Shown: positions 1 through 39,496 of the stretch, piece by piece
How positions within the stretch are numbered: the stretch's first letter is position 1
How the letters are laid out: each line of letters begins with the position of its first letter
Origin: a virus
Direction: 5' to 3' (one strand)
Virus record (IMG/VR): IMGVR_UViG_3300046694_000324
Coordinates: 1-39,496 of that record
DNA length: 39,496 nt
The notes under the pieces: generated by a model
What the model was told of the DNA's origin: nothing
Databases searched by the model: none
The model's input: only the letters and a program-made list of their open reading frames with translations
Translations under genes and position numbers: made by a program

Positions 1-1615
<1,615 letters not shown>

Positions 1616-1619
<4 letters not shown>

Positions 1620-2428
1620 TCTTGCACCTCACTGTTCACCACTATGTAGGCCCAGTCGTCTCCCTCGTTGACCTGCTGGTACGGTATGGCCGTCGCCGGG
1701 TCAGTAGTGGGCTCGCCGTTCGCGGTCAGGCCGGCCCAGGTCTCTACTCGATCGAACACAGTCGTCTTCTCCGTGTCGGGGTAGAGGTTGACCGTCGCGA
1801 ACTTGATGACCTTGGCCACGCCGCCGGTCCCCGTGAAGTACCATCCCTTGAGGGTGAACGCCAGGGTCCAGACTATGCGGCGGTCGTCTGCCAGGTCGCC
1901 CTCGTAGGCGTCGTCCTGGTTTACGCTGTTGAGCACGATCGATATGTCTTTCTTGTAGTCGGGCACCGACGGGAGCAGGTGCGCGCTCAGAGTCAGGTCC
2001 GGACGGAAGTACGGTACTATCTGTTCGATGATGCGGAACCCGTCCTCGAGGTTCTTCGCTATGACGTAGACCTCGTAGTGCAGGTTCCACGGCACGGGGT
2101 TCAGGACCTCGCGCCCGACTCCGTCTGAGCCTATGACGATTGACTTGCCAGCGGGGTTGAGCGCCCGCTTGGAGTCGTAGTCCATGGACTTGAGCTCGTA
2201 CGCTATCCTGGGGAGTATGATGGCCCTGTCGCGAGAAGCGGGCTCGTCCTCGTTGATGCGCGCGAAGGCCTTCTCACGGGGGCTGTACGCGAGGGGGACT
2301 TGCCAGTCCTTGACGTGCGGGTTGGTGCCGTCCGTGCGCGATATCCAGATGTCGTTGAACAGCGTGCCCATGAGGGCAGTGTAGTTCCTCGTGATAGCGT
2401 TGTAGAACTCTCCGGCCTGGCCCAGCAT
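1616..2428 (-). CDS. 15: Tail sheath stabiliser / tail completion gp15
   Basis: Forms the terminal hexameric ring at the head-proximal end of the tail, locking the sheath and joining tail to neck. 270 residues, close to T4 gp15 (272). Segments shared with T4 include FYN..TRNYTALMGTLF at the N-terminus, ILPRI..EL, the block YEVYVIAKNLEDGFRIIEQI followed by VPYFRPDL, and the rewritten RRIVWTLAFTLKGWY near residue 190. The start codon is ATG in a TGATG overlap with the end of gp14. Synteny gp13-14-15-16-17 supports the call. Confidence 0.95.
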
Positions 2429-3063
2429 CAGAACTCTCCGAACGGTGTGTCGACTGACCAGTCGAGGACGTTGTTAGCGGCCTCCTGTATCGGTTCGTTC
2501 TCGTTGAACGCGTCGTTGTCTATGTCGGCGTTGGTGTCGTACTTGACTGCTATGGAGTCTATGGCAGCCACGCCGGTGTTGAACACCTCGTTAGAGTACT
2601 CAAACAGCTCGCACTTGAGCTGGTAGGAGTACAGCCTGCCGAGCTGGTAGAAGACCTCGTCTGTCTCTACGAAGTTCACCTGGTAGCACGCCCTGGTCAT
2701 TGGCACGTAGATGAGGTCTCCCTCGTACGGTCGCCCACGAGTAGACACCGGTGCTACGAAGTCAGTAAACGACCGCTTAGACATCTGGAACGTCATCTTG
2801 TCCCTGATCTCGAGGCCGAACTTAGACAAGAAGTTACCGTCACCCTGGAAGCTCTCGAAGTTCTGGATGTACACCTCCACGTTAGCGGTGGAAGTGAACG
2901 CCGAGTAGTCGGGCTCGTTGAACACGTTGTCGTGGTTCACGGGGGTGCGCGGGACGTATATCACGTCGTGTGAATAAAATTTCAGGGACTCGACGACTAG
3001 GTTCTCGACGAGGTTCTGCTCGTTGTTGGCCGTGAAGAAGTTTACGTAGGGGTTAGACGACAC
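2428..3063 (-). CDS. 14: Neck protein gp14
   Basis: Head-tail connector (neck) protein that joins the portal vertex to the tail with gp13. 211 residues from the proposed start. Matches to T4 gp14 include NPYVNFF, EQNLVENLV.ES, IQNFESFQGDG, LSKFGLE, GDLIYVP and VFYQLGRLYSYQLKCELFEYS. An upstream ATG at 3117 would add 18 residues that come from the overlapping endonuclease frame. The better start is GTG at 3063, preceded by GGGAG about 10 bases upstream and giving a protein that begins with SSNPYVN as in relatives. That start lies inside the 3' end of the homing endonuclease gene (11-base overlap), so the insertion appears to supply the ribosome-binding site for gp14. Confidence 0.93.
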   Translation of the reverse strand: MSSNPYVNFFTANNEQNLVENLVVESLKFYSHDVIYVPRTPVNHDNVFNEPDYSAFTSTANVEVYIQNFESFQGDGNFLSKFGLEIRDKMTFQMSKRSFTDFVAPVSTRGRPYEGDLIYVPMTRACYQVNFVETDEVFYQLGRLYSYQLKCELFEYSNEVFNTGVAAIDSIAVKYDTNADIDNDAFNENEPIQEAANNVLDWSVDTPFGEF

Positions 3064-3709
3064 GTCTCTTCTCCCGCCGAGTTTCCCAAGAGCGTTTCGC
3101 TGCTTCTCTCTTGGCACTCTGCATTTCTGGGTTACTTCTGTAGCGTTCTGATAGTTTCATCTTGTATTCTTCACTGCGCAGCGTTTCAGCTGCCTTTCTG
3201 AGAGACTCTGGATTACGGGCTTTGCCCTTCTGGGCTTCTGACATCTTCTCCTTGGTTTCTTCAGAATGCGGGCGGCCCTTAAGGTAGTCGTAATCAGTTA
3301 CTGTTTCGTGATGCTTTCTCTGAGACGCGGCCATCTTCTTCTTGGTCTCTTCAGTGGCTTTCTTTCCGAGATTAGCTTTGCGAAGTTTCTCTTTGACCGT
3401 TAAGGTCTTATCTTCATACGCAGTCCAGTGACCAAATTTATGGGTGTAGAGATTGTAGTACCTTACTTTGATCTCTTCTTTCTTGATCATTGACAACCAC
3501 TTGTACTCTTCTTCGAGTAGAATTGTACGGTCATAGACGTACTTCAGAATTCGTCTCTTGAAGTCTTGAGGACGTCGCTTCATAGATCTCTTCATCCACT
3601 GCGAAGAACACACGTAACCATCATCTTCATGACCCCAGTGAGACCCTATGTAGTATCTCTTGTGCTTCCTGTCTCTCCACAGATAAACGAAGCCGTATTT
3701 CTCTTTCAT
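3053..3709 (-). CDS. GIY-YIG homing endonuclease (free-standing, Seg-like)
   Basis: Predicted site-specific DNA endonuclease that promotes its own spread. 218 residues from the chosen start. The N-terminal GIY-YIG nuclease core has FVYLWRD....YYIGSHWG at about residues 5-24, with a downstream Arg/Glu-containing helix (RTILLEEEYKW). The C-terminal half carries repeated NUMOD3-type DNA-binding motifs (ATEETKKKMAASQ, HSEETKEKMSEAQKGK) and is very Lys/Arg-rich. Start is ATG 3709 with GGAGG six bases upstream; ATG 3721 would overlap that site. The gene sits between gp13 and gp14, where T4 has nothing, and its base composition is clearly more AT-rich than its neighbours, indicating recent insertion. 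It has its own late promoter TATAAATA at 3729-3736. Confidence 0.92.
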   Translation of the reverse strand: MKEKYGFVYLWRDRKHKRYYIGSHWGHEDDGYVCSSQWMKRSMKRRPQDFKRRILKYVYDRTILLEEEYKWLSMIKKEEIKVRYYNLYTHKFGHWTAYEDKTLTVKEKLRKANLGKKATEETKKKMAASQRKHHETVTDYDYLKGRPHSEETKEKMSEAQKGKARNPESLRKAAETLRSEEYKMKLSERYRSNPEMQSAKREAAKRSWETRREKRRVV

Positions 3710-3728
3710 TAGTACCTCCATATGGAGA

Positions 3729-3736
3729 TATTTATA
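3729..3736 (-). promoter_or_regulatory. T4-type late promoter TATAAATA (endonuclease/gp14)
   Basis: Exact T4 late-promoter octamer on the minus strand, in the 40-base gap between gp13 and the endonuclease. The start codon at 3709 follows about 20 bases later, leaving a short leader with GGAGG. T4 late promoters are read by RNA polymerase carrying gp55 with coactivator gp33; a gp33-like gene is in this window at 34287. Confidence 0.75.
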
Positions 3737-3749
3737 CGAAATGGCTATT

Positions 3750-4490
3750 CTAGCCGATCAAGAAAGCAGTGTGCATGGAGTTCGAGATGAGGTCTTCTTC
3801 CATCGCCTCGACTTCTTCGACTGCCTCGTCGTAGATCGTCTGGCCGTTCATGGTGACGCCTCCCGGGAGGGCCACGCCGCTGAACTTCTTGAGGTTCTCG
3901 CCCCACTGGCGCTTGATGAGCGCGGTGGCGTACTTCTGGAGCCAGCGTTCTCCCCACACGTCGGGGTACAGGGTCGGGTCAGTGAACTCGTAGGCCTCTG
4001 CGATGACGTACTGCCCGACGCCGATCTTGGCAAGGTCCATGTCGATGTACAGTCGGTCCTGGTTCCGGTTGTACCGTATGGGCTGGTGCCCCACGAGTAT
4101 CTCCGAGATGAACTGCAGGTTCTCCATGGTCATCCAGTAGGGGATGAGGTCGACGCCGCTGAACGCGTAGAGGTCGTTCAGCGCGATCTGGTACTGGATC
4201 GAGAACATGCCGGAGCCCGACGAGATCGCGCTCCCGATGTCGAAGATTGACACGACGCCGATGATCGACTCGGGCGTCTGGATGTAGCCGTTGTCGATGT
4301 CGGTCTGCGTCATCTGGTGCTTGTAGTACGTCTTGGTCGTGCCGTCCCAGTGGTAGTCGTAGTAGAACTTGAGCGCGTCGTCTACGCGGTCGTCTAGCTG
4401 CGTAGGGTCCACGTCTATGTTGATGACGGGCGCTCCTAGGCGCCTGAGGCAGTAGGATATGAAGTCGGCACGGGTCGTTGGGTTTGCCAT
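3750..4490 (-). CDS. 13: Neck protein gp13
   Basis: Head completion/neck protein acting with gp14 at the connector. 246 residues. The N-terminus ANPTTRADFISYCLRRLGAP and the following INIDVD..QLDDRVDDAL, YYDYHWDGT, IIGVVSIF and GSGMFSIQYQI match T4 gp13 strongly. Start is ATG at 4490, two bases after the stop of the collar-fibre gene. It ends at 3750, followed by a late promoter and the inserted endonuclease. Confidence 0.93.
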   Translation of the reverse strand: MANPTTRADFISYCLRRLGAPVINIDVDPTQLDDRVDDALKFYYDYHWDGTTKTYYKHQMTQTDIDNGYIQTPESIIGVVSIFDIGSAISSGSGMFSIQYQIALNDLYAFSGVDLIPYWMTMENLQFISEILVGHQPIRYNRNQDRLYIDMDLAKIGVGQYVIAEAYEFTDPTLYPDVWGERWLQKYATALIKRQWGENLKKFSGVALPGGVTMNGQTIYDEAVEEVEAMEEDLISNSMHTAFLIG

Positions 4491-4491
4491 G

Positions 4492-5628
4492 TTACGCCTT
4501 TATGATGTACATCATGGCCACGTTGCGCGGTCGGGTCTCTGCAGAGCCAGTAGCGTCGGTCGTGAACGTGTGGGTGTGGGCGCCTGCTGCCGTCACGCTG
4601 ATGTTGTGTGAGTGGCTGCCCGCAGAAGCCAGGGAGATATTGGTGATAGACGCCCCGAGGAATACTCCCGTGAGTGAGACGCCGGTACGCCCGTTGTAAC
4701 CGTTGGCGTACACGCCCGAGTCGCCCTCGTCGGTGCCGTCGTGCGACAGCGGTCCGGGCCTGAACGGAGCCCAGGTGTCGTGGCTGTGGCCGGGGTCGCC
4801 TACGGCGTGGCTGTGGCCCGGGTCCGCGACTCCGTGGGAGTGGGCGCCCTGCGTGTCAGCAGACGCGGAGTGGCTGTGGTTACCCGCCGAGACAGTCGTG
4901 CCCGTGTGGGTGTGGCTCTGCATAGACTGGGCCTGGGCGCTGCCCCGTGCACGCCCAGAGTCTACGCCGCGGCCGTTGTCCCAGCCGCGGACGAACTCGC
5001 CTCGGAGGTCAGGGACGTTGAAAGTGGTCGTGCCGTTGCCAGCGCCGAACGCAGTGCCGATCGCCGTAAACAGCGTCGCGTACGTGGTTCGGCTGACTGC
5101 CGCTCCGTTGCACTCAAACCAGCCGGTAGGAGCAGTCGCTCCCGCGTAGTTCTGGACGACGCCAGAGGGGACCGCCGCGTTGGTGTACGCGACAGAGTTA
5201 GCGAACGCCACGGCAGAGTTGGCTACTATAGAAGCGTTCAGCGTGTTCGTAGACGCAGTCAAGTCGTTGACCGTCGCCAGACGCACGTTAGCAGAGTAGG
5301 CCGCGCCGTTCGAGTACAGCTGGAACATGTTAGTGGTGTTAGACGAGCTGATGAAGATCGTGTCAGTCGCTATGTCGTGCCCGATGCGTCCCACGAGGAC
5401 GCCGGCGTCTGTGTAGAACTGCACGTTACCGGTGTTGCCCGTGACCAGGAAGCGGTCTGCGCGCACCTCGCCGTCTACTGCGACGTTGGCGTTGGGCGCC
5501 GTCACTGCGCCGTTCGCGTACACCCCCTGGGTGGCCCAGGAGTTCAGGTTGTTAACCAGCTGGAAGGCGTACTGGAAAGTGTCGCCGTTCGCAGTCAGGT
5601 TGATAGGTGTTAGCGTCGGTCCAGCCAT
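4492..5628 (-). CDS. Tail-collar domain fibre protein (short-tail-fibre-like)
   Basis: Probable trimeric tail or collar fibre. 378 residues. The N-terminal third looks like a fibre shaft/attachment part rich in N, A, T and V. The central part (about 160-220) is a phage tail collar domain: PSGVVQNYAGATAPTGWFEC, then TYATLFTAIGTAFGAGNGTTTFNVPDLRGEFVRGWD. It is followed by a run of His-x-His units (HTHTG, HSHSA, HSHGV, HSHAV, HSHD, HSHN, HTHTF), which in T4 gp12 and similar fibres bind metal along the trimer axis. It ends with RPRNVAMMYIIKA, typical of collar-domain proteins. Position between the DUF4815 protein and gp13 corresponds to T4 gp11/12/wac. It may act as receptor-binding fibre; exact equivalence to gp12 is not established. 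Start ATG overlaps the upstream stop (TAATG). Confidence 0.85.
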   Translation of the reverse strand: MAGPTLTPINLTANGDTFQYAFQLVNNLNSWATQGVYANGAVTAPNANVAVDGEVRADRFLVTGNTGNVQFYTDAGVLVGRIGHDIATDTIFISSSNTTNMFQLYSNGAAYSANVRLATVNDLTASTNTLNASIVANSAVAFANSVAYTNAAVPSGVVQNYAGATAPTGWFECNGAAVSRTTYATLFTAIGTAFGAGNGTTTFNVPDLRGEFVRGWDNGRGVDSGRARGSAQAQSMQSHTHTGTTVSAGNHSHSASADTQGAHSHGVADPGHSHAVGDPGHSHDTWAPFRPGPLSHDGTDEGDSGVYANGYNGRTGVSLTGVFLGASITNISLASAGSHSHNISVTAAGAHTHTFTTDATGSAETRPRNVAMMYIIKA

Positions 5629-5816
5629 TATCGCACTTCGTTGAGTTTATCGAGGATGGCCTCGAGCAGGTTCTCCACTCGTGACACTTTTTCTTCTATC
5701 ATATTTATTCTTAAGTTCTGGTTCTTGCGCAGTCTGTAGGCCTCGGCGGCGGTCTTGTCAGTGTTCACGACCGCGCCGGGGTTGTCGTTGAGTCTCTTGA
5801 ACTTGTGCTCCGCCAT
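5628..5816 (-). CDS. Small coiled-coil protein, unknown
   Basis: 62 residues, not recognised. The C-terminal half (about 33-62) has a regular hydrophobic spacing (NMIEEKVSRVENLLEAILDKL) that predicts a short coiled coil; the N-terminal half is polar. It lies between the 1916-residue baseplate protein and the collar fibre with a one-base overlap to the latter, so it is translated with structural genes. It could be a fibre trimerisation or attachment factor, but nothing proves this. ATG 5816 is three bases from the upstream gene's stop. Confidence 0.7.
   Translation of the reverse strand: MAEHKFKRLNDNPGAVVNTDKTAAEAYRLRKNQNLRINMIEEKVSRVENLLEAILDKLNEVR
5702..5709 (-). promoter_or_regulatory. Late promoter variant AATAAATA (collar fibre)
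   Basis: Minus-strand GAATAAATATG inside the 62-residue gene, about 75 bases upstream of the collar-fibre start at 5628. One base differs from the T4 late consensus TATAAATA. Confidence 0.4.
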
Positions 5817-5819
5817 GGG

Positions 5820-8800
5820 TTACACCTGCAGGGCGATAGCCCGGAAGTCTGCGAGCCGCGGCACCTTCGCTGAGTTGTCCGACAGCAGGACCACCTTGAA
5901 GCAGAACGTCTTGTAGCCCACGATGAGCGCTCCGTCAGAGCGGGCGTACTGGACCACGCCGTTGTTGAGGTACGCAGTGGTCTTAGAACCGACAGAAGCA
6001 GTCACGGAAGTCGGCATGCCGTACTGGAACTCACGGTAGTCAGTGACGTCGATAGGGCTCGAGTACAGCTTAGAGCTGCCCGAAGTCATCGGCATCCTGG
6101 TCCAGAGCTTGTCGTCGAAGGCCTCGCCGTCGTCAGAACCGAGGACCTTGACGTAGACCTGGACGTCGGTGCCGGCAGGGCGGTACGCTCCGATGTAGAC
6201 CAGCGCGTCTTCTGCGTTGCCGACCGCGTCGTCGAGCACTACGTTCTTGGAGACGTACTTTGTTACGGCCGCGCCGTACCGGGTGTACTCGTTCGTGGCG
6301 TCGTTGTTGATGACGTTCTCGATCATCAGGCCGGCCTTGCGGCGCAGGTCGATGACAGGGGACACGTAGATGTTGCTGGTGGTCATCGACACGGTGAACT
6401 TGGCGCTCTTCGCAGACGCCATAGAGTCAACTTCGTTAGACTTGGACGCCACGATGCGCGTGTAGTCCAGCAGTTCGGTCTCGACCTCGGGAGACAGGGT
6501 GACGGTGTTCGCGTCTACCTGGTACGAAGAGTTAGTGCCGTTGAAGCGGTACGTGAGTGACGTCAGAGCCGGCGTGATGGCCGCGAAGCGCGGGACGATC
6601 GCGTTGTATGACGCGTCGTCGGTCGACACTATGGTGGTGTTAGCGACCAGCGTGTTGGCGTTGAACGACGCCGCGACGGAGTTGGCTGAGCGATGGAACT
6701 CTATGACGTCTCCTGGCTCGAGGTTGCCGTTGGACGAGTCGATCTGGACGAAGTCGACCGCCTCGTTGATAGTCTGCACTCGGCCCGCCGCGTAGTTCAC
6801 GTTGGCCGTGTTGGTGACCCTCACGCCCCCGACTACCTTGACTATGTAGTCGCCCACTTCGACGTCCAGTGAAGAGTTAGCGGAGGTGATGCCGCCGACC
6901 GTCAGGAACTCATCGTCCTCGTTGGTGAACACTGCAGTGCCAGTGCCGGTCGTGAAGTTGGCACGGTACAGGCGGAACTTCATGTCTTCGGTCTGGTTGG
7001 CAGTCCATGAAGTCATGTTCGCGGACACGAACAGCATGCCGGAGTACGGGTTGGAGTACACCTGCTCGCCGGTGATGACGTCGTAGTTGCCGATCTCGGA
7101 TATCCAGAGGTTGTACTCGGGAGAGTTACCGTCGGGCTTCACCATGAAGGCGTAGTCTTTGCCGTTCTCAAGGTAGACGGGGTTGACGAAAGTGAACTGG
7201 GTCTCGGCGGTGGCGTCCGTCGAGGTGTTGATCTCAGCGGAAGTGAGGTAGGCTCGTCCGAGGAACCTGGAGGAGTCCGGAAGCCCGACAGAGGTCTCTA
7301 CTATGTAGACCGAGCAGCCGAGCGCTGCGTCCTTGGAGCTGAAGTACACTCCGACCTTGGTCACGAACATGCCCGAGACGTTCGAAGGCACGAAGGCAGT
7401 GAAGGACTGCGCGATCGGGTCTCCGTCGCGTCCTCCCCCGCCGCCGAACCACTGGCTCTGGCGGTTAGGCACTGCCGGGGTGATGGTCGTCGTCTGGGTG
7501 CTGGAACGCGTCTGGATAGACGAGGTCGAGTTGATCTCGGTGGTCAGGGTGGTCAGGGTGGTCGAGCCCGTCGTGACCGATATCGAAGACGCGGTGTAGA
7601 GCGCCGTAGCCTCGGTGAGGATAGACCCCGCCTGCACCACGAGGTCGGTGACGTTAGTGACGATGAGCTCGCGGTCGCCGTTCAGGAACGTGCTGTCTGG
7701 TATCTTGAACATGCCGTAGACGTTGCCCGACGAGTCAGACTTTATCGGCGCGCCGTAGTTGCCGGTCCTGTTGAGTATCTTGTTCTCCGAGCCGGTCTCG
7801 AAGTTGCTGAGCCCTGACGGGGTCGCAGGCGCGCAGTAGGCGTCGACTGCCTTGTTGTCGAAGAAGACGTGCATGGTGGTGTTCGGCTTCATGCCAGTCG
7901 CGATGAAAGCGACCTCGCGAGACCTCACGTAGGTGTTCTCGGTCACGGCCGTGACGTACTTGCCCGTAGATATGGTGTTAGCCACAGTCTGGGCAGTCGT
8001 GGTCGTGATGACCTGCTCGGCGGTCGTCGTGGTAGAGCTCGAGGTGGAGTTCGCGGACGTCGACGACGCGACGGTCCTCCAGTCACCGTAGGTGGTGCCG
8101 GTGCTCACAGAGGTAGTCAGGTCCTGCGTGACGTTGAGCGTAGCGCCGGAGTCGATCTCCTGAGTGAAGTAGTCGTAGGTCGGGTAGAGGTTCAGCTTGC
8201 CGTTCCACGCCCAGTAGGCGCCGGTCGCGTTCCTCGTGTTGGTCGCGTACCTCTGGTCAACGAAGAGCTCGTGGGTGTACGGCGCCGTGATGAGGTGGCC
8301 GGTCTTGGTCACGCTGGAAGACAGGTCCGCGCGGTACGCGAAGTCGATGTTGTGCTGGACGAAGTTAGGGCGGGCGACCCCCTTGAGCGAGTCTATCGCT
8401 ATGGAGTACTCGATGTCGGACGTCTTGCCGTTGTCAGAGTTGTCGAAGCTGTCCGCGAAGATACCGTTCTTGAAGCGGTCTAGGCCGTTCGAGTCAGTTA
8501 TCGAAGTGGTCTGTGCCTTCTGCTCGAGGAGGCTGAGCGCGGCGTAGTACTCCAGGCGAGTGATGCGAGTGTCGAGGGTGCCGATGTCTTTCTCGGTGTA
8601 CACCCTGTTCGTCTTGATGTCGACGTTGATCTCGAGGTCAGACCGGTTGAACTGCACGGCCTCCCCCGAAGACAGCGACGGGTACGGGGTGATGTAGGAC
8701 TCTGCGATGACCGCGGTGTCATCCTCGTTGATGGGCGCTATCGGGTACTCGTTCGGCTCTCCTACTCGCGAGGTTATCTCACCGAGCTTGTTGATGACCA

Positions 8801-11570
8801 CTAGGTCGCGTCTCGGGAGGTAGTACTCGAGGTCTGCCATGAAGTTGGTGTCAGCGTCGAGCACGTAGCCGCCGGTAGCAGGGGCGTTGAACGAGCTGTT
8901 CGCGAGCGGCGGGTTGATAGTGGCCGCGGAGCTGTTCGCCACGTTAGCGGTGTTGTACTTCCGTGGACGGAAGTCGACGGAGTTCCGCAGGTCGATGAAC
9001 TGACCCCAGGAAGACGAGAAGTACTGTGGTATCTCAGCGGTCTGTATCGCGTTCACGTTAGCGGTGTTCGCGTCGTCGATCGGGTAAGAGTCAACGCTGA
9101 AGAAGCCCACGCCAGTAGTGGTGTTGGCCGTGAAGAAGTCAAGCTCTACGAGCATCTTCGTAGCCGCAGAGATGCTAGACTTGTAGGCCGTCTTGACTAT
9201 GAGCTTGCCGTGGTCATAGAAGTTGTCCTTCTGACCGTTGTCGTAAGTGAACCATGACGAGCGCTCGGGATTGGTGTTCGCGTAGGTGGTGCCGACGTAG
9301 ACGTTGCGGACCTTGGCCACGTCTACCACGCCGAGGTCCCACGGGCCTGACGTGCCGCCCACGTTGTTCGAGCAGTCTATCTTTACGAAAGTGCTCTTGT
9401 TGATCTGCTTGCCGGTCGCGACGGCCTGGCTGCGCAGGACTGGGTACTGTGCGTACACCGTGCCGCCCGAGGTGAGGTTCCCGGCGCCAAGGTCCAAGTT
9501 AGTGTCGACGGTGAACTGCGTGTTCGACAGCACAGTGATAGAGCCGCCGAAGTCCGCCAGGTTGACCACGTGGCCCCCCATGTAGTACTTGCGAAACGCT
9601 GCCGCGGTGTTAGCGGCGAGCGCGATCGGGCTGGCGATCCTCATAGAAGTGTTGTTAGAGACCAGAGTCACCAGCTTGAGCTGGAAAGAAGGGGTGTTGT
9701 CGGTCTGGATCATGACGGTGTCACCCACTACGAACTGCGTGGTGAAAGACGTGCCGGTACCGGTGACGACGTTCGTGGTGTTCGCGTAGGAGAGAGTACC
9801 GGTCAAGTTGGCTGTGCCGGTAGAAGCCGCCGTGATGATGTTGAAGTTGCTAGCGAGCGTGCTGGAGAGCACGCCGACAGAAGCGTTGAGTCGCTCCTGG
9901 CCGCCGTTCGCCGGGGAGTTTGTCGTGAAAGTCACGACACCGTTGGACGCCATGGTGGCGGAAGCGATGTCGCGGAACACGAAGCTGGTCTCGTTGCCCC
10001 CTAGGGAGTTACGGAGTCTCTTGACCGCGTCGACGCCGAACGGGAACACGAGGGAAGTAGACGCCGCGCTCTGGATGACGGCCGTGTTAGAAGTCAAGAC
10101 CACGTCGGCCTTGGCTCCCGAGAACTGTGCCCCGTATATCGACTTGACGTCGTTCGCGAAGCTCTTCCCGGAGTTCATTCGTACGTTGAAGAGGTAGAAG
10201 CGATACTGTCCGAGTGGCGAGCCCTTGACGCCCGAGTCGTACTGCAGACCCAGCACGTTGGCCAGCCCGACTGCGTTGCCGGCAGGTCCGGCAGACGAGT
10301 CTTCGTTCTGAGTTATCGACAGCTGCGCGGCGTCGTAGAGAGTGACTTCCGACAGGTGGTCGTAGTCGAAAGAGCCGACGAGCTCGTTGACCAGGACGTA
10401 GTTTCCGTAGTTGCCCGTGACGATCTGGTTCAGGGCCTGCCTCACCGAGGTCGCCTTGTTGGCCACCAGGTTGAAGGCGTTCAGCTTCTCGATGCGGTAC
10501 CCCTTGACGTACATGATGCCGGTCGAGATGTTGTACTGGAACTGCTGGGTGTTGGCAGCGTACGCAGACGTGTCGATGGTGAACGGCTTTACCGTGTAGT
10601 CACCCGACTCCTCGTTGGTCCTGGACGCCAGGACGTCGAGGATCTGGTTGAGTCCAGACTGCTCGTTGTTGGTCTGCGTCGGCGAGTCGGAGTCAAACTC
10701 TACTATCGCGAAGAAGCTGGTGCTGTTCGCGGTGTCGGACTTCGGCTTGGATACGAGAGAAGCAGTGAGCTGGAGCCGGTCTGCGCCCGGCGCGTTGTAG
10801 TTCGGGAAGCCCGCTGCGTTCGACAGTATCGAGGGGTCCTGCGTAGACGTGACCACGTTCTCGGCCGTGTTGAAGCCCACTACGTAGTTGTTCACCGACG
10901 TGTCGTGGTCGCGCACCGGGATGGTGTGCTCGTTCACGTTGATGAAGAACCCCTTCTGGAACACTATGCCGTCGCTGACCTGGACGCCGTAAGCGGTGCC
11001 GGTAGCGTTAGCCGTGCCGTTAGAAGTGATGATGTCGATGGTGTCGACCAGGTTGTTCGCGAGCAGCGCTCCGAACTTGTTCTGGTTGGCGTTGTACACG
11101 TAGAGCTTCTCACCGGACTGGAAAGAAGTGACGTCGTTGTTGGAGCCGTCAGTGCCCGTGTAGATGTAGTTGACGTAGAAGCGGTTGGTCTCGGGGTACG
11201 TCAGCTCGAAGCCCGACTTGGTCGTAGACACCGCTGCGCGGACGCCGCTGTTCGAGACGAGCAGGTAGTTCGTCGGTATGTCGAGTATAGACAGCTGCGT
11301 GTTGGAGTCGAACTGGTTCTCTACGTAGACGACCGGGTAGTTGGGGATGTAGGTGATGGCGCACCGGTCTACGATGGAGCCGTCTTTGAACATGTACGAA
11401 CCGAAGCGCGCGACCTGTTCCTGCAGGATGCTCTGCAGCTGGGTGAGCTCACGGGCCTGCACTGCCACCGTAGGCTTGAACAGTATACGGTGGTAGTTCT
11501 TGGTGTCGGCGCTCTCGAAGTCGTCAAACCAGGGAGAGACGTTGAAGTCCGTGTCGAGTCTTGATGTCAC
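5820..11570 (-). CDS. Giant DUF4815-type baseplate/tail protein (1916 aa)
   Basis: Structural protein of the baseplate periphery or fibre base, in the slot where T4 has gp9-gp10-gp11. The N-terminus has the DUF4815 signature: DTDFNVSPWFDDF, YHRILFKPTVAVQARELTQL and LQEQVARFGSYMFKDGSIVD (residues about 6-70). The middle is low-complexity and rich in N, T, S and V, typical of beta-structured fibre proteins, with a dense Ser/Thr tract around residues 1150-1400. Near residue 1450 is a glycine-rich link (WFGGGGGRDGDPIAQSF), followed by a carbohydrate/beta-sandwich-like part (about 1465-1600). It starts with an ATGA overlap with the gp8-like gene. At three times the size of T4 gp10 it probably combines several roles. 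Function is inferred from position and domain only. Confidence 0.85.
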   Translation of the reverse strand: MTSRLDTDFNVSPWFDDFESADTKNYHRILFKPTVAVQARELTQLQSILQEQVARFGSYMFKDGSIVDRCAITYIPNYPVVYVENQFDSNTQLSILDIPTNYLLVSNSGVRAAVSTTKSGFELTYPETNRFYVNYIYTGTDGSNNDVTSFQSGEKLYVYNANQNKFGALLANNLVDTIDIITSNGTANATGTAYGVQVSDGIVFQKGFFINVNEHTIPVRDHDTSVNNYVVGFNTAENVVTSTQDPSILSNAAGFPNYNAPGADRLQLTASLVSKPKSDTANSTSFFAIVEFDSDSPTQTNNEQSGLNQILDVLASRTNEESGDYTVKPFTIDTSAYAANTQQFQYNISTGIMYVKGYRIEKLNAFNLVANKATSVRQALNQIVTGNYGNYVLVNELVGSFDYDHLSEVTLYDAAQLSITQNEDSSAGPAGNAVGLANVLGLQYDSGVKGSPLGQYRFYLFNVRMNSGKSFANDVKSIYGAQFSGAKADVVLTSNTAVIQSAASTSLVFPFGVDAVKRLRNSLGGNETSFVFRDIASATMASNGVVTFTTNSPANGGQERLNASVGVLSSTLASNFNIITAASTGTANLTGTLSYANTTNVVTGTGTSFTTQFVVGDTVMIQTDNTPSFQLKLVTLVSNNTSMRIASPIALAANTAAAFRKYYMGGHVVNLADFGGSITVLSNTQFTVDTNLDLGAGNLTSGGTVYAQYPVLRSQAVATGKQINKSTFVKIDCSNNVGGTSGPWDLGVVDVAKVRNVYVGTTYANTNPERSSWFTYDNGQKDNFYDHGKLIVKTAYKSSISAATKMLVELDFFTANTTTGVGFFSVDSYPIDDANTANVNAIQTAEIPQYFSSSWGQFIDLRNSVDFRPRKYNTANVANSSAATINPPLANSSFNAPATGGYVLDADTNFMADLEYYLPRRDLVVINKLGEITSRVGEPNEYPIAPINEDDTAVIAESYITPYPSLSSGEAVQFNRSDLEINVDIKTNRVYTEKDIGTLDTRITRLEYYAALSLLEQKAQTTSITDSNGLDRFKNGIFADSFDNSDNGKTSDIEYSIAIDSLKGVARPNFVQHNIDFAYRADLSSSVTKTGHLITAPYTHELFVDQRYATNTRNATGAYWAWNGKLNLYPTYDYFTQEIDSGATLNVTQDLTTSVSTGTTYGDWRTVASSTSANSTSSSTTTTAEQVITTTTAQTVANTISTGKYVTAVTENTYVRSREVAFIATGMKPNTTMHVFFDNKAVDAYCAPATPSGLSNFETGSENKILNRTGNYGAPIKSDSSGNVYGMFKIPDSTFLNGDRELIVTNVTDLVVQAGSILTEATALYTASSISVTTGSTTLTTLTTEINSTSSIQTRSSTQTTTITPAVPNRQSQWFGGGGGRDGDPIAQSFTAFVPSNVSGMFVTKVGVYFSSKDAALGCSVYIVETSVGLPDSSRFLGRAYLTSAEINTSTDATAETQFTFVNPVYLENGKDYAFMVKPDGNSPEYNLWISEIGNYDVITGEQVYSNPYSGMLFVSANMTSWTANQTEDMKFRLYRANFTTGTGTAVFTNEDDEFLTVGGITSANSSLDVEVGDYIVKVVGGVRVTNTANVNYAAGRVQTINEAVDFVQIDSSNGNLEPGDVIEFHRSANSVAASFNANTLVANTTIVSTDDASYNAIVPRFAAITPALTSLTYRFNGTNSSYQVDANTVTLSPEVETELLDYTRIVASKSNEVDSMASAKSAKFTVSMTTSNIYVSPVIDLRRKAGLMIENVINNDATNEYTRYGAAVTKYVSKNVVLDDAVGNAEDALVYIGAYRPAGTDVQVYVKVLGSDDGEAFDDKLWTRMPMTSGSSKLYSSPIDVTDYREFQYGMPTSVTASVGSKTTAYLNNGVVQYARSDGALIVGYKTFCFKVVLLSDNSAKVPRLADFRAIALQV

Positions 11571-13063
11571 TGGTTCTCGCTCAAGTTCGTAAGGATGAAG
11601 CCGATGTCTTCTACCGACGTGTTAGACCTCGCTATCGGGGCCGCCACGTCATAGAAGAGGAGCTCACCGCTGTAAGCATTGATCTGTGGACTATTTATAG
11701 CCGTGATAGTGGCAGAGGTCTGAGAATTGCTCGTCAGGATCGACTCACCGTTCGCGAACGCGCCAGTGTAGGCTGTCCCGACTATGTACGTAGAGTTCGC
11801 GCTGGCCAGTATGGCGACGGCCCCGGAAGTCTGTCCCGTGATGAGCTCTCCCGGCACTGGGGTGGACACTGACGAGACGGTAGACACGTTCATGCGTATG
11901 GTCGCGTCGAACGTGATGCCCGTGAACGCCGCGCCGTTGGCGACCTTCGGGTTCTTGAGCACGCCGTACTTCCTGAACGCCAGGCTGGAGCTGATCGAGC
12001 CGTTCTCGTCGCCGTTCACGCTCGACACGACTATGAACTTGTCAGCGCCCAGCTCCGAGACCCCGTCGTAGCCGTGGCCCGTGACCGGAGATATGATGGC
12101 CCGGAGGTCAGCGTCAGCGCCTACCGTGTTGGCGTACACCGCCGCCGTAGTGTAGTTGTTGCCGGGCGCAGTGACGTGCACGGCAGTGATCGACTTGGTG
12201 GTGGTGTTGACTACGCAGTAGGCCTTCGCGCCGCGACCGTTGCCGTTGATTACGATCTCGGGGTAGATGACGTAGTTCGTGGTGAAGTCGAGCGTCAAGT
12301 TCGAGGAGAGGACGACGTAGATGCCTGACGTGTTCGCGAAGTGTTTCGCGACCCTCGCATAGGCCCCGTCGCCGGTCCCGGCGTTCACGTAGAACATGAG
12401 GCCCGTGTAGAAGCTGTCTACGCCCGAGTTGTCGTTAGACAGCCGGAAGAGCGTGCCGTTGTTCGCAGAGCTCTGCAGGTTGCCGGTCGCGAACCTGTTG
12501 AAGGTGGACCCGCCTGAAGTCACGGTGATGGTGTCTACTGTCCCGTGCACCGCCGCTGAAGACACCGTGGTGTTAGAGTCTACCGGTATCAGTGACGAAG
12601 AGCTGAACCGACCCATAGACGACGAGGACACCGAGAACATGTACTTCCACTTGTACCCGTCGCTAAGCTCGAAGGTGTCAGTGGTCTTGGAGATAGGCTC
12701 TTCGGTCGACGGCGCGCCGTAGTTGTTGTTCAGGCACTTGAAGACGTCGTCGTTCCCGTTGATGACGTAGAACGCCTTTGAGAACAGGTCGGGGTCGTCA
12801 TCGTCGTACTGGTCATAGACCGTGCCGATGGTCCAGGTGTTCCGTGACACGAGGAAAGAAGTGTCGAGCGAGTCGATCTTCTTGCCGAGTATGAGCTCTT
12901 GCCGGAAGGTGAACTCTCCCTGGTCGTAAGTGCTGTTGAACGCGTCGGGTGAAGACTCGTCGGTCCACGGTGTGTACTTGGCCATGACCCCGTAGTAGTA
13001 GTTGGCGGGGTTGCCGAGGTCAGACTCGAAGAGTGAGCATATGGTCTGGAACACGTTTGGCAC
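11567..13063 (-). CDS. 8: Baseplate wedge protein gp8-like
   Basis: Wedge subunit linking gp7 and gp6 around the hub. 498 residues (T4 gp8 is 334). The N-terminal half carries YYYGVMAKYTPW, NTWTIGTVYDQYDDDDPDLF, YVINGNDDVFKCLNN and TTDTFELSDGYKWKYMFSVS. The last matches the T4 gp8 segment GDGYVWEYLFEIP and is the strongest link. The C-terminal 200 residues are beta-rich and longer than in T4. It sits between the gp7-like and DUF4815 genes, with ATGA coupling to the latter. Assignment from motif plus T4 order gp6-gp7-gp8. Confidence 0.82.
   Translation of the reverse strand: MPNVFQTICSLFESDLGNPANYYYGVMAKYTPWTDESSPDAFNSTYDQGEFTFRQELILGKKIDSLDTSFLVSRNTWTIGTVYDQYDDDDPDLFSKAFYVINGNDDVFKCLNNNYGAPSTEEPISKTTDTFELSDGYKWKYMFSVSSSSMGRFSSSSLIPVDSNTTVSSAAVHGTVDTITVTSGGSTFNRFATGNLQSSANNGTLFRLSNDNSGVDSFYTGLMFYVNAGTGDGAYARVAKHFANTSGIYVVLSSNLTLDFTTNYVIYPEIVINGNGRGAKAYCVVNTTTKSITAVHVTAPGNNYTTAAVYANTVGADADLRAIISPVTGHGYDGVSELGADKFIVVSSVNGDENGSISSSLAFRKYGVLKNPKVANGAAFTGITFDATIRMNVSTVSSVSTPVPGELITGQTSGAVAILASANSTYIVGTAYTGAFANGESILTSNSQTSATITAINSPQINAYSGELLFYDVAAPIARSNTSVEDIGFILTNLSENQ
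11692..11699 (-). promoter_or_regulatory. Late promoter TATAAATA (DUF4815 gene)
   Basis: Exact late octamer (CTATAAATAG) on the minus strand within the 3' part of the gp8-like gene, about 120 bases upstream of the start of the 1916-residue gene. It is likely a booster promoter for the long downstream structural run. Confidence 0.6.
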
Positions 13064-13066
13064 GCG

Positions 13067-14602
13067 TCAGTTCTCCGTGACTAGTCGGACCTTGCCGAAC
13101 ATCTTGTTTCCTGAGGGGTGCACAGTGGCCTTGAGCACGTCGTAGTACTCGTTGATCTTCTTGCGGAGGATCAGCTCGTAGGAGTACTCCTGGTAGTAGT
13201 CGTCGTCTTGCAGGTATTTATCGTTGTCTACGAAGCTGGACGTGTCCCTCCAGTACCCCTCTACTTTACCGACCGCGCCGAGTACCAGCGTCGCGTTGAT
13301 GACGTGCAGGGAGTTAGTCGTCGAAGTCAGGGTGACGTCTACCAGGCCGTTGTTAGACCTGTAGCCTATGCCCGAAGACACTACAGTCACGTACGAGGGC
13401 ACGCCGTTCCCGTAGAAGGCTGACGACGTGATGACCGCGTCGTTGCCCCAGAAGTTACCGTTCCCGTCTGGTATGTGCAGAGACACCGTAGAAGGCTCGA
13501 CGACTCTCACGTTGACGTTGCCGTCGTAGTTTACGCCGGGGTTGGTAGTAGCTATCTGCGAGATAGTACCGACCGTGACTTCGTGCATGCCGAGAGACGG
13601 GTAGATGACCGAAGAGAGGTTAGCCGTCGCCATGGGAGAGACGTCTCCCACTCCGTACGAGTAGGCGTTCGCGCCCACCAAGACAGAGAGGTACGGGTAG
13701 ACGAGTGAGTTAGACGTGGAGACGACCGAGGTGTTAGACAGGGCTATGATGGCCATCGCCGCGCCGGTGCCCGTAGTGTTGCTCCCGGGAGTTATGGTTA
13801 TCGTGGAGTTGGTGGTGTACCCGAAGCCGCCGTTGGCTATCGCGAAGTTGATGATGCCTACGCCGCTGTTGTTGGCCGCAGAGACCATCCCCTCGAAGTA
13901 CCTGCCGTCTACGGGAGAAGTTATGGACACTTCTTCTCCGACCACGAAGCCCGGAGTGGAAGAATTGATGACGACGTGGTCTACCGAGCCCAGTATGACC
14001 GGCTCTGCTATGTCGATGCCCTCGAACGTTATGGCCTCTCCTGGCAGGAACGTCCCAGATATGTTTGAGACGAACAGGAGGTCGAACAGCCTGCCGTCGA
14101 ACGCCCGTCTCTCGTAGTTCTCTACAATCGCCTTCGCGCGGGACGTCCTGCCCGTGATGTTCTTGCTCTCGAAGAGGTAGTTGGTGTCGATCTTTGACAC
14201 CTCGAAGTACCTTGGCTCGAACCACTCAGAGTTGTCGGGCTTGAAGATGTCCACCGCCGGGACGTAGTACTCTATCTCGGTGTTGAACAGCAGGCGGAAG
14301 ACAAGCCTCACGCCCTCGATGCTGCCCTTAGAATTGTAGAGGTCGAGGACGTGCTTCTGGAGCAGCCTCTTGTCTCCGAGGATCTGCTTGGGTACCCCGG
14401 ACATGTACTTGTTACGGAAGTGTTCGAGCATGTCGTCGGGCGTGGTGTCGACGTCACGGTATTCCAGAAGCTTCCTGGTCTTGGACCGGGTCTCTTCCCA
14501 CTCGTAGTACGCCTTCACGAACTGTACGAAGTTCGCGCCTTCCTGCTTGTAGAAGTCAGGAAACTGGTGCCTTACGAAGTTAGAGACGTACTCGGCGTTC
14601 AT
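13067..14602 (-). CDS. 7: Baseplate wedge protein gp7-like
   Basis: Wedge scaffold protein. 511 residues, about half of T4 gp7 (1032). Residues about 20-115 (FVQFVKAYYEWEETRSKTRK, then LRN-like HFRNKYMSGVP, LDLYNSKGSIEGVRLVFRLLF and NTEIEYYVP) match the C-terminal quarter of T4 gp7 (FCEAYIQYLSDGYG, FYSTKGIEASYKFLFKVLYN, EEVEIE). The large N-terminal beta-propeller-like region of T4 is absent. The remainder is beta-rich, ending with ILRKKINEYYDVLKATVHPS. It overlaps gp6 by ATGA. Confidence 0.82.
   Translation of the reverse strand: MNAEYVSNFVRHQFPDFYKQEGANFVQFVKAYYEWEETRSKTRKLLEYRDVDTTPDDMLEHFRNKYMSGVPKQILGDKRLLQKHVLDLYNSKGSIEGVRLVFRLLFNTEIEYYVPAVDIFKPDNSEWFEPRYFEVSKIDTNYLFESKNITGRTSRAKAIVENYERRAFDGRLFDLLFVSNISGTFLPGEAITFEGIDIAEPVILGSVDHVVINSSTPGFVVGEEVSITSPVDGRYFEGMVSAANNSGVGIINFAIANGGFGYTTNSTITITPGSNTTGTGAAMAIIALSNTSVVSTSNSLVYPYLSVLVGANAYSYGVGDVSPMATANLSSVIYPSLGMHEVTVGTISQIATTNPGVNYDGNVNVRVVEPSTVSLHIPDGNGNFWGNDAVITSSAFYGNGVPSYVTVVSSGIGYRSNNGLVDVTLTSTTNSLHVINATLVLGAVGKVEGYWRDTSSFVDNDKYLQDDDYYQEYSYELILRKKINEYYDVLKATVHPSGNKMFGKVRLVTEN
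13215..13222 (-). promoter_or_regulatory. Late promoter GATAAATA (gp8)
   Basis: Minus-strand GATAAATAC near the 3' end of the gp7-like gene, about 150 bases upstream of the gp8-like start. The same GATAAATA form appears in the paired promoters at 25364 and 25404 and at 27160. Confidence 0.5.
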
Positions 14603-16392
14603 TCGGCCACCATCGTCACGGTGACGTCAGAGGTGTCGAGTATGAGGAACCTGTTCTCTGAGACGTTGACGTCTTTCTCGGCCGGCGACGCGTACAGGGA
14701 TATGTAGCTGCTGTACGAAGAGACGTTCAGCGCCAGGTCTACAGAGCCCGTGTCGTAGTTGACTCTGCCGACGTTAGAGTTGAGCACGTTCTTGGTGCCG
14801 TTGTTAGCGACCACCTTGAGGACTCCCAGCCCGTTGTCTTCCACCTTGGCAGAGTACGATATCCCGTTGACCACGTACGAGAACACCGAGGAGGTTATCG
14901 TCGGGGGTATCGCCCTGTCGAGCTCTGCGGTCGCGTTGTAGTTGAGCAGGGCGGAACCGAACGAGAACTTGAGGCTCTGTACGCTGCCGGTAGCGGGTCC
15001 CCACCTCTTGATGATAGACAGCTTCGTGTCGTTCGATACGACCGCGGGGTCCACGTCGTCGATAGCCGCCACGAACTTGGAGTAGTGCATGTCCGAGTCG
15101 AAGTCAACGAGGTTGTCTTCACCGAAAGTAGATACCGCGTCTATGACGGCCGACCTGAGCTGCTCGAGGGGCATCGACAGCTTGGACGCGTCGTAGGACA
15201 CTGTAGAAGTGACCTTGACGTAGAAGTACTCCGGGTCCACCACGAAGGCCTCGGTGGTGATCGACTTGCCCTTGAGGTAGTTGACTATCTTCCTCTTGAC
15301 GTTGTCAGATATGATGCCCTCGGTGCCGTACGGCTTGACGAAGATGGCCACTCGACCGTACTGCGGTGGGGAGAGGAGCTCTCCCCCGTAGGCCCTGACG
15401 GACTGCGCGATCGGGAACTTCTCGCGCACCAGGTTCTCGAAGTCCGAGTCGATGACCGCCCGCTCTTGGGTGGTGAAGTGTCTGGGAGCGTGGAACTTGA
15501 TCGACTCGACCGTCTCTCGCTCTGCGCCGCCCGAAGCGCCCTCGTCGGAGACTACAGAACTGACCCGGTAGCCCTGGACGGCGACGGTCGGAGTGAACGC
15601 CGACATGGAGTTGCCGTCTTCACCGTCGGTCGACACGTAAGAGACGTTGACTATGTTGCCGTTCGAGAGTGCCCGGCCGATGACTCCGTTACCGAAGACC
15701 AGCTCGTACTTGTCGTCGCTGTATCCCTGGACGAAGAAGACGTTAGACTGCGAAGTCAGCCCGTACACGTCGAGAGAACGCGTCCATGCCGTCGCGGTGT
15801 TGTCCGTGTTAGAGTTGACCACCGAGACGCCTATGGTGTCGACGTCGACTGTGTTAGACTGCAGCACGTACCTCACGATAGAGTTAGCGGTGTACGCCTC
15901 GCGGACCACCACGCCCTGGAAGATCTCGACGTTCGACGCCGAGTAGTTTCCGAAAGAGTCAGGCTGGATAACTATGGAAGTGTTCGTGACGAACTGGTAC
16001 GTCTTAGAGTTGTTGTTCGCGTCGAAGCCCGCGGAAGTGAACGCGTAGTACTTGGGCACGGTGACGCTTGCCGGAGAGTCCCCCTCTGTGTCGACCGTCA
16101 CAGTCACGGTCGTGCGCGCGGCGGACCTCGACCTCGGCGTGTAGTTCAGCTCCTTGGAGTGAGACACTACGGAGTCTTTCATCACGGCGGTGTCGAGGAA
16201 CATCTCTGAGCCGACCATGTTCTCGTAGTAGGCGCCGAGCGTGGTGTTGAGCGCCAGCACGTCGAGCAGCACCGCGAAGTTAGAGCCCTCGAAGTCGTAG
16301 TCCTGGAACTGGGCCTGAGACTTCAGGTACGCCTTGAGGCTCTCTCGGTAGTTGAGGAAGTCAAGCTCGGAAGTCGGTATGAACTGAGTCAT
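14599..16392 (-). CDS. 6: Baseplate wedge protein gp6
   Basis: Core wedge protein forming the inner baseplate ring. 597 residues (T4 gp6 is 660), baseplate J-like family. The N-terminus PTSELDFLNYRESLKAYLKS followed by QFQDYDFEGSNFAVLLDVLA and LGAYYENMVGSEMFLDTAV is characteristic. Later motifs include FTTQERAVIDSDFENLVREKF, RAYGGELL and GRVAIFVKP, as in gp6/gpJ proteins. Four-base ATGA-type overlaps on both sides (gp25, gp7) imply strict co-translation. Confidence 0.95.
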   Translation of the reverse strand: MTQFIPTSELDFLNYRESLKAYLKSQAQFQDYDFEGSNFAVLLDVLALNTTLGAYYENMVGSEMFLDTAVMKDSVVSHSKELNYTPRSRSAARTTVTVTVDTEGDSPASVTVPKYYAFTSAGFDANNNSKTYQFVTNTSIVIQPDSFGNYSASNVEIFQGVVVREAYTANSIVRYVLQSNTVDVDTIGVSVVNSNTDNTATAWTRSLDVYGLTSQSNVFFVQGYSDDKYELVFGNGVIGRALSNGNIVNVSYVSTDGEDGNSMSAFTPTVAVQGYRVSSVVSDEGASGGAERETVESIKFHAPRHFTTQERAVIDSDFENLVREKFPIAQSVRAYGGELLSPPQYGRVAIFVKPYGTEGIISDNVKRKIVNYLKGKSITTEAFVVDPEYFYVKVTSTVSYDASKLSMPLEQLRSAVIDAVSTFGEDNLVDFDSDMHYSKFVAAIDDVDPAVVSNDTKLSIIKRWGPATGSVQSLKFSFGSALLNYNATAELDRAIPPTITSSVFSYVVNGISYSAKVEDNGLGVLKVVANNGTKNVLNSNVGRVNYDTGSVDLALNVSSYSSYISLYASPAEKDVNVSENRFLILDTSDVTVTMVAE

Positions 16393-16793
16393 CGTACCCG
16401 TTCTAGAATCGCGGTGAAAGTTATGGGGTCTATCCTATTTATTACCCGGAACGTGATGGTCGCACTGTAGGAGTTCTGGTCCGGCTGCACCTGGACGTTA
16501 ACGTCTACCAGTTCTGCGCGGGGCTCGTAAGTCTGGATGCACCTCACTATCGCAGACCTTATGAGCGTGGCGGTGACGGGGCTCACCAGCTCGAAGAGGT
16601 ATTTCTTTAGCCCGGCTCCTATTCCTGGACGGAGCCTCCTCTCGTAAGGGCCGGTGAACAGCAGGTTCTTGATCGACTGCTTCACGGCCTCCTCGTCTCG
16701 GGCCAGCACGAGGTCCCGCTTCACGGGGTGCGTCCTGAAGTCGTCACGGAAGTCTGAGTACTTGTTGTTGTCTTTCTTGGTCTCTAGCGGCAT
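16389..16793 (-). CDS. 25: Baseplate wedge protein gp25
   Basis: Inner wedge protein that triggers sheath assembly; gp25/lysozyme-like fold family, not expected to be catalytic. 134 residues (T4 gp25 is 132). Hallmarks are LLFTGPYERRLRPGIGAGLK (about 44-63) and the EPR core motif in YEPRAELVDVNV (about 91-102). It lies between the unknown 736-residue gene (one-base overlap) and gp6. Confidence 0.95.
   Translation of the reverse strand: MPLETKKDNNKYSDFRDDFRTHPVKRDLVLARDEEAVKQSIKNLLFTGPYERRLRPGIGAGLKKYLFELVSPVTATLIRSAIVRCIQTYEPRAELVDVNVQVQPDQNSYSATITFRVINRIDPITFTAILERVR
16436..16443 (-). promoter_or_regulatory. Late promoter variant AATAAATA (gp6)
   Basis: Minus-strand GTAATAAATAGG in the 3' end of gp25, about 45 bases upstream of gp6. 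One mismatch to TATAAATA; position suits a booster promoter for the wedge genes. Confidence 0.4.
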
Positions 16794-19003
16794 CAGAATA
16801 TCTTGTCCTTCTGTCCGAGGAGCGTAGAAACTACGTACGCCCCGATCTGGTCCATCCTGTCAGAGTGGTCGGCGCCCACGTCGTACTTCTCGTACGTCGT
16901 GTCCTGGTCACTCAGACGCTGGGTCTTCGTCTCTGAGTCGGCGCCCTTGCCGTCGACTATGACGGCCTTGGTGCCGTTGATGAGGGTGTTGGCCATCTGC
17001 ATCGGCGTGGAGTTCGCGGTGTTCTCTGTCTTGGTAGAGCCGAGCGGCAACTCCTTGGTGAGGTCGCGGGGAGTCCCTACGGCCTGGCCGTCGACCGTCT
17101 TGGTGAACTGTGAGTCGCCCTTGATGTGAGATAGCGCCGCGGTGATCTCTTCGAAGGTGAACGGAGACTTCTTGGAGTTAGACAGCGTGGCCAGCATCAT
17201 CGCGACCATAACCACGTTGTCGTTGACGTTCCCGTTGTCCATGTCGACCTGCGCGCAGGAGAGCATAGAACCGGTAGGGTCGACTACGTTGAAGATGGCC
17301 TTGGACAGGTTCGCGACCAGCTTCGTCAGGAGCCCGGCCGGGACCATAGAAGAGGCCGCTCCCAGTATAGTCTTTCCCGTGGGCGCCGTAGTCTGCATCT
17401 GTCGGAGGCCCGCGATGAGCCCTCCCAGGCGGTGCGCGTACGCGGCCTTGCCCCCGACCTGACCGACGTAGCCGTCCTCAGGCTTGTTGGTCACGCCGTC
17501 TACGACCGCGACGAGGAGGGGGTTGTTGAGCCTGATGGACTGGGGCAGGCCGAACTCACCGGAAACGTTAGACGGGTTGTTGAGCATCGAGACGTCCGTG
17601 ACCGGCCTGTAGCCTACGTCAGACGTCATCGGGAACACTTCCTGGTTCGGGTAGCCGTCCACGCTCCCGTTAGTCACTGTGGGGCACTTGATGAGCGAAG
17701 GGAGCAGCAGTGACAGGGCAGAGTTGAGGTCGTCAGAAGCAGTAGTCGGCGCGTCGTAGTCCACGTCGTAGTCAGCGGGCGTGTCGAAGTAGTCGGCTTT
17801 GACCTCCTGAGTAGACGCGTCTACTTCGGGGAGGACAGACGTCGTGACGCCCGAGATGTTGAGGTTGGCGCTGTACGCCAGCTTGATAGCGTTCTCTTCT
17901 GACTGGACGTACCCGTGTTCTATGCCGTACGTCAAGAAGTCCTGCAGGAGAGTCACGTCTCGCGAGACAGATACCGGCGCTATGGTCACGTTGAGGTTGA
18001 GTGAGCCGTCTGTCTGCACTACCCCGTCGTCCTGTGAGGTAGAGAAGTCCCTGTCGACGTTGACCAGCCTGGAGGGGTGTATGAGGTTGTTCTCGAAGCG
18101 AGTGCCGAAGATGTAGTTCTGTGACGACGCGTTGAGGATCACCGTGATGCGCGGAGCGTCGTCCAGGAAGTAGTCGAGGTAGAGCTCGTTGAAGTACAGG
18201 CTGTTGATCATGTCCTTGGCCACCAGGTAGACCGAAGACGGGGTGAAGCCCGGGAACGAGAGCGTGATCGCCTCGCCCATGTACGACTCGGCGTCGGGCG
18301 CGTAGTAGACCTGTTCCGTGAAGCCGCTGAACACCTGGACCTTAGAGTCGTCCCCGTCCAGCAGGTACTTGACCACCGGCTCGTAGACGTTCACTGCGAG
18401 GTTCATCAGGTTCTTCACGATGATCTTCTTTGACAGCCCGACCTGAGACAGGAGGGTCTGCGGCCGCAGACGGTACACCAGGAGGTCTCGAAGGGTCAAG
18501 TGCGGCGACAGCGGGTAGTCGACAGACGCGTAGTCATCGTCGGGCTCTATGGAGACGATGGTGTAGTCCACTGTAGACGATGACCTCACCGACGCGTACC
18601 CCACGTCTTGCTCGAACGCGACCAGCCCCTTCTGTTGCTCTTTCACAGAGCGGATCGTGCTCTTGATGTTCGTGATGAGCTGTGATATGTTGACGTAGCC
18701 GTCAAAGTTGAACTTGACGAAGGCCTCCTCGTCGGAAGTGCTGAGCGAAGAGACGTCTTTGCGGTTGGACGGAGACGTGACGTTACGTACTTTCTTTGTG
18801 AAAGTAAAGCTGTTAGTCCTCGTGTCGTAGTAGACGGGGTTGGTCTGAACGTTGCTCAGCAGGTCAGAGCCCGACGAGCCCTTGAGGCCGACGATGGGCA
18901 CCGCTATGAACGCGTATCGCGGGAACGACATCCCGCTCGCGAGGACCACCGTCTCTCCGTCTTCGCGGGCCCCCGCTGGCAGGAACATCTTGTAGTTAAG
19001 CAT
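16793..19003 (-). CDS. Unrecognised structural-region protein (736 aa)
   Basis: Not recognised. 736 residues between the gp5-like hub/spike gene and gp25. T4 has only small genes here (gp5.4 and others). It starts MLNYKMFLPAGAREDGETVV with no signal peptide or membrane segment. The first 350 residues look mixed alpha/beta; the middle (about 390-480) is acidic and low-complexity. The C-terminal part contains an Ala/Leu-rich helical region (AYAHRLGGLIAGLRQMQTT, then AGLLTKLVANLSKAIFNV) and ends in QIGAYVVSTLLGQKDKIF. One-base and few-base spacing to its neighbours strongly suggests a late virion or assembly protein, possibly in the hub. Confidence 0.75.
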   Translation of the reverse strand: MLNYKMFLPAGAREDGETVVLASGMSFPRYAFIAVPIVGLKGSSGSDLLSNVQTNPVYYDTRTNSFTFTKKVRNVTSPSNRKDVSSLSTSDEEAFVKFNFDGYVNISQLITNIKSTIRSVKEQQKGLVAFEQDVGYASVRSSSTVDYTIVSIEPDDDYASVDYPLSPHLTLRDLLVYRLRPQTLLSQVGLSKKIIVKNLMNLAVNVYEPVVKYLLDGDDSKVQVFSGFTEQVYYAPDAESYMGEAITLSFPGFTPSSVYLVAKDMINSLYFNELYLDYFLDDAPRITVILNASSQNYIFGTRFENNLIHPSRLVNVDRDFSTSQDDGVVQTDGSLNLNVTIAPVSVSRDVTLLQDFLTYGIEHGYVQSEENAIKLAYSANLNISGVTTSVLPEVDASTQEVKADYFDTPADYDVDYDAPTTASDDLNSALSLLLPSLIKCPTVTNGSVDGYPNQEVFPMTSDVGYRPVTDVSMLNNPSNVSGEFGLPQSIRLNNPLLVAVVDGVTNKPEDGYVGQVGGKAAYAHRLGGLIAGLRQMQTTAPTGKTILGAASSMVPAGLLTKLVANLSKAIFNVVDPTGSMLSCAQVDMDNGNVNDNVVMVAMMLATLSNSKKSPFTFEEITAALSHIKGDSQFTKTVDGQAVGTPRDLTKELPLGSTKTENTANSTPMQMANTLINGTKAVIVDGKGADSETKTQRLSDQDTTYEKYDVGADHSDRMDQIGAYVVSTLLGQKDKIF

Positions 19004-19006
19004 AGT

Positions 19007-22000
19007 TCAACCGCTCCATGTGACGCGTCCACCCGGACGCACGTCGACGTGCGTGAAGGTCGCGTACCGGCCCACTCCGTGTGCTGCCGGGATGTTGTTG
19101 ACCACGTAGTCGTGGACCTGCGCCGGCGTGTAGCCGGCTATAGTGATGTCTGATGCCCTGCCGTACATGTGCTGGGAATTCTTCGCGCCGCCGATCCTCT
19201 TGTTGTACCATGGTGGCCTCAGTCCGGAGTTGACCGTTACCTTGCCGAGCCTCCTCGACAGGACGTCCAGCACGTTCACTGCCAGCTTCGACAGGTTGGC
19301 CGCGATCTCGTCGGCTGACACCCTGCCGTTAGGGAGGTCTAGGTAGGCGGGCATGTCGAAGTTGTGTCCGCCTGACTGCAGCAGGTCGGCCAGCGTGAAG
19401 AACTCGCTGATCTTCTGGTTGCGGTCAGTGTACTTCGTGGCGAGGGGAGGCAGGGACACGTCGGCCTCAGAGCCGCGAGTGGCCGGCCCCGCACCGACGC
19501 CGGTGTTGGGACTCACGCTGTTCGAAGGAGTTGAGTTCAGCCCGGCGTTGGCGTCGAAAGACGGCGCGGGGTTGAAGACTCCCGGGTCTTTACTGAAGCA
19601 GTCCTTGTAGATGGACGCCGCGTAGCCGGCCCGGTTGCCCCACTCAGAGCCGGCATAGACACCGTTCCTCGCCGACTCGAAGCCGTTGAACCTCTCGTAG
19701 TAGGCCGCGCTCTTCACCGCGTCAGAGAGGTTGTTGGTCTTCCACGTCGTAGCGGCGCCGCCGGCTACGCCGTTGGGGTTGTTCTTGAGCTCGTACATCA
19801 CGTAGTCCAGCTGTCCGTCGACAGTAGACGACCTGTCTCCGAGGTAGGACTGCATCATCTCCTTGCGGCTGCCCGAGCTCGTCCACTGTGCGATGCCCGT
19901 CGCGCCGATGCTGTTGGTAGAAGTCGGGTTGAACCTGGACTCCTGCATGAACCCGCCCGCGTAGGCTGCTGCTGCTTCCTGGGTCATGCCGCGAGACACT
20001 AGCCCGTTCGCCACTGAGCAGCCCGAAGAAGACGACGAGCCGAGTGAGACCGTGTCTGACAGGTTAGACCGTGCCGCGTTAGACGGGTTAGCGGGAGACT
20101 GGGGGTTAGACGTCGCGCCCGAGTTGAACGCTGACCTGGACGGAGACGTCCCGGTGTTGTTACCCATCTCGTCGTGTGCCTCCATCTCCTGTCTCTTGCC
20201 GAACGTCATGTCGGCGGCTGAGGGGTTCGACTCGGGGCTCGACACTACCGCCACCGGCTGGAGCGTAGCCGGGAAGTCGAAGGTCGTGATAGTCGGCGTG
20301 TTAGTGTGGTCCGCGATGGTGCCCTCGTCGAACGAGTAGTGGGCGCCGTCGAGGGTGATGTTGCCACCCGCAGCGTTGATGCCTACCCCGCCCGACGCGT
20401 TGAGTGACATCTTGCCGCCGGTCGTGTTCTCGATTGAAGACCCAAACGTCTTGAGCGCCCCGGTCGCCGCGATGGTGCCGGCCCCCGCGGTCGAGGCCGA
20501 CAGGTCTCCCTTAGAGAATATGCTGGTGGCCCCGTTCGAAGCGAGGGCCAGGTTGCCGCGGGTCATCACTGTCCTGTTGCCCAGAGTCATGTCGACGCTG
20601 TAGTTCGACTTGATGGAGCTCGCGCCGGTAGTGACGGTCGAGCGCGACAGTCCTGCCTGGTCCACTACGGTGCCTGCCGTGAGGTCCTGGCGGTTGCCGC
20701 CCACCTGCAGGGAGTAGTCCTTGCCGACCTCGATGAAGTGTCCTGCCTTGGAGTGCTGCTTAGAGATGCCCTCTACGAGAGAAGACTTGTTCCCCGACAC
20801 GAACTCGTTGGTCTCTGCTGACACTATCGCGAAGCGGCCGCCCACTTCTATGATGAGGTCTCCCGCTATCTTGATCTTCTTGTTGCCGTTCACTGTCTCA
20901 GAAGCGTCACCGTTAGATACGATATTATGAGAACCTTGAGCAAGACTGTACAGGTCACCCTGAGCCATGTGGACGATAGAGCCGTCCGGCCTCGTCTCGT
21001 GCACAGACCCCGTAGGAGATGCCAGGACCATGCGCTGGTGACCCGGAGTATCATCAGCGTAGATGCCGTGACCACCAGGAGTTTCTCTAATGACGTGAGC
21101 GAGCCCATACTCTCCTCCCCAGCCCGAAGTCGGGACCTGGACCGGGTCTATCACGCCGACCGCTGTCCTGTTAGAAGCGTTCCTCGGCTCGTGGGTCGAG
21201 AACTTGGTGAGGTTGCCCTTGATGGCCTGTATGACCGGCGGCAGCCTGTTGGCAGACGAGACGCCGTTGTACCGGCCGACTACTGGGTAGTCCTGGCCGT
21301 AGTTGATCGACGGGTAGAGTGCTCGGGGGTCGTGGAACGCAGTGACAGTCGGGGTGACCCCGTCGAACTGGGACTTCACTGGTACGCTCTGAGTTCCCGC
21401 TACTTTCGGGGTGCCCGTAGCGGACACGTTGACGTTGTCCGGGAACACCTCCTTGAGGGCCTCGGACACGTTGAAGTTAGGCGCGACTCCAGTGCCGTCT
21501 TTCGTGAGGTTGTTGGCGCCGTCGATAACGGCCTTCGGGTACTTCTTCAGGAGCACCGTGAGCAGTCTCTTGAGCGCGTCGGTCTGTGCCGGAGTGAACC
21601 GCTCACCCATGGAAGCGGTGTAGTCCCTCTTCGAGTCGTCAGGGAGGCCGCCTATGAGGCACACCCTCACGGTGTTAGAAGCGGTGCCCCTCGAGACCAC
21701 CTGTGAGAGCCCGTCACCGCTGTCTATGGACTTTGAGAGCTGCCCCTTCGGGAATATCTGGCCCTGCGCGCTGATGACGAAGTGGTACTGGTCCAGCCCC
21801 GTGAAAGACTTGACCGGCAGAGAAGCGCTCGAGCGCCTCACTGAGTTGTGCTCGATCAGTATCATGCCGGCCTGGGCCGTAGAGTCGTCGAGGGCCTTCT
21901 CGTAGTTAGTCGAGACGTCTACCGTACCGCTCTTGGGGTTCACGTTGACGCCGTCTAGTGAAGACACTCCGAGCATAGAAGCCAGGCTCGTGTTGGCGTA

Positions 22001-22702
22001 CTTCGAGATGAACGACGATATCCCGTAGCCTTCTGTTGGGTTTGACCTTATCTTCTCGTTGTTGGATATGACGTCGTAGATCTGTGACGCGCGCAGGTCG
22101 TTGGTGGAGGACACGACCGAGAGTATGGAGTTGGCCTGGACTGACGAGCCCGGGACTATCGGGCCGGCCAGTCCTGAGGACACCACGTTGGCGTACGACG
22201 AGAGGTCTATAGCGGTGTTCGAGTCTGAGACAGTGGGGCCGTAAGACCCCGAGGCCGTAGACGTCGCCTGGTTCAGCGACACTGACTGCGTGAGGCCGGC
22301 CACGCCGTCGGCAGACGTTGTAGAGATAGACTGGCCAGAGTCGATGAGCGTCTGCTGGACGCGGGACGGGACGGGGTTGCCCGGAATGGTGCCGATGACT
22401 ATGGGCTGCTGTGCCGACCGGCCGTCAGAGAAGAAACCGATGACCCAGGAGCCCTCGACGAGGCCGTGCGTCGCGCCGATGCCAGACACGCCGGCCGATG
22501 TGGTCGGCAGCATGACGTGCGCCCAGGGCAGGTCGGCGGTGGGCACCAGCGACTTGCTGTCGGGGTGGTAGCCGATGCAGCGCGCCTGGACCCGGCCCTG
22601 CATCGCGGGGTCCTGGATGGACTCTATCACGCCCGCGAACCAGAAGTTGGTGTCGAACGTGCTGAAAGTCATGTCCGTGGTGGTGGGTACGAGTCTGTCC
22701 AT
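19007..22702 (-). CDS. 5: gp5-like baseplate hub/spike with lysozyme and M15 peptidase domains
   Basis: Central hub and membrane-puncturing device, 1231 residues (T4 gp5 is 575). Residues about 20-108 form the gp5 OB-fold start (FWFAGVIESIQDPAMQGRVQ, GSWVIGFFSDG, QQPIVIGTIPG). About 598-800 is a spike-like beta region with short Val/Gly repeats (VNGNKKIKIAG, VGGRF, VGKDYSLQVGGN). About 895-1037 resembles a phage tail lysozyme domain, with probable catalytic Glu921 in FMQESRFNP, then GATGIAQWT; Cys895 and Cys1035 could pair. About 1077-1231 is an M15-type peptidase: SGLRPPWYN, S-x-H at 1176-1178, GRASD with Asp1185, and HVD with His1218. Both enzymes lie after the spike, whereas T4 has one lysozyme before it. 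The start overlaps the gp27 stop by one base. Confidence 0.9.
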   Translation of the reverse strand: MDRLVPTTTDMTFSTFDTNFWFAGVIESIQDPAMQGRVQARCIGYHPDSKSLVPTADLPWAHVMLPTTSAGVSGIGATHGLVEGSWVIGFFSDGRSAQQPIVIGTIPGNPVPSRVQQTLIDSGQSISTTSADGVAGLTQSVSLNQATSTASGSYGPTVSDSNTAIDLSSYANVVSSGLAGPIVPGSSVQANSILSVVSSTNDLRASQIYDVISNNEKIRSNPTEGYGISSFISKYANTSLASMLGVSSLDGVNVNPKSGTVDVSTNYEKALDDSTAQAGMILIEHNSVRRSSASLPVKSFTGLDQYHFVISAQGQIFPKGQLSKSIDSGDGLSQVVSRGTASNTVRVCLIGGLPDDSKRDYTASMGERFTPAQTDALKRLLTVLLKKYPKAVIDGANNLTKDGTGVAPNFNVSEALKEVFPDNVNVSATGTPKVAGTQSVPVKSQFDGVTPTVTAFHDPRALYPSINYGQDYPVVGRYNGVSSANRLPPVIQAIKGNLTKFSTHEPRNASNRTAVGVIDPVQVPTSGWGGEYGLAHVIRETPGGHGIYADDTPGHQRMVLASPTGSVHETRPDGSIVHMAQGDLYSLAQGSHNIVSNGDASETVNGNKKIKIAGDLIIEVGGRFAIVSAETNEFVSGNKSSLVEGISKQHSKAGHFIEVGKDYSLQVGGNRQDLTAGTVVDQAGLSRSTVTTGASSIKSNYSVDMTLGNRTVMTRGNLALASNGATSIFSKGDLSASTAGAGTIAATGALKTFGSSIENTTGGKMSLNASGGVGINAAGGNITLDGAHYSFDEGTIADHTNTPTITTFDFPATLQPVAVVSSPESNPSAADMTFGKRQEMEAHDEMGNNTGTSPSRSAFNSGATSNPQSPANPSNAARSNLSDTVSLGSSSSSGCSVANGLVSRGMTQEAAAAYAGGFMQESRFNPTSTNSIGATGIAQWTSSGSRKEMMQSYLGDRSSTVDGQLDYVMYELKNNPNGVAGGAATTWKTNNLSDAVKSAAYYERFNGFESARNGVYAGSEWGNRAGYAASIYKDCFSKDPGVFNPAPSFDANAGLNSTPSNSVSPNTGVGAGPATRGSEADVSLPPLATKYTDRNQKISEFFTLADLLQSGGHNFDMPAYLDLPNGRVSADEIAANLSKLAVNVLDVLSRRLGKVTVNSGLRPPWYNKRIGGAKNSQHMYGRASDITIAGYTPAQVHDYVVNNIPAAHGVGRYATFTHVDVRPGGRVTWSG

Positions 22703-24018
22703 TAGTTCACCTGCGACTTCAGCTTAGAGTCCATGCCCGTGATGGTGCTGTTGAAGCCGTCTTTGTACAGGTCGAGCTGCATCGAGTGCTTGTCGGGGGC
22801 CAGGAAGATGTTTCGGACAGAACCGATGAGGTACCTCCCCGAGAGGTGCGGGTCCTCGGTGACGGCGTCGTCTGCGGTGAACTCCGGTATCGCGACCGTG
22901 ATCAGGTCTCCCGCGTCTACGGTAGAGTCTCCAGGGACAGTCACGGTCAGTGAGAGCTGGTTGAGGGCCAGGCGGTTCACGAGGTTCTTTCCCGCAGGCT
23001 TGACGAAGTTGAAGTTCTGGTCGACACGACGCTCCTTGAACGAAGTGATGTTACCCGAGAGCCCCATGGCGTCTGCGCGGGCGTACTTCTCGATGAAGGC
23101 CGTGGTGTTCATCCGCACGTTCGACACGTAGGGGTTGACTTCCTTGTAAGACGTCACGTTCGAGTAGATCATCTTGTCGTCGAATGAGTACTCGAGCGCC
23201 TCGTTGTTGAGCATGCCGTTCGACACGCGCTCGATGGTGTCGAACACGGAATTGACCTTGAACGAGAGGATGCGGCGGATATCGAGGCCGGTGTCGCGCT
23301 GGTTACCGAACTTGTCCGATATGTACGCGTAGTAGTTCTGCTCCTTGTTGAGGGGAGACGAGACGATGCCCGCGAAGTTCTTGAAGTACACCCCGTCGAA
23401 CCGCTCGAAGAAGAGGAAGAAGTGCTCTTCGGAGTCCTTGGACTTGACCCGGTCTGCCAGGAACTCGATGGCGTCGTAGGGGCGCATGTAGGGTATGACC
23501 AAGACCTTCGCGGGGTCTATGCACGCGTCGACGTTGAGGGTCTTGTCGCTCTGCAGGTACGTCGTCAGCACGTCCTTGACTATGTCCTCGGCGCTGGTGG
23601 TGTTCCTGTACGACTTGGCGACGAAGGTGCCGGCGTTAGCCAGTGCCTCTTCAGAGCAGAACTCCAGCACGTACGAGGACTTCGCCCCCTTCGTGTCGGG
23701 CATCACGTCACGGACGTGGTAGACGACTCCCTTGAAGACCTTAGCGGCGTTGCCGGGTGTGTTGAACTTGATCTCGATCTTCTCTTCGCCTATGATGGGC
23801 AGCCTGGTCAGGAGTGAGTGGGTGTCGACTATCAGGACGTTCCCGAAGATGCAGCTCTCGAACACCGAGTTGGTGATGTTCATCTCAGTGAAGATCTCAC
23901 GGACGTCCACCGTCTCCCCGGCGTGGTTCGTAATCTTGACGTAGGACACCTCTACGTTGTGGGCGATTCCGAAGTCGTCCGACGAGGTGTAGTCCGACAC
24001 GAGGTTGGCTTCAGCCAT
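22702..24018 (-). CDS. 27: Baseplate hub protein gp27-like
   Basis: Trimeric tail-hub ring joining the tube to gp5. 438 residues (T4 gp27 is 391). Domain layout fits: N-terminal tube-like part with MNITNSVFESCIFGNVLIVD and VFKGVVYHVRDV, a middle part with SAEDIVKDVLTTYL, then PYMRPYDAIEFLADRVKSKD-type helix (compare T4 FENYLSYVREVAL), and a C-terminal barrel with DAGDLITVAIPEF, HLSGRYLIGSVRNIF. Direct coupling to gp5 downstream and gp53 upstream supports the hub role. Similarity to T4 is weak at residue level, so the call rests largely on context. Confidence 0.83.
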   Translation of the reverse strand: MAEANLVSDYTSSDDFGIAHNVEVSYVKITNHAGETVDVREIFTEMNITNSVFESCIFGNVLIVDTHSLLTRLPIIGEEKIEIKFNTPGNAAKVFKGVVYHVRDVMPDTKGAKSSYVLEFCSEEALANAGTFVAKSYRNTTSAEDIVKDVLTTYLQSDKTLNVDACIDPAKVLVIPYMRPYDAIEFLADRVKSKDSEEHFFLFFERFDGVYFKNFAGIVSSPLNKEQNYYAYISDKFGNQRDTGLDIRRILSFKVNSVFDTIERVSNGMLNNEALEYSFDDKMIYSNVTSYKEVNPYVSNVRMNTTAFIEKYARADAMGLSGNITSFKERRVDQNFNFVKPAGKNLVNRLALNQLSLTVTVPGDSTVDAGDLITVAIPEFTADDAVTEDPHLSGRYLIGSVRNIFLAPDKHSMQLDLYKDGFNSTITGMDSKLKSQVN

Positions 24019-24532
24019 AGATACGTCCTATCTCAGCGACGACCTGCGGAGCGTACGAGGAGTCGATCAGTCGGATGTTCCTCTTGGCCTCGTTCAGCCC
24101 GTCCTCGTAGTCGTACGCGTACACAGGTGTGTTCCAGCCCGAGAGGAACTCCACGTCGAGCAGGTTCCTGGTCTCGTCGGTCATGTAGTAGTCGAAGTCG
24201 GGGTTCGACCAGTAGAGGAGCGTGCCCTGAGCGGCCTCGGCCGAGCCGTACTTCTTGACTATGAAGTCCTTGAACTCTGCCTGTGTGAGGGGCCAGTCAT
24301 AGTAGGGGTCCACTATGTCGTTGGCCATGTACACGAGCCAGTAGAGCTCGGAGTTCCCGTAGTAGTCGTACGCGACGGTGTCGGCCCGTTCCCCGTCGCG
24401 GATCACGAACGGGTGGAAGACCTGAACGGTGTCGAGGACGGACTTGATGATGTCGGTCTTGAGCATCAGGTTGCGGAGAGAAACCCCGCCGTAAGAGACG
24501 ACCGGGAAGTTCTCGAAGAACTTAGCTGGCAT
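24011..24532 (-). CDS. 53: Baseplate wedge protein gp53
   Basis: Clamps adjacent wedges together in the baseplate. 173 residues (T4 gp53 is 196). The hallmark is ADTVAYDYYGNSELYWLVYM followed by ANDIVDPYYDWPLT, matching T4 gp53 NAIYGNPQLYWVLLM and CNDNYDPYYGW. It ends with a helix near VVAEIGRIYG as in T4 (LIRIMEKSYG). It overlaps gp27 by 8 bases and gp48 by 11 bases. T4 also places 53 close to 5. Confidence 0.93.
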   Translation of the reverse strand: MPAKFFENFPVVSYGGVSLRNLMLKTDIIKSVLDTVQVFHPFVIRDGERADTVAYDYYGNSELYWLVYMANDIVDPYYDWPLTQAEFKDFIVKKYGSAEAAQGTLLYWSNPDFDYYMTDETRNLLDVEFLSGWNTPVYAYDYEDGLNEAKRNIRLIDSSYAPQVVAEIGRIYG

Positions 24533-25355
24533 TGGTCACTCCCGTAGTCTGGTTGCCCGTAGTGGTGGCCTGCTCTCCGTCGAAGTCCTCGCGGGTCAGC
24601 GCCTCTACTTCCTGGAGGGTGATAGATAGGGTGATAGTCACGGGGCTGCCGTCGATGAAGAACGCGTTCGGGCGCCCGTCGGTGTAGTCGACCTGCACGT
24701 CCTGTACCACGCTCTTGAAGACCGGGTAGAGGAACGACGACCCGTAGAAAGTGACGTAGACCTCGTCGGGGAAGCCGAGGATGAAGTTCGTCTTCCTCGA
24801 AGCGTGCATACGGAACCTCAGCTGCTTCACGATGTTCTGCAGGGCCACCGCCTCTGCCTGTGAGGTCGGCGACAGCTGCCATGTGAAGTTGTGCGTTCGC
24901 AGGTTAGTAGAAGTGAAGAGGTTGACGAGGTGGGGGTTCACGACAGTGCCCGAGAGGTAGTCTAGCACCTGTACCGGCTTGGTGTCAGAGAACGTAGACC
25001 TGACGAAGCCCTGAAGGGCCTGCTCGCCTATGGTCCTGTCGAGGTTGTTGGAGCCTGCGATCGAGCCCGCCTTCGACATGATCTGGTCATACGTCTCGAT
25101 GCCGGCCCCTATCCACGAGAGCTCTGACCCCGAGTAGTTGATCGAGTACTGCTCACGCAGGTTGAACGGGAGGGGGAGTATGACGTCGGCGGTCGTCGAC
25201 ACCTGAGTCGTCTGCACCTTGGGGTTAGACCTCGAGTACTTCGCGAAGCTGAAGCGGGAGTAGTAGTTACCCTGCGTGGCCGGGAACTGGAAAAGGTTCG
25301 ACGACGTCAGCGCCGAGCGGCTCTGGTCTATGGTGTCTCGGGGGTTGGTCGCCAT
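24522..25355 (-). CDS. 48: Baseplate tail-tube cap gp48
   Basis: Caps the hub and, with gp54, starts tube polymerisation. 277 residues (T4 gp48 is 364). The C-terminal half shows the conserved pattern: HNFTWQLSPTSQAEAVALQN, then FGFPDEVYVTFYG-like LGFPDEVYVTFYGSSFLYP, VQDVQVDYTDG and FFIDGSPVTITLSITLQEVE, ending ALTRE. T4 has VFTWDLTPRSTEDLMAI, CQIQSIRFDKTPNG and TFTLEITMREIITLNR. It is the first gene of the minus-strand late run, directly behind its own promoter at 25404. Confidence 0.88.
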   Translation of the reverse strand: MATNPRDTIDQSRSALTSSNLFQFPATQGNYYSRFSFAKYSRSNPKVQTTQVSTTADVILPLPFNLREQYSINYSGSELSWIGAGIETYDQIMSKAGSIAGSNNLDRTIGEQALQGFVRSTFSDTKPVQVLDYLSGTVVNPHLVNLFTSTNLRTHNFTWQLSPTSQAEAVALQNIVKQLRFRMHASRKTNFILGFPDEVYVTFYGSSFLYPVFKSVVQDVQVDYTDGRPNAFFIDGSPVTITLSITLQEVEALTREDFDGEQATTTGNQTTGVTNAS

Positions 25356-25362
25356 CGGTTCT

Positions 25363-25412
25363 CGATAAATAGTAGGAGAGATCAGTGCCGTCTCTAGTCG
25401 AGCTATTTATCG
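25363..25412. promoter_or_regulatory. Mirror pair of late promoters (10-bp inverted repeat)
   Basis: CGATAAATAG on the plus strand (25363-25372) and its perfect inverse on the minus strand (CTATTTATCG at 25403-25412), separated by 30 bases. The plus copy should start RNA near 25381 toward gp4; the minus copy should start near 25394 toward gp48. Because the promoters point toward each other, the two leaders would overlap by roughly 10-15 bases before diverging into the two arms. This one region can switch on both structural arms. Confidence 0.7.
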
Positions 25413-25420
25413 GAAAGTCA

Positions 25421-25855
25421 ATGGCCAAGAAGTATCACCAGGGCTTCTTCAAGCCGCGCAACCCGGAAAAGTACGACGGAGACCCTACCAAGATAGTGTA
25501 CAGGTCTTCGTGGGAGGCGCGGCTCATGGTCTACTTCGACGGGCACCCCGACGTAGTGAAGTGGAGCTCAGAAGAGGTCGTGGTCCCCTACTTTGACGTC
25601 TCTTCGGGGAAGTACCGCCGGTACTTCCCCGACTTCCTCATGACCAAGCGAGACGGCACCACCTACATGGTGGAAGTCAAGCCTGAGAAGGAGACGGTGC
25701 CTCCCGTGAAGGGCAAGAAGAAGACCACGAAGTACCTGCAAGAGGTGCTCACCTGGGGCACGAACGACAGCAAATGGAAAGCCGCGGAAGCCTACTGCAA
25801 GAAGCGCGGGTGGGTCTTCATCAAGATGACTGAGAAGGACATACCGGGTGCCTAG
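25421..25855 (+). CDS. 4: Head completion protein gp4 (gp50)
   Basis: Finishes the filled head before tail joining; family members resemble a TnsA-like nuclease fold. 144 residues (T4 gp4 is 150). Strong matches to T4: FKPRNPEKYDGDPTKIVYRS, WEARLMVYFDGHPDVVKWSS, EEVVVPY and YRRYFPDFLMT, then MVEVKPEKE. The D...ExK-like arrangement (PDF...VEVKP) is the nuclease-type signature. ATG 25421 is preferred because relatives begin just before F/YxGxFKPxN; a GTG at 25385 would extend the frame into the promoter region. It is the first gene of the plus-strand arm. Confidence 0.92.
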   Translation: MAKKYHQGFFKPRNPEKYDGDPTKIVYRSSWEARLMVYFDGHPDVVKWSSEEVVVPYFDVSSGKYRRYFPDFLMTKRDGTTYMVEVKPEKETVPPVKGKKKTTKYLQEVLTWGTNDSKWKAAEAYCKKRGWVFIKMTEKDIPGA

Positions 25856-26447
25856 CAAGATTTTCACGACGATACTGGCCGACGCCGCGAAGAACGGCGT
25901 CAAGGCCGCTTCACTGGAGGCAGACGCGCGCAAGTGGTTCCGTGCCAAGGCTCGCGAGGTGAAGAGGGTGAACACTCGGGGCATGCTGGCGGACTCGACC
26001 GACAGGTACAGGCAGAGCATGACGCCGGGCAACATGTTCACTTTCTACTACCAGCCCAAGCACCGCGACACCCTCCCCTACTACGACCAGTTCCCGCTCA
26101 TCTTCCCGATCGCGATAGACAAGGAGGGCATCCTCGGCATCAACCTGCACTACCTGCAGCCGGTACTCCGCGCGAAGCTGCTCGACGCGCTGTACGAGCA
26201 CCTGTCGAACGACAAGCTCGACGAGAAGACCAAGATGCAGGCCACGTACGCGGTCCTCAAGAACGCGTCGGGCTTCAACCTCGTCAAGCCATGCATCAAG
26301 AGGTACCTGAAGACACACGTGCGTTCTCGCTTCGTGAAAGTATACCCGACCGAGTGGGACGTCGCCGCCATGCTGCCGACTCAGCAGTTCGTCAAGGAGT
26401 CATCATCACACGTGTGGGCCCAGTCCCGCAAGAAGGCCGGCCTATGA
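25848..26447 (+). CDS. Conserved T4-like protein, probable gp2 (DNA end protector)
   Basis: 199 residues starting with GTG at 25848, overlapping the gp4 stop by 8 bases. The middle block MTPGNMFTFYYQPKHRDTLP, YYDQFPLIFPI, GILGINLHYLQPVLRAKLLD is a pattern I associate with T4-like proteins annotated as gp2, which caps genome ends against host RecBCD. In T4, genes 2 and 4 are neighbours, as here. The C-terminus is basic (RSRFVKVYPTEWD, QSRKKAG). I am not certain of the residue-level match to T4 gp2, so the name is tentative; a virion head protein is likely. Confidence 0.6.
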   Translation: MPSKIFTTILADAAKNGVKAASLEADARKWFRAKAREVKRVNTRGMLADSTDRYRQSMTPGNMFTFYYQPKHRDTLPYYDQFPLIFPIAIDKEGILGINLHYLQPVLRAKLLDALYEHLSNDKLDEKTKMQATYAVLKNASGFNLVKPCIKRYLKTHVRSRFVKVYPTEWDVAAMLPTQQFVKESSSHVWAQSRKKAGL

Positions 26448-27211
26448 CGTTCAGCATCTCAGACATGTCCTCCGCGATCAACTCCTATAACGGGGTGATG
26501 CGGCCCAACCGCTTCAGCGTCATGATCACCCCGCCACCCTGGAACAGCGACTCGAACGAGTGCCGGCTCATCGAGGTGTTCTGTGACCAGGCCTCGCTCC
26601 CGGGAATAACCTTCGCGACCAACGACGTCAAGAACCTGGGCTACGGCCCGACGTTCAAGCTGCCCCACACCCCGATCTACACTGACGTGGACGCCACCGT
26701 GCTGCTCGACAACGACGCCGTCGTCCTGGGCTTCTTCCAGAAGTGGGTCCAGAACGTCATGAACGTGAACCCTGCGGGGTCGCCGTCCACGTCGGGCTAC
26801 AACGGGGCCAGGATGTACGCGGTCCAGTACCCGTCGAACTACGTGACGACTGTGTCGATCATGCTCTACGACGGCGAGGCGAACACCATCGTGCAGTACT
26901 CGCTGAACGAGGCCTACCCGCTCCGCCTGGGACAGCCAACTCTCGACTGGTCCAACAACAACCAGGTCCTGAAGCTCCCCGTGACCTTCACGTTCCGGAC
27001 CTGGACCTCGACGCTGTTCGCGGCCAATGACCAGTCCCTGGAAGAGTCTATGGCCACGTTCGACCCGTTCGCCACCACGGTGTCCGGTTCCCTGTACGAC
27101 ACCTCGACCTACTCGTACCTGTCGCTGGGCCAGGCCCTGACTAACGCCGCGGTCTCACTGATAAATAATTCTGGAACATACAGCAACAACCTCGTGAACA
27201 TATTCAACTGA
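26444..27211 (+). CDS. 54: Tail-tube family protein, probable tube initiator gp54
   Basis: 255 residues. Tube-fold features: MRPNRFSVMITPP, EVFCDQASLPGITF, a middle with LLDNDAVVLGFFQKWVQNVM, then YDGEANTIVQYSLNEAYPLR and LDWSNNNQVLKLPVTFTFRT, a pattern shared by gp19, gp48 and gp54. It has a C-terminal extension (about 60 residues, Ser/Asn-rich) that gp19 lacks and T4 gp54 has, and it is beside gp26/gp29 rather than near gp18, so gp54 is preferred over the major tube protein gp19. Start ATG forms ATGA with the preceding stop. Confidence 0.75.
   Translation: MTFSISDMSSAINSYNGVMRPNRFSVMITPPPWNSDSNECRLIEVFCDQASLPGITFATNDVKNLGYGPTFKLPHTPIYTDVDATVLLDNDAVVLGFFQKWVQNVMNVNPAGSPSTSGYNGARMYAVQYPSNYVTTVSIMLYDGEANTIVQYSLNEAYPLRLGQPTLDWSNNNQVLKLPVTFTFRTWTSTLFAANDQSLEESMATFDPFATTVSGSLYDTSTYSYLSLGQALTNAAVSLINNSGTYSNNLVNIFN
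27160..27167 (+). promoter_or_regulatory. Late promoter GATAAATA (gp26/tape measure)
   Basis: Plus-strand CTGATAAATAATT in the 3' end of the gp54-like gene, about 55 bases upstream of the gp26 start. Same form as the mirror pair at 25363-25412. Confidence 0.55.
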
Positions 27212-27221
27212 GAGACGTGAC

Positions 27222-27932
27222 ATGGCGCTACCCAAGATACAGGCCCCGACGTTCCGGGCCAGGCTCGAGTCTACAGGAAAGGACGTGCGCTACCGCGGCT
27301 TCCTCGTGAAGGAAGAGAAGCTATTGCTGGTGGCGAAGGAGTCTAACGAGCGCAAGGACCTCATCGACGCGTTCAAGCAGATCGTGACGAACTGCGTCAT
27401 CGACGAGGTAGACGTGGACTCGCTCCCGCTGTTCGACCTCGAGTACCTGTTCCTGATGATAAGGTCTAAGTCCCAGGACAACAAGGCCAAGGTCAGGATC
27501 ACCGACGAGGACGACAAGCAGGAGTACGACGGCTTCTTCGACTTCGACAAGGTGACGTTCACGCGAGACCCGAAGCACTCCAAGACGGTAGACCTCGACG
27601 GGAAGGTCGGAGTCGTGATGCGGTACCCGACGATCCGAGACCTGGAAGAGCTGGGCATGTTCGAAGAGGCCGCCGAGCTGAAGTCGGAGGCCGTGATAGC
27701 CCTCATCAAGAGGTGCATCGAGAGCGTCTATGACGCGGACGACGTGTACCCCATGGCCGAGTCGACCGACGCCGAGAGGGAAGAGTTCTTTGACTCTCTC
27801 TCGAGCTTCTACGTCGAGCGCATACAGGAGTTCTTCACGACGCTGCCCGCGGTAGTGGGCTGGGTCGAGTACAAGAAGGACGGGAAGATGGTGAAGAAGG
27901 AGATCAGGGGCGCTGCTAATTTTTTAGCGTGA
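27222..27932 (+). CDS. 26: Baseplate hub protein gp26 (T4_baseplate family)
   Basis: Hub assembly protein. 236 residues (T4 gp26 is 208). The N-terminus MALPKIQAPTFRARLESTGK, then VRYRGFLVKEEKLLLVAKES and DLEYLFLMIRSKSQDN are typical of the T4_baseplate family. The 3' end contains the heptamer T TTT TTA in the right reading phase, followed by a hairpin, where a -1 shift would fuse residue 235 to the next ORF (about 293 residues in total). Lying just before the tape measure, gp26 plus the small ORF look like the G/GT tail-assembly chaperone pair. Confidence 0.9.
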   Translation: MALPKIQAPTFRARLESTGKDVRYRGFLVKEEKLLLVAKESNERKDLIDAFKQIVTNCVIDEVDVDSLPLFDLEYLFLMIRSKSQDNKAKVRITDEDDKQEYDGFFDFDKVTFTRDPKHSKTVDLDGKVGVVMRYPTIRDLEELGMFEEAAELKSEAVIALIKRCIESVYDADDVYPMAESTDAEREEFFDSLSSFYVERIQEFFTTLPAVVGWVEYKKDGKMVKKEIRGAANFLA

Positions 27933-27957
27933 GCCTCGCGTACGTTAGTCTCGCGAG
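27920..27957 (+). promoter_or_regulatory. Probable -1 programmed frameshift signal in gp26
   Basis: Slippery heptamer T TTT TTA at 27920-27926, read as AAT TTT TTA in the gp26 frame. After an 8-base spacer there is a 6-bp GC-rich stem: CTCGCG (27935-27940) with CGCGAG (27952-27957), loop of 11. Slipping back one base gives AGC GTG AGC, exactly the frame of the small ORF at 27929. The zero-frame stop TGA lies only four bases after the heptamer. Confidence 0.65.
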
Positions 27958-28102
27958 CTTCTACCACCTGAACTTCGTCCTGCACCTGAACGACTACTCG
28001 ACCGAGGAGGTCGAGAACTGGCTGCCGTACGAGAGAGACATCTACGTGCGGCTGCTCATGCAGCACATAGAGAAGAAGAATGCTTCCAACTCCGGCTCCT
28101 AG
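27929..28102 (+). CDS. Small ORF after gp26, likely made as a gp26 fusion
   Basis: 57 residues if started at GTG 27929, which overlaps the gp26 stop (GTGA). Protein features: LAYVSLASFYHLNF, HLNDYSTEEVENWLPYERD and IYVRLLMQHIEKKN. No good ribosome-binding site precedes the GTG; the frame is instead entered directly by the -1 slip in gp26. The pattern (aromatic FYHL start, a helix with WLPYERDIY) resembles short C-terminal parts of tail-assembly chaperones. It ends 23 bases inside the tape-measure gene. Independent expression by reinitiation remains possible. Confidence 0.7.
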   Translation: MSLAYVSLASFYHLNFVLHLNDYSTEEVENWLPYERDIYVRLLMQHIEKKNASNSGS

Positions 28103-29813
28103 GCCTACTAACACTGACGGCGAGGCCGGCTCCTCCGCCCGCGGGACTTCGGGCGTCTTCTACTACGTGTCCACGCTGCTGTTCCAGAGCTACCTGACAG
28201 ACCGCCAGATCCTCATCAACACCACCAAGATGGTCAACCAGCTCGACAAGCTGATCAACTTCTTCTCGGACAACCGGGTGAGGGGCGAGCAGTCGCAGGA
28301 GGAGGAGTCCATCAAGAGACCCGTCGGGTCTTCTGGAGACGACGGCCTCGTCGGCGCGCTCAAGGACACCATCGGGTTCATCACGATCAAGGCCGCGGTC
28401 CTCGCGATAGGCACCGCCATCACGATGCTGGCAGACGACATCCAGTCTACCGTGAGGCAGACAGTCGCCTACCTGGCACTCGCACGGACGCAGACCATAG
28501 ACGCGGTGAAGGCCGTTCCCGGCATAGTCAAGTCCATACTCGGAACAGTCGGTGACGTGGCCGCGGGCCTGCGAGACGGCGTTCTGATCGAGCTGGAAGC
28601 CCAGGGCGTCAAGGTAGTGAGGGCCTTCGAGGCCGTAGCCGACTCCAGGGCAGTGGGCGCCTTCGTCAGGGCGTTCGAGGGCGTGTACAGGGCAGTCAGG
28701 CTGATGACCGCTCCCCTGATCCGGATAACCGAGGTCTTCCTCAAGCCCATGATAGCGCTGTTCGAGGGCATCGGCAGACTGGGTATGCAGGCCCTGTCCG
28801 TGGTCGCGAAGGGCGCGTCAAAGATATTCCTGCCCCTCCAGGTGCTCCTCAGCACCATCGACTTCGTCAACGGCTTCATCGAGGGCTACGAGCGCTCGGG
28901 GGTCAAGGAGGGCATCCGCACCGGCCTGGTAAAGGTGTTCGACGGCCTCTTCATCGCGGTGATAGACATAGCCAAGCGCTTCGTCGCCTGGGTGCTGGAC
29001 CTAGTTGGGATGGACCAGCTCGCGGCCTCGCTCCGGAAAGAGATAGACAGGATAGTAGTGGACCTCCGAGGGGTGTTCTCGGGGATAGTCGATATCTTTC
29101 TGGGACTAGTCACGCTAGACGGCAAGCAGGTGTGGGACGGGCTCAAGACCGGCTTCTCCTCACTGGGCATGCTCGTGCTGCACAACGTCACCGCGATGAT
29201 CGACTTCGTGGTCAACTTCGTGCGTGACATGTTCGGCATCGAGGGAGAGCCGTTCGACCTGTTGAAGTCCAGCTTCGTGGACAGCATAGTAGGTATACTG
29301 ACGTCGTTCGCGACGGCCGTCGCCGACTGGCTGAAGGAGTCGCTGCGGGCGGTGGTCGTGAAGGTGGCGGGTGACAAGGTGGCGAACCAGGTGTTCGGGG
29401 CCAAGCAGATCACAGAGTCTGACGTCGCCGCTCGAGCCGACTCCATAGCTAAAGGTAGGGCCCTCGACTCGATAGACCCGGGAGCCAGGCTCCGGGCGGC
29501 CTCAGGGCAAGACGCTGACCTGGACAAGCTCAAGTACGCCGTCACAGACGAGGACAAGAAGAAGGCGCGCGAGGAGCTAGCGCGCGAGGGCTACGTCGAC
29601 GCGCCCGAGGTCAAGATCGATGACCAGCAGTTCCAGAAGATCGACAAGATACTCAACGACACGTCCACCAAGAACGAGTCCAAGACAGACGTGACCGTGA
29701 ACAACACCAAGATAACGAACGGGGCCGGAGCTGGTGGCTCACGGCCCGTCGTCATACCGGTCCCCATGCAGGAGAAGGCGTCTCAGTCGAACCCCGTCAG
29801 GCGCAGCAACTAG
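28080..29813 (+). CDS. 29: Tape measure protein gp29-like
   Basis: Determines tail length and sits inside the tube. 577 residues against 590 in T4 gp29, so a tail of similar length is expected. It is largely helical and Ala/Val/Leu-rich, with amphipathic and hydrophobic segments in the middle (GFITIKAAVLAIGTAITMLA at about 100-119; FLPLQVLLSTIDFVNGFI; VDIFLGLVTL), as in tape measures that also interact with membranes. The C-terminal 100 residues are charged and flexible, ending in NPVRRSN. It follows gp26 and the frameshifted ORF, the usual chaperone-then-tape-measure order. The 3' end overlaps the convergent minus-strand gene by four bases; no terminator is visible there. Confidence 0.83.
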   Translation: MLPTPAPRPTNTDGEAGSSARGTSGVFYYVSTLLFQSYLTDRQILINTTKMVNQLDKLINFFSDNRVRGEQSQEEESIKRPVGSSGDDGLVGALKDTIGFITIKAAVLAIGTAITMLADDIQSTVRQTVAYLALARTQTIDAVKAVPGIVKSILGTVGDVAAGLRDGVLIELEAQGVKVVRAFEAVADSRAVGAFVRAFEGVYRAVRLMTAPLIRITEVFLKPMIALFEGIGRLGMQALSVVAKGASKIFLPLQVLLSTIDFVNGFIEGYERSGVKEGIRTGLVKVFDGLFIAVIDIAKRFVAWVLDLVGMDQLAASLRKEIDRIVVDLRGVFSGIVDIFLGLVTLDGKQVWDGLKTGFSSLGMLVLHNVTAMIDFVVNFVRDMFGIEGEPFDLLKSSFVDSIVGILTSFATAVADWLKESLRAVVVKVAGDKVANQVFGAKQITESDVAARADSIAKGRALDSIDPGARLRAASGQDADLDKLKYAVTDEDKKKAREELAREGYVDAPEVKIDDQQFQKIDKILNDTSTKNESKTDVTVNNTKITNGAGAGGSRPVVIPVPMQEKASQSNPVRRSN

Positions 29814-30040
29814 TAACGGATAGATTCTCCCAGGTGTCCGGATGCCTGGAGCTGATCTAAGCGGTGACACAGTACAGACCATTCTTGATAGTCTTCAGGA
29901 GTCATGTCCTCGTACGTCAGACCCTCATCAAAGTAAGAGTCATAGATGGTGTCTCGCGCCATCATGACGTCACGGTATTCAACCGTGCATGGAGTGTATC
30001 CCAAGTGGTTCGGCCATTCTATGGTAGCTTCGTATTTCAT
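29810..30040 (-). CDS. Small acidic protein, unknown
   Basis: 76 residues, not recognised; acidic, with MTPEDYQEWSVLCHRLDQLQ as a likely helix and no motif. GGAAAGGA lies about ten bases before ATG 30040, and an early-type promoter sits at 30070-30098. It is the last gene of the right-hand minus-strand block, converging on the tape-measure gene. Confidence 0.75.
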   Translation of the reverse strand: MKYEATIEWPNHLGYTPCTVEYRDVMMARDTIYDSYFDEGLTYEDMTPEDYQEWSVLCHRLDQLQASGHLGESIRY

Positions 30041-30069
30041 GACGGCGTTCCTTTCCGATTTGATAGTTC

Positions 30070-30098
30070 AATGTATACCATCTCGGAGAGGATGTAAA
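30070..30098 (-). promoter_or_regulatory. Early sigma70-like promoter TTTACA-N17-TACATT
   Basis: -35 TTTACA (30093-30098), 17-base spacer, -10 TACATT (30070-30075) in a gene-free gap, ahead of the 76-residue gene. It has the same spacing and TACnnT -10 form as five other sites in this block. Confidence 0.6.
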
Positions 30099-30101
30099 CT
30101 A

Positions 30102-30542
30102 CTATTTTAGAGAAAGTTCTGAATAGAGCAGCTTACCCGCCGCGAGCCGAAACTCAGGGTCGTTGTAGTCCCTGGTCAACCCGGACGGGTGAGGCAGAGT
30201 GGTGTAGTCAAAGTAGCCGTCCGCGTCTGTCCAGAACCCGTCGCTCCTCGGCAGCCTCAGGACAGAAGTGACCTGTCTCCCCAGCACGATCACGCGCTTG
30301 CCGCTCAGCTTCTCGATGACGCTTACACGGTTGGCCTGGGCGAGCTCTCGCGACCAGTGGACCCCGTAGTGAACGTTGACTCTCTCGAAGCCGTCCAGGA
30401 ACTGCTCCTTGGACACTTCTCCGACCAGGTTGAGCATGGACATGAGCCGTCCGCCAGAACTCGCCGCGTTGACCGGGTAGAACTCCCGCCCGACGCAGTC
30501 ACAGTTCATTCCGAGGAGGACCGTCTTCTTAGCCGAGCTCAT
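30102..30542 (-). CDS. Uracil-DNA glycosylase-superfamily-like protein, tentative
   Basis: 146 residues. It begins KKTVLLGMNCD, has a central strand GKRVIVLGRQV, and ends with LPHPSGLTRDYNDPE. This resembles the C-terminal HPSG-x-x-R-x-x-N element of the UDG superfamily, and an LG-start plus IVLGRxV strand fits that fold. The usual catalytic GxxPG motif with Asp/Asn is not seen, so it may bind or process DNA differently, or merely share the fold. RBS GGAG four bases before ATG 30542. It overlaps the upstream small gene by 14 bases. Confidence 0.7.
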   Translation of the reverse strand: MSSAKKTVLLGMNCDCVGREFYPVNAASSGGRLMSMLNLVGEVSKEQFLDGFERVNVHYGVHWSRELAQANRVSVIEKLSGKRVIVLGRQVTSVLRLPRSDGFWTDADGYFDYTTLPHPSGLTRDYNDPEFRLAAGKLLYSELSLK

Positions 30543-30741
30543 TGAACTCCACCGTCAAGTCATGGAGGGACATCTGGCCGAAGTCACGCACGACATCAGC
30601 GCCCTTCACGAGCGAGTAAGAAACGTACTCATTGAGGAAATCGACCTCCGCGATGATCGCCTTGTAGAACCCGTCCGCGGTCAGCCCGGAGACGATCGTG
30701 ATGCGCCTGGGCTTCAGTTCTCGGTAGTCAAACTTCTTCAT
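30529..30741 (-). CDS. Small protein, unknown
   Basis: 70 residues, not recognised. Basic N-terminus (MKKFDYRELKPRRITIVSG), then a probable beta strand/helix mix. ATG 30741 overlaps the upstream stop as TGATG; a GTG one codon earlier is less likely. It is translated in series with the 63-residue gene upstream and the UDG-like gene downstream. Confidence 0.75.
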   Translation of the reverse strand: MKKFDYRELKPRRITIVSGLTADGFYKAIIAEVDFLNEYVSYSLVKGADVVRDFGQMSLHDLTVEFNELG

Positions 30742-30932
30742 CACAGCACCTGTACAAAGTATGAGCCGCCTTCAGCGGCGATAACTGTTTCTTCGCCCAG
30801 GCGTAAGACCGCTTCTGCGACCACGAAACCACCGGGCTCGTACTTGTATGTGTCGACGCGGGTGTCGACCTCGAGTACCAGGTTCTCGCGCAGCCACTCT
30901 ACCAGTGCTGCCTCGTCTTTGAACTGTAACAT
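30741..30932 (-). CDS. Small protein, unknown
   Basis: 63 residues, not recognised. A helix (EAALVEWLRENLVLEV) is followed by beta-like strands (GGFVVAEAVLRLGEET, GSYFVQVL). AGGA precedes ATG 30932 and an excellent early promoter lies at 30961-30989. It is the first gene of a three-gene unit (30932 to 30102) with overlapping stops and starts. Confidence 0.75.
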   Translation of the reverse strand: MLQFKDEAALVEWLRENLVLEVDTRVDTYKYEPGGFVVAEAVLRLGEETVIAAEGGSYFVQVL

Positions 30933-30960
30933 GACCTCATCCTTTCCTGATGATAGTCAC

Positions 30961-30989
30961 ATCGTATCAAGATTGCACGGCGTTGTCAA
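30961..30989 (-). promoter_or_regulatory. Early sigma70-like promoter TTGACA-N17-TACGAT
   Basis: Perfect -35 TTGACA (30984-30989), 17-base spacer, -10 TACGAT (30961-30966). The -35 includes the stop codon of the upstream gene. The segment CTTGATAC at the -10 is repeated at the 35494 promoter. Confidence 0.7.
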
Positions 30990-31324
30990 CTGCGCAGAGA
31001 AGGGAAGGGCGGGACGGGGAAGTCCTTAACTATACCCTTGACAGCCCAGGCCTTGGACACGTGTCCTTCTGCCCAGTCTATCCAGTACTCGTAGGCGTGC
31101 TTGACGTGTTCATCTTGAGTAGCTGCCCAGACGCGCACGTCATACAGGCCTGTTTCGGTGTCTTCGAGCTCTTTGATGGACATAGATTCGTACCAGGCTG
31201 AAGTGTAGACCAGGTTTCGCCTGACTAACTCGCGGAGCGCAGCCGTCCTGAGTATTTCTTGAGTCTCGCCGCTGACCATGCTAGGCTCAACGACCACCGT
31301 CTTCTTCCTGAACCAACTTATCAT
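30986..31324 (-). CDS. Unknown protein, tandem paralogue A
   Basis: 112 residues, function not recognised. It is a clear paralogue of the gene at 31406: shared blocks are AALRELVRRNLVY, WYESMS, VWAATQDEHVKHAYEYWI and VKDFPVPPFP, against AALRELIRRDLIY, QYESMT, NWAATQDDHVKRAYEHWI and AKDFPVPPFP. All-helical with many Trp and charged residues. ATG 31324 with GGAG six bases upstream is preferred; the frame is open further up to a GTG at 31381, but that part overlaps a small ORF. Tandem duplication is the simplest origin. Confidence 0.8.
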   Translation of the reverse strand: MISWFRKKTVVVEPSMVSGETQEILRTAALRELVRRNLVYTSAWYESMSIKELEDTETGLYDVRVWAATQDEHVKHAYEYWIDWAEGHVSKAWAVKGIVKDFPVPPFPSLRS

Positions 31325-31413
31325 TCCGAAACTCCATCTATCTCTATCGGCGTAGTAACGTAAGTGGGCATACCGCACCACTCTTCAACTGCTTTCCGCT
31401 TCTCTTCAGGCAT
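31321..31413 (-). CDS. Possible 30-residue small protein
   Basis: Begins MPEEKRKAVEEWCGMPTYVT and ends at a TGA overlapping the start of paralogue A (ATGA), while its ATG overlaps the end of paralogue B by 8 bases. This tight fit and the plausible composition suggest a real gene filling the 81-base gap. No clear ribosome-binding site precedes it, so translation would rely on coupling. Uncertain. Confidence 0.4.
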   Translation of the reverse strand: MPEEKRKAVEEWCGMPTYVTTPIEIDGVSE

Positions 31414-31726
31414 TGTCAACTGCGTGATGAGGGAAGGGTGGCACGGGAAAGTCCTTCGCGATAATCTTAGCCGCCCTGGCCTTGGACACGTATTCTTTGG
31501 ACGTGTTTATCCAGTGCTCGTAGGCGCGCTTGACGTGGTCGTCTTGAGTAGCTGCCCAATTGTTTACTTCCTGCAGGGCCGCATCAATGCCATCGAGCTT
31601 TTCGACGGTCATTGACTCATACTGCGCTGTGATGTAGATCAGGTCTCGTCTGATCAGCTCGCGGAGAGCAGCCTTCCTGTGTATTTCTCTCGTCTCGTAG
31701 TCAAACTCGAGGGGCTCACTTGTCAT
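31406..31726 (-). CDS. Unknown protein, tandem paralogue B
   Basis: 106 residues, paralogue of the 30986 gene (see there), with an identical WAATQD core and a DFPVPPFP tail. The 3' ends are also alike at the DNA level (both contain GCAGTTGACAA), which in copy A doubles as a promoter -35. ATG 31726 overlaps the upstream zinc-ribbon gene stop (ATGA). No known domain recognised; predicted helical and cytoplasmic. Confidence 0.8.
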   Translation of the reverse strand: MTSEPLEFDYETREIHRKAALRELIRRDLIYITAQYESMTVEKLDGIDAALQEVNNWAATQDDHVKRAYEHWINTSKEYVSKARAAKIIAKDFPVPPFPHHAVDNA

Positions 31727-31908
31727 CGATCGCTCTCCGTTGCCAGCTCACCTATGTGTCTCGCACAGGGCAAGCAGAAGTAGATGTGCTGTCCTCGATT
31801 GCGGCCCGAGTAGGTGTACACGACCTCGGCGCCCTTGTCGATGCCGGCGTCGCATCCCCTGCACTTCGCGTGTCTCTCTAGTGGTCTCTTCACGATCGGT
31901 CTGGTCAC
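31723..31908 (-). CDS. Small CxxC...CxxC zinc-ribbon-like protein
   Basis: 61 residues. Cys16-x-x-Cys19 and Cys45-x-x-Cys48 form a likely zinc knuckle pair, flanked by a basic N-terminus (RPIVKRPLERHAK) and YFCLPCARHI. Such small phage zinc ribbons often bind nucleic acid or host proteins, but the role is unknown here. GTG start at 31908 overlaps the upstream stop (GTGA), and its own stop overlaps the next gene (ATGA). Confidence 0.75.
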   Translation of the reverse strand: MTRPIVKRPLERHAKCRGCDAGIDKGAEVVYTYSGRNRGQHIYFCLPCARHIGELATESDR

Positions 31909-32210
31909 GCGTCCTCCGTTACTTTCTTGGTGACGAGCATCTTCGTGAACACGCTGATGTCTCGCTTCTCGACTTTCTTGAACCGCGCCCAGTGGTAGCC
32001 GTCTACCCAGTGAGGCACTTCCTTGACGCAGACCACGATCATGTCTCCGCGAATCCTGTTGGCGTGGTAGTAGGAGCGCTGGGTCTTGACGAGCGACACT
32101 GTGTAGACCCGGCCTACAGTCAGGCCGCTCTCGAACACGGTGCCCTCAACGTCTTCCATGTAGTCGTCGATGCAGACGACCTCGTCACCAACTTGAAACG
32201 GACACTCCAT
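31905..32210 (-). CDS. Unknown small beta-rich protein
   Basis: 101 residues, not recognised by name. The N-terminus FQVGDEVVCIDDYMEDVEG, then TVGRVYTVSLVK, suggests an SH3-like beta barrel of the kind frequent in small phage proteins. It has a central D-M-I-V-V-C strand and a basic tail (KKVEKRDISVFTKML). ATG 32210 has GAGGAT upstream and lies 26 bases inside the nucleotidase gene. Confidence 0.75.
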   Translation of the reverse strand: MECPFQVGDEVVCIDDYMEDVEGTVFESGLTVGRVYTVSLVKTQRSYYHANRIRGDMIVVCVKEVPHWVDGYHWARFKKVEKRDISVFTKMLVTKKVTEDA

Positions 32211-32682
32211 CTAAGATCCTCAGTTGTTGCATTGTACTGTTCCAGTCGGTGTGCAGTATCCCGTGGCCGCCGGCTTCTCTCCAGGGAATGACGTTCTTCG
32301 CGAAGTCATCGATCAGCACGTCGCCATGACGGTGCATGAAGAGGTACTTGTTTCTACCTCCCCTAACGGGCAAGACGTGATAGTCACCCAGCCACTCGCG
32401 CACCCATCGTTTCTTTGCAGAGGCGTGCTTCTGATAGTTAGTGTGGGGACACGCAGTAAGGAAGATAACGTTATCTACACCGTATGTGTCGTCTATCCGT
32501 TGCAAGTTACCCCAGACAGATTCGTCCATGACAGGCAGGCTCCTAAAGAAGCTGTCATGCGTGTCAATGGTCTTCCACATGTCCTTGTCGGACATAGAGT
32601 CGTGACGCACTCCGAACATGTCTAGGAAGCCGCGTTCGAAGTCGGCGCACACGCCGTCGAGGTCAATGAAAATTTTTCTCAT
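32185..32682 (-). CDS. 5'(3')-deoxyribonucleotidase-like HAD hydrolase
   Basis: Predicted to dephosphorylate nucleoside monophosphates (NT5C-type, HAD superfamily), tuning nucleotide pools. 165 residues. Motif I is DLDGV at 7-11 (nucleophile Asp7, general acid Asp9), motif II is FLTACP at 74-79, a conserved Lys follows around 90, and motif III/IV is VLIDDF at 122-127. The full set of HAD motifs is present. An early promoter lies immediately upstream, with its -10 only a few bases before the ATG and no Shine-Dalgarno, so the message may be leaderless. Confidence 0.82.
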   Translation of the reverse strand: MRKIFIDLDGVCADFERGFLDMFGVRHDSMSDKDMWKTIDTHDSFFRSLPVMDESVWGNLQRIDDTYGVDNVIFLTACPHTNYQKHASAKKRWVREWLGDYHVLPVRGGRNKYLFMHRHGDVLIDDFAKNVIPWREAGGHGILHTDWNSTMQQLRILDGVSVSSW

Positions 32683-32687
32683 AGTGT

Positions 32688-32716
32688 ACAGTAACCCATT
32701 CTCAATGCAGTGTCAA
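32688..32716 (-). promoter_or_regulatory. Early promoter TTGACA-N17-TACTGT (nucleotidase)
   Basis: -35 TTGACA (32711-32716) and -10 TACTGT (32688-32693), 17 apart. The expected start point falls at about 32681, on or next to the nucleotidase ATG (32682). It lies just beyond the gp32 terminator. Confidence 0.7.
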
Positions 32717-32718
32717 CC

Positions 32719-32742
32719 AAAGAAAAGGGAGCCGAAGCTCCC
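32719..32742 (-). terminator. Rho-independent terminator after gp32
   Basis: On the minus strand, a perfect 6-bp stem GGGAGC/GCTCCC closed by a TTCG tetraloop (32727-32742), followed by TTTTCTTT. It sits 23 bases after the gp32 stop and separates gp32 from the next promoter. Confidence 0.9.
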
Positions 32743-32764
32743 GTTTCATTCCTGGCAGGTCTGA

Positions 32765-33676
32765 TTACTCGTCTGCCGCCAGCTTGCGGAAGAAGGCGAT
32801 GTCGTCATCGTCCTCGGAATCGCTGCTCCAGGGAGCCTCTTCCTCCTTGGCCTTCTTCGGCTCGATCGTCCTGGCCTCCGACCGGGTCTCTCTCTTCTCT
32901 TCGAACTTGCGCTCTTCGCGCGTCTCAGACGGGGTGTCTAGCCCGAGGACCTTGTTGAGTCGCTTCGCGAGCTCCTCGTAGGTCTTGAAGTTCGATACGT
33001 CCAGGAACGCCTTGAGCGAGTGCTCCTGGTTCCAGATCGCTTCCAGCTTCTCGTCGTCGAACTTGCCCAGGACGGACTTGCCGGCGAACTCTGACTTGTC
33101 GTAGTTCCTGTAGCCCTCGACCTTGCGGATCTTGAGCTTGAAGTCTGCGCCCTCCCAGAGGTCGAACGGGTTGACCGGCTCCTCGTCCTCGAACTTCGGG
33201 CTCATCTTGTCGGTGACCTTCTCGAAGATCTTCTTGCCGTACTTCCAGAGGAACACTTTCCCCTCGTTGGCCGGGTTACCCGAGTCCTTCACGACGTAGA
33301 TGTTCGAGACGAAGTGGAGGCGTCGCTTGCGCGCGCGAGCCACTTCCTTGTCGGACTCGAGGCCTGAAGCCCAGAGCTTGGAGTTGGCCTCGCCGAGCGG
33401 GTCGGGCAGGTTGATGGTCGTGAGGGAGTTCTCGATGTACCAGCCGCCGGGACCCTTGAAGCCGTGGTCCCAGATGCGTACGAACGGCTCGTCTTCACCG
33501 GCAGGTGCCGGCAGGAAGCGGATCACGGCGTAGCCGTTGCCCTGTTCGTCTTCAGTGGGGGTCCAGAAGCGGTCGTCCTTGGACCGGTCATTGTTGGATG
33601 AGATCGCGGCGACCTTCGCGTTGAGGGTCTCCAGGGAAGAAGAGCGTGACTTCTTGAGCTGACTAAAATCTACCAA
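32765..33676 (-). CDS. 32: Single-stranded DNA-binding protein gp32
   Basis: Coats ssDNA in replication, recombination and repair. 303 residues (T4 gp32 is 301). The N-terminal B region has SQLKKSRSSSL; the core OB domain has RFWTPTEDEQGNGYAVIRFL, WDHGFKGPGGWYIENSLTT and RARKRRLHFVSNIYVVKD (the KRRL piece is LAST-like). A charged linker leads to an acidic C-tail, DSEDDDDIAFFRKLAADE, for partner binding. It contains no cysteine, so the T4 zinc site (one His, three Cys) is absent. The start is TTG at 33676, with GGAG seven bases upstream. Gene order gp33-gp59-gp32 is as in T4. A late promoter and a terminator flank it. Confidence 0.95.
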   Translation of the reverse strand: MVDFSQLKKSRSSSLETLNAKVAAISSNNDRSKDDRFWTPTEDEQGNGYAVIRFLPAPAGEDEPFVRIWDHGFKGPGGWYIENSLTTINLPDPLGEANSKLWASGLESDKEVARARKRRLHFVSNIYVVKDSGNPANEGKVFLWKYGKKIFEKVTDKMSPKFEDEEPVNPFDLWEGADFKLKIRKVEGYRNYDKSEFAGKSVLGKFDDEKLEAIWNQEHSLKAFLDVSNFKTYEELAKRLNKVLGLDTPSETREERKFEEKRETRSEARTIEPKKAKEEEAPWSSDSEDDDDIAFFRKLAADE

Positions 33677-33699
33677 AGTATTTCTCCGTGTGCAATGTG

Positions 33700-34287
33700 T
33701 TACGATGTATGTTCATTGACCATGCCTAACAGCACGGCCTTATATTTATACCGGTCGACGGACACGAAAGAAGAATATTTCTTCGTGCGGAACGCCAGCG
33801 TCGGCCACACCAGTTCGTCTCGTATCTCGCGGTCCCAGTGGGCTCTGAACCGGAGTACGTCGTCCATCACTATGAACGACTCCCAGCAGACCTCGCGACG
33901 GAGGACCTGCTTGAGTAGAGGGGGGTGCTCACCGTTCACTACAGTGAAGTTAGAGTCGAAGCGATCGAGGTCCAGCTTCTTGACGTCTTCTCTCAGGACG
34001 TAGTCCATGGAGCGGACCGTGCGCTTGACCTCGTTGTAGACGTCTTCGTCCTCGATGATGTCGCCGACCCAGCGATCGGGGTCGCGCGAGAGGGAGGCCA
34101 CCATCCGTCCGTGGGGGTCTCTCTTGCGAGAGAGCTTCTCGAACTGGTAGCGGTCCTGCCGGGCCTCGAACGCGGAGTACTTGACGTTGACCTTGCCGGA
34201 GTACTTCACGTAGTCGTACGACGAGGTGAAGTGCCGTTTCAATGCCAGGTAGTCACAGTATACGGTAAAGGGGGTGTTGTCAACCAT
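33700..34287 (-). CDS. 59: Replicative helicase loader gp59
   Basis: Loads gp41 helicase onto gp32-coated forks. 195 residues (T4 gp59 is 217). Matches include YLALKRHFTSSYDYVKYSG (T4 YLMIKQHMNGKYDVIKYN), DRYQFEKLSRK (T4 DKYFFQKLSEK), DRWVGDI (T4 DAWIGDI) and LLKQVLRREVCWESFIVMDD (T4 LLQSNIISFETFILLD). ATG 34287 overlaps the gp33 stop (TGATG); the longer open frame upstream is only the gp33 shadow. A promoter-like element lies inside its first codons. Confidence 0.92.
   Translation of the reverse strand: MVDNTPFTVYCDYLALKRHFTSSYDYVKYSGKVNVKYSAFEARQDRYQFEKLSRKRDPHGRMVASLSRDPDRWVGDIIEDEDVYNEVKRTVRSMDYVLREDVKKLDLDRFDSNFTVVNGEHPPLLKQVLRREVCWESFIVMDDVLRFRAHWDREIRDELVWPTLAFRTKKYSSFVSVDRYKYKAVLLGMVNEHTS
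33743..33750 (-). promoter_or_regulatory. Late promoter TATAAATA (gp32)
   Basis: Exact late octamer (GGTATAAATATAAG) on the minus strand within the 3' end of gp59, about 70 bases upstream of the gp32 TTG start. It would allow late gp32 supply. Confidence 0.6.
34255..34283 (-). promoter_or_regulatory. Promoter-like TTGACA-N17-TACTGT inside gp59
   Basis: -35 TTGACA (34278-34283), spacer 17, -10 TACTGT (34255-34260), identical hexamers and spacing to the 32688 site. It begins five bases after the gp59 start codon, so it could not produce full-length gp59 but could feed gp32 downstream. Confidence 0.45.
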
Positions 34288-34526
34288 CAGAGGCCGGGTA
34301 TGGTGAGGATCTTCTCGACGAGGTTCAGCTTCATGCAGTCTTCCTGCAGCTTCCCCTTGAGGTTCGGGTTCTTCTTGACTATCGACGCGACCAGTTCTGG
34401 GTCTACGGAGTGCAGCTCGACGTAGTGCATCAGGGCGTCTAGGTAGTTGAGGCCCTTCTCGCGTACGAGCTTTTCTATCTCGAGGATGAATTCCTGGGAG
34501 TCTCGGATCACTTTGAGGGCTTTCAT
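34287..34526 (-). CDS. 33: Late transcription coactivator gp33-like
   Basis: Bridges RNA polymerase and the sliding clamp at late promoters. 79 residues (T4 gp33 is 112; related phages have short forms). Helical: EFILEIEKLVREKGLNYLDA, LMHYVELHSVDPELVASIV, KGKLQEDCMKLNLVEKI; compare T4 IIEKMVEEFGMSYLEATTAFL, EENSIPETQFAKF. The call is supported by the T4 gene order 33-59-32 and by the many TATAAATA promoters in the window. ATG 34526 follows the tRNA-Cys CCA end by six bases. Confidence 0.82.
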   Translation of the reverse strand: MKALKVIRDSQEFILEIEKLVREKGLNYLDALMHYVELHSVDPELVASIVKKNPNLKGKLQEDCMKLNLVEKILTIPGL

Positions 34527-34535
34527 GGGAGTTGG

Positions 34536-34616
34536 AGGACTGTCCAGGGATCGAACCTGGTCTCTTTCGAGGCATCTCCTTTGCAGGGAGTCGCGTTACC
34601 GGCCCGCCCACAGTCC
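34536..34616 (-). tRNA. tRNA-Cys(GCA) with long variable arm
   Basis: Acceptor GGACTGT/ACAGTCC, discriminator T73 (usual for Cys), CCA encoded at 34533-34535. D-stem GCG/CGC with GG in the loop. Anticodon loop CTGCAAA (anticodon GCA at 34582-34584), stem four good pairs with an A.A at 27-43. T-arm CCAGG-TTCGATC-CCTGG. The variable region is 14 bases and forms CTC-GAAA-GAG, a class II feature unexpected for Cys. U8 appears to be G. Confidence 0.8.
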
Positions 34617-34716
34617 TTAAGTTGGCACTCGTCAGCAGGACTCACGACGCAGCACCCGCGCCGGACAGTTAGGTATCTGTCGACCTTTCCCGTCACGCTG
34701 CAGCGATCGGGTATTC
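34617..34716. other. Gene-free spacer between tRNAs with hairpins
   Basis: 100 bases without an ORF. On the minus strand there is a GACAG/CTGTC hairpin with an 8-base loop, preceded by GAC/GTC around GGGAAAG that looks like a D-arm, and a GCTGCAGC palindrome. No T-arm or matching acceptor stem could be built, so it is not called a tRNA; a decayed tRNA or a processing element is possible. Confidence 0.3.
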
Positions 34717-34719
34717 TGG

Positions 34720-34806
34720 TACCGGTGCCCGGAATTGAACCGGGCCAAGACGCCAATCTAGCGCAAAGGAGGTATAAGCTCCCTCTCCCCACCAGGGGAC
34801 ACCGGC
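34720..34806 (-). tRNA. tRNA with TAT anticodon (Ile, AUA) and long variable arm
   Basis: Acceptor GCCGGTG/CACCGGT (first pair G.T), discriminator A, CCA encoded (34717-34719). Anticodon stem GGGAG/CTCCT around CTTATAC (anticodon TAT). T-arm CCCGG-TTCAATT-CCGGG. The variable region is 22 bases with a GCGC/GCGT stem, and the D-arm is CCCC-TGGT-GGGG with only a four-base loop, both abnormal. 87 bases without CCA. Ile identity is inferred from the anticodon only. Confidence 0.7.
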
Positions 34807-34815
34807 GTATTCTGG

Positions 34816-34896
34816 TAGAAGGTGCAGGAATCGAACCTGCTCGCCCTCGCGGGAGACGGTTATGAGCCGCCGGCAGCCCCAGTCTGCATACCTTCC
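34816..34896 (-). tRNA. tRNA with CAT anticodon (Met or Ile2) and long variable arm
   Basis: Acceptor GGAAGGT/ACCTTCT (first pair G.T), discriminator A, CCA encoded (34813-34815). D-stem GCA/TGC, anticodon stem GGCGG/CCGTC around CTCATAA (anticodon CAT), T-arm GCAGG-TTCGATT-CCTGC. The variable region is 14 bases with CCC-GCGA-GGG. CAT can be Met or lysidine-modified Ile2; the sequence alone does not decide. Confidence 0.8.
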
Positions 34897-34902
34897 ATAC
34901 TG

Positions 34903-34977
34903 TGCCCGCTGTCGGACTCGAACCGACAACTCACTGGGTTTAAATCAGCAGCCACTACCTGTTTGGGCTAAGCGGGC
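34903..34977 (-). tRNA. tRNA-Leu(TAA) with short (class I) variable loop
   Basis: Acceptor GCCCGCT/AGCGGGC, discriminator A, no CCA encoded. D-arm GCC/GGC with GG in the loop; anticodon loop TTTAAAC (TAA), stem with A.C at 31-39; T-arm GTCGG-TTCGAGT-CCGAC. The variable region is only 5 bases, although Leu tRNAs normally carry a long arm. Confidence 0.75.
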
Positions 34978-34985
34978 ATATTTGG

Positions 34986-35056
34986 CCCCACGTTGGGGAA
35001 TCGAACCCCCGCCAAGAGTTTTGGAGGCTCTTGTGCTACCATTACACCACCGTGGA
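34986..35056 (-). tRNA. tRNA-Trp(CCA)
   Basis: Discriminator G73 (usual for Trp), CCA encoded (34983-34985). D-stem GTG/CAC, loop with GG; anticodon loop CTCCAAA (CCA) on stem AGAGC/ACTCT with C.A at 31-39; variable loop 5 bases; T-loop TTCGATT. Acceptor position 7-66 and T-stem 49-65 are both G.A mismatches. Confidence 0.75.
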
Positions 35057-35066
35057 TAACTCGTAG

Positions 35067-35074
35067 TATTTATT
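35067..35074 (-). promoter_or_regulatory. Late promoter variant AATAAATA (tRNA cluster)
   Basis: Minus-strand GAATAAATACTACG overlapping the stop codon of the 35070 gene, about 15 bases before the first tRNA (Trp). It could give late transcription of the tRNA cluster and gp33. Confidence 0.4.
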
Positions 35075-35468
35075 CGTCGAAACTGTCGTCAGCGGACTCA
35101 ACGTACTGGGGAGCGTGACTCCAGTCTACTTCACCGGTCTCTGCCAGCTTCCTGAGCGTCTCACCCGCCATTGCAGGAGTGACCTCTCCATAGATTACTT
35201 CGTCCGGGTAGCACAGGCGTCCTATCGATCCGTCATCGAGACCCAAGTACTCCTGGGCATCTGTATAGAGACGATCGGTGTTTTTCTCAACTCGATCCGG
35301 CCTGCCTCTCTGTTCCCACGCGGCCCACCCTAGGATGCAAGACGGAGTCCCGCATATGTGGGCTTCGCGGTTCATGTTGAAGCCGTGGACTTCGCCACTG
35401 CACCAAGTGTCGACTAGCGGCTGAGACTCGATGAGCTCGGCCAGGGCCAGTACTCTTTCCTTGTTCAT
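35070..35468 (-). CDS. Conserved phage hypothetical protein
   Basis: 132 residues, function unknown, of a type common in phages: N-terminal helix NKERVLALAELIES, then FNMNREAHICGTPSCILGWA, DAQEYLGLDDG, RLCYPDEVIYGEVTPAMAGE and TLRKLAETGEVDW. The CGTPSC pair and GWA are the most conserved-looking elements; Cys pairs could bind metal. AGGAAGGGA precedes ATG 35468 and an early promoter lies at 35494-35522. It is the gene directly upstream of the tRNA cluster. Confidence 0.8.
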   Translation of the reverse strand: MNKERVLALAELIESQPLVDTWCSGEVHGFNMNREAHICGTPSCILGWAAWEQRGRPDRVEKNTDRLYTDAQEYLGLDDGSIGRLCYPDEVIYGEVTPAMAGETLRKLAETGEVDWSHAPQYVESADDSFDE

Positions 35469-35493
35469 GTGCGTCCCTTCCTATTGAGGTTAC

Positions 35494-35522
35494 ACTGTAT
35501 CAAGAAACAGCGGGTTTGTCAA
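35494..35522 (-). promoter_or_regulatory. Early sigma70-like promoter TTGACA-N17-TACAGT
   Basis: -35 TTGACA (35517-35522), 17-base spacer ending CTTGA, -10 TACAGT (35494-35499), within the 3' end of the upstream gene and about 25 bases before ATG 35468. Confidence 0.7.
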
Positions 35523-35823
35523 CCACTTTGTTCTCGTTGAACTCGATTACTTCATCGACGACTGCCCGGAAAGACTTCAGTGATGTCAGGTCAGACACCA
35601 TCACGTCCATGTAGTCTACGCGGCGCACGTCGGACTTGGTGAGGTACCGGTAAGCGTTCCGGAGACGCTTCCAGAAACCGTTGTAGTGCTTCACGTTCAC
35701 GAAGAGGATCAGCGCCTTGTCGGTGACGCGGCAGTACTCGTCGTCCGTTTCGTCCACTTCGAAGACCAGCTGGTGGTCGGGGTATCCGCAGTCACAGAAC
35801 GCTACTTGTTTGGTAATGTCCAC
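35500..35823 (-). CDS. Conserved phage hypothetical protein (CxC...PxH type)
   Basis: 107 residues from GTG 35823, which has AAGGAG seven bases upstream; an in-frame ATG at 35856 lacks a good site. The N-terminus has QVAFCDCGYPDHQLVFEVDE, a Cys-x-Cys ... His pattern suggesting metal binding, then strands (ALILFVNVKHYNGFWKRLRN) and a mixed tail. I have seen this general pattern in phage proteins of unknown function. It is followed by an early promoter in its last codons. Confidence 0.78.
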   Translation of the reverse strand: MDITKQVAFCDCGYPDHQLVFEVDETDDEYCRVTDKALILFVNVKHYNGFWKRLRNAYRYLTKSDVRRVDYMDVMVSDLTSLKSFRAVVDEVIEFNENKVVDKPAVS

Positions 35824-35824
35824 G

Positions 35825-36133
35825 TCACTTCTCCTTGAGGCAGTCACAGAACTCATGCACTCGTTCTTCGTACCGTCGTCCTCTAGAACTTGACACGAGC
35901 CACTCTGCTTCTTCGCGGGACACTCTGATCAGGTAGTCGTAGTCAGTGCCGGCCATGCAGTTGTGACGGAGTCCGAGGTAGTACACGTTAGTCGAGAGTG
36001 CTCTAGACCTCGCCGGAAAGACATACCAGGACGAGCCGCTCCCCATCCTGTGCCTGTTCTGACGCATGAACGATTCTAGGTACTGGTGCCGGTCATCTAG
36101 GTCGAGTGTTAGTTGTCCGCTCACCTCTTCCAT
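35825..36133 (-). CDS. Small protein, unknown
   Basis: 102 residues, not recognised. Sections: GQLTLDLDDRHQYLESFMRQ (helical), SSWYVFPARSRALSTNVYYL, then SREEAEWLVSS and a Cys-containing C-terminal helix HEFCDCLKEK. It overlaps the phosphatase gene by 13 bases if started at ATG 36133, or by four (GTGA) if at GTG 36124, a coupling seen elsewhere in this genome; the true start is unsettled. Confidence 0.72.
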   Translation of the reverse strand: MEEVSGQLTLDLDDRHQYLESFMRQNRHRMGSGSSWYVFPARSRALSTNVYYLGLRHNCMAGTDYDYLIRVSREEAEWLVSSSRGRRYEERVHEFCDCLKEK

Positions 36134-36789
36134 TCGAACCCCGACTTCACGGTGTACCAGGCTTCCCGGTTGCCCTCTTCGTCGAGGACTGCGCAGGTGA
36201 GCGTGCCGCCGAAGACACAGCCGGTGTCGATGCCGAGCTGGTTGTCTCGGATCACTGGCTGGTCGACCGGGGTGTGCCCGTACACGACGAACTTGTCGTC
36301 GTGGTAGGCGCCCTTGAAGCCGACGAACGAGCGGTCCCAGACCATGTCGTGCGGGTGCTGCTGGTCTATCGCAGAGTGGGGGTTGATGCCTGCGTGGACG
36401 CACACGACTCGCCCGTGCTCGTGGTAGAGCCCCAGGTCGTTCAGGAACTCCCAGTGGTCCCCCGGCAGCTTCTTGCGGTAGTCGCGGTCGTACGACTCCA
36501 GGCCGTACGACGCTAGAGTGTCCCAGCCGCCGTTCAGTCCCCAGTAGTGCTCGCCCACGACCATCATCTCCTCGTGGTTGCCCTTGAGGAAGAAGTGAGG
36601 TACCGGGTGGGTGTCGCGGCGCTCGATGAGGAGGTCGATGACGCCCTTCGAGTCGGGCCCGCGGTCGACGTAGTCTCCCAGGAACACGTACTTGTCGTCT
36701 CGAGTGGCGTAACGGTCCGTCTGCGCCAGGAGCTCCTTGAGCTCGGTGAGGCAGCCGTGCACGTCTCCGATCACGTATGCAAGGCTCAT
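36121..36789 (-). CDS. Calcineurin-like Ser/Thr protein phosphatase (lambda-PP-like)
   Basis: Metal-dependent phosphoesterase, 222 residues, similar in size to lambda phosphatase (221). Motifs: GDVHG at 8-12, GDYVDRG at 38-44, GNHE at 70-73, VHAG and VYGHTP further on; all the metal ligands are present. Possible targets are phosphorylated phage or host proteins; a small-molecule phosphatase (for example of Ap4A type) cannot be excluded. ATG 36789 forms ATGA with the end of the upstream gene; the longer open frame above it is a shadow. Confidence 0.92.
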   Translation of the reverse strand: MSLAYVIGDVHGCLTELKELLAQTDRYATRDDKYVFLGDYVDRGPDSKGVIDLLIERRDTHPVPHFFLKGNHEEMMVVGEHYWGLNGGWDTLASYGLESYDRDYRKKLPGDHWEFLNDLGLYHEHGRVVCVHAGINPHSAIDQQHPHDMVWDRSFVGFKGAYHDDKFVVYGHTPVDQPVIRDNQLGIDTGCVFGGTLTCAVLDEEGNREAWYTVKSGFEWKR

Positions 36790-37202
36790 CGGTTGAACTC
36801 CACTGTTATCACGTTGTCTTCGGTGTGCGTCTCGGGCTCTACCTCGTACCAGACGAGGTCCTCGTCGTCCCAGACCAGTCCCTCGCGTCTCTTCGCGGAA
36901 CGGAGGTACTGACTGGGCCAGTACTCGACGACCGAGTGCTCGGTGATCTCGAGCGCCTTCCACAGACGGGCCTTGTCGGCCCACATGTGGTCTCGGAGGA
37001 ACTTCACGGAGTCCGTGGACTGCACGAAGAAGTCACGGCGCGTGCGGTCGGCCCTGTTCACGAAGAAGTGCACGTGGGTCATGCAGGTGACGTTGCCCTC
37101 GTAGTCACGCAGCTCGGGCTTCGAGAAGCCGAGGTAGTCCCACTTGTGGAGGTTGAAGCCGTGCAGTTTCACGGGACGAAAGAACTCTGAGACTCTACCC
37201 AC
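36786..37202 (-). CDS. Unknown protein (138 aa)
   Basis: Not recognised. Beta-rich with many aromatic residues: VKLHGFNLHKWDYLGFSKPE, THVHFFVNRADRTRRDFFVQ, GLVWDDEDLVWYEVEPET. GTG 37202 is preceded by AAGGGGA; the open frame extends upstream through the tRNA-Gln, where it is not coding. It lies between the tRNA-Gln and the phosphatase, whose start it overlaps. Confidence 0.75.
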   Translation of the reverse strand: MGRVSEFFRPVKLHGFNLHKWDYLGFSKPELRDYEGNVTCMTHVHFFVNRADRTRRDFFVQSTDSVKFLRDHMWADKARLWKALEITEHSVVEYWPSQYLRSAKRREGLVWDDEDLVWYEVEPETHTEDNVITVEFNR

Positions 37203-37224
37203 GCGCTTCCCCTTCTGTTGTTGG

Positions 37225-37309
37225 AACCCCGACCAGGACTCGAACCTGGACCGACTCGCGTCGGGCTCCGCGCTCAAAACGCGGCTGCCTACCATTAGCG
37301 CATCGGGGT
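37225..37309 (-). tRNA. tRNA-Gln(TTG) with long variable arm
   Basis: Acceptor ACCCCGA/TCGGGGT (seven pairs), discriminator T, CCA encoded (37222-37224). Perfect anticodon stem CCGCG/CGCGG around TTTTGAG (anticodon TTG). T-arm CCAGG-TTCGAGT-CCTGG perfect. The variable region is 18 bases with a perfect five-pair stem CCGAC-GCGA-GTCGG, a class II arm not expected in Gln. The D-stem is weak. Confidence 0.82.
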
Positions 37310-37339
37310 GGAGTGGCGGAGACTCGCTCCGCCGGGTCG

Positions 37340-37702
37340 TCAGGCCGCCTTGACTATGCGGTCTTCTCGAGTGATCTCACCGGACTTGAGTCGGGCCTTC
37401 TGGTCCACTCGCATCTCATTGAGTGCCCGGGCGAACGGGCGGAGGCGCAGCTTGGTGAGCTGTACGCCGTGGGCCGAGGCGCCGTCGGTCTTCTCGAACT
37501 TCAGCCAGTCCTTGACTGACTTGAGCATCTTGATCGAACCCTCGACGTGCTTGAGTTCGACTTTCCAGTCTCTCACCCAGGCGCGGTACTCGGCCTCGGT
37601 GTTCACTGCCCTGTTCAGGAGCTTCATCATGTCGTTGACTTTCACGTAGTCGACGGTGTGTTCACCCGTCGTGATGTTTTTCTTGACGAAATTGCTTTCC
37701 AT
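37340..37702 (-). CDS. Unknown basic helical protein (120 aa)
   Basis: Not recognised. Highly helical, Lys/Arg-rich: VDYVKVNDMMKLLNRAVNTE, YRAWVRDWKVELKHVEGSI, KMLKSVKDWLKFEKTD, RPFARALNEMRVDQKARLKS. It may bind nucleic acid or a host factor. ATG 37702 has AAGGAAGAG upstream; a GTG at 37735 is less likely. It has a 120-base leader with its own promoter (37823-37853) and is followed by tRNA-Gln. Confidence 0.78.
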   Translation of the reverse strand: MESNFVKKNITTGEHTVDYVKVNDMMKLLNRAVNTEAEYRAWVRDWKVELKHVEGSIKMLKSVKDWLKFEKTDGASAHGVQLTKLRLRPFARALNEMRVDQKARLKSGEITREDRIVKAA

Positions 37703-37769
37703 TTCTCTCTTCCTTCTCGTTACGTTGACTTGCACGTGAGGGAAAGAGTCAGGGAGGCATTGGAAGCAG

Positions 37770-37793
37770 CTAGACGAGAGTGTCGATACCCAC
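37770..37793 (-). other. Possible 7-codon leader ORF with strong SD
   Basis: GTG GGT ATC GAC ACT CTC GTC TAG, preceded six bases earlier by AAGGAGA, one of the best Shine-Dalgarno sequences in the window. It lies in the leader of the 120-residue gene, so it could be a regulatory mini-ORF or a chance match. Confidence 0.3.
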
Positions 37794-37822
37794 AGCGTTC
37801 TCCTTAGGTTAGTGTCGCAAGA

Positions 37823-37853
37823 TATTTATACCTCAAGTCTCGCGCGGTGTCAA
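37823..37853 (-). promoter_or_regulatory. Combined early/late promoter TTGACA-N17-TATAAATA
   Basis: -35 TTGACA (37848-37853), 17-base spacer, then TATAAATA (37823-37830), which is at once a good sigma70 -10 and the exact T4 late octamer. It could be active at both stages for the 37340 gene and tRNA-Gln. Confidence 0.65.
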
Positions 37854-38864
37854 CTTAAACTTGACGCCGTCGTACGAGAAATCGATGAGCTCTCGCTTGT
37901 CACGAGAGTGGTAGTCCGTGTACCAATTATAGTCCGACACGGTCTCTTCGAGGTCCGACTTGACGCGGTCGAGGCCGCGGTCCAGGCTCACTTGGTCGGC
38001 CGCGCTGTCGAAGAAGTAGTATCCCAGACAAGAACCGTTCTTGTAGTCTCCGTAGCCGTTGGTCGTCACGTGTTCCGTGATGACGCCCGTAGGGACCGCG
38101 GCCGGTTCACCCGATGACACCTTGACGTGCTTCGGCGCGCTCTTGTAGACCGTGTAGAGGTAGTTCGCGTCGTTGCTGTACAGCACCCAGACCTTCTTGG
38201 GCGAGTCGACTATGTTAACGTCGTGCCACCGGTCCTCTACTTCCCTCTCGTCTCTGTACGGGTAGTAGCGGCTCTTGCCCGTTACCCTGTAGAGGTACTC
38301 CTGCTTGATGTAGAGAGCGCTTACGAAGTACTGTCCCACGTAGGTGTACTGCACGCCGGCGACTTCGATGACGTCACCAGAGGAGAGCCCGCCGGTCTTC
38401 TTGGCGCTGTTGGCCACCGTGTCGCTCTCGAGCACCAGGGAGTTACCTCCCCCGCCGCGGGCCCATATCAGGGGAGACTCGATGACCCCTTTGGAGATCA
38501 CCGCGCGCTCGACGAGGTATAGCAGGTTGTAGGTGTCGATCTCAAGTGTGAAGCCCCGCGGGTCGCGGATTTCAAAGAACTTGTTGGAGGTCCTGTACCG
38601 ACTGACCACGCCTCCGAACGAGAATCCCGTCAAGGGTACGTTGTCGAGGACCGTAGGACCCGGGTCTTCGGGGTACTCGGTCTTCCCAGTCTCGGGGTTC
38701 CAGGAGCCGTAGCCCTGCGCCCAGGAGTCGACGGTGTCTTGACGCTTGCGACCCGCCGCGGTGTCCTCGTAGGGAGTCACGAAGGCCTTGGGGAAATCTT
38801 CCACAGACGCGGGGACGTTTCCCTTGATGCGCATGTAGAGCTTCGGGTAGGTAGTGTAGCTCAC
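37833..38864 (-). CDS. Unknown protein (343 aa)
   Basis: Not recognised. Beta-rich, with DNVPLTGFSFGGVVSRYRTS, FFEIRDPRGFTLEIDTYNLL, YLVERAVISKGVIESPLIWA, then VWVLYSN and a YGDYKNG..LGYYFFDSA section; ends RDKRELIDFSYDGVKFKL. The DPRGF-x-LEI piece is a striking motif I associate with T4-like phage proteins of unknown role. No signal peptide or membrane segment. GTG 38864 overlaps the upstream stop (GTGA). Confidence 0.78.
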   Translation of the reverse strand: MSYTTYPKLYMRIKGNVPASVEDFPKAFVTPYEDTAAGRKRQDTVDSWAQGYGSWNPETGKTEYPEDPGPTVLDNVPLTGFSFGGVVSRYRTSNKFFEIRDPRGFTLEIDTYNLLYLVERAVISKGVIESPLIWARGGGGNSLVLESDTVANSAKKTGGLSSGDVIEVAGVQYTYVGQYFVSALYIKQEYLYRVTGKSRYYPYRDEREVEDRWHDVNIVDSPKKVWVLYSNDANYLYTVYKSAPKHVKVSSGEPAAVPTGVITEHVTTNGYGDYKNGSCLGYYFFDSAADQVSLDRGLDRVKSDLEETVSDYNWYTDYHSRDKRELIDFSYDGVKFKLTPRET

Positions 38865-39100
38865 TTGAGGTCCTCTGGTTTGACCCAGCCGTGCGGGCCC
38901 GGGTCTTCTTCGGGTGGTATGACGCCCACGATGTAGGACTCATCTACCCACTCTTCTCCGTAGCTGTCGATACCCAGACAGTACGTGAATGTAGGATCGT
39001 TTCTCTGTGAAGGCATCTTTCCACCGCGACAGACAGACCACACAGTGGCGGTGTGACCGTAAGGCAGGTATACTCGAGAGTCTACCGTGTACTTGGGCAT
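38861..39100 (-). CDS. Small protein, unknown
   Basis: 79 residues, not recognised. Looks like a small beta-barrel protein: YTVDSRVYLPYGHTATVWSV, TYCLGIDSYGEEWVDESY, then an acidic/Pro tail. ATG 39100 overlaps the upstream stop (TGATG); an upstream GTG (39118) is possible. Confidence 0.7.
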   Translation of the reverse strand: MPKYTVDSRVYLPYGHTATVWSVCRGGKMPSQRNDPTFTYCLGIDSYGEEWVDESYIVGVIPPEEDPGPHGWVKPEDLK

Positions 39101-39357
39101 CACCAGCGCGAACCCCACTCGTCTGAGGTCCTCTTGCGCAGCCGCATGATCTCTTCGATCAGCTCGCCTCGGGACTTTCCCGCGAACTCCTCGTTCCTGG
39201 GGTGTTCCACACCGAACGCTTCAGGCGTGCCGCCCTGGGCTATCACCTGGTTGTACGGGTGGTCGGGGTCGTCTGGCTCGAGCGCGAGCGTGGATACTAT
39301 GACCTTGCCGCGCTTGACGAAGTACTTGATCGATACAGCAGTCGGTTCAGGCGCCAT
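39100..39357 (-). CDS. Small protein, unknown
   Basis: 85 residues, not recognised. The first part contains a beta hairpin (VSIKYFVKRGKVIVSTLAL), followed by an acidic patch (EPDDPDHP) and a C-terminal helix ELIEEIMRLRKRTS. ATG 39357 (MAPEPTAV) overlaps the upstream partial gene by 11 bases; the open frame above it is that gene's shadow. Confidence 0.68.
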   Translation of the reverse strand: MAPEPTAVSIKYFVKRGKVIVSTLALEPDDPDHPYNQVIAQGGTPEAFGVEHPRNEEFAGKSRGELIEEIMRLRKRTSDEWGSRW

Positions 39358-39496
39358 GGGAAGCCTCGAACAGCGAGACAGCGCGCTCGGCATCTTCTCG
39401 CGAGGTGAACTCTCCCAGACGCATCCGCTCGGGACGATCTGTGCCGTCGAGGTTCCAGGACGGGAGTAAGACCACGGAGTAGAGCGTGAACGAAGT
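39347..39496 (-). CDS. Unknown gene, 5' end beyond window
   Basis: 49 C-terminal residues are visible: FTLYSVVLLPSWNLDG, then PERMRLGEFTSREDAERAVS and a short tail FEASHGA. The strand followed by a helix (DAERAVSLFEA) suggests a small alpha/beta protein; function not recognised. It overlaps the next gene's start. Confidence 0.6.
   Translation of the reverse strand, partial: TSFTLYSVVLLPSWNLDGTDRPERMRLGEFTSREDAERAVSLFEASHGA

Follow-up and report, generated by a model that had tools for sequence, protein, structure and literature searches.

A gp26-type gene in the analysed stretch of viral DNA (39,496 bp in full, hereafter the window) appears to encode a short tail assembly chaperone (TAC-N), and on sequence evidence it is highly probable that a -1 ribosomal slip at the heptamer T TTT TTA carries translation on through a gp51-type domain, giving a predicted 293-residue long form (TAC-NC). 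The gene lies at 27222-27932 on the + strand, and its 236-aa product matches PF12322 (E=5e-48) and the baseplate hub family phrog_150 (E=9e-56). As the preliminary description had proposed, the heptamer is located in the correct phase at the end of this gene (27920-27926, + strand), one codon before the zero-frame stop that ends TAC-N (TGA, 27930-27932, + strand), with the zero frame reading GCT AAT TTT TTA GCG TGA. The -1 frame is closed by a TAA directly 5' of the heptamer (27917-27919, + strand) and is thereafter open as far as a TAG at 28100-28102; because a -1 shift must avoid both the TAA of the -1 frame and the TGA of the zero frame, it is confined to the 10 nt from 27920 to 27929. An in-phase X XXY YYZ heptamer inside a two-frame overlap, the pattern by which programmed -1 frameshifting was recognised, is therefore present. 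The hexamer TTTTTT occurs once on both strands of the 39,496 bp, exactly at the heptamer, against approximately 3.2 expected from shuffles, so T6 runs are otherwise absent from the window. Across seven genes (2010 codons) the TTA codon is used once, that being the TTA of the heptamer, and 6 of the 109 Phe codons of these seven genes are TTT.

The -1 ORF matches phrog_634, annotated 'baseplate hub assembly catalyst' (gp51), over nearly its full length (E=2.6e-16), as well as the C-terminal end of phrog_150. Both components of a T4-like chaperone locus are thus found, namely a TAC-N in PF12322/phrog_150 and a C-terminal domain homologous to gp51/phrog_634. The latter domain (TAC-C; 27926-28102 including the stop codon, + strand) would add 58 residues after the shift, so that the predicted products are the 236-aa TAC-N and a 293-aa TAC-NC (235 + 58) with the junction ...NFL/SVSLAY. 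The fusion length of about 293 residues, the 57 codons of the ORF when counted from GTG 27929, and the want of a convincing ribosome-binding site had all been anticipated and agree with these data, GTG 27929 being the sole candidate start of the ORF in the window and lying without a Shine-Dalgarno (SD) sequence. The identity of the ORF, previously treated as anonymous, is amended to that of a known gp51-type domain. In comparison with the nearest relative found (L002, gp26 70% identical), this ORF gave a dN/dS of 0.31 when read in the -1 frame and 1.18 and 3.7 in the remaining frames, which indicates that the -1 frame is under purifying selection; the value for gp26 itself was 0.32. The flanking genes comprise a tail tube protein gene upstream (26444-27211, + strand; phrog_45 E=8e-33, PF23849 E=2e-12) and, directly after TAC-C and overlapping its end, a 577-aa ORF (28080-29813, + strand) that is probably the tape measure protein gene. 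This ORF itself returned no strong family match, tape-measure PHROGs being matched only by its syntenic counterparts in relatives (phiM7 1.8e-5, phi-ST2 1.7e-6 and Bellamy 5.9e-7). An ORF of identical length occupies the same place in L002.

To follow the site across relatives, loci were collected by gp26 patterns, retaining the best 80 per scan; a first round gave 86 loci including the window, and three more scans and further isolates were then added. Clusters were formed at 60% identity with one representative each, and counts of heptamer types use 201 representatives at 80% identity. When the 3' ends of gp26 were aligned, as had been suggested by way of a check, both heptamer and frame proved to be near-universally conserved: an in-phase T TTT TTN was present in all 86 first-round loci among the matches listed, the window included (42 TTTTTTC, 41 TTTTTTT and 3 TTTTTTA), and in the pooled sample at the 3' end of 273 of 275 distinct gp26 genes and in 98 of 100 clusters, again among the matches listed, opening the same domain. 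Every first-round heptamer (86/86) falls after the nearest upstream stop of the -1 frame and before that of gp26, the zero-frame stop following after 0-8 codons, and outside this site the hexamer is in phase at 9 of 19,909 positions in these genes. Among the heptamers of the family T TTT TTA is the least common, being carried by 6 of the 201 representatives, a rarity that counts against the frameshift reading. The heptamer was found in Kyanoviridae, Emdodecavirus, Schizotequatrovirus, Ishigurovirus, Menderavirus, Pootjesviridae and Otagovirus, and there was no sampled locus in which it had been lost and the ORF kept with a ribosome-binding site of its own.

In many relatives the heptamer is preceded at about 10-11 nt by an SD-like GAGGG/GGAGG element (e.g. 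L003, L004, L014 and L077). Elements known to stimulate -1 shifting lie at a distance of 9-14 nt (PMC5009743), a range that includes the relatives' element, a putative stimulator with -1 geometry. In 36 of 98 clusters one of GAGG, GGAG and AGGA stands 9-12 nt upstream of the heptamer, against 17.4 +/- 2.9 expected and a maximum of 25 in 300 synonymous-codon shuffles; this de-replicated figure replaces an effect of t=-8.4 that was inflated by related sequences. Where Glu is encoded at the SD-like position, GAG is the codon used in 29 of 46 cases, as opposed to 605 of 2173 at other sites (p=1e-6). The window carries AGGGG at 27906-27910 (+ strand), 9 nt upstream of the heptamer, in the same register as the relatives' GAGGG, a weak and non-canonical match pairing with the anti-SD at approximately -5.7 kcal/mol. 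A second candidate, AAGGAG at 27897-27902, was ruled out as a stimulator, lying 17 nt from the heptamer, beyond the 9-14 nt range, and being absent in L002.

Downstream of the heptamer, the 6-bp stem that had been proposed to start 8 bases after it does exist as sequence (27935-27940 with 27952-27957, 8-nt spacer), with an alternative of 8 bp and one bulge between a 5' arm at 27932-27940 (AGC-C-TCGCG) and a 3' arm at 27952-27959 (CGCGAGCT), both on the + strand, the outer pairs of which also form in L002. Its z values against dinucleotide shuffles were -1.34 (39 nt) and -0.20 (60 nt), and against synonymous shuffles -1.10, making it weak evidence when taken alone. The register of this stem (i+j=38) was not conserved as a family-wide stem. 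Among relatives, 27 of 97 clusters have a 9-bp stem (alignment A5; for example L274:2187-2266) that joins +8..+16 to +55..+63 after the heptamer, with a 7-nt spacer and a 38-nt loop; 25 of these 27 have T TTT TTT. All nine pairs are formed in 23 of the 97 clusters, compared with a mean of 0.44 and a maximum of 2 in synonymous shuffles, and the Ser codon in the 5' arm is AGY in 22/22 stem cases versus 8/35 others (p=1.7e-9). Compensatory changes numbered 12 cells in the selected stem set, against 1.9 in shuffles, and 34 cells against 12.1 in all 43 T TTT TTT clusters, chosen regardless of pairing; the covariation score of these 43 was 0.286 versus 0.174 +/- 0.015. The shuffles used in these comparisons leave the effect of relatedness in place. 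Pairing fell from 80.9% to at most 40% once the 3' arm was displaced by 1-3 nt, a control in which relatedness is kept. On the gp26 tree the stem label requires 10 changes, at least 6 of them forced by well-supported branches, versus 23.8 for shuffled labels, and the 9-bp stem has therefore recurred or been lost repeatedly.

The remaining clusters fold somewhat better than their synonymous shuffles (mean z -1.09 +/- 0.16) through various local hairpins, and it is to this class that the window belongs, with its AGGGG and with a short stem (z -1.1) that is partly common to L002; the arms of the +8/+63 stem do not pair in the window. Five loci (L213, L238, L291, L331 and L087) have strong local hairpins that begin 6-9 nt past the heptamer, in registers that differ by clade, which suggests repeated replacement of the stimulator. 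Rfam returned no match within 27700-28200. A likely explanation for these observations taken jointly is that T4-like TAC sites carry clade-specific RNA stimulators, in some lineages the SD-like element 10-11 nt upstream and in others the 9-bp stem, associated with T TTT TTT and acquired or lost on several occasions, with the heptamer reduced to T_TTY in Ackermannviridae, so that the chaperone ratio would be tuned by exchangeable RNA signals. Subsets of the gp26 family thereby resemble Escherichia coli dnaX, in which an upstream SD-like element, a slippery heptamer and a downstream stem are combined, but dnaX differs in its A AAA AAG heptamer, its product ratio of approximately 1:1 and its unrelated protein, and the SD match of the window is weak.

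These conservation patterns also bear on other ways in which the two frames could be expressed. The -1 ORF might be an independent gene (gp51) with its own start or with termination-reinitiation at the gp26 stop, a reading to which GenBank lends some support by annotating a separate gp51 in many cyanophages, some with ATG starts, and for which the overlap between the gp26 stop and the ORF would make coupling possible. This is nevertheless improbable, as only 2 of the 86 first-round loci show an ATG or GTG backed by an SD of at least 4 nt, leaving 84 without, 36 of the 86 contain no ATG at all, and the window offers only its GTG. Furthermore, protein conservation extends up to the heptamer, the SD-like element is too far from the starts and sits instead at the distance of a -1 stimulator, and the T6 run, which would have no role in a separate gene, is kept throughout nearly all of the pooled sample.

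Transcriptional slippage on the T run, which would join the frames by changing mRNA length, is somewhat less probable still. It would draw on a homopolymer of 6-7 T, and E. coli genes avoid T7 runs whatever the frame, which may be due to such slippage; six T's, though, are short for efficient slippage, the 42 first-round sites of TTTTTTC type follow the X XXY YYZ pattern, and slippage would not predict the conserved SD-like and stem elements, spaced as they are for ribosomal frameshifting. That a one-base indel, by chance or through sequencing error, merely mimics a frameshift has a negligible probability: homopolymers are error-prone, but the arrangement recurs in sequenced isolates and in independent contigs numbering hundreds, the zero-frame stop lying near in every first-round locus, and the pooled-sample conservation among the matches listed refutes this reading.

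Ribosomal frameshifting thus preferred, the relatives sampled conform to the gp26 fusion scheme that had been put forward for T4-type phages, but T4 itself does not. In T4 and the other examined Straboviridae of its branch, gp26 (~200-214 aa) and gp51 (242-251 aa) are separate genes on opposite strands. T4 gp51 covers phrog_150 13-280 plus phrog_634, one gene thereby matching the whole frameshift product, whereas T4 gp26 covers phrog_150 14-235 only. The two are mutually similar (BLASTP E=2e-6, 20% identity; L008:5803-7229) and both belong to PF12322; the window's proteins are homologous to them, differing from the T4 arrangement in that the Phe-Phe codons of T4 gp26 are kept as TTC TTT and the slippery heptamer is lost. 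An internal product, gp26', is also annotated in T4. Ackermannviridae-type gp26 genes (L091, L094, L338, L339, L340, L341 and L342) have kept the -1 C-terminal domain, often unannotated, with a slippery site that is usually T_TTC or T_TTT only, and a full heptamer is present in the related Vibrio phage Bakedbeans (L343).

By analogy with lambda G/GT (PMC5009743), a minority of ribosomes would slip back one base at T TTT TTA, miss the nearby TGA and go on through the gp51-type domain to give TAC-NC; the shift would be ribosomal and of low rate, the abundant short form would bind and coat the tape measure protein, and the C-terminal domain of the rare long form would recruit tail tube subunits. 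The locus resembles lambda G/GT in its short form and predicted frameshifted long form, encoded next to a probable tape measure gene, and in a zero-frame stop soon after the site, but TAC-N showed no homology to lambda G in this analysis. The AlphaFold model of TAC-N (pLDDT 87.9) gave no Foldseek match in the PDB at E<=0.001, solved tail chaperones included, its viral matches being gp26 relatives; a sequence search of solved structures with the gp26 profile returned chance matches only (best E=0.024), and NCBIfam gave nothing relevant. The heptamer of lambda G/GT also differs from T TTT TTA. The equation of gp26 with G and of the fusion with GT, made in the preliminary description, accordingly stands on position, architecture and published work, because there is no fold match to solved tail chaperones; going by the model, this lowers the case that TAC-N is a gpG homologue, and would not lower the case that it works like gpG.

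Vladimirov and colleagues reportedly named T4 genes 26 and 51 in 2022, with frameshifting said to be conserved in several T4-like groups. As represented in papers citing it, that work (Vladimirov, Gautam & Davidson 2022, Virology 566:9-15, doi 10.1016/j.virol.2021.11.003) identified the tail assembly chaperones of T4-like phages, the passages concerned describing T4-like phages in which the short and the long chaperone have a gene each (PRFect, PMC10885494) and poly-T frameshift signals in TAC-N genes (PMC12846349). The earlier view that gp26 frameshifting is generally undescribed in T4-like phages is consequently withdrawn, and since such frameshifting was published in 2022 the window represents a new, divergent example of a known arrangement. 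For the SD-like element, the 9-bp stem and the reduced T_TTY site, no prior report was traced in the literature searched, in which Vladimirov et al. 2022 was represented by the papers citing it.

These results indicate that, a few cases apart, the small 'baseplate hub assembly catalyst gp51' annotated in cyanophages and their relatives is the part of gp26 read after the frameshift, and therefore that a joined-gene annotation would be appropriate in hundreds of records. A passage of the review by Atkins et al. 2016 (PMC5009743) describes G-T frameshifting as conserved in long-tailed phages except T4, and the present data support the view that T4, the long-stated exception, makes both forms from two genes. 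The conserved RNA elements on either side of the heptamer offer a direct and testable way into the question of what sets the proportion of short to long chaperone.
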